A stretch of DNA of 64,000 nucleotides, taken from assembly GCA_034687125.1 (NCBI GenBank), contig JAQGBZ010000037.1, positions 186,001 through 250,000 of the forward strand, given 5' to 3'. Under the pieces are notes generated by a model that was not told the origin of the DNA, did no database searches, and saw only the letters and a program-made list of their open reading frames with translations. Positions 1-64,000 of this stretch are shown here, piece by piece. The position numbers and the translations under genes are program-made. Source of the DNA: Neelides folsomi. Its lineage: Eukaryota > Arthropoda > Collembola > Neelipleona > Neelidae. The first letter of the stretch is position 1. Each line of letters begins with the position of its first letter.

Positions 1-3000
1 TTGGGCTCCCAATTCTCACAAATCATTCCTTGTTAGGGCGGCCTCTCCGGCGACAATGACACTGATTGATTCCCAATTCCCTCCTTCTTCTTCCTCGATT
101 GGAGCTCAAGAACCCTCGTGAGCCACCGGGACTTCTCAAACACCACCGTCCATTTACAACTCTGGACATATAAACGACCCGACCGTGACTTTGTATCACT
201 TTAACTGCTCCTATTCTCTCTAATTGAGGATTCGGAACTCGATTGAGGGATTTGCGCCATTAGAAGGGCCAAATCTCTCTCCTTAATTCCCTATTTAAGC
301 CCCTATTCATCTCTTTGAGGCGATAACCTTAAGATCTCCCTATTTATTATCGCCAATGATAGACTTTATAGCTCCGATTACTAACATGAATTTCATTAGG
401 TGTCAAAATGATAGTCACTTCGTTTTCCGATTGAAAAAGATGAGAAATGAAATTCACCTTTTGTTTTCCTCCCTCACGAGCTCATCATTCTGATGGAGAA
501 GAAGGTGGTGAATGGGAATACTGTACAAATGAATAATGGCTATGTTCTTTCCCACCTGTATTTTACGGGATACAGTTTGGAAAAATAATGAGACTGCTGC
601 AGGACCATACTTTATAGTCCATCATCCACTAAATTGTCACATTATGGGTGAGCGGAACGTGAACTCCCTGAATAATGCTAATCACATCTCGTCTCATTAC
701 CATTCTCGTCAACAGACTTTATTCATAAAATTAATAATTCGCCCATCTCTCTCTCATCGACCGTGAAGAGGAACGTGTGGGATTTGAGGATATGTGAGCA
801 GAACATAATAGGTTTAAAACGGTGAAACAAAGTGTTTGCGTCTGGAATAAAAGGGATTAATTGTAAATTTGATAATCAAATTAAAAGCTGGTCGTCTGGT
901 TTTTCGTGCATCGTTCACTTAATTCATTCATTTGTTGTAAATGTTATAACATCCTTATTTGAGATTCCAATTCCTCGGGATTGGTGGGGAATTAGAATAT
1001 TGTAGGGCGAAGGAGATAGGAAATGTGTGTATTTGGTATAATTCATTGGTTCAGAACCATCCCTCCGACACTTCATTAAATAATTAACCTCCTCTTCTGA
1101 TTTAATCTTCTCTTCTCACAGCTTCAAACTCCTTTGAGTCGTGGCGATGTGAGAAGGGATCTTATCCCATATCTCTCTAATTATCACGATAATTATCTCA
1201 TCGATTCATATTACCTTCTCCACTCGAACTTAGAAATGCAAATGACTTTCTTTTTCCTGCTTCAGGTCATTCTGGGTCAAATAATGTCTGGTTGTACATG
1301 TTCCTTTGAAGGAGCCGCGGAGGTGAATGAGAGGACCTATTCGTTTCATCTACCATATTCGCCAAACATTTAGAAATTAGAATGGTTTAGAAGATTTTGT
1401 GTTTCCTTTTTAGAATTTCCACTCCTTCGTCCTTATTCATGTGAGTAGGTCAGAGATTTAAATTATGCTTATAAGGTTAAAAACATGTACAAGGTACATA
1501 TTTTCAGACAACAAATAGACTGATACAAAACTTAAAAATTTATTTTATTAATATTTCCTTTTTACAAACATCATCCTACATCGTCCCATCGTCCTGTATC
1601 TAGAACTTTATAAATCACATACTTTACATAAATGCTTCATATGCATATATTGTTTATTATTAGCAATGTAGACATAAGTTTGTTTGTTTTATGACAATAA
1701 GATACGTTTATTAAACATCAACATCAATAAAAAAAAGCACATGTTTAAGTATCCATTAAGTAATGGAGATATTTTATAATGTTTGTAATATACATACATA
1801 GTTAATAATCATAGCATATCACATAAAAATTCATTAACTACTCACATTAAAATGTGATTGTTTTTAACAGTTTAAATTGAGTTTGGTGTTTATTTAGTCG
1901 AAAGGAAGCTGATTGAAGGAGAGAATTCAATGGGATTTGGTAGACAAAAACTCAGGATTGTAACAGTTATGATTTACGCACATGAGAATTTTCGTTTTTC
2001 ACAAAATTGTGTGTTCCTATTTACCTGTAATTCATAACTCGTATTTTGAACATGAAAATACCCGTTCGTGTCCAATTAAAAGAAGGTCCTCGTTTTTAAT
2101 TTAATGAATATTAGACATGGAAATATGGTTTGGGAAGGGAATGAGCGGAGGGAGCCGTAATAGAAAGTTAATACAGGGGTCTGGTTGTAATCTGCAGAGC
2201 TATTTCCAACCAATCTCCCTTTTTCATTTACGACGGCCACGACGAAGTCTTGGGGTTACCTAGTTGGAGGAAGCAATCTGGCAGATAATCATAATTGGAC
2301 TGCGTAGGTAGCTCCCTCCGTTCCGCCGTCCGAATCCGAGTTGAGAAACTCAAGTTCCCTTCAGTAAACATGTGCTCATATTTACACGCAGTCCAACTTG
2401 CCCCATTTAATAACTTCCCATTAAGCCCATAACATCAAGTGGAAGCATCTAATATTAAAGAATAAATAAATACATGGATACCAGGGTCTCTCCTTGACAC
2501 GATAAACCTTCCATATGAATCAACCTTGTCGGATGGAGAAGGCAACTGCACGGAGCTCTGCTTTACATCTAATAAAGAAAATCCAATTGGATCCGTCTCT
2601 TGCCCCGTGACTATCAATCAATCGGATGGGTTCACGGATGGACCGATTCTTAGTTTTTCTTAACACTCGCCGTACATGAAAACTGATTATATTATCTTGT
2701 CATAAGTATAAGCAAACACAATCAAAAATATTATCATGTAATATACATTATTTATACCCAACATGTGCCAGTTAACACTCTTCCTATCAATAGATCATTT
2801 TATTTTGATGTTTATGCAACCGTCAACACCTTCGAGATATAACATGGATATAGTGGGATATTATAGGTGATTGAGAGGGAATGAGTTCATTCATTCAAAA
2901 TTAGTTAGATTGAGGTTTTACGAACAGAATGAGGCTATCTTACCTCCGTATCAACTTTTTTGTGAATGAAATCCTTCCATGCAGGTAATATTATGGAGAA

Positions 3001-6000
3001 GCGATGAGATTCGGAGGAATCTGTTTCATGTAAACAAATAAGTACACAAGCGGAGGTCACGAGCCTCTCCAGATAAACGTCTAAACAAATATTCCGACCG
3101 AAAATACGTAGTTGGAAAACAGTGTTCGTAAATATCTGTAAGTTAATAACACTATTCAATCAACTACCGACTTGCAATTAAAATTTTCATTCATGTTTTC
3201 AGTGGCCTTAATGGAGATTTAAATTGTAATCTCCAGGTAGCTTCGTGGTTGCTTGTAATCACTCTACATAGTGAGCTTCTACAGGATAAATGTGGACTGA
3301 GGGTGTAATTTGTAATTAAATAGGAGAATACTCACAGTGAGAGTTTGAATTATGGCTATTTGCTTTATGATCTCTTTCTCTCATTAGAATTATGATCAAC
3401 CCTTAATAATTTAACAACAAAGATACCCTCTTTAATATGGTCGCATACCTATTTGCAAATGTTGTTATAAATGCAGAAGAATTTGAAAGTATTCCGTAAT
3501 TAGGTGGTCTATGTAGATCGGGTTAAATTGGTTAATGTGGGCCGCTGGGAATGATTCGTGGGTTTGTAATGGGGAATGACTTTGTAAGTTGTCAATTTGA
3601 TTGAATCCTCCTTCGTAATTGACAATGGTGTGTTCGGCTGCCCTCGGAGTAATTAGGGGATGTCAGGTGGTAGTAAATTAGAGGAAAGTTTTTCCCTCCC
3701 TCTTCCTGGATGGAAGGAAATCGGAGAAGAGTATGAGATGGCATTTATTTCTCCTATCCATCTCCCCACTGTCACATTTCTTTACATCTCGGAGGAGGAA
3801 GTTGTAGAAACGAAAAGTGTGAAAATCTCTCCGCACTCAAAGCTCAAGCTGAGTCATGAGGTGGGATTTTGAAAAGCCGTCATAATAGTTCTTCGCTTGT
3901 CATTAGAGACTCATCCAACGAGTGCCCCACCTTTCCCTATATCTACCTTCGTCCCAATGAACCCACTCCGTGTCTGAGGATGTTTGGTGTGAGAGGAATT
4001 GGGATGTGGGATCCCTTAAAGAAATTATGTCCATAGGAGGTTCATCTCCCTCGGCCTCAACATCTATTTAATGGGAGAGTAATAAGTGTCATTTTCCGCC
4101 CTTCTCCCTCATACGGCCCTCGCGGATCTAATTGCAGATTTGAACTGGCCTATATGTACCTATACAGACTCACAGAGATTATTATGGAGGGTATTCAAAT
4201 TTAGACATGAGGATTTATTCGACTCTGAATTTCTCTATGTGATTGGAATGGGAGTGAAGGGTCATGCCCTCACCTGACGTCTCATTAAGGTCTTATTCAC
4301 TCACTGTCAGGTGATAAATGTGGTTTAGTAAATGACTTGGATTCCTCTGCATGGTTTTCAAATTTGTCAAAAAATTTTGTTCTTCTCGCGTCCGCCTCCT
4401 TCACGGCTCCCGACGATTTATAAATGTGGAGAAAAAGTTATTCCTTCGGCAGGGCAAGGAAAGGTTCTTGACAGGGAGAAAACTCGTGAGGTAGACTTAA
4501 TCGCCCTCTTCATCTCCAATGGAATTCGGACCGAGTCAAAATATTTGTTGTTGGTTCTAATCCTCCACCAAGTCAAAACGGATTCGTAATCATCTCTCCT
4601 TCACACGTACCTATATAGGCCTCATCTATGGACTAATAACTTGTAATAACTCTCAGGTGGTTCACCACCACCAGCATCTTGTAATACACAAGGAAGGAGA
4701 GCTTGGAAGTTATACACACTCAGTTGGCTCTTTTTGCATTCTCAATCTTCGCTGACCCTGTTGGGCCTTTGGGACGCATCCGCCCCGCCGACAGAGAATA
4801 AGTTTGAAAGAACAGACGCGGCCGAAGAAGCCGCATAGGAAAAACTCTAGTGGACACTTACTGTGAAGTAATTAAAATCAGTGGATTGAGGGAAAAGCCT
4901 TCCTGAGTGTCTGAGAATCATTACTCATTCATTTTTTCGTAGAGTGAATAATTAAGGGAGAGATAGCCATAGCTAATCGAAGTGGTCTAAGCGCCGCAGC
5001 AGGAAGAGTCTCCTCCCACGAAGATGTGTGAAGGAGATAAAGAGAATCCCTCACCTTTATATATAAAATATTTAGACCTCGCCCGGGATCTCTCCGGGTC
5101 TCCTGCCCTGATTAACATCTCTTCATGATTTTTATCGATTCGAAATATTTTTCAATGTCGGTCTGATCCCATATCTCACTTTTCCGTATAATCCCCACAT
5201 TATACCCAACAACATCTCCATATAATAGGTTGGACCAAATGGAGAGGTGTAGGATTGAGAACATGGTCCTCTTGTAAGCGTGTGTTGTGGGCCGAGAGAG
5301 ATGTTTTTGCTCCATTTGGCCCGAGGGGAGAAGAGATGAGTTCTTGCAGTCGGTCCACGTCGAGCCTATTTATTCGCAACTGCGAGATCTCTCTCTCTCG
5401 CTCATAGACTCGAATAGGTTAAGCCCATCCTGCGACTAGAAGAGTCTCACATCGCCTATCGCATGAATCCTCTTCTGCGAGTCTCCATCGTATCGTGACT
5501 AACGAGGATTTTATGCTCTCTATGTGGCTTACACTTTGCGGCCTCCACAAGATGCGAAATGATGGTGTTGGAGGAGTGGCCTATGCCCCTTCCGCACCTT
5601 CCTACTTTTTACCCTTTTTCTTCGTCGGAGACCTCGGGTCAAAAACCGCAGTGGCATTTTTATTCCATAACATATTTTTACATTTTTCCATTGTTCGCTA
5701 AGCAGGAGCCCTAAATTTCAAACTCACTTCTCACTCATTTTATTCCCTCATTTTCACTTCCAAGCCCCAATGTTTATCCGGAAGGTGTAGGTTTGGACTC
5801 GAGATGAAATTCATTTATTCTGAATCTCATTTCAAAAGGCGTCGGGGTGAAAGGCCTTTGGGAGAGACTCAAAATAACACATTTAGGGCCGACGTAGCTC
5901 TTCAAAGACGACACGATCCTTCTATTACGAACCTACATTCATTACTTCTGCGACTTCCATTAAAAGGAGAATAGAAATCCTCATTTATTCGGATTCATTA

Positions 6001-9000
6001 TTCAAGCAGAGGTGCGGGATCGGCTTATTTTATTGATTTCACATGATTAAATCATTGGAAGTGTCTCTGAATGAGAGTTTTTTTCTCCTGCTTTTCTATT
6101 CACTCAGAGAATGACAAGTGTATGAATGCAATAAAAGTGGTTCAGAAAGTTTAAATATCCTATCCATAGTTTTCAACTACAGATATGAAGGGGATCCTTC
6201 ATGGATGTAAAGCTCTTTAGATGTCAGACTTTTACTACATTTTAGATAGCAAATATGTTGTTATATACATAGGAATGATATGTATTTGGCACGAAAGTTT
6301 GTTTTGACATAAAATTGTACATATTTGCGCGTATGAAGCGCTAAGAATTTTCTCAATTTACATAAAGAGTTTTATCTCCTTGGGCTTTTTGTGTGGCGCA
6401 AAGAGGAGTCGATACATTAAAAATACATTTATCGGTAGTTGATACATGTGTTATAGTAAAATACTGATACATTAAAAGCTCTTGAGCTTCTGTGCCGAAA
6501 CAAGTTGTTAAAGTTCCATTCCCTATCGAAGAACGATTAAAAGGATATTACTTACATACGTATAATGTCAAAGATATGGAAGCATAAAAGTTCAAATTGC
6601 TGATAAATAAATAACATCCATAGGTAATGTAACTACCATAGGTGTTGACTAAATACATAACTACGGAGGTGTCTGCTCATTAGCTCTCCAACCTCATCAA
6701 GGTTCCTCTCTTCGATGCCACGTATCTGGAGAATGAGGTTGGGCTGATAAGCAGAGTTAGATTCACTGAGTTTGGAGGAGTCGGAAGATGTTGGTAAAAT
6801 TGGGGATGTAAATGGTTGATTAATAGGAGTAAGGATCGTGTGGTGATGGATGGGGCTCGGTGTGAGGTTCCCTCCACTTCCTCCCCACAGAGATCCACTT
6901 ATTTTCTCCAAGGGACAGGAGGAGCCCATTGACCGCACGTCGTGATCCCCCCATGAACTTCCTCGTCAATATTTGACTCCAGCAGTCTCCAGTACAGTGA
7001 CAACTCTTGATACACATTTATGCATTCCTTACTAATAACACTTGGACCTCTGCTGCTAAACTTTCCAATATCACCTGTATACAAAAACCTTTCATTCTCT
7101 ATCTGTACATCACTACATGCATAACTATATGGATGGTTGTGTTGTATGAATAATAAGGATTTACAAACATTGAAGAACATTTTATAAAATATGATTAAAT
7201 AATTGCAGATATTGTATAATACAAATATACATACCTACGTACTAGTTTAGATTGACCATACAAGTGCGAATTTATATTGCATCAACAATACTTATACTTT
7301 TACCATATTTGTAGTTCTTATCAGTATTAGGAATGCTGATATTCATATGCTGGACGCTTATAAAAGATTAAATAAATTGTGAAGTGTGGATCTACCTGGT
7401 TATATGTGTGCATTTAATAAGGAGATTTACACAGTCAGACACTACATTTTTATTATGATACAATTAGTGGGCTATTAAGGAAGAATAATGATTACGTTAG
7501 GAGGTGCATAGGAGACCGGGGAGTGGGAAATAACGCCATGGAGTGCCTCCCGATGGAAAGACTGAGAGCAAAAACCGAGGAGTTATAATGAGGATTTCTC
7601 TAGTGTGAAGCTGAGTCTTTGAGTCTCGGCAGGGGTGAAAAAAGACAGGGTTCGGCGGCAGAGCAAAAGACTCCTCTAATTATGATTAGGGTAGGAAGGG
7701 ATGAATGGATGAGAGGCCGACCTGAGTTGGACTCATCAACACTACACGACCTATTCTCTTTTTCATTTTCCGACAGTGAAAGCTCCGGAGAATCCATATT
7801 TACTAGAAAGTTGGCTTTTTTTCACAACTCATCCCTCAACTAGATCACCCATTACATTTCAAAATTACAAGTCTGCCTTCCGACAGCTCTCAACCATGTC
7901 ATTTATTTCAATTTACTAACTACATGCATTCAAAAGTGTATCAGCTTTCTCAAATTCTTCTAAATTGTAACAATCCGTATGTCATATAAAAAGATCCGAA
8001 TGGTTGATTAAAGGTAGGCACATACTTATGGTTAGAATGCTATATTTTAACTTGAAAATAAATAAGTTAATTCAAACTTATTTTTAATGTTAATGTAGCT
8101 TCATAATTAAACTTTAAATTTTTTATCTTTCATAACTATCAATAATTTTGAAGTTCGGCGCACTGGATATTCCGAACGGACATAACTTGAAATATATTAA
8201 AGTTAAACTACATCTATTAAACTCATTAAAACATTGATTTCTCTTTGCTCAAGGAAGAAATTAAATAATAGAGCATGTTAATATTGAAATATAAAGGAGT
8301 GGGCTACGAACACTTAAATAGATTTACGACTTTCATTCTTCTTATTACATCATTTCCTTGTTTTATGTCGCTTGCATAGGAAAACTTCTTAATTTTAAAT
8401 TACGATGAGGAACTGTTGATTGTCGTTGTATGTTTAATGCATAACTTTACCATTCTTCCATTACATAACCAAACATTTGGTTAGTTTTAAATGCTCCTCA
8501 CATAATGAAATGAAGGGGAGACTGGAAAATCATATGCATATTCCATACACATCCAAACGCATTTAAATCATCATTGCCAAATGTGTAAAGGTGATGAGAT
8601 GGGAATGATATGGAAGATCGAAATGCGATTGTATTTCATTTCCAACTGTGGTTATAATTTGAGTAATGATCTATGGATGTGTAATTAGAGGTTTGGACAC
8701 GTGCGACAATAATAATTGGATTATGGGTCGGGAGGGAATGAAATGTTAATGGCATCATGTAATTACGATGGGGTGAGGCGGGAAAGAGCTAAGAATAGAT
8801 AAAGAACGATCATGGCCCGAGGACTCAAAAATCCTCGTCTTGATCCTCCGTAGTGTGAGTAATGATCTCATCTCCCTTGATTGACACCCTGACGGGATGG
8901 CATTACGTGGCTGGACAATTACCTGCCCTTCTGTGATTAATGGACCCCGGACTCTCGTCCAGGAATCCAACCCCAATGAGAGAGACCAGGAGCCGGGCTC

Positions 9001-9023
9001 ATTACGCTAATTTATAATTGCAG
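1..9023. other. Non-coding stretch, probably SoxF intron or upstream regulatory DNA
   Basis: I see no open frame here that resembles a known protein. The downstream SoxF exon at 9024 begins inside the HMG box, so an upstream exon carrying the first half of the box must exist on the + strand. I did not find a sequence for it here, so this stretch is most simply a long SoxF intron; that is inference. Composition alternates between AT-rich blocks (about 1480-2130, 6200-6700, 7850-8700) and more balanced, purine/pyrimidine-skewed blocks (about 1-1400, 2140-2640, 3500-6100, 7500-7850). The latter contain many ATTAAT-like and GGAATGA-like words and short overlapping open frames. These could be cis-regulatory DNA. 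No transposon ends, long repeats or RNA genes were recognised. Confidence 0.5.
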
Positions 9024-10885
9024 GGAAGAAGTGGCGGAGCCTCACGCCCAACGACCGCCGGCCCTTCGTCGAAGAAGCCGAAAGGCTCAGGGTCCTTCAC
9101 ATGCAAGCCCATCCCAACTACAAGTATCGGCCGAGGAGAAGGAAGCAGTCGAAGCGTGGTGGTGGCCGAAGGGCCAATGACATTCTCCTCCCACAAGGAG
9201 ACCCTTATGTGGGGAACTTCCAGGGGTTCCATACACCTGAAGCGTCGCCCAATGGCAGCCCCGACCCAGACCCTCGCACTAAGGACTTCCGTCGAATCAT
9301 TAATGGTAAATTCCACAGTTTACACTCATTATGTCTCCTTTTTTATAATAATAATAATATATGGTTAGTGTATATGAGTTGGAGTAACGGGACTTTAGAG
9401 GCTGGCGCCCCAATTCCCCCAACCACCGCTTTCAGGAAATTGCAACGAGGGCGACGTTGTTCGAATCTCGACGAGTTCTCATTCTAACACCCAATGTCTG
9501 CTATTAAAATGCCTCTCCTCTTTTGCTACATAAATACATACAATTTGTATTGCACTCTATTGAAGATACATAGAAATAGCAAATTCTTAAAATTACCTAT
9601 ATTGGCATGTAGCCTGTAAGCCTTCTCTCATTAGGTTTTATCCAGTTCAATTCAATGGTAGTAGAACTATTATTTGAACGTGATCTTGGTGATCCAATTA
9701 CAATGCTAGCCGAAAATTAATAGCATTTATCATGATATAAATATTTTGTGGAGCGTCTTTAGGCAGAGCAATTATCCGAAGGTATAATTGACGAGTGTAT
9801 TGTCTATAATTGCTAACTGTTTTTATCTTTATGATAGTTTTTAATGAAATTATCATTTGATTGGATTAACGAGTAGACAGTTTAATAGATCGATATTTTA
9901 TTTGCTCTGCTGAACAAAATATAAAAGAAGGGAAGTCATTGTGAGTAGCAATTGGATGATATTCCACATGGGTCCCACATGCTATAAATTTGAAGAGAGG
10001 AAGAGGTCAGTAGGGAAAGATAATAACTACAAGTTATTAAATGATTAAACTTGATAAGAATGTACGTACACAGAATGAGATGCAACAATTAATGGATGAA
10101 TGGTATTTATTAAAGGTTCAGGCGGCACAGTACTTCAACAAGCACTCCTCGACTCTTCAATGGACCTCAATGGTCACACACATGTCCAACACCAACAGCA
10201 GCAACATGGAGGTCACCAACAACACCCTGATGGTGTATCGCTCCCAACCCCTGAAATGTCACCTCTTGAGAATTCCCTCTCCGACCGTGAGGGTCTCACC
10301 TCATCTGCCTCTTCCTCAGGAGAAGAGCGATGCAAGGGGAGCCCTGTCATGCAACTCATCTCGAAGTTCTCAGGGAATAAATATCCCGCGAGGACACCTC
10401 CATTTGCCCAATTCCACGTTTCAGGAATGCCAGGGCAAGGAATCCTAGGACATCATCACGGGTCAGAGTTCTCATATAGACAACATGACTATTTCGATTC
10501 TCCCCAGTCTTACCATTACGAACACTATCCTACAACTTGGATCCCTGAAGAGGAATCTGCACGGGGCTATGAGTTAGAATCACCCTATCTTCCTCATCCT
10601 CAGCAACAACAGCAGCAGCAGCAGTCGCAATCGCAACAACCACAACATCATCACCCGACGTTCGATTTTCCTAATGGGGACCAACAGGGTTATGGACATT
10701 CGCTCGATGCGAATCACAATTCCTTCTATACCTACGGGCTAAAGATGGACAGTGACCTGTTGGGGTATGATGACCAACCCCAAAATTCCCATCTCTCTGC
10801 TAACGAGTATGAAGGAACAAATTGTAATTCATCCTCTAGTCTCATTTTCAAGGCCCTGTCCGAGGCCTGCAATGGGAATATGTAG
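9024..10885 (+). CDS. SoxF-class (Sox7/17/18, fly Sox15-like) HMG-box transcription factor, last two exons
   Basis: This is a nuclear DNA-binding regulator of the SoxF group; only its 3' part is present. Exon 9024-9305 opens after a TTGCAG acceptor in the middle of the HMG box. It reads [20 protein letters not shown], then [20 protein letters not shown], the third helix and basic tail of a Sox HMG box, closest to SoxF. It ends in phase 1 at a GTAAAT donor. Exon 10116-10885 resumes in phase and contains [10 protein letters not shown], a SoxF hallmark motif, followed by His/Gln-rich stretches (about nine Gln near 10600-10625) and a stop at 10883. These 350 codons lack the box's first half and the N-terminus, which lie upstream. 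A second AG at 10120-10121 could replace the acceptor and remove two codons (Gly-Ser). The motifs make the family assignment firm; orthology to fly Sox15 is inferred. Confidence 0.9.
9306..10115 (+). other. SoxF intron
   Basis: An 810-bp AT-rich intron between the two SoxF exons, with a GT donor at 9306 and AG acceptor at 10114-10115. It starts with a run of (ATA)n-like sequence near 9345-9360. I see no other feature in it. An alternative in-frame AG lies 6 bp downstream at 10120-10121. Confidence 0.8.
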
Positions 10886-11042
10886 CCTCAGCGTCATTTT
10901 CACATCAAATTTTAACGTGTAGGATTAAATACGAGTCGAATTTGTATACCAAGATTACCAGTACCTTTATACTTATTTCTTGTAGTGGCTTTTTTCTACG
11001 ACCATCGCGAGTTTCAATTTGAGAAATGTGCAAAGATCTTCA

Positions 11043-11056
11043 AATAAATAAATAAA
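11043..11056 (+). other. Probable SoxF polyadenylation signals
   Basis: Three overlapping AATAAA hexamers lie about 160 bp past the SoxF stop codon and could end a short 3' UTR. A further AATAAA at 12404-12409 could serve a long 3' UTR. Both are pattern matches only. Confidence 0.45.
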
Positions 11057-14000
11057 ATAACTTCATTTAGATAGATTTATAGGCGTAGCTAAATAATAAA
11101 AATGTTTTTCTCCTCTTTTGTGACGAAAACAATTTAAGCTGTGTGTGTGACTATTTTACATAAATGTTATATGTGGCAATAATATTTTATAAGTGAATGT
11201 GAATAACTAAAAAAGCGGCCCGGTTTTTAGAGAAATGACCCTACATTCCAAATCGATGCAAAATGATCGGCAAATATTCGTCTTCACGAATCATTTCGTG
11301 TCATTTCACTTATTTTTGATTAATTTCCACTTTTCTCTCTACATTCCAAGATTTCTTACGGATCAAAATTACCAAATGGTTCAAAATTCAAAGTTTCTTG
11401 TTATTTTTATGTAACTTTAAACATTTTCTTTGTCATTTTATGAAGAAAAGATTCAACAATGCATTGCAAGTTAATGCAATGAACTCTCGCAAAAACGTAC
11501 ATTATGACGTCATTATAATTTCGACAAAATATTTTATATTCCAAACTTTATTTGACCGCAGCTTTACCATTCTCTACTATAATTAACATTTATTAATATT
11601 TTAATCATTACAGTAGTTTAGATAGACTTAAAGGTAACTTTATTAATTATGTTTTACATGTATATAAAAAGAATAAAAACCTATGTAAAATTGAAAATGT
11701 CGACGCTCGTCAAAAAATATTCTTTTCTAACCTAAAGCTAACTTAATATTACTTGAGTTGATAATCATTTATAAAGCAAATTGCTAATTAATTTAATATT
11801 AATTTAAAAATATATTATTGTAATTGCCGAGTGTGTAGGTAATTAAAGTTAAGGTGAAGTTAATTCCTCCTAATGACCAATTACACTATACAACCATACG
11901 CAAACTACGATAATTACTATTTACTATTTGTACATACATAATGAATTTATATTTTTTCTATATTATATAAATTCATAAGTAATATTATTCATATTGTTCA
12001 CATTCTCAAGTATGCGGTTGGTCAAGACAGGATTAGTTGATGCTTTCTTTCACATTTATACGATTACATAATTAAGGTGTGCAAATACGCGAAATATGAT
12101 TTAAGAAAATTGCGCTGTGTCTTTATATTGTGTATATTCTCTGTATATTGAGCAAATGATTGTGAATAGTAAATAAGTGTAAGAACACGATTAACTAATT
12201 ATTTTAAAATGCATTATCTATAAAAATAGAAATAAATTAAACTTCCTAAGTATTATTAATAAGATACGGCAAGTTGTGCTGTATACTTAATTTTAGACCT
12301 TTATGTTAGTAAATATGTACTAGTGAGGATATCATTAGAATAGCGCCTATAAAAGTGTAATGTAGATTTTAGAAAGTAGGTTAAGACGTTTAAAAAGGTT
12401 TGAAATAAAGTTCTTTTGACTCTACGACAAAGAAGAAACTCATCTTATTCGGCCCTAAGGGTCGGCTAATGCAAATATGCAAAGAAATTAAGTTTGAGCT
12501 CATAATTAGATTTCCTTCCACTTCTTTCACTTTATCTCCTCTGGCAAATTCATTTTAAACATCTCATTTAATCTACTTTGAAATTAAAGTTTAAAAAATG
12601 GTAGCTGTTCCGAGTCATTTAAAAATAATCAATCGTTGATTCGGTTAATTCAACCTGAAGTTTTCCACCAGGTGCATAATCATTCACATTCCACTCCGCC
12701 TATGACCATCGAAGTGAGTTGGAAATTAGGGGTCTAACAAAGTTTGGAAGGCATCAAGTATGGGAGATTATTACATATCGTCCATTCCTTGTAAAGGACT
12801 ATTCATTTAAGAAGTCATCCATCTCCTTTTTTTCCTTTCTTCAAATTCTCGAGTAGTACAAACAGAGCATATATCATTCTGAGATTCGTAAGATGACAAA
12901 AGTAGAAAAGCGGACTCATTGGCTCCATTTGCTCCGTTCGAGGAAGGGAGGATTTCCATAATCCGGGCTTCATGACGAGATGAATATCAGGAGAGACGTT
13001 GGAAGTGAGGAGGAAATTGGAGGACGAAGTGGGTCATTCGTGAGGGCCGGAGACCCCGACTGGGCCAAAAAAATACACACGTAAGCTTTCCATCACTCCC
13101 GTTCTGTATTTCACCCTTTGACGGCTCACATCGATAATGCTCTTAAGATGAACGCTACTTACTTCAACTCACCTTTCAAATATCCATCAACTTCGCTCAC
13201 CTTCCAAATGTCCAAAGATTCATTTAGACCCTTGGAAAGACATTGGGAATATTTCTAAGGCCACTCCTGAAAGTGTTTTACTTCTCCTCGACCTTTAACC
13301 CAACCGGTGGACGAGGATGCTGAGATATCTTATTATAAACACGTAGGTAATCGTTAAGTTACTTTCAAGTTTTACTTCGCACCTGAACTTTTTGCCGAGT
13401 TTTCCTCTCCTGATTGATCCTGGGAATAACAAGAACCTCCGGATACCCAACAGTTACTTCAAACTCCCATCACGCTTTATGACAACACTTCCTCTGCGAA
13501 TGTCATAATTGGCTTTTAGATGAAAAAAATCTTACGGTTAATTACTTCCGTAAAAACTCGATTTAAAGTCGCATTTCGAATTTTATGGTTCCTTTTAGAA
13601 AAAGTTAGTTAAAGATTTAAAACACCTTTAAATATTTTCCCATATTGTTATAATACTAAAAACTCCATATCTTAATATGATACTTACGGTCGACTCTGTT
13701 TACAACCATTAATTATAATTTCATCTGCAAATACTGATACTCATGTACAGGTAGGTATAATTATTCTTTTTCGCTGAATAATAAAAGTTAATAACATTGG
13801 TTGTATGCTGGTTTTGTTATCTTTGAAGGTGGTTTCAAAATCAAATTAATGTATCCTTAATTTTCAAGTTTGAAAGGGACCAATAAAGGGAGAATGAGCT
13901 GTTGAGAGAGACAGCATTTGAAATTGGATGAGAGGTGGTGAGTGATGAAGGGCCGGTGAAGGTGATGAATGTGATGAAGTCTGGATTGATTTGAGAAGGA

Positions 14001-17000
14001 ATGAGAAAATAAGAGATGAAATGGAGAAACATAAGGAGAAACACATCGAACCTTTGCCCATTATTGGTAGGGAGGATGTTCCTTGTTTCACTTGTTTCTT
14101 CCTTGTTCGTCTTTGAGTGTGGGAGGGCCCATTTGTCTCTCCATTCAATTGAGAGTCGTTAGGGCGGAGGATGAACAGAGTTGGATGATATTATGCGTAA
14201 ATATACTACTCAAATGCCCCTAGAGGATGTAGAAGACACAACTCGTCTACTTTGTTTACCACGAGGCTAATTTACATTGGGCGGAGGGAATGAATGGTGC
14301 AATCAGAGGTGATCATCTTCAATGATGCGACAGCCGACCGGACTCCATCGGGCGAGGGGATAAAAGGAGAACAATTAGCCAATAATTAATTGGGCAAATC
14401 GATCAGTGATTGAGCAATCCTCCGCTCTCCTCCCAATCATTAATAATCTCCGGGGAATTTGGCCGTCGCTGGTCACTAGATCGAGTCAAGGCAAGTATGT
14501 AAATAAGGAATCTCCATTTCCCAATCACTCGCATTTTCCTTTGCCAGTTTAATATTGGACCTATGTATAATATGCATAAATGTATGATTAATAGGGAGAC
14601 AATCGACTCCGCATGTTTCCCCTACGGGACTTGATAGAGTGAAACAAGAGCGGGTTCCCGTGAACAAAAACAATTTTATTATTTTATCCCCCGCTACAAC
14701 ACGACTTTACAATTAGCTAATTATAACATATTGTACTCTCCGCGTCTGGGCTCCTATTGAGCCAATCCCCATTATTTATTTATTAATTATTGGGAAAGCT
14801 TATTAAGTTAAATTAGCACAATTTCCAATTTTGTAAATTGAGACGTAGAGTGGGGAGACGGAAGAATGGAGAAGATGAATAATAAAAATGGATATAATAT
14901 CTTATACTTCTTACGTTTGTGATAGATACTGTAGTTAATTGAAGTATTTTGATATAGTTGATACATGTATATTAGATGCAGATGGGAATTTTAATATTTA
15001 TATTTGGATATGGATGGTCTTCTTATAGAGAAAGCTTCTATAAATGTAATAGTTTTGGTAAGTACAGTTTTGAAATTCCTTTGTAGTGATTGCCATGTTG
15101 AACTTTCTAAAATTGAAGTCCTAAATTGAAACCCTTCATGATCAATTAAGAAGGTGGGAGGAAAATTTCCCTTTATTTAACCTTTGGACCTTATTTACCA
15201 TCTCCCAAAAACTTCGTTTAATTAAGAAGACTCTTGTGTTGTCATTCGCTCTGCGTCCACCTCAAATTTAAATATAAATGGCAATTGATTAAATAAAAAA
15301 AAAATCAAATATGGTCAGATTCTTATCTCACAATTAGATATGTTCTAATGAGAAAAGTGATGGTGTTTAAAATCAAACGTTATATTTTATTTGTTCATGA
15401 CCATCATTTCCTAACGAGCTGATAAGACTAAAAAGAAAGAGGTCTAGAAAGTAATTAAAATTAATAAGAAGTTGCAGTAGTGGCTCTAATATCTAAACAT
15501 TCCAATGTAAACTCCAGTAGTGAAAGGTGTGGCGAAGTGAAGTAGCAGACTTTGATTGCCAGCAAAGTTGATCGGAACGTGTTGGAACTGGAAGAAGGCA
15601 ACTCCCTTTGCCAATCCATATCCCTTCAACATTCCCCTACATCAATAGCATTCCACGTCTCAACATCAGAACCACTTTGATTTCCCAAAGACCACACGGG
15701 AGATCGAGATTTATTATGAGATCATACCACACGGCTCACATCCCTTCTTCAATCATAATCAATGTACCTAAACATGTGGAAGAAAGGGCTTACGCAAAAA
15801 AACACAAGACACAAGCTAATAAAAGAACCCTTTATTTATTACATTATTACTCAAACTTGTCTTATAAATATGTAGTCTTGTATTTTAACAGTGTCTCTCT
15901 CTAGATTAATTAATGCTCACAATTGGTCAAAAAACTTTAGTTCGAACTAGGAAATAAATAAATTTGTTAATAGGAAGGAGTCGGAGTCGTTTGAAGGGAG
16001 AATGATAGGAAATGGGAAGAAAGGCAATTTGATATCTTCCTCGTTGGGTTTGAAATCCTGGACGCGTAATTACAAGTGATGTAAGAGAGAGATGATTATG
16101 GACGTGGTGAGGCGGAGGAACGGCGAATGTCGAGAATTTTGATGAATCTATCCTTCGTCGGAGATGAGGGAGACAAACCCTCTCACACGTCCTTACATTA
16201 TCTCTTCTTATTCATAAGGGAAATCTCAACTCTCACCTTCAACTTATGCACACTTATCATTCAATGAAGAAGAGAACGAAGGAGTCCTCATATTTTATCC
16301 TTCGAATATTTAACCTCTCGCCTCATCCATATTATTTTACACCATCATGAGATAAATATTATATTTTATCTTATTGCATCAATGGATAAAATATTTAATA
16401 ATGTCATTTTCATGTTTTAGACTTTAAGTATCTAAATAATAAACATTATGTGTAAGGAACTTCGTCTACATAAGAATGAATATAAAATTCATTTTAATTA
16501 TTTACCTATGATATTCTAATATTTCACACATTGTGGTTAGATCTTAAATCCTCCCAATGTAAAAGTACATACAAACGCTAAAGGAATTAAAATCAGTATG
16601 CAATAAGGTTGTCAGTTATTGCATAGGGAAAGAATTGGAGAATAGAAACGTGTAAGAGCGGAGATCCGGTCGAGAGAAAGGATAAGTGAAGAATGAAAAG
16701 TGAGGTTTGAAAAAAGATGTGGTTTATAATACCTTTATTAATTCTGCACTATCATTCTTGAGAGGAGCAAAAATGGATCAGTTGGATAGAGGGAAAGAAG
16801 TTGACTAATTGTCATTAGCTCCACTACTCTTTAGAAGGAGATTTTGAAGTGGAATTCTTCACTTCTTAGAACGCTTCATTTAAAACTCTCTTCATCTTCA
16901 AATCTGAGCCAATTTTCTCCATCATTCTCTTTCATTACAAAGCCAAATACTGATAAATTCAAAATTCTCAACCGATACCTTAATTTCAACCGTCATTCTC

Positions 17001-17189
17001 TCAAGATAGCAAATCAGCATCTTTTATTCTACTCTTATGAGGTTCACTTCCCCTTCTTAAATACGACCAATAACTAATAATTATCGATAAATGAATAAAT
17101 GTCATTAATTTTATTAGCCTTACATGTTATCAAGAAAATGAAGTTATGTAATGAACTTTTATGAGAAATGACGTTTTGGTTAAATACCT

Positions 17190-17476
17190 GTTGATTGTAT
17201 AGAAATAGACTGGAAAAGCCATGTTGTGTGCCCGGCACACAACCACCCGGTATGGCATGGCCAAGTCGTAGATTTGGATCAAAAGGGCGAGGAAGAGTCA
17301 GAAGGGAGATCACGATCTTTGTAACATCGGACGCTTCTGTCACGCCAGAAGTAAGAATAATTGATAGCCTATCCTTCAATCGTAAATCATTGGAGTAGAG
17401 GAGAGGGAGACGAAAATCACTCCACCCTTGGTTTAACCACACTTTCAAACGGAGAAATTTCTTCTCCTTCACCTTT
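17190..17476 (-). other. Candidate orphan exon in a GC-richer island (weak)
   Basis: A GC-richer patch in AT-rich surroundings has an open frame on the minus strand of about 95 codons. It is bounded by a possible acceptor (AAAG, just above 17470) and a CAG/GTATTT donor at 17189-17190. I do not recognise the product. The frame contains a 21-bp palindrome at 17223-17243. The opposite strand is also open for 67 codons, so coding is not established. It could equally be a regulatory element. There are no neighbouring exons to attach it to. Confidence 0.12.
17223..17243. repeat. Perfect 10-bp inverted repeat with a 1-bp spacer
   Basis: The left arm GTTGTGTGCC is followed by one C and then the exact reverse complement GGCACACAAC. 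An uninterrupted 10-bp dyad with a single central base is the geometry of a dimeric transcription-factor site; a hairpin is also possible. No factor is assigned. Confidence 0.6.
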
Positions 17477-18155
17477 ACACAATCTTTGTAATAGTAAACC
17501 TTGAGCGAATATTAAAATGGGAACGAAGTTTATTATGAAAATGGTGTCTTCTTGAGGAGCGAATTACACGCTTCCCAATTTTCTCTCAACATGAAATCTC
17601 AAATAAATACATTATTTCAATACCCAGATCATGCTGGGAGATTGAAAGTGAGTTAGTGAATGAGCAAGATGAGGAAACTAGTTCTACGCCATCAGGGCTC
17701 CTCGGTTTATAAACCCCTCACTGAAGTTCTGGAAACTCGAATGATCATTATGTGATTACCTAACTAGAAAATCAAGGAGTTTATGTTAAAGATCTATCGG
17801 AGAACTTTTACACCATTCAAAAAACTCCCAATAGAATTACCAAATAAAAGAATCTTTTAAAAAAATCTTATAATTAAAGAATATCTATAAACTTGTAAAT
17901 TATGTATTTTACCTATGTAGGATAATTATGATTTATGGATTCTACCAACATTCAATTATTCCTTATTTATATATATATGATAAAATAATATAAAGTTTGA
18001 GAATAAACAAAAGATTCAATCATTGTGTTTTATTCGCTAAAATTGTATTCATCAGTAATTGGAAGTAATTTTTTTAAGTTAACATATTACAAGAAAGTTT
18101 AGAAAGAATTGTGATTTAAGTTTAATATAAAATAGTATTTTTATAAAATTATTGA

Positions 18156-18161
18156 TTTATT
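18156..18161 (-). other. Possible SETDB1 polyadenylation signal
   Basis: An AATAAA on the minus strand about 195 nt past the SETDB1 stop codon. Other matches lie further downstream near 18028. Pattern match only. Confidence 0.35.
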
Positions 18162-18354
18162 ATGGTTATATAAATCAAGTATCATATTAAGATAGTTTTA
18201 ATTAAGATAATAAAATTATAGATAGTAAATAATTGAAAAAGAATAGTGGAAGATTAAGATTGTGTAATATTATTTCATCTAAAAATCATCTAATTCATTG
18301 AGTATATTTTAATTTAAAAACATTCTTATTGAACGAATAAGTAAAAAAGAAATT

Positions 18355-20786
18355 TTAGAGCAGTCTTCCTCTACACCCAACAGACCCACAAAAACAATAC
18401 ATTGTTTTCCCTGGAACGCTCCCAATGTCATAATTGTAGTCCCAAGTTAGTTCAGTACCAGCTCTGATGTGCTTACTAGCGAAGAAAGACACCCAGGGGA
18501 ATCGAAGATCATGTGTATCAACAAAAACATTCTGTACGAATACATTCGGAGTACACGAGTGCTGCAATAAATTAAACAAAAGCAATTAAACTTTATTTTA
18601 GATTTTAAGAATTTTTAAAACTTACATTAAGATATCTTCCAATATTTCCCACACTCTTAGCATCCATGATATAGCAATCCTCATCTTCTCCAAAGAGATC
18701 TCTTGTCGACTTAACTGCGTTTGCTTTATTTGAATTCTTTACTTGAGCTGAAAAACGTGAAGGTGTTCGTTCCCCATCTACATCTAAAAATGAAAAAAGT
18801 ATTTAAAAAATTTGCAAATTGTTTAAATAAAGTTGTGCAAATTTTACCATCTTCGTCAGACTTAGGATCTTTGGATTCTAAAAAATGAAAACATTTTATA
18901 AATGTCAACCTACTGATAACTTAAATTTGAAATAAGAAATATTTCAGTTACCTTTTCCTTTATTGGGATCCTCTTCATCCTCGTCATCCAAATTGACAAC
19001 TTCAGCTTCATAACCTTCTTTTGCTGACTCATTGATTTCAATGTAATCCAATTCGGCCAGATATTCATCTCCAAATGCTACTCCATCCTGTAAAAACGTA
19101 AAAAATAGTTATAAATAGTATATTTTTCGCTCCTGATTTCGATTTCGAGATGTGTATTTTGAGGAATTGAGCTTTTTATTAATAACTTAAAAATACTTCA
19201 TTGGCTCCTTGTTCGGTAAGAAGTTGACCAGCGTAGACGCAAATAAAAGCTCCTTCTGGGATATCATGAAGTGGTCGAATGGCCCAACCCTTAGCAGAAG
19301 TTTTAAAGACTTGCAAAGGCCAACGAAGCTTGTTCTGTGCAACTCGATTGGAACAAGTTTTCTTACATCGGCAACTACAATAATATTTGACGGTTAAATA
19401 AATTCATAGCTTAACGAAATTAATAATTGAGATTTAAAGAGAAACTTACTTTTGGTTACATTCGTAAATTCCAGTTATGACATGATCATAAAGTCGTCGG
19501 TTTTTGTATCCCACATCTGGAGAAACAGTTCCATTGAGAATCTTTGTATTTTCAATAGTCAATTGCCAGCAATGGCATTTGCTCTTGTCCTAGAATAAAT
19601 TATTGCCAATTAAAATTTTTAACATTTGAATGTTATTTTGACTAATTGTCATAATTAGTAATTTTAACTTTAAAGGTTTATTTCCTTACGCTGCAATCAT
19701 CAGTACAGTCACAACATGACAAAAATGCCGGGTCCAATTCCAATCTTACATCTGAACTTGGAAGTCGTGCTTGAGTATATTCAACATACTCAGGATAATC
19801 AAAGTCAAGAGAATTAATACAGCTTACAGGAATACATTCTTTGCCATACGAGAGATCCTAAAAATAAAGTTTTTGAATTATATTTAAATATGTACATTCA
19901 TATTTTAGGTATTAAATATTTGTACTCAATTTGATTTCATTTAATCAATAAACAAATACTTTAATTACCTTAATAAAGTAAAATTGTCTGGTTGGTTTGA
20001 ATTCCCCAAGGCAGTCAACGTTGAAATCGAAGCAAAAGAAATCAATGGAGATATTCGAGTTGCAGTAGCTGAGATAATCTTGAAGTTCGTTGATATCTCG
20101 AAAGCGTTTTCCGCAAGGTCCACGATAATAAATGGCCCTTCGAGGGCTTTTGACCATTTCTCTGCAAAATCCCAAATAATTGGGAACATTCAAAGGTCCA
20201 ACTTTGAGTAATTCCTTGTCATCAGGATCATAAGGTGGAATACAACTCTTTCCACAATTATGCGGAACAAAGGTTTTGACGCTCGGAATAGATGAAGGAA
20301 ACGGTTTTCTCTATAAAGTTAAAAAATAAATGAATATTTGCCAATTTTATAAACTATAAAATGCAATTTATCTTCAAATAATCCATTTGAAACTTACAAG
20401 CATTTTGCCTTCATATTCGGCCAAAGAAACAGACGAATAAGATCTTTTTTGATACTTCTGGGTTGTGGCAATTTGTTGTACTGCATGAACTTGATTGGTT
20501 CTTTGAACTTGAACTGGAGGTTCCTTTTCTTGTTGCTTCGCTGTAGACTTTTTAGCGACAAATGTGCCAGGACGATTGTTAAGCTTTGGAGTGATGTCGG
20601 CTGTATAAAATTTTTAAATTTAAACAAAAGTGAATCTTATATAAAAATATTTAAATCCTTATTATTACGTGGAGGAGCTTCTTCGTGCCCGTACAAGTAC
20701 TCGATAGTCGAACGCTGAAATTCAAAGATTTGATATTAATTAGTTGATCAAAATAACTTATAATCTTATACCTTTCGTGAACCCAT
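18355..20786 (-). CDS. Possible short SETDB1 product (MBD-SET only) from an internal start exon
   Basis: A five-codon exon at 20786-20772 reads MGSRK and ends in a good AAG/GTATAA donor. It joins in phase 0 to the exon at 20714, giving an open frame of 1623 nt (540 aa) with MBD, pre-SET, SET and post-SET but no Tudor modules. Immediately upstream in this frame is a TAA with no AG between it and the ATG, so this exon cannot be an internal coding exon of the long form in that frame. It looks like a first exon. It might be an alternative promoter of SETDB1, or the start of a separate gene if the Tudor part ends at the stop at 21211. The exon structure is visible in the sequence; its use as a start is inference. 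Confidence 0.5.
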
Positions 20787-23700
20787 TGTATCGTTTTAAA
20801 GTTTCCCGATTTAATAAATTAAGATATTAATTATGTATATTTCAATGACAAAATATTTAGCACTTTAGTTGATTAATCGATTCGTTATTAAATTTGATCG
20901 CAATTTTCAATCGATATTGATAGAATTTAAGTTCTAACTTCTAACAATTCTGATGTCAAAATGAAGGCATAAAATATTGCTATAGCTTAAACTTCTAAAA
21001 GTAAAGCATTCAAACGTTAGGATTCATTGGTCGATATTATGCGAAGGAACTATTGTTTTTAACTATTCAAATGTCATTATATATTGGACTTTGGACATTT
21101 AATGGAGAAACGTGGTTCCTAATTGTAAACTACACAATTGATTTTTAAAAAGTAGTATAAAATTACGAATTTGGGAGCTAATAATTTTAGAAATAGAAAT
21201 CCAATTAAAACTATTGAAAGTAAAAAAGTAGATATTTTATTACACTTTGTTGGCCATTGTAATGTCTTCTTCTTTTCTTGTTAATGGTAACATTTTCATC
21301 TTGAGTTTGTTGTCGGCGATGCATTTGATATAGTGGAGCAAGACGAGTCGAACCTCGATACACCCATTCGTAGCGACCGTCACCTTCAAAAAACATCTTC
21401 ACGAGAGAACAATCAACTTCGTTCACGCGAGCAATAAACCATTTCCCTGTTAAATTAATTAAAAAATGATTAATTATTCAGATTTATGTACTATACATGT
21501 TCATATTTTATCAATTTTCCAATATGAAACATTACCATTCCATTCCGTTGTGACCATTTCACCAACTGTAAGTCGCACCATTGGGCGTTCAGGATATTTA
21601 TGAAGATAATTCTTAATGAAATCTTGTGATTCGGGGTGAACATCCATCCACACATCTTTCGATGTTTCGCAAACAAGAAGAACTTGATCTTCAGCCACAT
21701 ATTGAGCATAGCCATCATCAAAGAAGACGAGATAGCGAAAGCTATTGGTATTTTTAGGAGGCTCAGCAACGATCCCAGCATAGAACTTTTTATTGGCAGA
21801 TTCAGCCGTTCCAAATTCATCTTTAAACAAAGCGATGATCCTCGTGCCCACAGGAAGTTGAAATGGGCAAGGGCGATTGTAAGCAAGATGTTTCGCAATC
21901 AATTGCTTTACAACATAAGGTCCAACTTCTTTATTTCCCTTTCCCTTTGCTTGTCTCTCAAAAGTAACTTTGTATTCAATCTAAAATGAAATATGTTATA
22001 TGTATATGATGTTATATATTAATTTATATTGTAAAGCAAAATGTATCCGGATGTATTTAGTTATGTAATCTACTAATTAAAATTTAAGTCCAATAATTTA
22101 TAAAATCATACGTTGTGACTCAAAGTTGTAACCACTTCAATGACTTTGCCCAAATGCCAAAAACTCAATGAACTATTCTTTTGACCATAAACTTCATCGC
22201 CCACTTGAACGGATTTCCTTGGTATAATGGATGGCGTGGCAGTTAGTTTTGATTTCTTTTGAGGCATGCAGCTTTCTGTATCTTTTTCCAAAACCTAAAA
22301 TTCCAAAATTTTATAAGTTAAAAGGGTTTAAAATAAAGTATTGTCAAAATCTTACCTTTATTTCTCCTTCTCGATCAACCATGTCGTAATCTTGACGTTG
22401 AAGAATTGGGGGATCGTCTGAAGCTGTAATATGAAATAAAAATGATGAAATAAATACTCGGAAAGTAAAATCAAATTAAAAATTTTGAATGAGGAAACAA
22501 ACTTTACTCGGTATATTATTTTATGACAATAACGTATTCATGAATAATCATTCGCTTTTGACAATAAAAACGTTCATCCATTACAATAAACTCGATTAAA
22601 TGCTTACATGAATTTTGAGACAGTTCTTGCATTTTTCTTGCGTTCTTTGTTTCGCGTGAAGTAACGTCTTTAACAACTCCATTTCTATCGATGTCAACGA
22701 TATTTGTAACGACCATCTAAACGTTTATATTAATTATAAGCATTTAGGTATTAAAAGTATATTTTAATTTAATAATAAATATTACTCTGTATTTAGGTCC
22801 GGTGTATTCAGAATAATAGAATTTCGCCCTTTCCAATTCTTCTTCAATCGCATTCATCTCCTTCTCAATTCCTTTTAAACTCGAGTCTAAATGAATTAAA
22901 TACACAAAAATTGGTCAATCAATTTTGAACTTTGATGCAGTCAATAAACAAATATGGAATATGAATGATTTTATACCAAGTTCGTCTGCGTTATTGTTGA
23001 CAATAGACAAACAACTCTTGAACTGCTTTTGAAGTTGCACTTCCTTAGCAAAATCTTTTATGAAATTGTCCAAATCTTGCGGGACTTCATACATTTCGTC
23101 ATCACTGGACTTTTCCTCTTCTAAAAAATTATTAGACGTATAAATACATAAACACGCAAATTACGTAAAATTGTCATCGTAAGGTAATTAATGAAGAATA
23201 CCTGAATCGTCGTCAAGATCAATCATCGCCGTTGTATTTCGTGGTTCAATTCCAATATTGAACAAAGGAGTTTGGCTCAAGAGAGCGTACTCGGATATCT
23301 TTAAAGTTTATATTTAGTTTGGGAATAATAAATTACTCAATTTGTACAAACGCTTAAGTAGGATAAAATAATCAATAAAACAATTACCTTCATAAATTCT
23401 TCAGGTTTTTCTAAACAGGTCTTGCAGATCATAAGTGATTTCTTTTTTGGTAAATTACCATAAAACGAAGCTGCATATGACGGAGCCTTGCTCAACCCAA
23501 CCTTTGTTACACAAGAAGAATTACAGCAAGAAGCTGAGGAACTGGCTGATGAGGTCGTAGAAATTTTTCTTTTTGTTGCAACCGATCCTCCATTTTCAAA
23601 AAGATCCTCATCTTTCTTAATGTAGATCTCTGTTATATCGTTGTCTTCTACCGTATCGCATTTTACAGATTTTGTATCGTCGGCACTATCAGGAACAGTT

Positions 23701-23885
23701 TCGGGTTCTGGTGACATATCCTTTTCCAATATATCCTCCTTGGCGGCTATCTTAATTGTAATGTCTGTCTCTGTCTCGGCAGCCTCGGTGACGTCGGTGA
23801 TATCTTCATCTTTATCGGGAGAAAGCAAAGCCGATGTTGGTTTAACTGATAACAGTTCAGACTCGGGTGCTTCAACTTCAGCCAT
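18355..23885 (-). CDS. SETDB1/eggless-type histone H3K9 methyltransferase (long form)
   Basis: This nuclear enzyme methylates histone H3 lysine 9 for heterochromatin and transposon silencing. Coding exons: 23885-23388, 23298-23202, 23120-22977, 22886-22786, 22716-22608, 22423-22356, 22294-22112, 21980-21536, 21446-21244, 20714-20669, 20600-20398, 20310-19969, 19857-19690, 19589-19450, 19374-19197, 19087-18952, 18877-18848, 18783-18626, 18561-18355. Total 3456 nt, 1151 aa; the family is about 1250-1290. Domains: acidic Ser/Thr-rich N-terminus (1-166), a coiled-coil-like stretch (about 200-290), three Tudor-like modules (about 365-600, with [10 protein letters not shown]), MBD (about 715-800), Cys-rich pre-SET, and a SET domain split by an acidic insert. 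[15 protein letters not shown] and the C-terminal [13 protein letters not shown] mark an intact catalytic and post-SET core. The weakest junction is 21244 to 20714 (donor AGT/GTAATA, phase 0): this exon otherwise runs to a stop at 21211, and a separate ATG exon lies at 20786. The long form is therefore inferred. Confidence 0.85.
18848..18877 (-). CDS. 30-nt microexon of SETDB1 in the SET-domain insert
   Basis: A ten-residue exon ([10 protein letters not shown] plus a split Gly/Asp codon) sits between a TTTTAG acceptor and a GTAAAA donor. Both borders are phase 1 and the length is a multiple of three, so its inclusion or skipping would leave the frame intact. It lies in the acidic, low-complexity insert that splits the SET domain, where length changes are likely tolerated. 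Confidence 0.75.
21211..21446 (-). CDS. Alternative 3' reading of the third Tudor exon, ending in a stop
   Basis: The exon starting at 21446 carries the third Tudor-like module (about [16 protein letters not shown] through [10 protein letters not shown]) and a basic tail ([11 protein letters not shown]). If the weak AGT/GTAATA donor at 21244 is not used, translation continues eleven codons to a stop at 21211-21213. That would make a 626-aa Tudor-only protein. An AATAAA overlaps the donor region (about 21235-21243), which could support cleavage shortly after. This reading complements the MGSRK internal start. Confidence 0.35.
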
Positions 23886-24790
23886 GTCTGTATTAATTAA
23901 ATTAGTTTGTAAAAATTATTCAATCAAGTAGGAGCATGGAATTTTATAAAATTGTATTGGTTATAAATAGATTTTGAAGAGTTGCTTTTTGTGATATAAA
24001 TGCCGCTTCAAAAAAATGTTCCAATAATGATGATAATGTTAATTACCGATGATTTCAAGTTATAAGAGTATATTCTTTGGTTGACCTATTGATCGCTTTA
24101 TTTTGATGATTAATTAAACCAAATGATTCAAATAAATTAACTTCATGATTAAAACATTAAAAGTACGAAGTGTATGTATTGGAATTGGAATACAAATTGC
24201 ATACAACAAATGAAACTTGAAGGATTGATTCAATATGGGCGTTTTATAGTCGTGAGTTGAAGATAAAATGTTCATATTTCTATTTGTGCCCCTATGCCTT
24301 CACTTTAGCTTTTAAGTGCATGTAAACTTTATTAACTCTTGCATGATAATTTGTGTAAAGAAAGTAAATTGCCTTTATGATAAAATTATAAAACTATAAA
24401 TCTTAATTAAAATAACAAATGATTGTTAAAAATTTAAAATGAATGATGGGCATGAAGGCATGATAATATTCAATCATGATGAGTTCCATTGTGCACTTCG
24501 AATAAAGTTCACAAGATAAAATAAAGTAGTCCAATGAAGGTCATTTTAAAATCACATTTTATTTCAATTCATTAATCAACAGTGAATGTCAGAGCTATTA
24601 TTATTAATTAATTATAATTAATTAAAAGCGCTTGGGCATGAGGAATCCTATTGATTTTTACCATTCGCGACTTATTTTTGAATAATACAAAGATAAAATT
24701 TAAGTAGGTTGTAATGTTTCGCAAAAACATTAAAATAGCTTACTGATACATAAAGAAATAATTTCAATCCCCCTGAAAATCGTAATCTTT
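23886..24790. other. Non-coding interval between SETDB1 5' end and cytochrome b5 3' end
   Basis: About 900 bp, AT-rich. It should hold the SETDB1 promoter and 5' leader (both genes read leftward) and the cytochrome b5 3' UTR. An AATAAA on the minus strand near 24559 is a candidate cytochrome b5 polyadenylation signal. I cannot fix a transcription start. Confidence 0.45.
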
Positions 24791-25469
24791 TTAATTGTTC
24801 TTGATGAAGAAAAATCGGAAAATGAGTGAAGCTGTAAGAGCGATGGCCATTGGAAGGATCCAAGTTTTCCAAGAACTATAAGAAAAAAGAAATTGTAGTT
24901 GAAATTGTAATCATCAAATGAGTCTATGAACACAAATGAACAAAAGATTGCCAGGTTTAGACACTAGAATAAAATACAACTAACAAAGAAGAAAAATTGC
25001 AATGCGAGGTGTGTAAGATGATGGAATTGGCGTGAGAATCCTTTTTGTAATGTGAGATCAAAAAGTTCCAGTGTGAATGGGAAAAAATCATACGATAACG
25101 CACCTCGGATTTTCAGCATTATCGTCTCCCCATTTCTTTGCTCCCTTGTCCTCTGAATTCGTTCGGTCGCTTTCGATCAAAGTTCCGATTTGATAGTCTT
25201 TCATCATGGTCCGGGCGTCGGTCGAGTGACCGACGTCTTCAAAATGTTCCGTTGCATCGTTTCCAGCTTGTTCCAAAAGAACTTCTTCGCCACCAGGATG
25301 CTAAAATGAAACAAAAATGAATAAAAGTCTCAATAAAGTCGAAAAAATTTACTTCTTCGAGGAACTTGGTGACGTCGTACACATTGTCGTGAATCACAAT
25401 CCATGTGGATTTCTTGTCCTTATGCTCGGCAACTTCTTTAAGTGAATATTCCTTCTGAGAATCGTTCAT
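24791..25469 (-). CDS. Cytochrome b5, tail-anchored microsomal type
   Basis: A haem electron carrier of the ER membrane that donates electrons to desaturases and P450s. Coding exons 25469-25353, 25300-25104 and 24875-24791 join in phase (0, 2) to give 399 nt, 132 aa, normal for the family. The N-terminal domain starts [17 protein letters not shown]. The two axial haem ligands are His40 in HPGG and His64 in GHSTDA. A charged linker (about 85-105) leads to a single C-terminal hydrophobic segment (about 110-128, [15 protein letters not shown]) and a short basic tail, as in tail-anchored ER forms. A 5' UTR intron is indicated: a TCGCAG acceptor sits six bases before the ATG (exon begins at 25475). 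The gene is divergent from UGDH. It looks intact. Confidence 0.93.
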
Positions 25470-25475
25470 TTTTAC

Positions 25476-28468
25476 CTGCGAAAAAAAATTTATATTACCA
25501 ATGCAAATAGTAATCATTTAAATGTATCTTATAATTCCTTATCAATTAACTTGTGAACTATGAAATATCTGTACAAGTAATCCTTTATCGCCCCATTCTT
25601 ATAAACTTTTATAGGTACAATATAGGCAAGGAGAAAATTCTATACTTTTATAAAATAGCCAAACTGTTCAAACAAAGTTTCCTGTGTATATTATAACTTT
25701 ATAACTACTTGTGAAAAAACTTGAGTTTGGACGTTTGGAGGATATTGAAGAGAAGTGTTGAAAAATAAGTGGATATTTTATATAACTAACTTCAAAATGC
25801 AGTTTTGTATTGAGACTCAAATTAAAGTTTCCTCTTATATAACTAATATAGCATAGAGATATTAAAAGTGTTACTAGCTCAAATAATCAGCTGAAGTTGA
25901 GTCACTTTAACGGCTCTCAAAATGATTATGATAAGAGAAAAACGAACAAAAGAGTTAAATATGGAGCCAAATAATTACGAGATATAATTAAACTTTGGAT
26001 TCTGAATATACTTATTTACTGGAAATTTTACCCTTTTTATAAAAATAGTCTTTTTAGTATAAGAAGTAAAAACTAAAAATATAAAAAACAAATAAAATAT
26101 TACCTAATATTGACTTTACTATTTCCTACCGAGTTAATGCCAACGTGGATTATGAAAGAGAGCTGAAGAGCTCATTCATATAATACATTTTTATATACAT
26201 GCCATGCTAGTGAAGGACGTTTGAGCATTCATTTGCTTAGGTTATATAATAATTAATATGTGGCAATATCCTTATTACGTTCTATTATTATTGTAAAGTC
26301 CTTTGCGAAGAAGTTATCATGCAGCCAACACGCAAATTTTTTATACACTATCTCACTTATGGGTAAACGTAAAAAATAGGCTGTATATTTTTATACACTA
26401 ACAGTAGGATAGTTCGAGGTCTAAGCCATTTAAATATTAATTGATTATTATGATTAATGCTATTAATATTTTAATATATGAATATTATATACCTTGGTAT
26501 TTCCGATGAAAAGGTTGGAACTGAAATCGAAGTTTCTCGATCGCTGCTTATCTTACAAAGAACTTCCTCCAACAGATTTCCCCTCTACAAGTGGCTTTGC
26601 TCAAATCTCTATATAAAATAAAATGAGTTGTAAAGAGCTATGCTATCGATGAAAAATAAAATGCAGAAAATTACCCGATATAAAAATACGTTAATTTTAA
26701 ATTACGAATTGTTATATATGATTGGAAATTAAATTAAATTGAGGAGAATCGCCCTGCCCAACTACCTTTTTAGAGACTGAAGGACTGAATGAAAGAGAAG
26801 TTGATTTCTTCACTGGTGAGTGAGTTCCTCCTCAGCGGCCTTGATGAGGGAAAAAGTTGAATTTACTTGCACAACTCCTCTTCGTTTCTGGACAAGGAAT
26901 GAAGATGGTTCTCCAGGCTTACAAGTTACAACGTCAATGGAAATATTTCCCCCGTTCGGCCTCCGTCGTCTTCTTTTTGGTCCAACATGAATTTAGGAAA
27001 TTCTAAAAATATTATTAAATATTATGGTTAAAATATGAGAGCATAATTTATAGAACTAATCTGTTTGTTATGTTATGCTTTTAAGGATTAAACAAAAATG
27101 TAAAAATAACCAAAAGACGTCTACTAATATGAAATGACTTGAAACGTGTGCGCAATGAAATTCTTAAGAATCGGGCTTTGTTATTTCGGATACTCCAATG
27201 AGCCCGAAGTTTCATTTTCCTGAGAATTTTGCAATTCCTCCCTATCCGCTGCGTTTGAATGGCATACCATTCAATTATTTTTAGGTCAATCATAAATTCG
27301 AATTTAAAATATTAACGGCGTTTTGACAAATAATCCAAGATTTTATTTTAAGTAATGGGTAAGTTTGCTATTAATTATTAAAATAAACCTCAATGTGAGA
27401 TATAGCATTTACGTATAATTTCATTTAATATTATTTTTAGCGAAAGTTTAAAATTAAAAGTTTTGAAATCTTATATAACACTATTTGCTATCTAAAACTA
27501 TCATCATCATTGTATATTAATTAATTTCTAGAAGACATTAATAAGTTATACGTATTGTAGATATAAATCATATATTATTACATTTAACGTGTTAGATAAT
27601 ATATTGGATATTAATATTTGACATTTGATTACGGACCTCGTGGCGCTTAAAGAATTTTAATTAACTCTAGTATTTTCCCCATTTTATAATCTCTCCATTT
27701 GGCGTACTTGACCTATCAAGATGAGATAGAAAAGGATGTACGCATACATTTTATGTAATAATGAAGCCACGTTCATTCATCATTTAGATCACATATTATT
27801 AACCGACATTTTTTCTATATTTAACAATTATTCAAGTTTTGATTGTTTTATCCTAGTTAAAGATATCAATTGAACATTTTATGACGTGAATGCTATGTCT
27901 ATTATTTTGGTATTATGATATACTTGTAAATATGAATTCATGCAAATAATACCCAAGGGTATTTTTCTTGGAATGGTTTCAGATATGCTCAGCTTTAAGC
28001 CTCATTTCCTCCCGTCATAATCAAACTTTTTTTTAATTATCTTCTCTCTTACCATTACAACATTAGTCATTGAACCATGGAACAGTTGTCTGAAAGTCTC
28101 TGGCCAGAGCAGTGTGATATTAACTTCATCTGCTAACTCAAAAGCTCTAAACGAAAGGAGCCATTAAAGTAAAATATAAAATATCCAAGTCGTGTTATTG
28201 GAAACCGTATTGAGAGAATCCAAGTAGAAAGGCTACCGTGGATATAAGAGGAAGTAATTGAACTTCACTTAATATCGAGCCGATTTCCTTTCTTTCTTCA
28301 TTTGGGATTGTGCATTGGAAGGTGAGTGTACTTTACACGTTTCCTCCTCAGGTGTATTGCCCTTACGAATTCCAAAGTGTTCCTTCTTCTCGAATCCTCA
28401 TTACCTGTCATAAACTCCTCTAGCTCCTCAGTTCAATCCAACTTCCCTGAGAGTCAACAAGAGAAGAA
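25476..28468. other. Divergent intergenic region between cytochrome b5 and UGDH
   Basis: About 3 kb between two genes read away from each other, so it must carry both promoters. A sequence on the minus strand near 26493-26570 ends in ACCAAG/GTATAT and could be a non-coding first exon of cytochrome b5; the acceptor at 25476-25478 requires such an exon somewhere upstream. A GC-richer patch at about 26740-27000 stands out from AT-rich flanks and may be promoter or 5' exon DNA. A GGAAG/GTGAGT donor at 28320-28321 may end a non-coding UGDH first exon. No protein-coding gene recognised. Confidence 0.4.
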
Positions 28469-31132
28469 ATGGTGCTCAAGAAGATTTGCTGTATTGGTGC
28501 TGGATATGTTGGAGGCCCAACGTGCTCCATCATTGCTTACAAATGTCCTGACATTCAAGTTACCGTTTGCGACAGGAGTCAGGAAAGAATTGATCAATGG
28601 AATTCTCCCAAGCTTCCAATCTACGAGGTAAAAACTTTTTCATCTTTTACAAGCTTATACTTTTAGCTTTTTACCCATTTATTAACTTTATGGTTATTTT
28701 TTAGCCCAACTTGGACGAAATTGTGAAAGAATGCCGAGGAAGGAACCTTTTCTTTACAACTGACATGGACCCGGCAATTCGAGAGGCTGAGCTAATCTTC
28801 CTCTCTGTTAATACCCCAACTAAGGATTTTGGGATAGGAAAAGTACGAGTTTAAATTCTTTAACTTCATATAAGCTTCGAGCAAATAAGAATATTTATAA
28901 TAAATAATAAGTTGTCCGTATAACTAATCTATAGATTAACATTAAGAACTAGATAAATATAAAGAAATATATCCTGGTGTACAATACAATAACATTAAGC
29001 TAATTGTAAGTAACTTGGTACACAATATTTAATATTGCAATAACACAATATGTAATTTAATATTTACAGATATTTTACTTCTTAATTTCATATTTAAGTG
29101 GTACTATTCATGTATTTGTAATTTGAAGCATTGTTTTATATTAAAAGGGTCGAGCTCCTGACTTAAAATTTGTTGAAGCTTGCACGAGAAAAATTGCCTC
29201 TGTGAGTACAGGAAAGAAAATTATTGTAGAGAAAAGCACCGTTCCAATTCATGCTGCCGACAGCATTCTCTCTATCTTAAGAGCCAATACTCGCCCTGAT
29301 GTGGAATTTCAAGTATGTAATATTTTATACTACTTAACTTAAAAACACCAATCAGCGAGGCATCACCTTGATCAATACATTAAAGTTACTTTTTAAGTTA
29401 GTGTGTATGAATAATATATGATTTTCTTTATTGTTGGTTGATTTCTCTTTTGACCACTAATTAATATGATGATGTTAGTCTATTAACATTTATTCATTAA
29501 ACTGCTTAGGTATATTTATGAACAAACATCATACACACCAAATATGAATATTGTTCTAACTATTGTGTACTAGTATTTGTGCACTCATCTTTCTAATAAA
29601 CTTTCTATGCTTGAAATATTTTTTAACTTGAAATAATGCTTTAATAGTACTCATATTGTGATGTTTATTTCTGTATACAGGTTCTATCCAACCCAGAGTT
29701 TTTAGCTGAAGGAACGGCAATCGAGAATTTATTAAATCCAGACCGAGTTCTTGTCGGGGGAGAGCAATCTGAAGCAGGGCAAAAAGCCATTGATGAGCTC
29801 AGTTGGATTTACGAACATTGGATTCCAAAAGAGAAAATCATTACAACAAACACTTGGTCTTCTGAACTCTCTAAATTGGTTATTTGCTCTTAATTTCATT
29901 TTCATATTAAACTAATCCTTTAATTGATGTTCTCACTTGTATTATTAAAGTATTAACTAAACTTAATTGAAACTATCTAGGCTTCAAATGCATTCTTGGC
30001 TCAAAGGATATCAAGTATCAATGCCATTTCAGCTATATGCGAGAAGACGGGGGCTGATGTGAGCGAAGTTGCTCGAGCTATTGGAACAGATTCCAGAATC
30101 GGAGGAAAATTCCTTCAAGCCTCGGTCGGCTTTGGAGGAAGTTGCTTCCAAAAAGATCTCCTCAATTTGGTCTACATTTCCGAATGTTTAAACCTTCCGG
30201 AAGTTGCTGCTTATTGGCAACAGGTACGGATTACGGAATCTAAATGCAATTATCTAATGAATGATATAATGATAATAATACATACCAGTTAGCAGCTTAC
30301 CATCAACTAATAATTAATTAAAATTATTGCATTAATTAATTTAATAATTGGTTAAACTTTCATAGGTTATTGACATGAACGAGTTTCAAAAATCTCGTTT
30401 TGCAGCAAGAATTCTTGAGAGACTTTTTAACACCATTACCGACAAGCATATTGCTATACTCGGATTTGCGTTTAAAAAGAATACAGGAGATACGAGAGAA
30501 TCACCTGCAATTTATATAGCAAAATATTTACTTGAAGAAGGAGCCATGATAAATATTTATGATCCTAAGGTCAATAGGAAATATATATAAATAATTTTAG
30601 AATTTAACATTATTATGAAATTTAATACCAGTAGAGTAATTCTTCGTACCTTCCTTAAATTATTACTGTGAAGTGAACTGTGAAATAATGTATAAAAAAT
30701 ATTTAAATAGGTTGACGAAAAGAAGATTTACGAAGACTTGACATCTCCTTTGGTGACTGATGAACCAGAGAGATTCAAAGAACTTATCAAAGTTCACAAT
30801 TCGGCTTATTCTGCAGTTAAGGATTGTCACGCCTTTGTCATTTGTACAGAGTGGGACGAATTTACTGTAAGCTATATAGTATTGGAAATTAGGATCATTT
30901 TTTTCATATTCAAATATGTATGTTACAAACGAATATATCAAAAAATGTTTTTCAGGTTCTTGACTTCAAGAAAATTTATGAAAACATGCTTAAACCGGCA
31001 TTCGTTTTCGACGGTAGAAAGATCCTGGATCACGACGAGCTTGTTAAGATTGGATTCAATGTGGAGACAATTGGAAAGAGAGTCGCAAGAAACCCTGTGC
31101 TTCGTGGATGGGCAACTGTGGCACAATATTGA
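28469..31132 (+). CDS. UDP-glucose 6-dehydrogenase
   Basis: This cytosolic enzyme oxidises UDP-glucose to UDP-glucuronate with two NAD+, supplying heparan and chondroitin sulfate synthesis (fly sugarless, human UGDH). Exons: 28469-28627, 28705-28842, 29148-29312, 29681-29878, 29981-30223, 30366-30569, 30711-30866, 30956-31132. All junctions are phase 0, total 1440 nt, 479 aa, close to the fly and human enzymes. The N-terminal Rossmann fold carries GAGYVGGPT (residues 10-18). [10 protein letters not shown] marks the central substrate-binding region. The catalytic cysteine is C275 in [10 protein letters not shown], and K219 matches the conserved active-site lysine. The C-terminal UDP-binding domain includes [16 protein letters not shown] and [10 protein letters not shown]. 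The start was chosen because [16 protein letters not shown] aligns with family N-termini. No defects seen. Confidence 0.97.
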
Positions 31133-31216
31133 TTTAAATAGCAAAGTCTCAAAAGGCCTTTAAATATCAGAGAAAGGGTGGATAAAATAAGCTAATGCAA
31201 TTTTATACTTTTACTT

Positions 31217-31222
31217 AATAAA
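31217..31222 (+). other. UGDH polyadenylation signal
   Basis: AATAAA lies 85 bp past the UGDH stop codon in AT-rich DNA, a normal position for a short 3' UTR. Confidence 0.55.
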
Positions 31223-32903
31223 TTGGTATTAAAATAGATTATTATTATACTTGTAAACTTAATATACGCTATATGGAATATTATTTACTAACTCTACAGG
31301 TATTATTGATATTTTTGTTAAATGACTTGTTTGTATATTTTATATTTATAAATTTTAATTTTTGATTGAAACAATTACTTCAAATGTGAATGGGCAATTG
31401 ACAAATACAAATAATGGTTAATATTTGTTTGGAAAAATGATTTTATGCTTAAAAATACAAGTAATAAAATTGGATACATTTTTGAAAGTTAATTATTTTA
31501 TTTTTCATATAATTCGCAATATTAATAATGCTAGATGTTAAGTATTAAATAACAAAAATCGTCACTCTTTCTTTTCAAACAGTCAAGGTTTAAGGTATCA
31601 GATGAAGGCATTCAATTCCAGATATTTCCTTTAATATTTTCATTAACAGTTTCATCTGTTTCATCATTAAGACGGGCTATATATTTACATACTAATAATT
31701 ATAATAAAAAGAATTCACTACCCGTTTTAAGAAGTGATGAAATGCATCATTTTAAATATTCAATAATAATGATAAATCTATGTAATTTATAATAAACTTT
31801 GAATTATAAATATAAAGTGTATTAGGTACACATTTGCATTTACCAATTTTCACAAGGTAAATTTCTTTTAGGGTATATGAATATGAAGCAGTATTCAAAT
31901 AACATTCTTCAGTTAATTTTAGGAACACAATTATCATCCTAATTGAATACTTATACTGATATATTTATTTTACATTCTTTAAATTAATGCATCGATAAAA
32001 CTAAAGTATTTATTCAAATACAGTCAAAAATTAGAGCAGCATAACTATAATATACAAAGTGATAAATAAGATTTTTATATGAATATTTATTAAATTCACA
32101 AGTTTTGGGATAGTAAATAGGGTACTAGACTAAATTCATTCGATATGATTGATCATTAAGGATCATTTTTTGATTGTTATTCTTTATGAATATAAAAGCA
32201 AATGCATATTGTAATTACTTAATAGTCTTAAAAGATTCGACTTCAAATAAAAATCTTTCTTCAGCCTATTATCAAAATTAAGATTGAGAGAAAAGAAGCG
32301 AAGCAAATGTATGTTATTAAAATTTTAGGTCTAACATGCTATAAGTACAATGCTTCACTTGTTTTTGTCCAATCTTAAATTATCATAAGTTAACAAAACA
32401 AATTAGAACAAAATAACGAAGATCATAGCTTTAATTGACAAATAGATTTAAAGCTTCTGAAATTAAATTCACTCGATAACAAAATAAAGATAAAAGGCTC
32501 AAAATGCAAGTTAACCTTCTCACTCCTAACAAATTAATGGAGTATTTTAATATATCAACTATTAGGTTTCAATATTTACGTTTAGTAAAGTCCTAAAATG
32601 ATAAACTTACTATTAGTAGAGTATAAAAGAGTTCATCAAAGTCAAAATATACAATTAATGAACGAACGCTTTGCTAGCTGCTAATATTTACAGTAATGTC
32701 AAATTAAATCTACCCGTACTATGTATGTATTAAATGCTATACACATTGGTAAGACTTAAAATTAACAATTCTACAACTACTAAATATATTTAGTAAAAAA
32801 TAATATGATTTCAAATGAATAAGTTTGTCACTGAGAAAAAGTGTAGAGCCAACTGAAGGTAAATCCGCCACAAAATCGAACCTTCGTAATTTACTAAATG
32901 TAT
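31223..32903. other. Convergent intergenic region between UGDH and the Baboon-type receptor
   Basis: About 1.7 kb of AT-rich DNA between two genes that end toward each other. It should hold the receptor's 3' UTR on its right side. I see no gene, RNA or repeat. Confidence 0.5.
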
Positions 32904-35900
32904 TCAGAGCTCTATCTTGTCGTATTTCTTTGTTTCGGAAACGACCGTAGGGATGAAGTTTGCAAGAGTTTTCTTCACTCTTAGGGCAGTAAGACGAGCA
33001 GCTGCATTTTGGTACCAGCATTCTTTCATCAGCTTCGACATGAGTTTCAAAGCCTTGAATGGATATAAGAATTAAATATATTAGAAAAGAAGATAAATGC
33101 TATGTAGGTATTGATATTAGTATTCCTTGGTTCAGTATAAATAATATTACCTCGACACTCTGCCATCGGTTTGGGATGGAAGGTCTCTGTTGATCGACGC
33201 ACACGACTTTCCTCATCTCTTCAATAGTCGGGTCAGAGGGAACATTGTCGTAAAACGGGAGTTGAAACTCGTCGTAAATCCCTTTTAAAGGAAAAGAAAA
33301 TAAAGATATAGTAAAATAGCTCTAAGGTCTCAAATTAGTAAAAGTTAAAAGGATTTTATATTGCTTAGACTCGATTTAAGTACAAGTTTATATATTACCT
33401 CCAACATTGCATCGTCTGGCTAGTTCCCAAAATACTAAACCCATCGAATAAACGTCAGCTCTTTTGAAAGAGTCAAAGTGGTTCATGTTGATCGATTCGT
33501 CAAGAACCTACAAGAAGGAAACATTAAATAATGACAACTTTTAAAATTCATTAAAATTTAAAGATGGAAATTGAACCATCAGCATTTTAAACTAAAATGT
33601 TTAAGCATAAAATTTTTAATCTCTCAATTACGCTCATTCAAAGAAAAAATAGTAATCATATTTCGCATTTTACCTCTGCTGCCATGTATCTTTTGGTTCC
33701 CACACGATTGTTGATGGGAATATCAACTTCGTTCGAGTCCGTGTCGTAGCGGACGGCCAAACCCAAGTCACCAATGCAGCAACTACCATTGGACTTTACA
33801 AGAATATTCTTTGACTTTAAGTCCCTATGTGCAATGGCTGGTTTTCCTTGCGTTCCCACAATCTCCATGTGCAGATGAGCGAGACCAGTGGCGATTGAAA
33901 GAGCCATTCGAACCATTAAATAAGGTTCAACAGTGGTTCGGCTTAAGTAGTCAAAGAGTGATCCTTTCTCATGGTAGTCAGTTACAAGCCACAATTGCGT
34001 CCATGTTCCATTATCTTAAAAAAGAAAAAATTGTCATTTTATTTATAATTTAATCAAGAATCTTAATTAATTTGTTGACAGAAAATTCAAATTGAAAAAC
34101 AATTAAATAAAAACTTGTCAATTTCTTGTAAACTTTTTAATTGTTTAATTTAATACTCCTACATACTATTTATACTTATAACATTTATATGTTGTATAAC
34201 ACAATTTTATAACATAATTGGTATTGTATAAATTCAAGTTTGTATAGAATCCTTTATGTTCAATTTTAATTAAGTTTTGGATCGAAGCTTTGAGGTTCTT
34301 ACCTTTGTTGTCTGCGGCCACGAACCCGAGGATGTTCTCATGTCGGAGCATAACAGTTTGGTAAATCTCTGCTTCTCGGAACCATGATCGCTCTTCCCGG
34401 GATGAAAAAATCTTAACAGCGACATTTTCACCACGCCAACGTCCCCGCCACACTTCACCATACCGGCCTTTTCCAACTTCTTCAATTAACTGAACTTGAC
34501 GTGCAATACTCCGTTGAACAAGGAGAGGAAGACCTTTCAAGTAATACATCAATTATTTTCACCATTATTCAATAATTAAATGTAAACATGAATTACACTT
34601 TTCAAAGAACCCTCAACTTTCAATTTCCCACTCTTTAAATTTACATTTTCCCTTTAATTAAAATTAGAAAACTGAATAAACAAGGAGTCATTGAACTCCA
34701 AGCTTTGATGTTTAAGCTTTTATTCATTCTTCTCTAGCCATTGACGTATTAAATCATTATATTACTTGAATTCTCAATAACTTGTTACAAAGCTTGTAAC
34801 ATAAATACTATTAACCATACACTGTACAATTTCATTTGCGTTCATACATTTTCAAAGTTTAAAGGCATTGAAAATTGAGCCAGACAGCAGAAGCTCGACA
34901 TCAAACAAACTTCACCGGCATCATACCAGTGTCTATTATTTACTATACAATACAAAACTATTATCATTTTATTCTCTATTTCCTATCCATGTATCTACGC
35001 ATAGAATCAGAAAAAGTTGCATGTGTTGGAATAGACTCGATCTGTGTGTTCCTTTTATTTGCAATCAAATCCTACTGATGTTCAACATACCATGTAAAAT
35101 CACAAACATCTCAAGAAGCCGAGACTAAATGAAAGGAGGAAATTTACTTTCTCATTATTATGTCTACAGTCTACAAACTCTTCATCAACAATGTAAATGG
35201 AGACTTTAGAACTCATTTTAACGACTCTTTATCAAAATATAAACATTCAAACCTGAAACTCCTATACAAAATCTCACATTACTATTTAACGATAATGGGA
35301 AACGCTAGTAAATAATTGAATTAAACAATAAAAAAATTTACCTGAGCCAGATCCACTTGTTGTCATTTCAATCATTTCTTTTAAACGCGGTCCACCTGCT
35401 TGATCAATCTCAACCCCAGTGAGAAACTTTTTATCTATGAGGGGTCTTTCGTGTCGGCGTTCGAGTTTATTTCGGTTCTTTCGCTGCCACAAGTAGAAGA
35501 ATACCATAATGACGAAGAGACAAATGATGAAGATGGGACCAGCAATTAGGAAAGTCATTTCCCAAAGACCAAGGTCACCGAGACCGGAACCAGTTATCCC
35601 CCCTTATCAGATAAAACATATTAATATACAAATCTCAATAATAATGAAAATTGTGTATAGAAAAAGTGGAGATCAAAGAAAGGATCGGAAGATTTTAAAG
35701 GAACGGAGGGACTAATGTTTGTAAAATAAAGTTAAAGGAAGAATTTAATTTGGAAAACCCTTTGCCCTTGATTAATACAAATTAGCCGTTGCATCATTCC
35801 GTTTATTGAGTCATGTCAAAAATGTTTTAAATTTCCATTACAAGGCACTTTAAGCAGAAATATAAAAGCAATATTGTTAAGATTTATAGTTCTACTAATA

Positions 35901-38900
35901 CTAAAAAGCTTTTTCCATGCAGTTATATTAAAAGTAACGTTAAACCTTAATTTTTTAGCAGTATAGCAAACTATGCATCTCATTCCATTAGAAATCATTA
36001 AATATCCTCTCTTTATTATATAATTACATAAAAGTTATTTGTAAAGTTAAAATACATTACATTAAAGTATAAAGAGCAAATAATCGGCACGTTTATTATC
36101 GTGTGTAGATCTGACATTTAAATATACAACGAATTTATACAATGATTTTATGAACCTTGAAATTCCTTTACAAATTATGAAACAGAATTGTCTAAAATAT
36201 AACTTTCCTCAAACTGTCACTTACAGATATTCCGATTGTAAAGTTAGGAAGATATTGAGTAACATCGTTAGAGATCATTATAGAGATGAACCATAAATAT
36301 GCAGCATAGCTTACACCGACCGAAAAAGGACATTTAACCAGTAGACCAAAGATAGATAAATTGTATAAAATTGGAGATTTATATTGTGCATGTTATCTGT
36401 AAGTATAGTAGTACTTGTACTTGGCATAAAATGTGAATACAGAATAATGTAAGTTAATTGTCAATCAAATTAAAGCCCCATAAAAGTTTACAGAAAAGAT
36501 AAAATAATTATTAAAAGGAATAAAAGTAATAATTGTTTAAAAAATAATTTCAATGCGCATGTACGATCAAATGAAAAATAGAAATTGTGTTTCCCCGTGT
36601 GTTGTCCAAATGCAACCATATTACTCATGTATGTTCTGCGTGTCCTCCCCATTTAATTAGGTAACTATTAATTGTCGAAAATTGTTCGAGCACATTTAAA
36701 TGTTATGACGAGGACGTGCGTGTAAAGAAGCGACATGGATCAAATTGCACAATGAAGTGAACGAGCAGTGTCGTGTCTTGGGAAGAGAATTGTGTGGTGC
36801 GGGTCTCACCTCGACCAAGATCAAACATCACCGGTGGCTGTACAGGAGTGTGAGTATCAGTGGAAGGCCCTTTAGAGCAATTAGGTTTCAATTGAGCATT
36901 ACAGTTATCGGAATCGCAACAGTCGGAAGAAGTGCATATACTATCAGACATCTTGTCCAATAGCCCTTTGCTCTGTTCATCTTTACAGAACCAGATTTGT
37001 TGAACTATCAGCCCGGCTTTGGCCATACAACTGTAAGAAAAAGTTGGAGAAAATATTCGTGAGAAATCAGTGCCGAAAAAAATCTCCATTATTTCTTCTA
37101 ATGTATCATTGTCATCTCTTCGGCCTCTGAAGCTTCTCACCATGCGAAGAGGATGAATGTCGAGGGAAAGCAACATGCTGCAATTGATGTTGGAGCATTC
37201 ATTGCTCATATTTACATTTTATAATACATTACTACCACCTTCTAAAAGTTACTAGCACCACTAGTGCATTCAAAATGTTAACGTATTATTAAATTAATGT
37301 ACACTTAATTTAAAAATTAAAAAATAATTAGCATTTGAATATTTACATTTAATTAATTTTTATGCTGTTGTGTATGTACTCTACAATATGGATTGAATGT
37401 ATGAATTGATCATTATCAATATGATCATGCGATCAAACCCAGGATGTTTTAATTAAGTTTTGTAAATATTTACAATTGAAATCTATTAAGTACCAATAAC
37501 TCAAATAATTATAAAATTACTTATCATATACCATGCATAAATAACGTCATATACAATTCTTATAATATTCTATCTTGGATTTGGAAATAATAAGTAGTAT
37601 TCTACTTTAAATAAAATCAAAGTTTTTTCAAACAAGTGATAAGTCGTGAGCATGAAAATATGAACAAGTACAATATTAATAAAAATTCTCATTAATGCTT
37701 TTTTTCTAAAGAATTTCTGAATTCAAGATGAGGTGACTTCTCGTGGTTTAAATGTCAAAGTCAACTTACTTTTAGAAGGCGAATCTTTAGTAAAATATAA
37801 TAGAGGAAGTAGATAAAGTTGAAGCTATTCTACTGATCATTTATGATAAGTAAGTAAATACAGTATCTACAAAAAAACAAACAACTTCCTTTGATACCTA
37901 CCTACCAATAAAACAACATTATCAACAATAAGTTAGATCTACTAGCGATAATTACTCAATCTACAATTTAGAAGAGCATTTTATCTTAAATGTATTCTTA
38001 GCTTCAAAATAATTTCATTTCAAAATACTTTTTTTCTATTTTACATTAGTGTTTAATCAAGTCGCTTCATCAATTCTGCAGAATTTTTATAATAAAGCCA
38101 TATTTTGCATCATCTACATTTTCTAACAATTAATTTATGCTTTATCTAACCTAACCACTATTGTATGTTTATTAAATTACTTTATTAATGCATCAGTTGA
38201 ATAGAAAAGAATTCACTGATTATTCGAATAAAAGCCTCGTGCATATTACCGTAAAGGCAAATTAAGTTATTAAATATACTCAATTATGTTGATGTGGATA
38301 AACGAAGAATGATGCAACTTTAAGTTTGAATTAATCAACTTAAAACTCAGAACAGGAGAAATCACAATTGTGTGTATTATTAGATGAACTTCACCACCAC
38401 CTCCATCACCAAATGACTACAATGGCAAATGAATTGTCTACAACTGGTAAGATCAAAACTAGCGATTGGAAAATATAAAATATATGTTTGATAAACTGCC
38501 GACAAATGTACAATGTACAAAACAAAAAGCGGGTGAAGTGTGAAAAAAGTGAGAGATATATACAAAACTAGTTATATAAAAAACTGTAGCAGCTAGCCGA
38601 CGTGAGAAACAAACGGAGTGAAAGAGAATAAAAATAAAAGAAAATGTGCATGTGTGAAGATGAAGTGGGGGGAGGAAAGAGGAGTCGTGAATGATTTGAT
38701 TTGGGCAGTCCGCAAATGGGAGCTGCTTACCTTCCGTCACAGGACGAACATGGAGGTTGGGCTTCAAGTCATTGTTACACATGTCAACCTCTTTACAACA
38801 TTCAATGACAAATGATTCATTGATCTTATTTGAATATTGACATTGAACGGGTTTGTCGGGTGGATATAACTCCTTTTGTAACAGGCACCTGAGACACACC

Positions 38901-41484
38901 AAAGCTCAATCAGATTCTCCCTAATTACCCTTAATAAATTAATCATTTTTATAAAAAATATTTAAGCAAATAACGAAAAGATCATGATTTTCTAAATGAT
39001 GCCGAAAATGTTTGCCTACAAAATTATGACGAAAGACGAATGAAATTGTTGACACTAAAAATATTTGTAACATTTGAATGGTTGAATGGTTAAGAAATGC
39101 CTTCACGATATCATCCAATATTATAAGTAAATGTAACAAAAATCTTAATATATTAAAAATTAAATTATTATTATTTTAAAAGGCTTATACATCTTCAATT
39201 TACATACGAGTTACAAAAATAAAAACACTCATTTTAATAAATTAAAGTGGTAAATATTAATTGAGGTTGAATTAGCCCTAAGATCTTTAGAATGAGGATA
39301 ATAATTATTTCGTGGAAAGTATTCCTTCTAACTGAAGATATATAAAATATCTCTAAATAATTTCCGCATGATTATTAAATGTTATCATTCCTACACGTTT
39401 TAAATGAGGCTATAATGCCATCATATTTTATCAATACAATGTATTTTTATGATAGTGAACGATATGAACGAACATAATATGCACTTAACAATAAATAATT
39501 ATGTAAAAATAGTTTTAGAAAAGCATTCGAGATAATATGTCGATGTTGCACACTAAACACAAAATTGTCAAATTACGAAAGAGAATCATTGAGTCAACAA
39601 CCTAATGGAGTGTTAATGCTAATGCTAGTTGGGGAGCTTTACGAGTCAAGATAAATTGAATGTGCTTCAAGAGATAAAAACTCTTTCCATAAACAAATAT
39701 AATAAATATACGAGATTTATATATCAAATGAATTCCGTTTAATATTCCTAGAAGATGAATATCATATTAAACTTTTGAATATTTTAAACCAAACTTCCTC
39801 ATTTTTAAATCTAACCTGAAAGAGTTAGCCTTCACATTTACAATTTATTTATTAATTCGTCTACACTTCAATAAAAAGGAATTTGACTTGTTGATTGAAA
39901 CACTTGGGCTGAAATCCTCAATGTTGTTATTATTTATGTACAAAAATATTGTTTAATATGACTATGATAGAATTGAGAGAGGCGAGAGTATTAATGAGTC
40001 AAATCAAAAAGATTTCTTTTGCTACTTCAATTAACACGAAAACTTCAAACCATTCTGTGAATAGTTTTAATTTGTAACCAGTGATCAACAACTAATAATT
40101 AACTAGTGTTTTTATGTAGCCACACTTATTTAGTATCAGTAGATGAATCACACAGGGTTTAATAAGATAAAATTCCAACTTTTTTATATTAGAGAGTTAA
40201 AGAGCTCTCGGGTTGTGGATAAATTGTAAACAATGCAGATTGTGGTCATTGTGATGTAAATGTTTAGGAGTGAATGAACGAGTGACAACCGATTTATGAA
40301 TCCTAATTGTCTCCACTCATCTTACCTGGGAAGAAAAAAGTGGAGAAATTGAGGGGCGAATAACGAGGGAGACTTGGATATAATTCAGAGTTGCATAAAT
40401 CATAATCGCGACAGCATCGAAGGACAAAGTCGGACTCATTTTTTCGGCACCATACGGGATTCTCAGGAGGGAAACTTTGATCCATCCCAAGACACCTTAA
40501 CGATCCCAAATACACTCAAAATGAGCTCAATAATAATTTTTAAGAATATCATTCACTCAATTCGTAAACTAACTATATATGTAATAACAAAGTCATCATA
40601 TCAACCCTTCATCATTCGCCATGCTTCTGTGACGTAGAGAATAAGTGAAATAAAGCTCAAAGTTTATTAGTTTGAGCATAAACTCATTCTGATTACAACG
40701 GCACATCAAACCTTAAAATATTTTTAATGACAATCTTTCGACATCTTTTTAAAAATGAATATATAATATATACACTGCCTCATGAATAAATAATGCAATT
40801 GAGTGATGAAAATGTGGAAATCTTAAAAAAGAAAGATCTCTGCCTTATTAGCTAATTTCCATTTCATTTCGCTATCTCATTTCAACTTATTTTTGCTAAA
40901 TCATCAATGTTCTTTTGATCTTGGACATTTTTCAGTCTCAACCTCTCAACATCCCTATGATAAATAATATATGCAAACATACAAACTAACATAGTAATCA
41001 TAATTAGTTAATGAATTGACCATTTAAAAGTATCAATACACCATGTCAAAACTGTTTAACAATTTTTAGTCTGAAAATATTGCTGGAATTTAACGTTGCT
41101 TTAAAATATCCAAACTAATCAATAAATGATTAAATAAACATCTAAATTAAATAAGTAAATAAACTTGTACCGGTATGAATATTTTATGGTCCCATTTTTC
41201 AATAATTCAGCTGAAGTGAAACAAAAGCCATCCGTTTCACATGTTGAATTATCACAAACGTCACATTTGCAGATGAGCCCTATACAAGAATTTAAATAAT
41301 CTTTAAGCACTTCGCATACATAGTATTTAGATACATTATATTTATGTTAACATGATTAAAATGTAATAATATTGTATTATTTTAGTAAATAGAAATATAA
41401 TTTATCCTCACCATTGATAAGGGAAATAGGGCTCAGAACGAACAAGAGTCCAAAGTGGATCAACATGAGTTGAAGACGGGTCAT
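32904..41484 (-). CDS. babo: Type I activin/TGF-beta receptor, Baboon (ALK4/5) class, with three alternative ligand-binding exons
   Basis: A plasma-membrane Ser/Thr kinase receptor that signals through the Smad2/3 branch. Constant exons: 41484-41412 (signal peptide), 41279-41171, then one of three alternatives (40495-40326, 38888-38731, 37030-36810), then 35602-35342 (TM and start of GS), 34533-34303, 34014-33674, 33507-33399, 33281-33151, 33053-32904. Every combination stays in frame: 524, 520 or 541 aa. The ectodomain begins after a leader of about 22 residues with [19 protein letters not shown] single TM segment follows, then a [10 protein letters not shown] box and a kinase with [15 protein letters not shown] and HRDLKSKN. 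The L45 loop (ADNKDNGTWTQ) is of the activin/TGF-beta class, not BMP. The usual APE motif of subdomain VIII reads AAE. An upstream non-coding exon probably ends at 41894. Confidence 0.93.
36810..37030 (-). CDS. Baboon-type alternative ectodomain exon, third in transcription order
   Basis: 221 nt, entering in phase 2 (CG+T gives Arg) after TTTTTCTTACAG and leaving in phase 1 at a GTGAGA donor. It encodes the second half of the ligand-binding fold: [10 protein letters not shown], a WFC, then CCDSDNCN, the family's CCxxxxCN signature. It is the longest of the three and has seven cysteines against five in the others, with a Pro/Thr-rich juxtamembrane tail. It is nearest to the TM exon. The donor was chosen because it alone combines phase 1 with a good consensus. 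Confidence 0.85.
38731..38888 (-). CDS. Baboon-type alternative ectodomain exon, second in transcription order
   Basis: 158 nt with a GTCTCAG acceptor and a GTAAGC donor, phase 2 in and phase 1 out like its two sisters. It encodes [11 protein letters not shown], then QC, an N-glycosylation site (NES) and CCKEVDMCN. Its spacing closely matches the exon at 40495-40326, so the two are the most similar pair. It would give the shortest receptor form (520 aa). Confidence 0.87.
40326..40495 (-). CDS. Baboon-type alternative ectodomain exon, first in transcription order
   Basis: 170 nt with a CGTTAAG acceptor and a GTAAGA donor, phase 2 in and phase 1 out. It encodes [17 protein letters not shown], an N-glycosylation site (NES) and CCRDYDLCN, followed by a hydrophobic Ser/Phe-rich tail. 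Five cysteines. It would give a 524-aa receptor. Confidence 0.87.
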
Positions 41485-41491
41485 CTTTACA

Positions 41492-41980
41492 GCTTATTTA
41501 AAGATATAAATATTGTAGAGTTCTCGCGAGTATGTATTTAACTCAAGGTCAATCAGTTACAATTACAAGAACCTAACTACATTGGCTTGGAAGAAATTTA
41601 AACTCTTGGAGATTCGAATAGAATTTGGAAAACCTTCATGTAATCTGAAAAAGAACAAGGAGTTATAAAACCCACCTCATTATTATATAAAATTACAAAA
41701 TATTACACTATTTAATTTAAACATAATCTTATGAATCTCTCAATATTGAAATAAGAGTTATAGAGAAAAGTAATATGATTAGATTGGATTTGGATTCGTA
41801 AATTCCTTCTTGAATCTACATGGGATAAAAAAGATGAGGGCAAAAGACTCTGTGTGAGAGAAAGGAGATAAAGGACATTTTTTATTCCCTTACCTAACAA
41901 TGAATATTTCCATCGCCGATGGTGGCCCGGAGTTTTGAATAGTACAGGGAGCAATGACCGAATTTCGGAGAATCGTTCAT
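41492..41980 (-). promoter_or_regulatory. Probable 5' exon and promoter zone of the Baboon-type receptor
   Basis: A TTAG/GTAAGG donor at 41893-41894 and an AAG acceptor at 41493-41494 would remove a 401-bp intron just before the signal-peptide exon. The upstream exon has an ATG at 41954 whose frame runs to the donor and would join in frame to the main ATG, giving an N-terminal extension of about 23 residues. The signal-peptide-like start at 41484 is the better choice. The upstream ATG may be a leader start or unused. Confidence 0.35.
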
Positions 41981-44918
41981 TTGCCAGAAGTTGTTAAATC
42001 GGCGAGAACTTCGGGATGACTGGAGAAATAAATAAATAGGCGAGGAATTTTGGATGGAGATTCCTCCATTTGGCTATGTGATCCATTTGGTCCTCCTCCT
42101 ACTCAATGCGCAATGAGAACCCGCTACTCTTCAAACGTATTACCGACATGCGACGAGCATTGTCTTTGTCTGCAAACATAGCAAAATAGCAATAGCAATA
42201 CCTACATAGTCCGAAATATACTCTCCGATTCCGTATAAAATATCTATTTCTTACATAATATGTAATGCAATTTTTTAATAGTTTAATTTAAATATTATTA
42301 AATCTTGTTCAATCACAATTCAGTATACAAATATTGATAAATTGTGATTTTACTAACAATATGCCATACCTTAAATACAAACAAACCCATAATAATTCCG
42401 ATAAAAATAGTGCATTGGTTTTGCTTATTATCTATATGGTAATTTTTGTGCAAAAACTTTGTACCAATATATATATATATATGAAATACTTGTAGGGTAG
42501 GTATTATAACTATTCACTCTATAATGTCTCTCTGATTTCTAATATCTAAATCAAAACTAATATTTAATGAAATGGAATAAATAAATTGGTGAATGATTCG
42601 ATTCACATAAAATATATGGAGTACCATGCATGATCAATTTTTTTTTTATTAATATGACTATTTTTATGAATGAATAAGTAATGTAAGATATGATTTTTAT
42701 ATCAAATATGATTAAATAAGTTTTTATTTTTATCAATCCTCAAAGGCTCTTTCATATTCTTTTTGTATTTATCACAGTCAACTGGAGAGGATTATTTACG
42801 AACTAAACAAAGGCTTATAGATTACCTATTGGCTCACAATCCCACAATCAAGTAAAGTAACAAACATTACAAGAAATTAAAGACATGAATTCAAATAACT
42901 CTTTTATAAATTATTACTGCATAGTGCATATAAGTAAGTAGATACGTTCATAAATGTTCATTAAATTTTAAATCATCATAAACTTCGAATAAATAAAATT
43001 TTAACAATTTGATTTGCGATGATTAGTAAGAAGCAGAAACGAGTTAGGAATTTTCGACTTTAAGATTGTTGATTGAACGGAAACGCTAATTACTTTTAAT
43101 TTTGCTGCTTTAAAGCTTCAGCTTAATAGAGAAATTAGTTTACATAAAGATATTTAAGTTATAAAAGACTTCTCTTTGTATATTCTGGGTATTTTTATGA
43201 TCTTGTATACACATGTGTAAATATAGAATTAACACTATTCATTCTTTATAAAAATTAAATAGAAAATCATTAACACCATATGCATACACATAACAATATT
43301 TAAATTTGAATTGCATATTAGAATATTAATACACATTCCATTACATAAACTCTGAGTGATTGGGCATTAGTAAAACTGGCTATTAAAGACTTGTTTACGT
43401 ATTTACACTAAATCCTAAATATTAGCAAATAAATTCTGTAAAGTTTATGTAATTATTGACATATTGCTCATCCAAGAACTCAATATCGATACAATAAACA
43501 TTTACATAATGACAATCTTCCCTTTACAAATAACTCTACATAATCAAAATTAGTTAACAGTTATTTTAACTTAACAATCAATTTATACATAAACTATGCA
43601 TATGTACCATATATAAATATAAGTTTAAACATTCTAAGTTTTTTGATAAAATTAATCTTTAATATTATTAAGTTAATAAAAATATAAAAACATCATTCAT
43701 GTATTGAGTAACCGGTGTCAAAATGAGTTTTGAATAATATTAAAACATTGAAATAGAGTTTTAAATTCTATATCAAACTTTTAAGCAACTTCAAGTTTTT
43801 AATAATTAATAAATAATATAACGTATGTATTTACAACAAATTTTACTTCAATGTTTCATTGAAAGAGTATTTTTATGCCTATAATAGTGAACCAATACCA
43901 ATAATATACTTTATAGGTTTTATGGTTAATTGTAAAAGTCAAAAAATTAAAATACAGAAAAACGCTTTTTGAGGTGTTTGTAATAAAGGTATAAAAGTTA
44001 ACACAAATTGAAAGCATTTACACTTTGATGTATTTATGCTCTACAAATTTTCGTTGTATAGAACCCGATCGATATAAATTATATACTTTATATATAGAAA
44101 TATTATTAGTTATACAAATATTTAGTTTTTTCTAAATCTTAAATTATAATACATGTATAATTTTAATGGAAATTTTAATTTTATTACCAAAAATTGAGTC
44201 ATTTCCTTTCTTTGTTAAAATCTTTTGTACGGTCAAAAAGCCATATAAATCATTTTTGGATATTGGAACTATTTTTTTGGATTTCACCCCTTTAATTAAT
44301 GTTCATAAAATTATATACTAACTAAGCAAAGAGCTTATTTTAAACAAAATCATTTAAGTCTTCATATTGTAAATATTGAGAATTTTCATTCTCTGTAATT
44401 TTTACCCCAATTTTTATTTTAAACGATTGTATTAAAAGACGACAGAATAAGCTTTACGGATTAAAAATCCATCACAGTTAAAATTGAAGGCAAAGTTTTT
44501 ATGGGCAGGATTTTGAAGTGATATTTTAATGTTTTAGTAGCTTAAATGTTAACTGCTACACCTTTGAAAATTCCTATAAAAACCTAATGTATAAGCATAG
44601 TATAACCACAATAAACATTTTAACATAAAAATATTACTTACATATTTTTATATATTTTTAGATTTTAAATATAAATACTTAAATATTTATATTCAAATTA
44701 TTTTAAAACTAGGTATGTACAAATCAGCGCTTATTAAATAAAAACAAAATGAAACGAATTCTTAATAATTATATAAAATGAGTTAGTCTTTGATTGTTAC
44801 ATTTACATATTCATCGATGATTGATTGCGACCTTTTGATTTTAAGATTTAATAGGAATAAGTCCTACAATAAAACTTACAATTAGTTAAAAAAAACTTAA
44901 AATAAAACTTATATATTC
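41981..44918. other. Intergenic region between EGFR 3' end and Baboon-type receptor
   Basis: About 2.9 kb. The part from 41980 to about 42190 is balanced in composition and probably belongs to the receptor promoter. The remainder is extremely AT-rich, with a short (TA)n run near 42470-42482, and should include the EGFR 3' UTR. An ATTAAA on the minus strand near 44845 is a candidate EGFR polyadenylation signal. No gene recognised. Confidence 0.45.
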
Positions 44919-47900
44919 TTACACAGTAGTTTCATTCTTTCTCGCTGAAGAGTGAAGCGGTTGCATTTCCCTCTTTAGCCTATCCAGTTCATTGTAGTAC
45001 TCATGGTCAGATTCTTCTTCAGACCTTGAGGAATGTCTTTGGATTGGGCGGAGATGCTGACTGCTAAGGGTGACTGGGAATGGCTGGGAATTATTGCTCG
45101 TTGGGGACGTGGGGGAATTGTTGCCTCCGTTCGAGGACGAACTCGTCGTGGTCATAATACTCGGAATAGGAAGACCAATGGGGGCATATGCGAGGGGAAT
45201 GTTGGAAATGTTGGAGTAGTTAGGAGTGCTCATTAATTGATATTCGGGATTGTCAACGAGAATGGGATAACCACTTTTCTTCCCACCTTTCCGCACTTCC
45301 ACTGTAATTAAAAAAAATAATGACATTAGTCAAACTCGATTAGTTGATTAGCAAATAAATTAAAGAATATAAAACAAAGGCATAAATTTTAATGTGAGTA
45401 ATTAAAAGACGGGAATATGGCTATAAATACCTTGAGGTTGAAGTTGAAGCTGTTGAGCCTGTTTGGACTCCGCCATGAGGTCAAGGTAGGTTGAAGCGTT
45501 TTGATTATTTTGTGGAGAAGGGACGAGGTAGTCATCATCATCAACCGGGAGATCAAGTTTAAGGTTCATTCCACCTTCAAGAGTTCTAATTGATCCGCCA
45601 TAGCCGTCACTGTTGTCACGGCCTTTAAGCGGATCAGGGCAATATCGACTATCTGGCCCACTTGCTCTCAAATGCCTGTCTCTGTACCGACTATGGAAGT
45701 TTCTTGGGGAGTCAGGCCAAGAAGTGTCTTGAAGATACGTGTTCCTCTTCATCGTCCCATTTGTTGAGGAAGAGGAGGTTGGAGGAGCGCCGTTGCTTCT
45801 AGGATTGAGATACTCATCGGCATCCATGATCAACTCTGGTCCTTCCATGGCAGAAGAAAGATTTCGAATGAGTTCTCTTTCGTCTTGTTGAGTGTAGGAC
45901 GGAAGCCTCATGAGTTTATCGCCTGGAATGACAAGGAACCGACCTGGATCTCTTGACATTTTGGAAAACTCTTCAACGAGTTCTTTGAATGAAGGACGAG
46001 CTTCAGGGTCGACCATCCAGGATTTAATGATGATCATGTAAAGTTCAAGAGTGCAATAGGGAGGTTGTTCAAGACGTTCTCCTTTCATGAGGAGATCTGG
46101 AACTTCACGAGCTGGAATATTTTCATATGGACGGCCTCCATAAGTCAATAATTCCCACACAGTAACGCCTATTAAGAAAACAAAGTTTATTATAATCTCA
46201 TTAATTATGTTTGTTTAATTAATTGTATTGTATTGTAATATCAAAAAAGCTGTTTTTACCAAAAGCCCAAACGTCGCTCTTGTGAGTGAACACACGTTCG
46301 CGAATACATTCAAGTGCAAGCCATTTGATCGGCATCTTTCCGCCTTCAGCTTTGTATTCATCTTCATCCAAATCCAAAAGTTTGGCAAGTCCAAAATCAG
46401 TGATTTTAACAAAAGTAGGAGTTTGAATGAGAACATTTCTCGCAGCAAGATCTCGATGAACCAAACGACGACTCTCCAAATATTCCATACCTTAAATTTT
46501 AATAATTTGTCCATTAGTACACAGAAGTAACAACAAAATTAGCAACTCAAAATATTAAATAAAAAGAAGTAGTCAAAAACCAAGATAAAAATTCTTCACC
46601 TTTTGCAATTTGTGTACACCAATTGAGAAGTGCCTTTGAACCGATCTTGTCTCTGTTATTATGAACGTAATCTCTTAAACACCCAAGCGGCATAAGTTGA
46701 GTGACAAGCATGAGTTGAGAGGTTAAACAGACAGCGAGGAGTTTGAGGAGATGGGGATGTTCCACACTAGCCATGATATACGCTTCATCCAAGAATTCCT
46801 TGCTCGTATTTGCTCCTGTTCCTTCTCTCAACACTTTGATAGCCACAGGGATCTTGACATTTTGTCCCTCAGGAATCCAAACTCCCTTGTAGACAGTTCC
46901 GAAAGCTCCACATCCAAGAATTCCTCCTTTCCTCAATTCTTCTTCCTTCACCGTCCTGAACTTATTCAGATTTGGTTTCACATTGGTTGGCCGAAGCGGC
47001 TCGGAATCCTCGTAACCTCCCGTCATTGCCATTGTCATTTTCATTGTATTCTCCTTTGTCTTTGCCTTCACGCAATAGAGCCCGAGTATGGTAGCGAAAA
47101 TGGCCAGGATGATAAAGCAAACGACCGCACCAACAATGATTGCAGATCTTTGATCGTCTTCGCCACTATAAAAAAACAATAGGTAAGTTATTCCAATTCT
47201 CATCTTCTCTTTCAATGAGCACATTCAATATCAGAGCTACTGTTCTTTTCTTACAAAGTGGAGCTAACTGGATGAAGTGCACAAAATGCTTCTTGGTTAT
47301 CCTTCACAATCCTATGAGGATATTCCGAGGGGCAAGTAAGTGTGCAAATGAACGTTGAATTTCCTTCATTCCCATCGTCTCCATCCTTTAAATAATGAAA
47401 TAATTAGTGGAATTAGCAAAATATTAAAAGGAATATTAAATGAACTTTATGTTTCAAAAACTTACAGGGTATATTCTGAAGTTTTGACAAGTGGTACAAT
47501 TAGCAGGAGTCGGGCCGTTGCATCCCTTGCACTCAATTCCACATTCGAGACATTCCTTAATATCGTCATCGGCGTAGAAATCATGAGGGCATTCTTCTTC
47601 ACATTGCTCTCCACGCTTGTAATGCATGCATTCTTGACACACCTGCTCAAATTACTCGGTTATTAATCTCCCATCTTGTATCATCCAGCTAAGCATAGAT
47701 AATTAAGGTCTAAAAGGAAAAAACAACTTGCCTGCATGTGAAACCCATAAGCTGTACATTTCTTGCATCGAGGATGGCATTTTCTGCAAATGGATTTCCC
47801 AGCCAAAGCTTTCAACGGTCCATTTTCCTTCGGCCCAATTGATTCGTAGTAATAACCTTCCGGACAGGGTTCGTCTTTTCCCAAACATCTCTCCTGCAAT

Positions 47901-50900
47901 CCCCAAATGTCAAGGATGAGAAAATGAATTTGAAAAAGGGTATGAAAAAGGATTTGGAAATGGATTTGAAAATGGAAAATTGTGAAATGAGTGACAACTC
48001 ACGATTTGTTCGAATTCGTTGACGAGAGCCTGCTGACAAGAATTACAGCCGTTGTATCCGATCGTGTTGGCAGACCCAGTGCACCCACCAATACAGTTCT
48101 CGTGACATGGGAAACATTCTCCGCTCAACTTGTACTTGGGCTCTGGACACGCCTCGACACAGAAGGGGCCGTCTTTGACATTCTTACACTTTGAACAGTT
48201 TCCTGGACCGCTCCCTGTGCACGTCCCGTCGCACTGGTCGTGGCACGGCTTGCACACACCAGGACTGTCCTCGTAAATCCTACAAATCCAATTTCATTGA
48301 TATAGATAATGGACCAAATGAATATGGAATGCATTTAGGTTGAACAATCAACTTTTTTAATTTATCTCCCGTCTTGTGACTGTGTATTTAATATTAAATT
48401 CCTTAGCTCGTATTAACTACTTTTTGTAATTCAGCCAGCATGAAAAAGGTCGGCGAGAACAAGAAATAATGAATTTGAACATGCATATAAGAAAATATTT
48501 AACTTCTTGGTGTTAAAGGACAAGGTAATAAGTTAATCCTTTGTAGTATTTGAGTTTCATGAAGAGTTAAGTTGAATTAAATGTTAATTAATATGTTTCT
48601 TTACCCTCCAGAAGAACAAGAAGGAATGCAGGTTTCTCCAAACTTGAATTTTTTGCAAGATAGGCAATCTGTGGGTTCGGGGCCCCAACACCCTTGGACT
48701 GAACATTGGCTACTGCAAACAGCTCCGCTCTTCGAGCACATCTCATTTGGTTCATTGTTCCCAATTTGTTCTTCCACTTTCACTCCTGTGATATTCTTCC
48801 AGTCGATGGTGCCCGCAAAGCAAAGATCTTTATTCTCGAGGATTGTAATCGCTCCCGATCGAATCTTTTTCAAACTTCGGAGATTCAAAGACTTCAAAGA
48901 TGTTTTAACGATGTACAGGGATGAAAAATAATCCGCCTTCTCCCGGCCCCCAATCACTTCCAAATTCCTACATAAATGATTAAATAAATATTTGAACATC
49001 AATCCTTGAATCTCAAAAGAAAGAATCTCGTCGAACTTGCGACTCTCGAGGGAACTGTATTACTAACAATAAGAAATAAGTATTTTATCTATTACCAATT
49101 GTCAATACATTTACAAATATCTCGTGTACATGAGAAAAAATTACAATATGTTCAAATGTCTTTACATTTCAACGAAGGAGTCATAAAAATTGAAAATCAA
49201 AATCAACAAACTTGTCGAAAGGTTTAACAGCAGCTTAAATTCTTTGTACATTTCATACTAGTATTTATACTGTCCTCACTTTTTCATCAATACAACATTA
49301 TTTGCATATAATAATCCAAGACACATTATATATGATCCTTCTACTAGGCATATATCTGAAGGTAACTCGACGAGTGCTGAAGTATTGTAAGGTAATAAAA
49401 ATTAAAGCTGTACCTGAAGTAAGAAAGGTTTGTGAAGTTTGGATGCGTTCCTTGAATATTAAGATGTCCTGTCACTTCCTTCAAAGTTGAGAAAACTTCA
49501 AGTTTTTCTGGAGCCATCGGGCCAAATTTTTCCCCAAATGTAAAGTTTTGATGGACTTCTTGAAATCCTTTAAACGAGGTCTCGAGAATTGTAATTGAAC
49601 CTTCAATGATGGTGCAATTCTTAAAATTATCAATGTTCCCAGAATGGATAATCCCATTGTCTTTGGTCCCTTGACACTTTTTTCTGCACGGTCCATTACA
49701 GCTCATACATTCCCCATCATTTGCCTGTTTAAAGAATAACAATAATTCCTTGTACTCATTACCACTTTACTACACCGGGTTTATGAATCTCAAATCTTAC
49801 CTCTTTGTCTGGTGGACATTGACGGACGCAAGCTCCTGCCGCTGGATCTCGTAATAAATGGTCTGGACATGTTTTTACACACGTTGCTCCATATGCATAC
49901 TTCCCTTTGGAATTCCTCTCGGACAAATAAGTGTTGGGATTGTAAATCACGAGTGACGGACACTCATCTTTACATTCGCCCTCATCATAAAATTTCTTGC
50001 ACGCCTGTTAAAAGTAAAATGAATAAAATACAAAACTATAAAAATTTAATGATAACGCGTTCATTTTTTTTAATAAATGTAAACCTGTCAAACTCAGGCA
50101 TTCAAAAGTAATTTAATGGGTTGAAAAAGATCTTACAAGGCAATCGCTCTTCTTGGGTCCAGTGCATCCACCAGCACATGATAAATGACAGCATTGACGA
50201 GGTTCAGGTCCGTAGCAGCGTCCTTCATGGCATTGGGGTGAACAATTGATCTTTGAGAATTTTTGGCAATTGTGGGGACCTTCTCCCCAACAACCAGCTT
50301 CACAGGATGAATCACATGGCGGGCATTCTCGTTCCGGATGAGTGTAATTGTAAACGTAAACGTATTTGCTGTTCAATCCACTGATGATTTCATCCCAATT
50401 GATTGTTTTCACATGACACAAATTGTAATTATTGAAAAGTCCCACATTTCCACTCAAAACATCTGGAAAAGGAATAAGTTTTTTTTAAAATGACTTATTA
50501 TTCAACAATTATTCAAGTGGTACATAGTGAATGAATGTGAGTTCCATGTCTCGTTTAATTTTTTTCCAGTCGAGGAGAGCTCTATTATTTCATGCATGAA
50601 ATGCCTTTTGCACTTATGTAAGTATAAGGGGATTTACAATGGATTACACGGATTACATAAAAGTAGTATGTAATGTACGCAAATAAGATGGAAAACACGG
50701 GGAGATTGAAAGTGCATATGAAGCATTATTGAATAATCGAAAAGGTAGATACTTTTAACAAAGTACATGCAAAATAATAATAAAAAATGAAAAATAAGAA
50801 AATAATAGCACTGTGCGTTTCAGTAAAGTCATACAACAATTATAAATCTTTTTCGGCGCCTATGCTTCAATGGTGTTTTAACCCTTTATGACGGGTTTGA

Positions 50901-53900
50901 ATTATGAGGGTTTCCTTCTCACCGGTCTCGTCGGCCAGGGAGAGAGCGTGCAAAAATTTATATTTTACCATTCTGGATGTTTTATGTTTAAAAAATTTAA
51001 GAATTACCACGGAGGGCGGGGAGCTCCAAGTTTTCCATCCTGGAGAGCGTGACCATCAGTGCGAACTCATCGTCATGGACGTTGAGGCGGAAGAGCGACC
51101 GGCCGCGGATGACTTGGAGGTTTGGAAGAACGATCCGCAACACGTCGACGTGAGAAATGAGAACGTAGCCTGTCACTTCTCGGATGTGGTTCAAAAATGA
51201 GAGGTCGAGGTCTTTGTCTTGAATCCATGTCAATTCCAAGTTGCCCTCCACATAAGTGCAATTCATGTATCTATCCTTCAAGTTCCGGTAATGATGGCTA
51301 CGATTCGACGGCACAGACATCCGCCCATTCGTCCCAAGACATACTGTTCAAAAAATTATCACAATTAGCAACGTGTTGGTATTATGAATTATGAATTACA
51401 AAATGATGATCCAAAGGAAAGCGTTTAAATGCTAATACAAAAATCCCAAGCTGTTTTTCTAATAACCTCGCGCGAGAGGTGAAGAAGGCGAAAGCTCTCT
51501 TATAAAATATAAAAGTTATAAAACTATAAAATGCAATGAGGTAATATGAAAAAATGATGAATCGCAATGTTTAAACCCCTTCTCGCTCCCTTCATTTATT
51601 TTTTCCATTCATCTTTTATTTATGCTCGGTGTGTATGTAATTGTACTCTAATTGTGTGTCAGGTGTCAGACTTCGTTCATGCCAGTTCATTAAGATCTCA
51701 ACAGCCTAGAGTAATCCATCATCATCACCATAGCCCATACGGAACGACAAGGAATCCAAATAGACGATACATTAAATAGATACGACCATTGAAATATAAA
51801 AAAGATGGTGGGTTTTATAGGGACACTCTCCGTCTCATCTCAGAGGGTTCGAAATCCAAAGGATTGTGTGATGAGAGAATTAAATTCCTCTTCCCTTTGG
51901 ATCTTCATCCATCATGAGACAATTATTGTTCCACGATCTGTTCCTCTTCCAGTCAAGTGTGAGAATGGAGAGTTAGTGGTTACATTACTGCATTTTAACT
52001 CTGTGGTCAATATTCATAGTTGGAGAAGTGAAACGGAGAATTCCTCTTCTCTGGTCGTAAAAGGAGAGATAATCATTACCTGCCCTCAATCCCTTTATTG
52101 CACGAATGAGAAAAGGCGGGTTGGGGGAGCGAAGACGAAATAAACAATTTTACGACACACTCGAATGGGAGAGAGTGAGGAACTAATAAATAAGGTGAGA
52201 TGATGGGAGAAATAGATAGATACTTTTAATATGAGGAAATATCACTGGCGCCTTTTGTTCACATAATGCCTTTATCCCAACTTGAGATTCTTAACTTGAG
52301 ATTCTCTGATTGAAAAGATCCACATCCAGATGGGCATAATTTAATAAGGTGTATAATTTTGAGTCGTTTTTAAAATTTAGACTTGTCTTTAATCCTTTTC
52401 TCATACATGGGCTTCATAAAGAGGGCTTTTAAGTGGAGATGAGAAGGAATTCTTCATGAGCTCTTGATGATGGTTCTCTCGCGAAAGATGTACGAGAGAC
52501 GAGTTACGTCCCTGAATCCATTATTATATGAGAAAGAGGTGTAATGAGAAATGCGAGTTTACGACGGCCAGTGTGGTGGTGGAGAGTTTTTATGGAGGGA
52601 CAAGGAAAGGGTTGGAGCCGTAAAGGGCCCACTGAGAATCATAAGAGTTAATTAATGACATGCTCATCAAAGGGAGTTTTAGTTATGGGATTCTCCCTCT
52701 TCGCTTTTTCTATTGAGAGCCGACGGTTTGTGATGGCGGTGCGGTTCGTCGCCGAAGACGGTCTCTTCACATCTATTGTAATTGTGAGGAGCTCCAGAGG
52801 TATTTGTCCTCCAGCTCCAAACACTTTTATACCTTGTCTTTAAACACATTCCTCCACCTTTCCCCGCATCATCTCTTTTATAATCACCATTGGTTGTGGC
52901 CGCTCTTTCTTAATTACTCTTCAGGACTCATGCCGGCTCGAGAGCCTCTTTTGTCTTTGCTTCGAATAAAAGTCATGTCAACGTAAAAGGACTCCTTCAT
53001 CTTCACAGAGATGAAAATCGGACTTCTTTTTTAAGGTTTGAGTGACAGGCGGCTCTCAATCTCGTCTTCGATTGGAAAACGCCTTGCCGCGAGGAATGAA
53101 ACCATCGCCTTCTCCATCGCCAATTCAACCCGATTCGATATAATGGGATTGAGTTGAAGACTCATTCCTTCCTTTCTTAACTTTATTCCTCATTCCATTG
53201 GACGTTCACTGCGGAGATTCCTTTCCTTCTATTATCCGAAACCTGTCATTTTTTACTCTCATCCCCAGCATTCCATGGCCAAAAACCAAGTACTTCCATG
53301 TCAGGCGGAATTTTATTCCCCACAAACTTCCCTCGAACATCCACAGACACGGAGGGGGATGGAAAACGACGTGGTTCGTAAAATAAATAAAATGTTCAAA
53401 ATCAATCCAAGGAATCCAAAATCACACAATTCATTATGTGTGTTATCTCTTGTTGGAATATTATCTCCATTACTCAATATAAATGTCCATTGGCCAAATT
53501 TAAAGGTGAGAGAAGAGGCGAAGTGGAACTTGTTATATACTTCTATATACACTCATAAGAGTGGGAGGGAGAGAAGGAGAGTTAAAATTAGCCTACATAC
53601 CTTCACTTGTAAAGATTCCCTTTCAATTACATTTCTTAGAGATTTATGACTACAGGTTTCATATACTTGTGCACTGAGAGAAACCTATAAGATTATTATT
53701 ATAACTCCACTCGATCCTTAGCCATGAATTTTACCGCCTCGACCGTGTTATTTTTCCATAAACTTCCCAAAGGTATGTGTGTGTAATGGTTCGGACTCGC
53801 AGTGTGGGATTTTTTCATGCTCAATTAAAAATTTCATCTTTGAAAAAGGAAGAGAATGAATTGCAAACGAAGGAAGATTCGCCTTTGGGTGTTTCCAAAG

Positions 53901-56900
53901 GCCCCCTCTTCTTCCCCTCAAATCTCTGCAAAGAAGATCCAAACTGCAGAGCAACAATGAAGAACTTCCCCCCCTCGCTGAGAGGGAAAGGGTTACAACC
54001 AAGTCACGATTCCACACCGATTCTCTCGCATACATATTTCCATCATCCCCATAAAGCAATAAGGAACAGATGCTAATAATTTTGAGACTCGTTGTCGAGT
54101 CCAAGGATGCGAGCTGAAGGTTCGCCAAAGAAAGGTGAAGACGAGATGTGAAAAAGGAAGAGGACTTTAATTTGGACCACCCAAAGCCCATCCCTTCTCT
54201 GAGTTCTCCCAAAGAAACTGCACAAGAAACTAGAAAGAAGAGATGAGTTGATCTCATTCAGCTTCTCCCTACGTTCAGACTCATCATTAAAGTTGAGTGT
54301 GTCATTACATTAGATTGCCTTCATTCTCAAATGGCCCGACCTGCTCCTTCGCATTTCCCTTTCCCACGATTCGAATGAGCGAAGGTGACGGAGTTGATGG
54401 GATGGTCCACATAGTTTAAATATTCAAATAACCATCTTTTAAATCTGATTCAGTAGACCTGAAAGCCGATAATGAGAACATGACATGAGAACCTGGCTAA
54501 CTACATCTTTTCCAATTGATGCCTGTGATAGAGAGCCGTCAGCTTCACTTGACTCATATCCCATTCATGGGATGCGAGCGGTGTGTGAGTTGTAGGAGCA
54601 AGACACGAGAAGGTCGTAAAGTAACTCTCGACTGACACGGGAGTTGAGTTTTACACAGGTTGCACATATGACTGATGATCCTCTTCACTCCAATAAACAT
54701 TCCTTGCTAATTCCTAGAGATTGGGGGAACGAGGATCATAAATCGGAGCGGTGGTCGTTAAACTCCTCCGGATTCCATTCAACTCGGTCCCCTTGGGGAA
54801 TATCCCAACCCAGAGTCACGAAGGAAGAGAAAAAGAGGAAGTGACAAACTTCCTCGCCTTTTATCTCCCCATCCTCGTACTATATGTTTGTGATATGATC
54901 CGACCTTTCAAAGCCCTTCAACACCATTAAAACTCCAAATGCTTAATTTTATAAACAAACCATATATTACTCTACAATTTCCCCTCAAATTTGCATAAAT
55001 TCAAAACAAAGTTGTGTCGAGAAGTAGTAATCATTATTTTCTCGATGAGCTCGTAACGACGAGAGAAGGTGATGATGCGATGTATAAAAAGAAGGTGGTT
55101 CCTTCCACAAGGTTGAACGAAGCTAAGGAGTCAATTTGAAAAATAAGCACCTGTGATCCATCAACTTGCAAAGTTCTCAGAGAGCTTCTTTCACTTCTTC
55201 TTACTTGCTCACAAACTCTCCATATTTTTGTGCATACTATAAAATTTCTTAAATTATTAACGAGTACATAAAATGTAAATGCCTTTATGCAGCCTTATGG
55301 TCCTCTCTAATGCATTTACAATGTGTGGCCATAGAGGAGTAGATGGATTTTATATTGCCATTCTTATTTGCAAATAGTAAGTAGGAAGATGGGCCTCAAG
55401 TTGGATAGTAAATCATTGGCTCGCGTATGATCATGACACAAAATCACGAATCGATACATGGTGAGAAAGGTATAATCGAGTAAGGCAGCAAAGTTGAATC
55501 TCCTCCTCCTCCCAGGCCTTTTATTATTATTAAGAGGAACGAGGAGGACGGCGCTTCATCTCAATCACTTCTGGAGAATAACTCCTCAGGCACGCTGGAA
55601 GACTTGCCTTTATGACCATTTAATTTACCTACCACAGGCAGACCCTACACAGAATGGCACATTTGGGGAATGTCTGGATATAACTCAGAAGAATCGGACA
55701 TTCCCCATTGTTCCCACAAACTCTCCTCCCCATCTATGTAAAAGAACTTCTTTCCACTTTGCTCAATGTGTCGGGGACGAATTTTATTACGTTCTTATTA
55801 TGCTCGAGGAACTTGTTTCTATTACTTAGGTATATATTTATTTTACAAGACCTTCCCATATACCCAGAGTTAGTCTTGTTGACTCGAGATGAACGAGAGC
55901 TCATATCGTGCAAATGGTCAATAATTTAATTAAACGACCAGCCAACTTCCTCGATCCCTCCAACCCAACCTTATGAACCTAATAAGTAATTCTGATAAGT
56001 GCTTTTAATTCATCTCTGAGTCCTATCTTAATGAAGAGAAGAGAACAAATGAGCGGAGATTGCAAGGCTTGTAAAGGTTTATTGGGTGGCGTGGGGCAAT
56101 ATTAATTACTTTCACGAATTATGGCTCCGGCCTCTTATTAACCATTCCCATTAAGTAAACTCATCTTCAACCCTTCAAACTCTCATTAACTCGAAGGTGG
56201 AGGCGGCTCTAGTAAACTAGTAAAATTGATCTGTCTTTTTATATGCATTGTGCCATACTTCCCTCCTACATGAAAAATACGTGTAGTGATGTACTTTGTT
56301 TTGTATGTGAGTGTAATAGAGATGGGATCCTCCTCCGCGTTCATCTTTAACAACTAGAAGGTTTAATGAGAGTTTGTGTTCTCTTCGGACCTCGCGTGGG
56401 CAATCCGCTCTGTCACTCACTCACATCCCTCAATCAATTACCTTTTCAATAAACTTCTCGGCCGCTTCTCCATCAAATCACTCCTTCTCATTCTCCCTCG
56501 TTTATCTGCACAGCGGAGAGTTCCTTCACGTAGTACTCTACTTAAAAGTGGGAGACCCAAGATCTGGATTCCATTTTAAAGTCTCCAGCTGTTATTTTAA
56601 TACTGGGAGACAACAGGCAGATCATGTATTTACATAGGAAAAGGATGAGATGCTCATGTTAGGCTCAATGTAGTTATATGATAAGTACGCGGATGTGCAT
56701 GTGTGGTTCATTGAGTTTAAAAGTACCTATGTAAATACAAATAGAAAATAGATCCGATATGAAGCTATGAGATCTCATCATTGGAGCGAAGCATAATCGA
56801 ATAGGTAGATGATGAGTTTAATGAGTATACGGCTCCTACAGATTCGGTATTTCAATTCTCGTTTCGCTATGGAAAAATCATCCTTAATTTCTTTTCAAGT

Positions 56901-59771
56901 TTAACTTCACCCTCAATTAAACTCCCGCCTTCGTGAGGATTTAAAGCACCTCCTGTCTATTTCTCTTTGGGAAAAGGAGAAGCAGATGTGAGAGAATGAG
57001 AGCAATTCTCCTCCTCCCAATTAACTCCAATCTCTTCTTTAGTAAAGAAAGGAGCGGAGGAATGTACGCATTTGTATTTATATGATGTTCCGTTTTACGA
57101 GGACTTGAGGGGGAGATTAAAAGCAGATTTGCATTTATTCCCTCTGATTTGTATGCGTGAGGGTTAGGAGAGGGAAGAAGGGGAGTGACGTCGTTCAATT
57201 ATAACTATGAGACAATTAAATGATAATTCCCTGGGAATCCACCCAATTCATTCATTCTGTTCCATTCATTCATCGTGGGTTTCTGTTCATTCATGAGGGG
57301 ACTTCCTCTCTTTACCAGACCTATCACTTCTTCCTTCTTATCTCCAAAGCCAATCTACGAGAAAATCTGCAACTCGTTTCCAATTCTTAAGTCAGATTTT
57401 ATGGGCCAAGCTGAAGTGTCTGAAGGAAGGGAGTCTGGAAGGAGATTTATATTTAGTGCCTACCTTAAGACTTCATTACTTGGCCAATTAATGAAGTTTA
57501 TCAATCCGGTGGGAAGTTCATTCATTAGTCCTGCATTTAGTTTACTTTTCCCATTTGGTCCTTTTACGTTTCCATTAAAATAGGCGGCAGCTCTGAGGAG
57601 CCGTGAGGGCGTGGAGAGCTAACAAGTGGGAAAGAGAATGAACGCAGTTGTGTATTTCCATCTGTTCTCGTCTGTGGGAAAATCCGGTTGAGGTGGATCT
57701 CCCTGCCTGCGAAACACTTGTTCCAGCAGAGACGAGGAAGTTGGTCGTTTGGCTCAAAGAGATGAGGAACCTCACGGACCTTCCACTTCCTCTTTCCCCA
57801 TACAATTCCACAATTCATAAATGGAGTAAGGAATTTGAGAAGCTGCTCCCTTATTACTCACACACCCTGGTTCCTCGTCTTCTGTCCACCTGCTTTAGAG
57901 AACTCGAGGAGTTCCTGAACAAATGAATAAGGATATTTTCCCTAATCCCTTTATCTCTCCTTCTTCATACACATATGAGAAAAATGCAAATAAGAGGAAA
58001 AGGCGAGAGAATCTTATTAGCCGTTGGCCAGCGACACTTCAGAAGCATTTGTAATAAATCTTCTTCATTCTTGGCCCTTCTCCCTGTCTCAAGACCAAGA
58101 TGGAGAGATTGGGGATTTGGAATGAGAGAATGAGACTCATAGCTCTTTTTAATCTATGAGACTTATTCTCCAACTCAATTTGCCACTTGAAAGAGGGAGA
58201 GACAAAACCACCTGAATTTAATGAGAGTAAGCAAATTTACATTCGGTTTGTCGAATCGCCATACATTATGTGGCTGGTGAACCGAAGAGGTATTTCAGCT
58301 CTAATGAATTTCAAGAAGACCGTTGCGGTCAAACAAACCTTTTATGCCGTTTTCAATACCTAACATGTTCTAATGAAAAGAAGGGGGGAAAACAACAGCT
58401 GGAAATGTCAAAATAAGATTCGAAATGGATATTAAACTTTTCTCCACTTTATTTCTACAAACATCCGAAGTTCGTACATTAACAAAGGAACATTCACCAA
58501 CCAACATCTGACGATGAGGCCTAGTTTGGGGAAATGAATAAAACTACACGTTTGGACTATCATTAACATTATTCACGCATGTAATCGTATTTATAGGAGT
58601 GCATTATAGGATACTTAAAGACCTAAACCTTCTTCAATTGTGTACTTAAGGAAATCTGAGGCTATTATTTAACCAACACCAGAGCTCTAAGTATCTGCAT
58701 TTTGAATTAAAGGAGTGAACCGTACACCGTCACTGTTAAGATCCACCTCTTGAGTCTTGAGGGATGGAAGAACGGAAACGGTGGGGATTTGGTTCTTTAA
58801 GAATTTCCGGTCGACCTTCTTAGAATTCATTTATGAATTGAAGGGTAGCAAAAATATGGCAAAAGTCACTTGGAAGACTTCAAACCCTGGAACCAGTTCC
58901 TTCCCCATTCATTCTCCTTTCAAGTGGGGGTTCTTAAAAATAGACTTCCGCTTATTATGACGAGTATGATCCATGATTTACCAAAACTACTCGTTAAGTG
59001 ACAGGGAGGGATGGGAATTACATTAAACATTCTTAGGCAAAATAAAATTCAAATATGAGATGAAGGGTTCGGAAGAAGTGGCTTAGCTGTCTTAGTCCGG
59101 ATTTACACAACTTGTGGGAGGGAGGAACAAATAGAATATAGAAATGAAATCGGATCTCTCATATCCTCTCCTTTTGAATCCGGTTCACGGGTTTCACACA
59201 ACTCCCATGTGGTTGTAAACATTGAACAGAAGAAGGATCTTCCCCTAATAAATATTTCTCAATGAGCTTTCATACCCTTTACTAAATACCATACGACTAC
59301 TTGTATACTTGTATAGTATCTGTATGCATGGAATATAGAGATATATTCTTCCTTACTCTTTCTTACGCCTTCATTTTACTCCTTTCATTCATTCTCGTAT
59401 TTTTACGCATTTTAAATACAAATGCATGGTTTATGATGAAAAATGCAAATGAATCTCCGTCAGTAATTCCTTCATATATGAGCTGAAAATATGAGAAATA
59501 TGAAGCGGAAAGCAACTGGAGCAATATCAATATTATGAACTGAACTGAAGCAAATGAGGAAGCAAGGAAGTTATGAAGCAGAGTTAAAGCAGTTGTGTGG
59601 CAATGAAGCCAACTTACTTTTTCCTCTAAAGTCATCAAAGGCAGACTTTGACTGATTGGCAATGGCTTGTGAGAAAAATGACGACCGTCGCGTCGTCACC
59701 GTCGATCCAGAACGTGTGGATAAGTTGAGGAGAATAAGCACCGGAATCACAGTTCCTAAAAACTTCACCAT
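44919..59771 (-). CDS. Egfr: Epidermal growth factor receptor (receptor tyrosine kinase), complete
   Basis: A plasma-membrane receptor for EGF-like ligands, feeding Ras/MAPK. Exons: 59771-59618, 51343-51008, 50462-50137, 50004-49801, 49724-49414, 48967-48605, 48279-48003, 47893-47732, 47642-47466, 47385-47255, 47165-46600, 46490-46260, 46168-45431, 45301-44919. All phases match; 4359 nt, 1452 aa, like insect Egfr. Order: signal peptide (1-23), L1 domain, furin-like Cys-rich II, L2, extended Cys-rich IV/V as in arthropods, TM (about 822-845), kinase and tail. Kinase landmarks: GCGAFG loop (897-902), K924, gatekeeper Thr in [16 protein letters not shown] (D1016), DFG (D1034). The tail has docking tyrosines in DNPEYQ (Y1346), DDDYLVP and HEYYNE (1427/1428), and ends NETTV. 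Intron 47731-47643 is GC-AG. The first exon is joined by phase and by the [15 protein letters not shown] match to fly Egfr. Confidence 0.96.
47643..47731 (-). other. GC-AG intron in EGFR
   Basis: This 89-bp intron starts CAG/GCAAGT and ends GAGCAG. The flanking exons read HMQ / VCQECMHYK in phase 0, matching the conserved Cys-rich spacing, so no GT alternative is needed. All other EGFR introns here use GT. Confidence 0.85.
47931..47990. repeat. Degenerate GGATTTG/GAAAATG short tandem repeat in an EGFR intron
   Basis: Several imperfect copies of a 6-12 bp unit (GGATTTGGAAAT, GGATTTGAAAAT and similar) run through the short intron between the exons ending at 48003 and starting at 47893. It is a simple low-complexity repeat. 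In one minus frame it reads as repeated Asn-Pro-Phe-Ser-like residues, which is not meaningful coding. Confidence 0.6.
51344..59617 (-). other. Large first coding intron of EGFR
   Basis: An 8.3-kb intron with a GTAAGT donor at 59616-59617 and an acceptor (TTGAACAG) at 51344-51346. It is not uniformly AT-rich like the introns further downstream in the gene. Long blocks are balanced and strand-skewed, with many short open frames on both strands (for example 53748-54257 minus and 57648-57926 plus) that match no family I know. This fits a regulatory intron, as in other arthropod Egfr loci with alternative first exons, but I saw no second leader exon. No transposon recognised. Confidence 0.6.
57648..57926 (+). 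other. Unsupported open frame inside the EGFR intron
   Basis: A 92-codon frame, whose last 75 residues have a plausible protein-like mix (charged, amphipathic, ending [15 protein letters not shown]). It is on the strand opposite EGFR, has no recognisable domain, and is overlapped by open frames on the other strand. It may be a small nested gene or simply chance in GC-balanced DNA. Confidence 0.1.
59618..59771 (-). CDS. EGFR signal-peptide exon
   Basis: The coding part of the exon encodes 51 residues plus one base. [20 protein letters not shown] is a typical signal peptide, followed by a Ser/Thr-rich stretch and FDDFRGK. It ends at a consensus AAAA/GTAAGT donor in phase 1. The extra A plus the first bases of the exon at 51343 form an Ile codon, giving K-I-C-L-G-T, the conserved start of the first L domain. 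No earlier ATG occurs in this frame back to about 59801. Confidence 0.88.
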
Positions 59772-62700
59772 TTTGACTCTTTTATGCCCTTTCACCCACA
59801 AATGTCAGGTTCCTTGTAGGCATATTTCTCCGCTCCTCTTCGAGAGCCAATCGCGGCAAATGATGATAGCGAAACCTCAGTTGGTCCAACGTAATTAATT
59901 ATTCAATCTTGGCGATGAGGCTGACTTCGTTCAGTGCCGCGTTGTCGGGAATGCTGTCTTGGGAAGTGGTTCTCATCATGTCAACCTTCTTTTTTCCTTC
60001 ACTTTGCCGACAAAAAATGTTTGTAGACTTCAAAGGTTGAATTATGTAGAGGAAATATCATCATTGGAAACACGAGGAACCATCCTCACATTCAACAGGT
60101 GAACCACAAAAATGTCAAAATGTCCCCATGTGCTGAGGAAGACGACCACGAGGTTCCCGAATGATTATTTTATTTTGTCTCCTGTGAAGGAAGAGGGCTT
60201 ATTAAAAGGGGCTGTCAAGTCTAATGATGATTATAAGGAATTATGTTGGGAGTTCGTGGAAGGGCGAGGAGGATGGGAAGACTGGACCAAGTCCTGGAAT
60301 ACTTCTTCTTTAACATGAGGTAGTATGGTGGGGAACGAGGGGGTTCGTTATTAATCACCTGTGGGCACAGAGAAGGAATGTATTGCCCACGGCGGATTAC
60401 TTTACTTATCCAATGGTAGGCTGGGAAAGAGATGTTTTTGCATCTCTTCTTTGGCCCATCTGAGGTATCGCTGGATTCGACAACAGAGAACTCCGCGTGC
60501 TACAGACGACCTCAGTATGTAAAATATATAATATATGTTCACGAGTCTCTTGAACAGACCTTCAACCACCTGCTCTTCAATTGTGAATCTACCTGGCCCA
60601 CCACAACTTTAAAATCATCATCTCTCTAATTAAAATTGGAATAAGGAGATTCCCTATCTCCCAATGGAACTTTGGACCCGATGATGGGAGGGAAAATGAA
60701 AAAGTCCCTAAGGAATCCAACGGGGCTACCGAGAGTTACACGTACAATTTCTCTATCTCATCCCTCTGGTTCTTAAATACGATTTAAAAATAATATCTGT
60801 CTTTATGTAAATTCATCCGAACATCCTTATTACTCATACGGTTGTTATCTCACTCACAAGAACAATAGCCTGGGTTTGATGCATAAATATACTCGTAGGT
60901 TAGTTGTTTATCTAACATTTTTTTTCATTTATCGTGATGGAACGTGGTGGGAGAGTTGTCAATACAGAGAAACAATTAATAGTCAAAATTCGCACGGATA
61001 TTGCCGAAATGAGGAGAGGAGAAATCTGCAAATTTTTTTCATAAACAAGTTCAACTCATTAATGCACTATACATTCATAAATACGTAATTTTTCTATCCT
61101 TTTTTCTCATAGTGGGCCCAGAGTTAGACTATTGCTCCAGGTTAGTTTATTATGAGATTCATAAATAAGGGAGTTTAATCAAAATAAAAATCTCCTCCCC
61201 AGAGATAGGAACGCGAGGCTTCCCATTGCATAATTTATTCGATAAGTTAATAGCGGAGGGTGCTCAGCTCGCTGCTGTGATTCTCTTCACGCTCCAAGAG
61301 CACCTAAGGAGGAGAATGAGAGTGAGGACAAAAGGGGTTGAAGAAGTTTCAATGTTCTTTTTCGTCTCTCTTTTTCATCCCTTCAAGCCACCACCGTCTC
61401 ATTCGGCTTTTCATTTGAGTCCAGTGAGGAGAGAAAGAAGGGAAGAAGATCCACATGGATGCTTTTTCTACTCCTAAGGTATTTCCACCAAGGAGTTCAT
61501 CACAATGTTCCTTCATTTTCACCCTCGCAATCCCTCATGGTGTTGAATAGGAGAAATCTGTCCTTACAACCACCAACTCCCGTCCAGGGCATGAAAGGAG
61601 CAATAATGGACGAAACAGTCGAGGAGAATTTGATTCCTCCTCTTCAAGACCCTCACAATTCACAATATTCCAACCCCGTTTCCCCACATATGGAGGTCGG
61701 GTATAATAATGAGGAGAATACATATGATAGTGGAGCAAGTTGAATTTTCCTAATGATTCAATCAGAAGTTGATGCCTTCACGACTCCTTCATTAAATGGA
61801 AGTTGAGCTCGTAATTGAACTGAGTGGATTATCTATCTGTGGATGAAGGTGAAGCCGAATTGTTCAGATGAGGGAGTTGAACATTTCAATACTTTTTCCT
61901 CCCATAACTTACACCTTCCTTCTCATATCTCTGATGGGAGACTGAGAGTGGATGGGATTATAGAACAGACTCAATTTACGACTTATATATAACATCCAAA
62001 GTAATTCCATCTCATCTTTTCTTTCTTTATTCTGTGGCGTTCGGCCTTCTGTCAAGAAGTTAGAAATATTTGAGACCTCGAACTTGTAAACACACTTTTA
62101 TAAATGGGCTCTTATGAACTTAACCTCTTCGAATACAACTTTTTCACACAATCAACGCTCATTGACGTGTGTTCCAAGTTACATTGTTGAAAAAAGGTGA
62201 TGTATTCCTTCATATATCCAAATGTAATCCTATACTTTTGTGAAGAACTCAATAATGTATTTTGTATATTTCATCGCACCATTTTCTTACAAATTAAAGG
62301 TAAAGTATACTTCAGTTCTAATACTTACAAAGTACTTTTGTACTTCCAATATACCAAGTATAACTTTCATGGTTATATTCTTATCAATGCTAACTTTAAA
62401 TAATTTAAGATAGGTTTGAGCATTGAAGTAGGAATACTAGGTGAATAAATGAATAGTAAGGGTAAGAATGTCTTCACCCTATGCATGTACTCATAGGAAT
62501 TGGCAGAGACGGAGGAGAGTATCGTATGTATATGTTGAGATAGCGTTCGTATAAATCAGTCCGAGAGAGGTCTTGAGGATTTACACAAAGGCGGTGTTCT
62601 TTCTCAGCCCCTGTGCGTTCCTTCGGCCGATTGGGACAAACAGGGTGTAATTGTTGTGAAGAAAAGGTGAACATTTGAACAAGGCCCCCGAACACCCTCA

Positions 62701-64000
62701 AGCCATCTTCCTCAAGCAGAGAATAAGGAACCGTGGAGGGAATGAAAAGAAAGTATATAGACTCTCCTTCACTCCATCTTTTACTTGGAGGACAATGGGA
62801 AAAGAGTCAGAAAAGAGAATCGAATAACTCACCTGCCCTTCTCTACAACCAACTTGTAATTTTTACTTCTCGAACTTCATGAGTAGCGATTGAAATTAAA
62901 ATCTAATTCACCTTCAAACCTTGAACTTTAATTCACGAGAGGATCTCATCAGTCTTTTAAAAAATCTCCAATTCTCATTCCATCATCATTCCATTTGGTA
63001 ATGGGAAAGAGATGGTGGAAATCACATAAATACTATCTCTACCTTACATATTATTGTTTTTCTCCGCTTCAACCCATTCCGTACATGTTGAAATTCTTTT
63101 CTCAATTCAAGCCACGGTTTCACGTCTCGGAATGGCACATCCATAAATGAGAGTTTGAATTTAAGAGAAAAAGACCTCGTAAACAATTCTCATTCAGATT
63201 CCATTTGAGATAACGTGGATGGAGGAGAATGTGAGAGATTTTAAATTCGGAGAGAGAAAATTGGGCTTGGCTTTAAATCAACTCTTTTTCTGATGGGCAA
63301 AGAAATGTGGAAAGAAGCGAGAGGGTCTTCTTTCCCGCATTCCTTTCCTCAGCTCATCTTGAGTGTCCCATTGGAGGTGAGATTGAGAGTCAGAGCCATT
63401 AGGAGATGAGACTTCCATTTCCCCACTATCGCCATCCAATCTAATCGGCCATTAGTGGACAATTGTCCATTCCCCCCCTTTTATGAGCCACTGGGCAATT
63501 CATTAGGAAGATTCCCAAACCTCTGGGATGAGATGACGATGAGGTTTCTCGAGTTAAAAATGCCTACACAGACCCATCACATCTCATATCCATTTCGTAT
63601 CATTCATCCAACCGTTGTAAATATATCGAGGGATCAGGAGATGAAAGAGAGCCGAAGTTGAAATGGGCTTTTTCGCACTGTTTTTGCCGGCACTTCTACT
63701 TGGCAAAATACAACTTTTGTTTGAAATCTTGGAAAAAGCGAGCCGAGCCTCCAACCACCCCTTTATTATGTCTTGCCTTAAGAAGAACTCTACAAGGAGA
63801 CTCGCCTTTGTTAACAAGCTAAAGAATCTCCGACGAGCCAAATTGAGATTCAAATAAGTTGTGTGGAAATTAAGCTCAAATATAACCCAGTGCATTCCAC
63901 ACGTTCACCCTCGCTATCTACATTGTGAAACCGAAGAGAATCTCACGATGAAGCTAATGAAATAATCTCCACTAATTGAGATTACAGATCACGTGAAAAA
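59772..64000. other. Upstream flank of EGFR, no recognised gene
   Basis: It should contain the EGFR 5' leader and possibly promoters. The composition is the balanced, strand-skewed kind seen in the EGFR intron. A + strand open frame at 61459-61743, after an AG near 61550, looks somewhat protein-like (PPTPVQGMKGAIMDETVEEN, then Ser/Asn-rich) but matches nothing I know. I cannot place a transcription start. Confidence 0.4.

Follow-up and report, generated by a model that had tools for sequence, protein, structure and literature searches.

A baboon-like receptor gene with three alternative exons for half of the ligand-binding domain in an arthropod genome

Does this receptor gene build half of its ligand-binding domain from one of three tandem exons, in the manner of Drosophila baboon (babo), or do the exons have another history and use? 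The window (the whole stretch of DNA analysed, 64,000 nucleotides) carries the gene on the minus strand, from 41484 to 32904, with the three exons, here called A, B and C, lying after exon 2 and ahead of the transmembrane exon. We consider it highly probable (roughly 0.87) that the gene is a counterpart of baboon in an arthropod and that each transcript takes one of the three exons, by a choice set in splicing that tunes the response to ligands. It is a further instance of a cassette type already known from fly baboon, not a new kind of system. The coding exons are as follows.

41412 to 41484, minus strand: exon 1, with the ATG start codon at 41484 and a signal peptide (by eye), in frame with all isoforms; the donor gtgagg follows directly after 41412
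41171 to 41279, minus strand: constant exon 2, coding for the first half of the ectodomain (Activin_recp, 5 Cys); exit phase 2, donor at 41171
40326 to 40495, minus strand: alternative exon A, 170 nt; codes for the second ectodomain half with 5 Cys (CC-x5-CN); the 3' splice site is weak
38731 to 38888, minus strand: alternative exon B, 158 nt; codes for the second ectodomain half with 5 Cys (CC-x5-CN)
36810 to 37030, minus strand: alternative exon C, 221 nt; codes for the second ectodomain half with 7 Cys (CC-x4-CN) and a tail rich in Pro and Thr; the 3' splice site is strong
35342 to 35602, minus strand: constant exon; juxtamembrane and transmembrane segments (by eye) and start of the GS motif; entry phase 1, acceptor at 35602
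34303 to 34533, minus strand: constant exon; end of the GS motif and start of the kinase
33674 to 34014, minus strand: constant exon; kinase core with the L45 segment, APE motif present as AAE
33399 to 33507, minus strand: constant exon; kinase
33151 to 33281, minus strand: constant exon; kinase
32904 to 33053, minus strand: last coding exon; C-terminal end of the kinase and stop codon

The positions that the original prediction had given for A, B and C, for the donor at 41171 and for the acceptor at 35602 were exact, all with AG/GT borders. The common phases also held: all three exons enter in phase 2, within an Arg codon split as CG/G or CG/T, continue with TGT or TGC (Cys) and exit in phase 1. 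Their lengths are all 3n+2, and as the donor before them is in phase 2 and the acceptor after them in phase 1, a transcript is productive only with a single one; leaving out all three, or including two or three, brings early stops. Splicing in one exon gives a full receptor of 524 (A), 520 (B) or 541 (C) amino acids, while skipping all three leads to a stop within the exon that begins at 35602. Joining two of them, which had been expected to break the frame, does so for each pair (A-B, A-C and B-C), with stops both inside the second exon and in the one at 35602; the triple would stop in B because it contains the A-B join. The frames thus permit only one of the three exons at a time. Two further sources of incompatibility were considered and rejected: U12-type donors, since none of the four cassette donors (gtacaag, gtaagat, gtaagca and gtgagac) resembles the U12 consensus used as yardstick, and steric exclusion by a short intron, since the shortest of the cassette introns (675, 1437, 1700 and 1207 nt) still measures 675 nt. 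The GC content of A, B and C is 0.39 to 0.44, that of the four introns 0.27 to 0.30 and that of constant exon 2 0.34.

Best kinase matches were TGFBR1 (579 bits), BMPR1B (505), ACVR1 (489) and receptor R3 (435), a comparison that stays at class level, since the 28 matches at E 1e-70 include neither ACVR1B nor ACVR1C kinases. The L45 segment (13 residues) is the same as in TGFBR1, i.e., of the TGF-beta/activin type. Both observations support the assignment to the Baboon (ALK4-5-7) class of type I receptors, as originally predicted, and the GS and kinase domains of the full isoform B score above their Pfam cut-offs. Compared with vertebrate TGFBR1 and ACVR1B (ALK5 and ALK4), the kinase and its L45 segment are TGFBR1-like, but the APE motif reads AAE in this receptor; we know of no three-way exon cassette in the vertebrate genes. 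Among PDB matches, the ectodomain with B is nearest to TGFBR1 (36.2 bits, BMPR1B 25.4), and so is the one with C (22.9 bits, BMPR1A 13.6), whereas the ectodomain with A is closer to BMPR1B (32.1 bits) than to TGFBR1 (24.3), which we counted against our reading. Exon choice might conceivably switch a single activin-branch kinase between an ALK4/5-like face (B and C) and a BMP-receptor-like face (A), an idea drawn from these scores that we hold to be quite improbable; if A did bind a BMP-type ligand, splicing would turn a BMP signal into a Smad2-type output. A pre-helix extension of the receptor was also considered and dropped, as the pre-helix appears as a ligand feature in the passages of PMC11865472.

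Drosophila babo has three versions of its fourth exon, used in a mutually exclusive way and each giving a distinct ligand-binding domain, according to passages of PMC7371420 and PMC11195991, and the isoforms are paired with Myo, Act-beta and Daw in those of PMC12124520, where the mechanism of babo splicing is called unknown. The likeness to exons 4a, 4b and 4c of D. melanogaster is considerable. Both genes code for an activin-branch type I receptor with three alternative exons, at the same place in the gene, that alter only the ligand-binding domain; GFCFTS occurs in the first half of both ectodomains (in the fly, as read from the babo-a forward primer), and the three activin-branch ligands of the fly have their parallel in three activin-branch-like ligand genes here. 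There are also differences. The babo-b and babo-c primers in PMC7371420 place the codons CAA and CCA ahead of a common GAT TAT, and since the last two bases of these codons differ, the fly cassette apparently does not exit in phase 1 as this one does. The longest exon is C here, while tagging positions in the passages of PMC12124520 suggest that it is B in the fly. The original statement that Drosophila baboon has exactly such an arrangement stands for the three alternative ligand-binding half-exons and, judging by the PMC7371420 primers, seems to fail in one detail, the exit phase, a discrepancy that also weighs against our reading.

The alternative that survives best is that this lineage gained its three exons on its own, so that they resemble the insect cassette in function only. 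The exit phase deduced from the fly primers speaks in its favor. The three exon peptides are related to one another, and that A and B are the nearest to each other, as expected from a younger duplication, speaks for it too: identical residues number 18 of 42 aligned for A-B (0/2000 shuffles as good), 11 of 23 for B-C (0/2000) and 8 of 14 for A-C (8/2000). Against it, copy number, gene and place within the gene are all the same in both animals, and both spacer lengths found here, of four and five residues, seem to occur in fly babo, as CCKSDFCN (isoform unstated) and as KDRDF, inferred from the babo-b primer. On balance, we regard independent origin as unlikely. Among the matches listed, no paper deals by title or abstract with babo isoforms outside insects, though some may exist; the available text of a Tribolium paper (PMC10703416) lacks the words "isoform" and "exon," and two passages of a crustacean review (PMC8256442) name Babo with no mention of isoforms. 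With a kinase exon of 113 residues (34012 to 33674) as query, pattern searches of the genome-contig and viral-contig collections returned 42 and 10 stretches, respectively, and no confirmed relative.

A second alternative, that regular use is confined to one or two of the exons, a further one being a relic or rarely included, finds some support in the weak 3' splice site of A (9 pyrimidines of 20, against 12 in B and 17 in C), a poor tract that we also held against the reading we favor. Against this alternative stand the open frames of all three exons, the domain scores and residue positions given below, and the loss of DNA similarity among them. A motif scan over both strands of the window, for AG-N-TGY followed by an open frame that contains CC-x(3-6)-CN, gave three sites, A, B and C, and no fourth copy of the cassette. 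Among 2,000 Markov controls of the 5.6-kb region, one had any motif match and none had a match of at least 45 amino acids with an in-phase donor. Frames free of stops at these lengths arose by chance in 326 (A), 490 (B) and 106 (C) of 20,000 trials. All three spliced isoforms exceed the Activin_recp cut-off of 20.9 bits (A, 26.7; B, 39.7; C, 27.4), with exon 2 by itself remaining below it (19 bits), and the cysteines and N-glycosylation sites of A, B and C are placed as expected for the domain. The CCxxxxCN signature ascribed to all three exons is present as such in C, but A and B have five residues in the spacer; the two extra cysteines of C were correctly noted (seven, versus five in A and in B). 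The match of the exon peptides to the TGFBR1 half-domain only is weak for A and C, with 60 and 7 of 2,000 shuffles scoring equally (none for B), a further point against our reading. At the DNA level, A, B and C with 300-base flanks share only short matches (best E, 0.018), which discards a recent duplication; with so little similarity left, the copies appear to be old and to have been kept open, and we infer that they stayed coding long after duplication. A relic or rare exon is improbable. Least likely of all, and very much so, is a choice by alternative promoters and first exons rather than by splicing within one pre-mRNA, for which the introns would offer room, but the two patterns searched on the minus strand from 45000 to 32000 found a single exon-2-like half, and A, B and C all depend on a phase-2 donor for the first half of the domain.

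Under the splicing reading, then, a transcript would complete its ligand-binding domain with A, B or C, the choice being probably set by splicing regulators acting on unequal splice sites (A weak, C strong), and wrong joins would presumably be destroyed. Every choice would retain the same kinase and hence the same Smad2-type output, and would exchange the part of the ectodomain that holds the loop and the cysteine knuckle, which would let tissues tune their response to Activin-beta-like, myoglianin-like and third activin-branch-like ligands. Docking-selector pairing was assessed in all six combinations of the AT-rich introns, within this one genome, with 200 Markov-resampled controls per combination; the observed score was reached by 0 (i2-i4), 5 (i3-i4), 14 (i2-i3), 42 (i1-i2), 168 (i1-i3) and 200 (i1-i4) controls. 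No common docking site was found across the six pairs in this AT-rich sequence from one genome, an absence that we set among the points against our reading.

How old such a choice may be depends on the host. The host is an arthropod and probably not a winged insect. The expectation of a non-insect arthropod looks likely, given 39 cuticle-domain matches and only 3 to the insect odorant-receptor family (best E, 8e-8), and falls short of proof. If the host does lie outside insects and the two cassettes go back to a common ancestor, the choice among three receptor faces would predate insects and belong to an ancestral arthropod activin pathway. With a second instance from a distant animal, one could also ask which exon residues set ligand choice and how a three-way exclusive choice is enforced.

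The same genome has type I receptor domains at three loci. The other two (C26 and C40) share the Activin_recp and GS domain matches but differ in that their second ectodomain half appears to run through the Arg-Cys point without a split, with a single Activin_recp match each and no cassette. Nine ligand-domain matches were grouped into six genes, three of which look activin-branch by their nearest relatives: inhibin beta B for the first, GDF11/GDF8 for the second, and inhibin beta B with BMP3 close behind for the third. MH2 matches were found on four contigs.

The receptor gene lies on the minus strand of the window, from a start codon at 41484 to a stop at 32904, and holds a real, well-formed cassette of three alternative exons (A, B and C) for the second half of the ectodomain, all placed between the second and third constant exons. 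Their borders came out at the same coordinates as in the original prediction.

Coding exons of the receptor gene (window coordinates)
41484-41412, minus strand, constant coding exon 1
41279-41171, minus strand, constant coding exon 2
40495-40326, minus strand, alternative exon A, 170 nt
38888-38731, minus strand, alternative exon B, 158 nt
37030-36810, minus strand, alternative exon C, 221 nt
35602-35342, minus strand, third constant coding exon (juxtamembrane and transmembrane segment)
34533-34303, minus strand, constant coding exon
34014-33674, minus strand, constant coding exon
33507-33399, minus strand, constant coding exon
33281-33151, minus strand, constant coding exon
33053-32904, minus strand, constant coding exon with the stop

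With a single exon A, B or C, the frame is open from start to stop and the isoforms have 524, 520 and 541 amino acids. The last codon of exon 2 is cut after its second base, the exon at 35602 opens with bases two and three of a codon, and the three alternative lengths are all 3n+2. When all three are skipped, the frame meets a stop within the exon at 35602, which has stops in both other frames. It had been claimed that two exons together would break the frame, and indeed all three joins (A-B, A-C and B-C) put stops in the second exon of the pair as well as in the exon at 35602; the triple would include the A-B join. The open frame of exon C extends ca. 190 nt upstream past its acceptor (37218-37031, minus strand; ORF 36703-37218), so a retained intron end would not halt translation at once.

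Both strands of the window were scanned for an acceptor followed by Cys in the correct phase, with CC-x(3-6)-CN inside an open frame. The matches were exons A, B and C, with no fourth site on either strand. Among 2000 Markov controls of the 5.6-kb region, one had any match and none had a match of at least 45 residues with an in-phase donor. Stop-free frames of 170, 158 and 221 nt arose by chance in 326, 490 and 106 per 20000 Markov sequences. GC content is 0.39 to 0.44 in A to C, 0.34 in constant exon 2 and 0.27 to 0.30 in the four introns.

These introns (i1 to i4, from exon 2 to the exon at 35602) measure 675, 1437, 1700 and 1207 nt, lengths that make steric hindrance unlikely as the exclusion mechanism. 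The donors are ordinary, and pyrimidines occupy 9, 12, 17 and 12 of the 20 positions at the 3' splice sites of A, B, C and the exon at 35602, respectively. Exon choice would then be set by regulated splicing, with C probably the easy choice and A needing help, and wrong joins would be lost via early stops. In the search for intron pairing that had been suggested, one of the six intron pairs (i2-i4) scored above all 200 resampled controls, with no docking site common to the introns. The candidate pairing involves AT-rich complementary stretches at 39727-39680 (A-B intron) and 35667-35621 (minus strand), the latter near the transmembrane exon's acceptor, as seen in this genome alone.

Activin_recp, which has a cut-off of 20.9 bits, scores 26.7, 39.7 and 27.4 bits on the spliced isoforms A, B and C and 19 bits on exon 2 by itself; the full isoform B has a GS motif and kinase. 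The best kinase match is TGFBR1 (579 bits; BMPR1B, 505; ACVR1, 489). The L45 segment, which determines Smad choice, is the same as that of TGFBR1 at every residue. On these sequence grounds, the receptor is assigned to the Baboon class, as had been proposed. Its kinase reads AAE at the APE motif (33682-33674, minus strand; APE in TGFBR1), and the type I receptors on contigs C26 and C40 read ACE and APE.

The ectodomain usually has ten cysteines, a number reached by exon 2 (five) with A or B (five each). Exon C has seven, in agreement with the extra cysteines noticed originally. The CCxxxxCN signature attributed to all three holds for C, but in A and B the spacer from CC to CN is five residues long. 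The first two cysteines have 14 residues between them in A and B and 13 in C. This stretch, part of the ligand interface in TGFBR1, includes Pro-Pro-Glu-Asn-Pro and Pro-Pro-Asp-Lys-Pro in A and B, resembling Pro-Arg-Asp-Arg-Pro of TGFBR1, and has no proline in C. A and B resemble each other most (18/42 aligned residues identical; 0/2000 shuffles as good), and the alignments of B-C (11/23; 0/2000) and A-C (8/14; 8/2000) are confined to the cysteine knuckle. When each exon was scored against the TGFBR1 half-domain, shuffles did as well in 60 (A), 0 (B) and 7 (C) of 2000 cases, so that A and C taken alone give weak matches. The DNA of the three exons with 300-base flanks gave only short matches (best E, 0.018), which argues that the duplication that made them is old. 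In the Protein Data Bank, the best match of the ectodomain is BMPR1B when it contains A (32.1 bits; TGFBR1, 24.3) and TGFBR1 when it contains B (36.2; BMPR1B, 25.4) or C (22.9; BMPR1A, 13.6). The score gaps are small, and the likeness of A to BMPR1B is taken as a lead.

In Drosophila, the fourth exon of babo is described as existing in three mutually exclusive versions that encode distinct ligand-binding domains (PMC7371420, PMC11195991), and baboon has been placed among mutually exclusive exons (PMC2687788). Since the fly gene is built on the same plan, the present cassette is of an ordinary kind; it is of some interest because it probably goes far back in arthropods and because of the affinities of exon A and the additional cysteines in exon C. 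The fly primers can be read as GFCFTSV (forward) and EIMKRIFET then G (reverse) for babo-a, KDRDF and SVQDYV for babo-b, and DQLPPE and VLPDYVP for babo-c, and the codon preceding the shared GAT TAT is CAA in babo-b and CCA in babo-c (PMC7371420). With a phase-1 exit, the shared exon would supply the second and third bases of this codon, which would then be alike; since they differ (AA versus CA), the fly cassette exits in phase 0 or 2, provided that the primers match the gene exactly. Insertion points 21 bp (A) and 9 bp (B) before the fly exon end fit phase 0, and that at 10 bp (C) does not (PMC12124520). The words "exactly such an arrangement" as in Drosophila stand for the three-exon plan but seem too strong for the exit, which is in phase 1 here. 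Either the exon border would have moved, or the two cassettes may not be fully homologous. A fly Cys box, CCKSDFCN, is quoted without its isoform (PMC12124520) and has the four-residue spacer of our exon C, and the babo-b primer would imply the five-residue spacer of A and B. The longest exon appears to be B in the fly and is C here, a length pattern at odds with this pairing.

Type I receptor domains occur at three loci of the 75.1-Mb assembly (four Activin_recp and four GS matches), and neither of the two loci besides the present one seems to be split at the Arg-Cys point. MH2 domains match on four contigs. Nine TGF-beta domain matches group into six genes. Judged by their best matches, three of these appear to belong to the activin branch: C321 (inhibin beta B, 127 bits), C319:62768 (GDF11, 167 bits) and, with its branch unsure, C36 (inhibin beta B, 73 bits; BMP3, 72 bits). 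Fly and present genome would thus be alike in count, with three such ligands and three receptor faces. A second C319 gene is nearest BMP6, and those on C143 and C552 are, we presume by eye, of Gbb and Dpp types. On C319, the myoglianin-like (62768-63052) and BMP6-like (66911-67343) genes lie tail to tail, ca. 4 kb apart.

The assembly has 39 matches of the arthropod cuticle domain. In the first 10,000 of 15,157 bases of the mitochondrial contig, read by eye, ND2, COI, COII, ATP6, COIII and ND3 follow in order on one strand, with ND1 on the opposite one; both observations fit an arthropod. The insect odorant-receptor family has only three matches in the assembly as it stands (best E, 8e-8), which speaks against a winged insect, and the host probably lies outside the insects.

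On the same strand as the receptor gene and upstream of it are ORFs named by eye as EGF-receptor-like (44919-51347, minus strand), with Cys-rich repeats and a tyrosine kinase. Less than 2 kb away on the other side, tail to tail, are UDP-glucose dehydrogenase-like ORFs (29981-31163, plus strand; by eye). The ORFs at 9011-10885 (plus strand) resemble, by eye, a SOX transcription factor; they include an HMG box and a tail rich in Gln and His.
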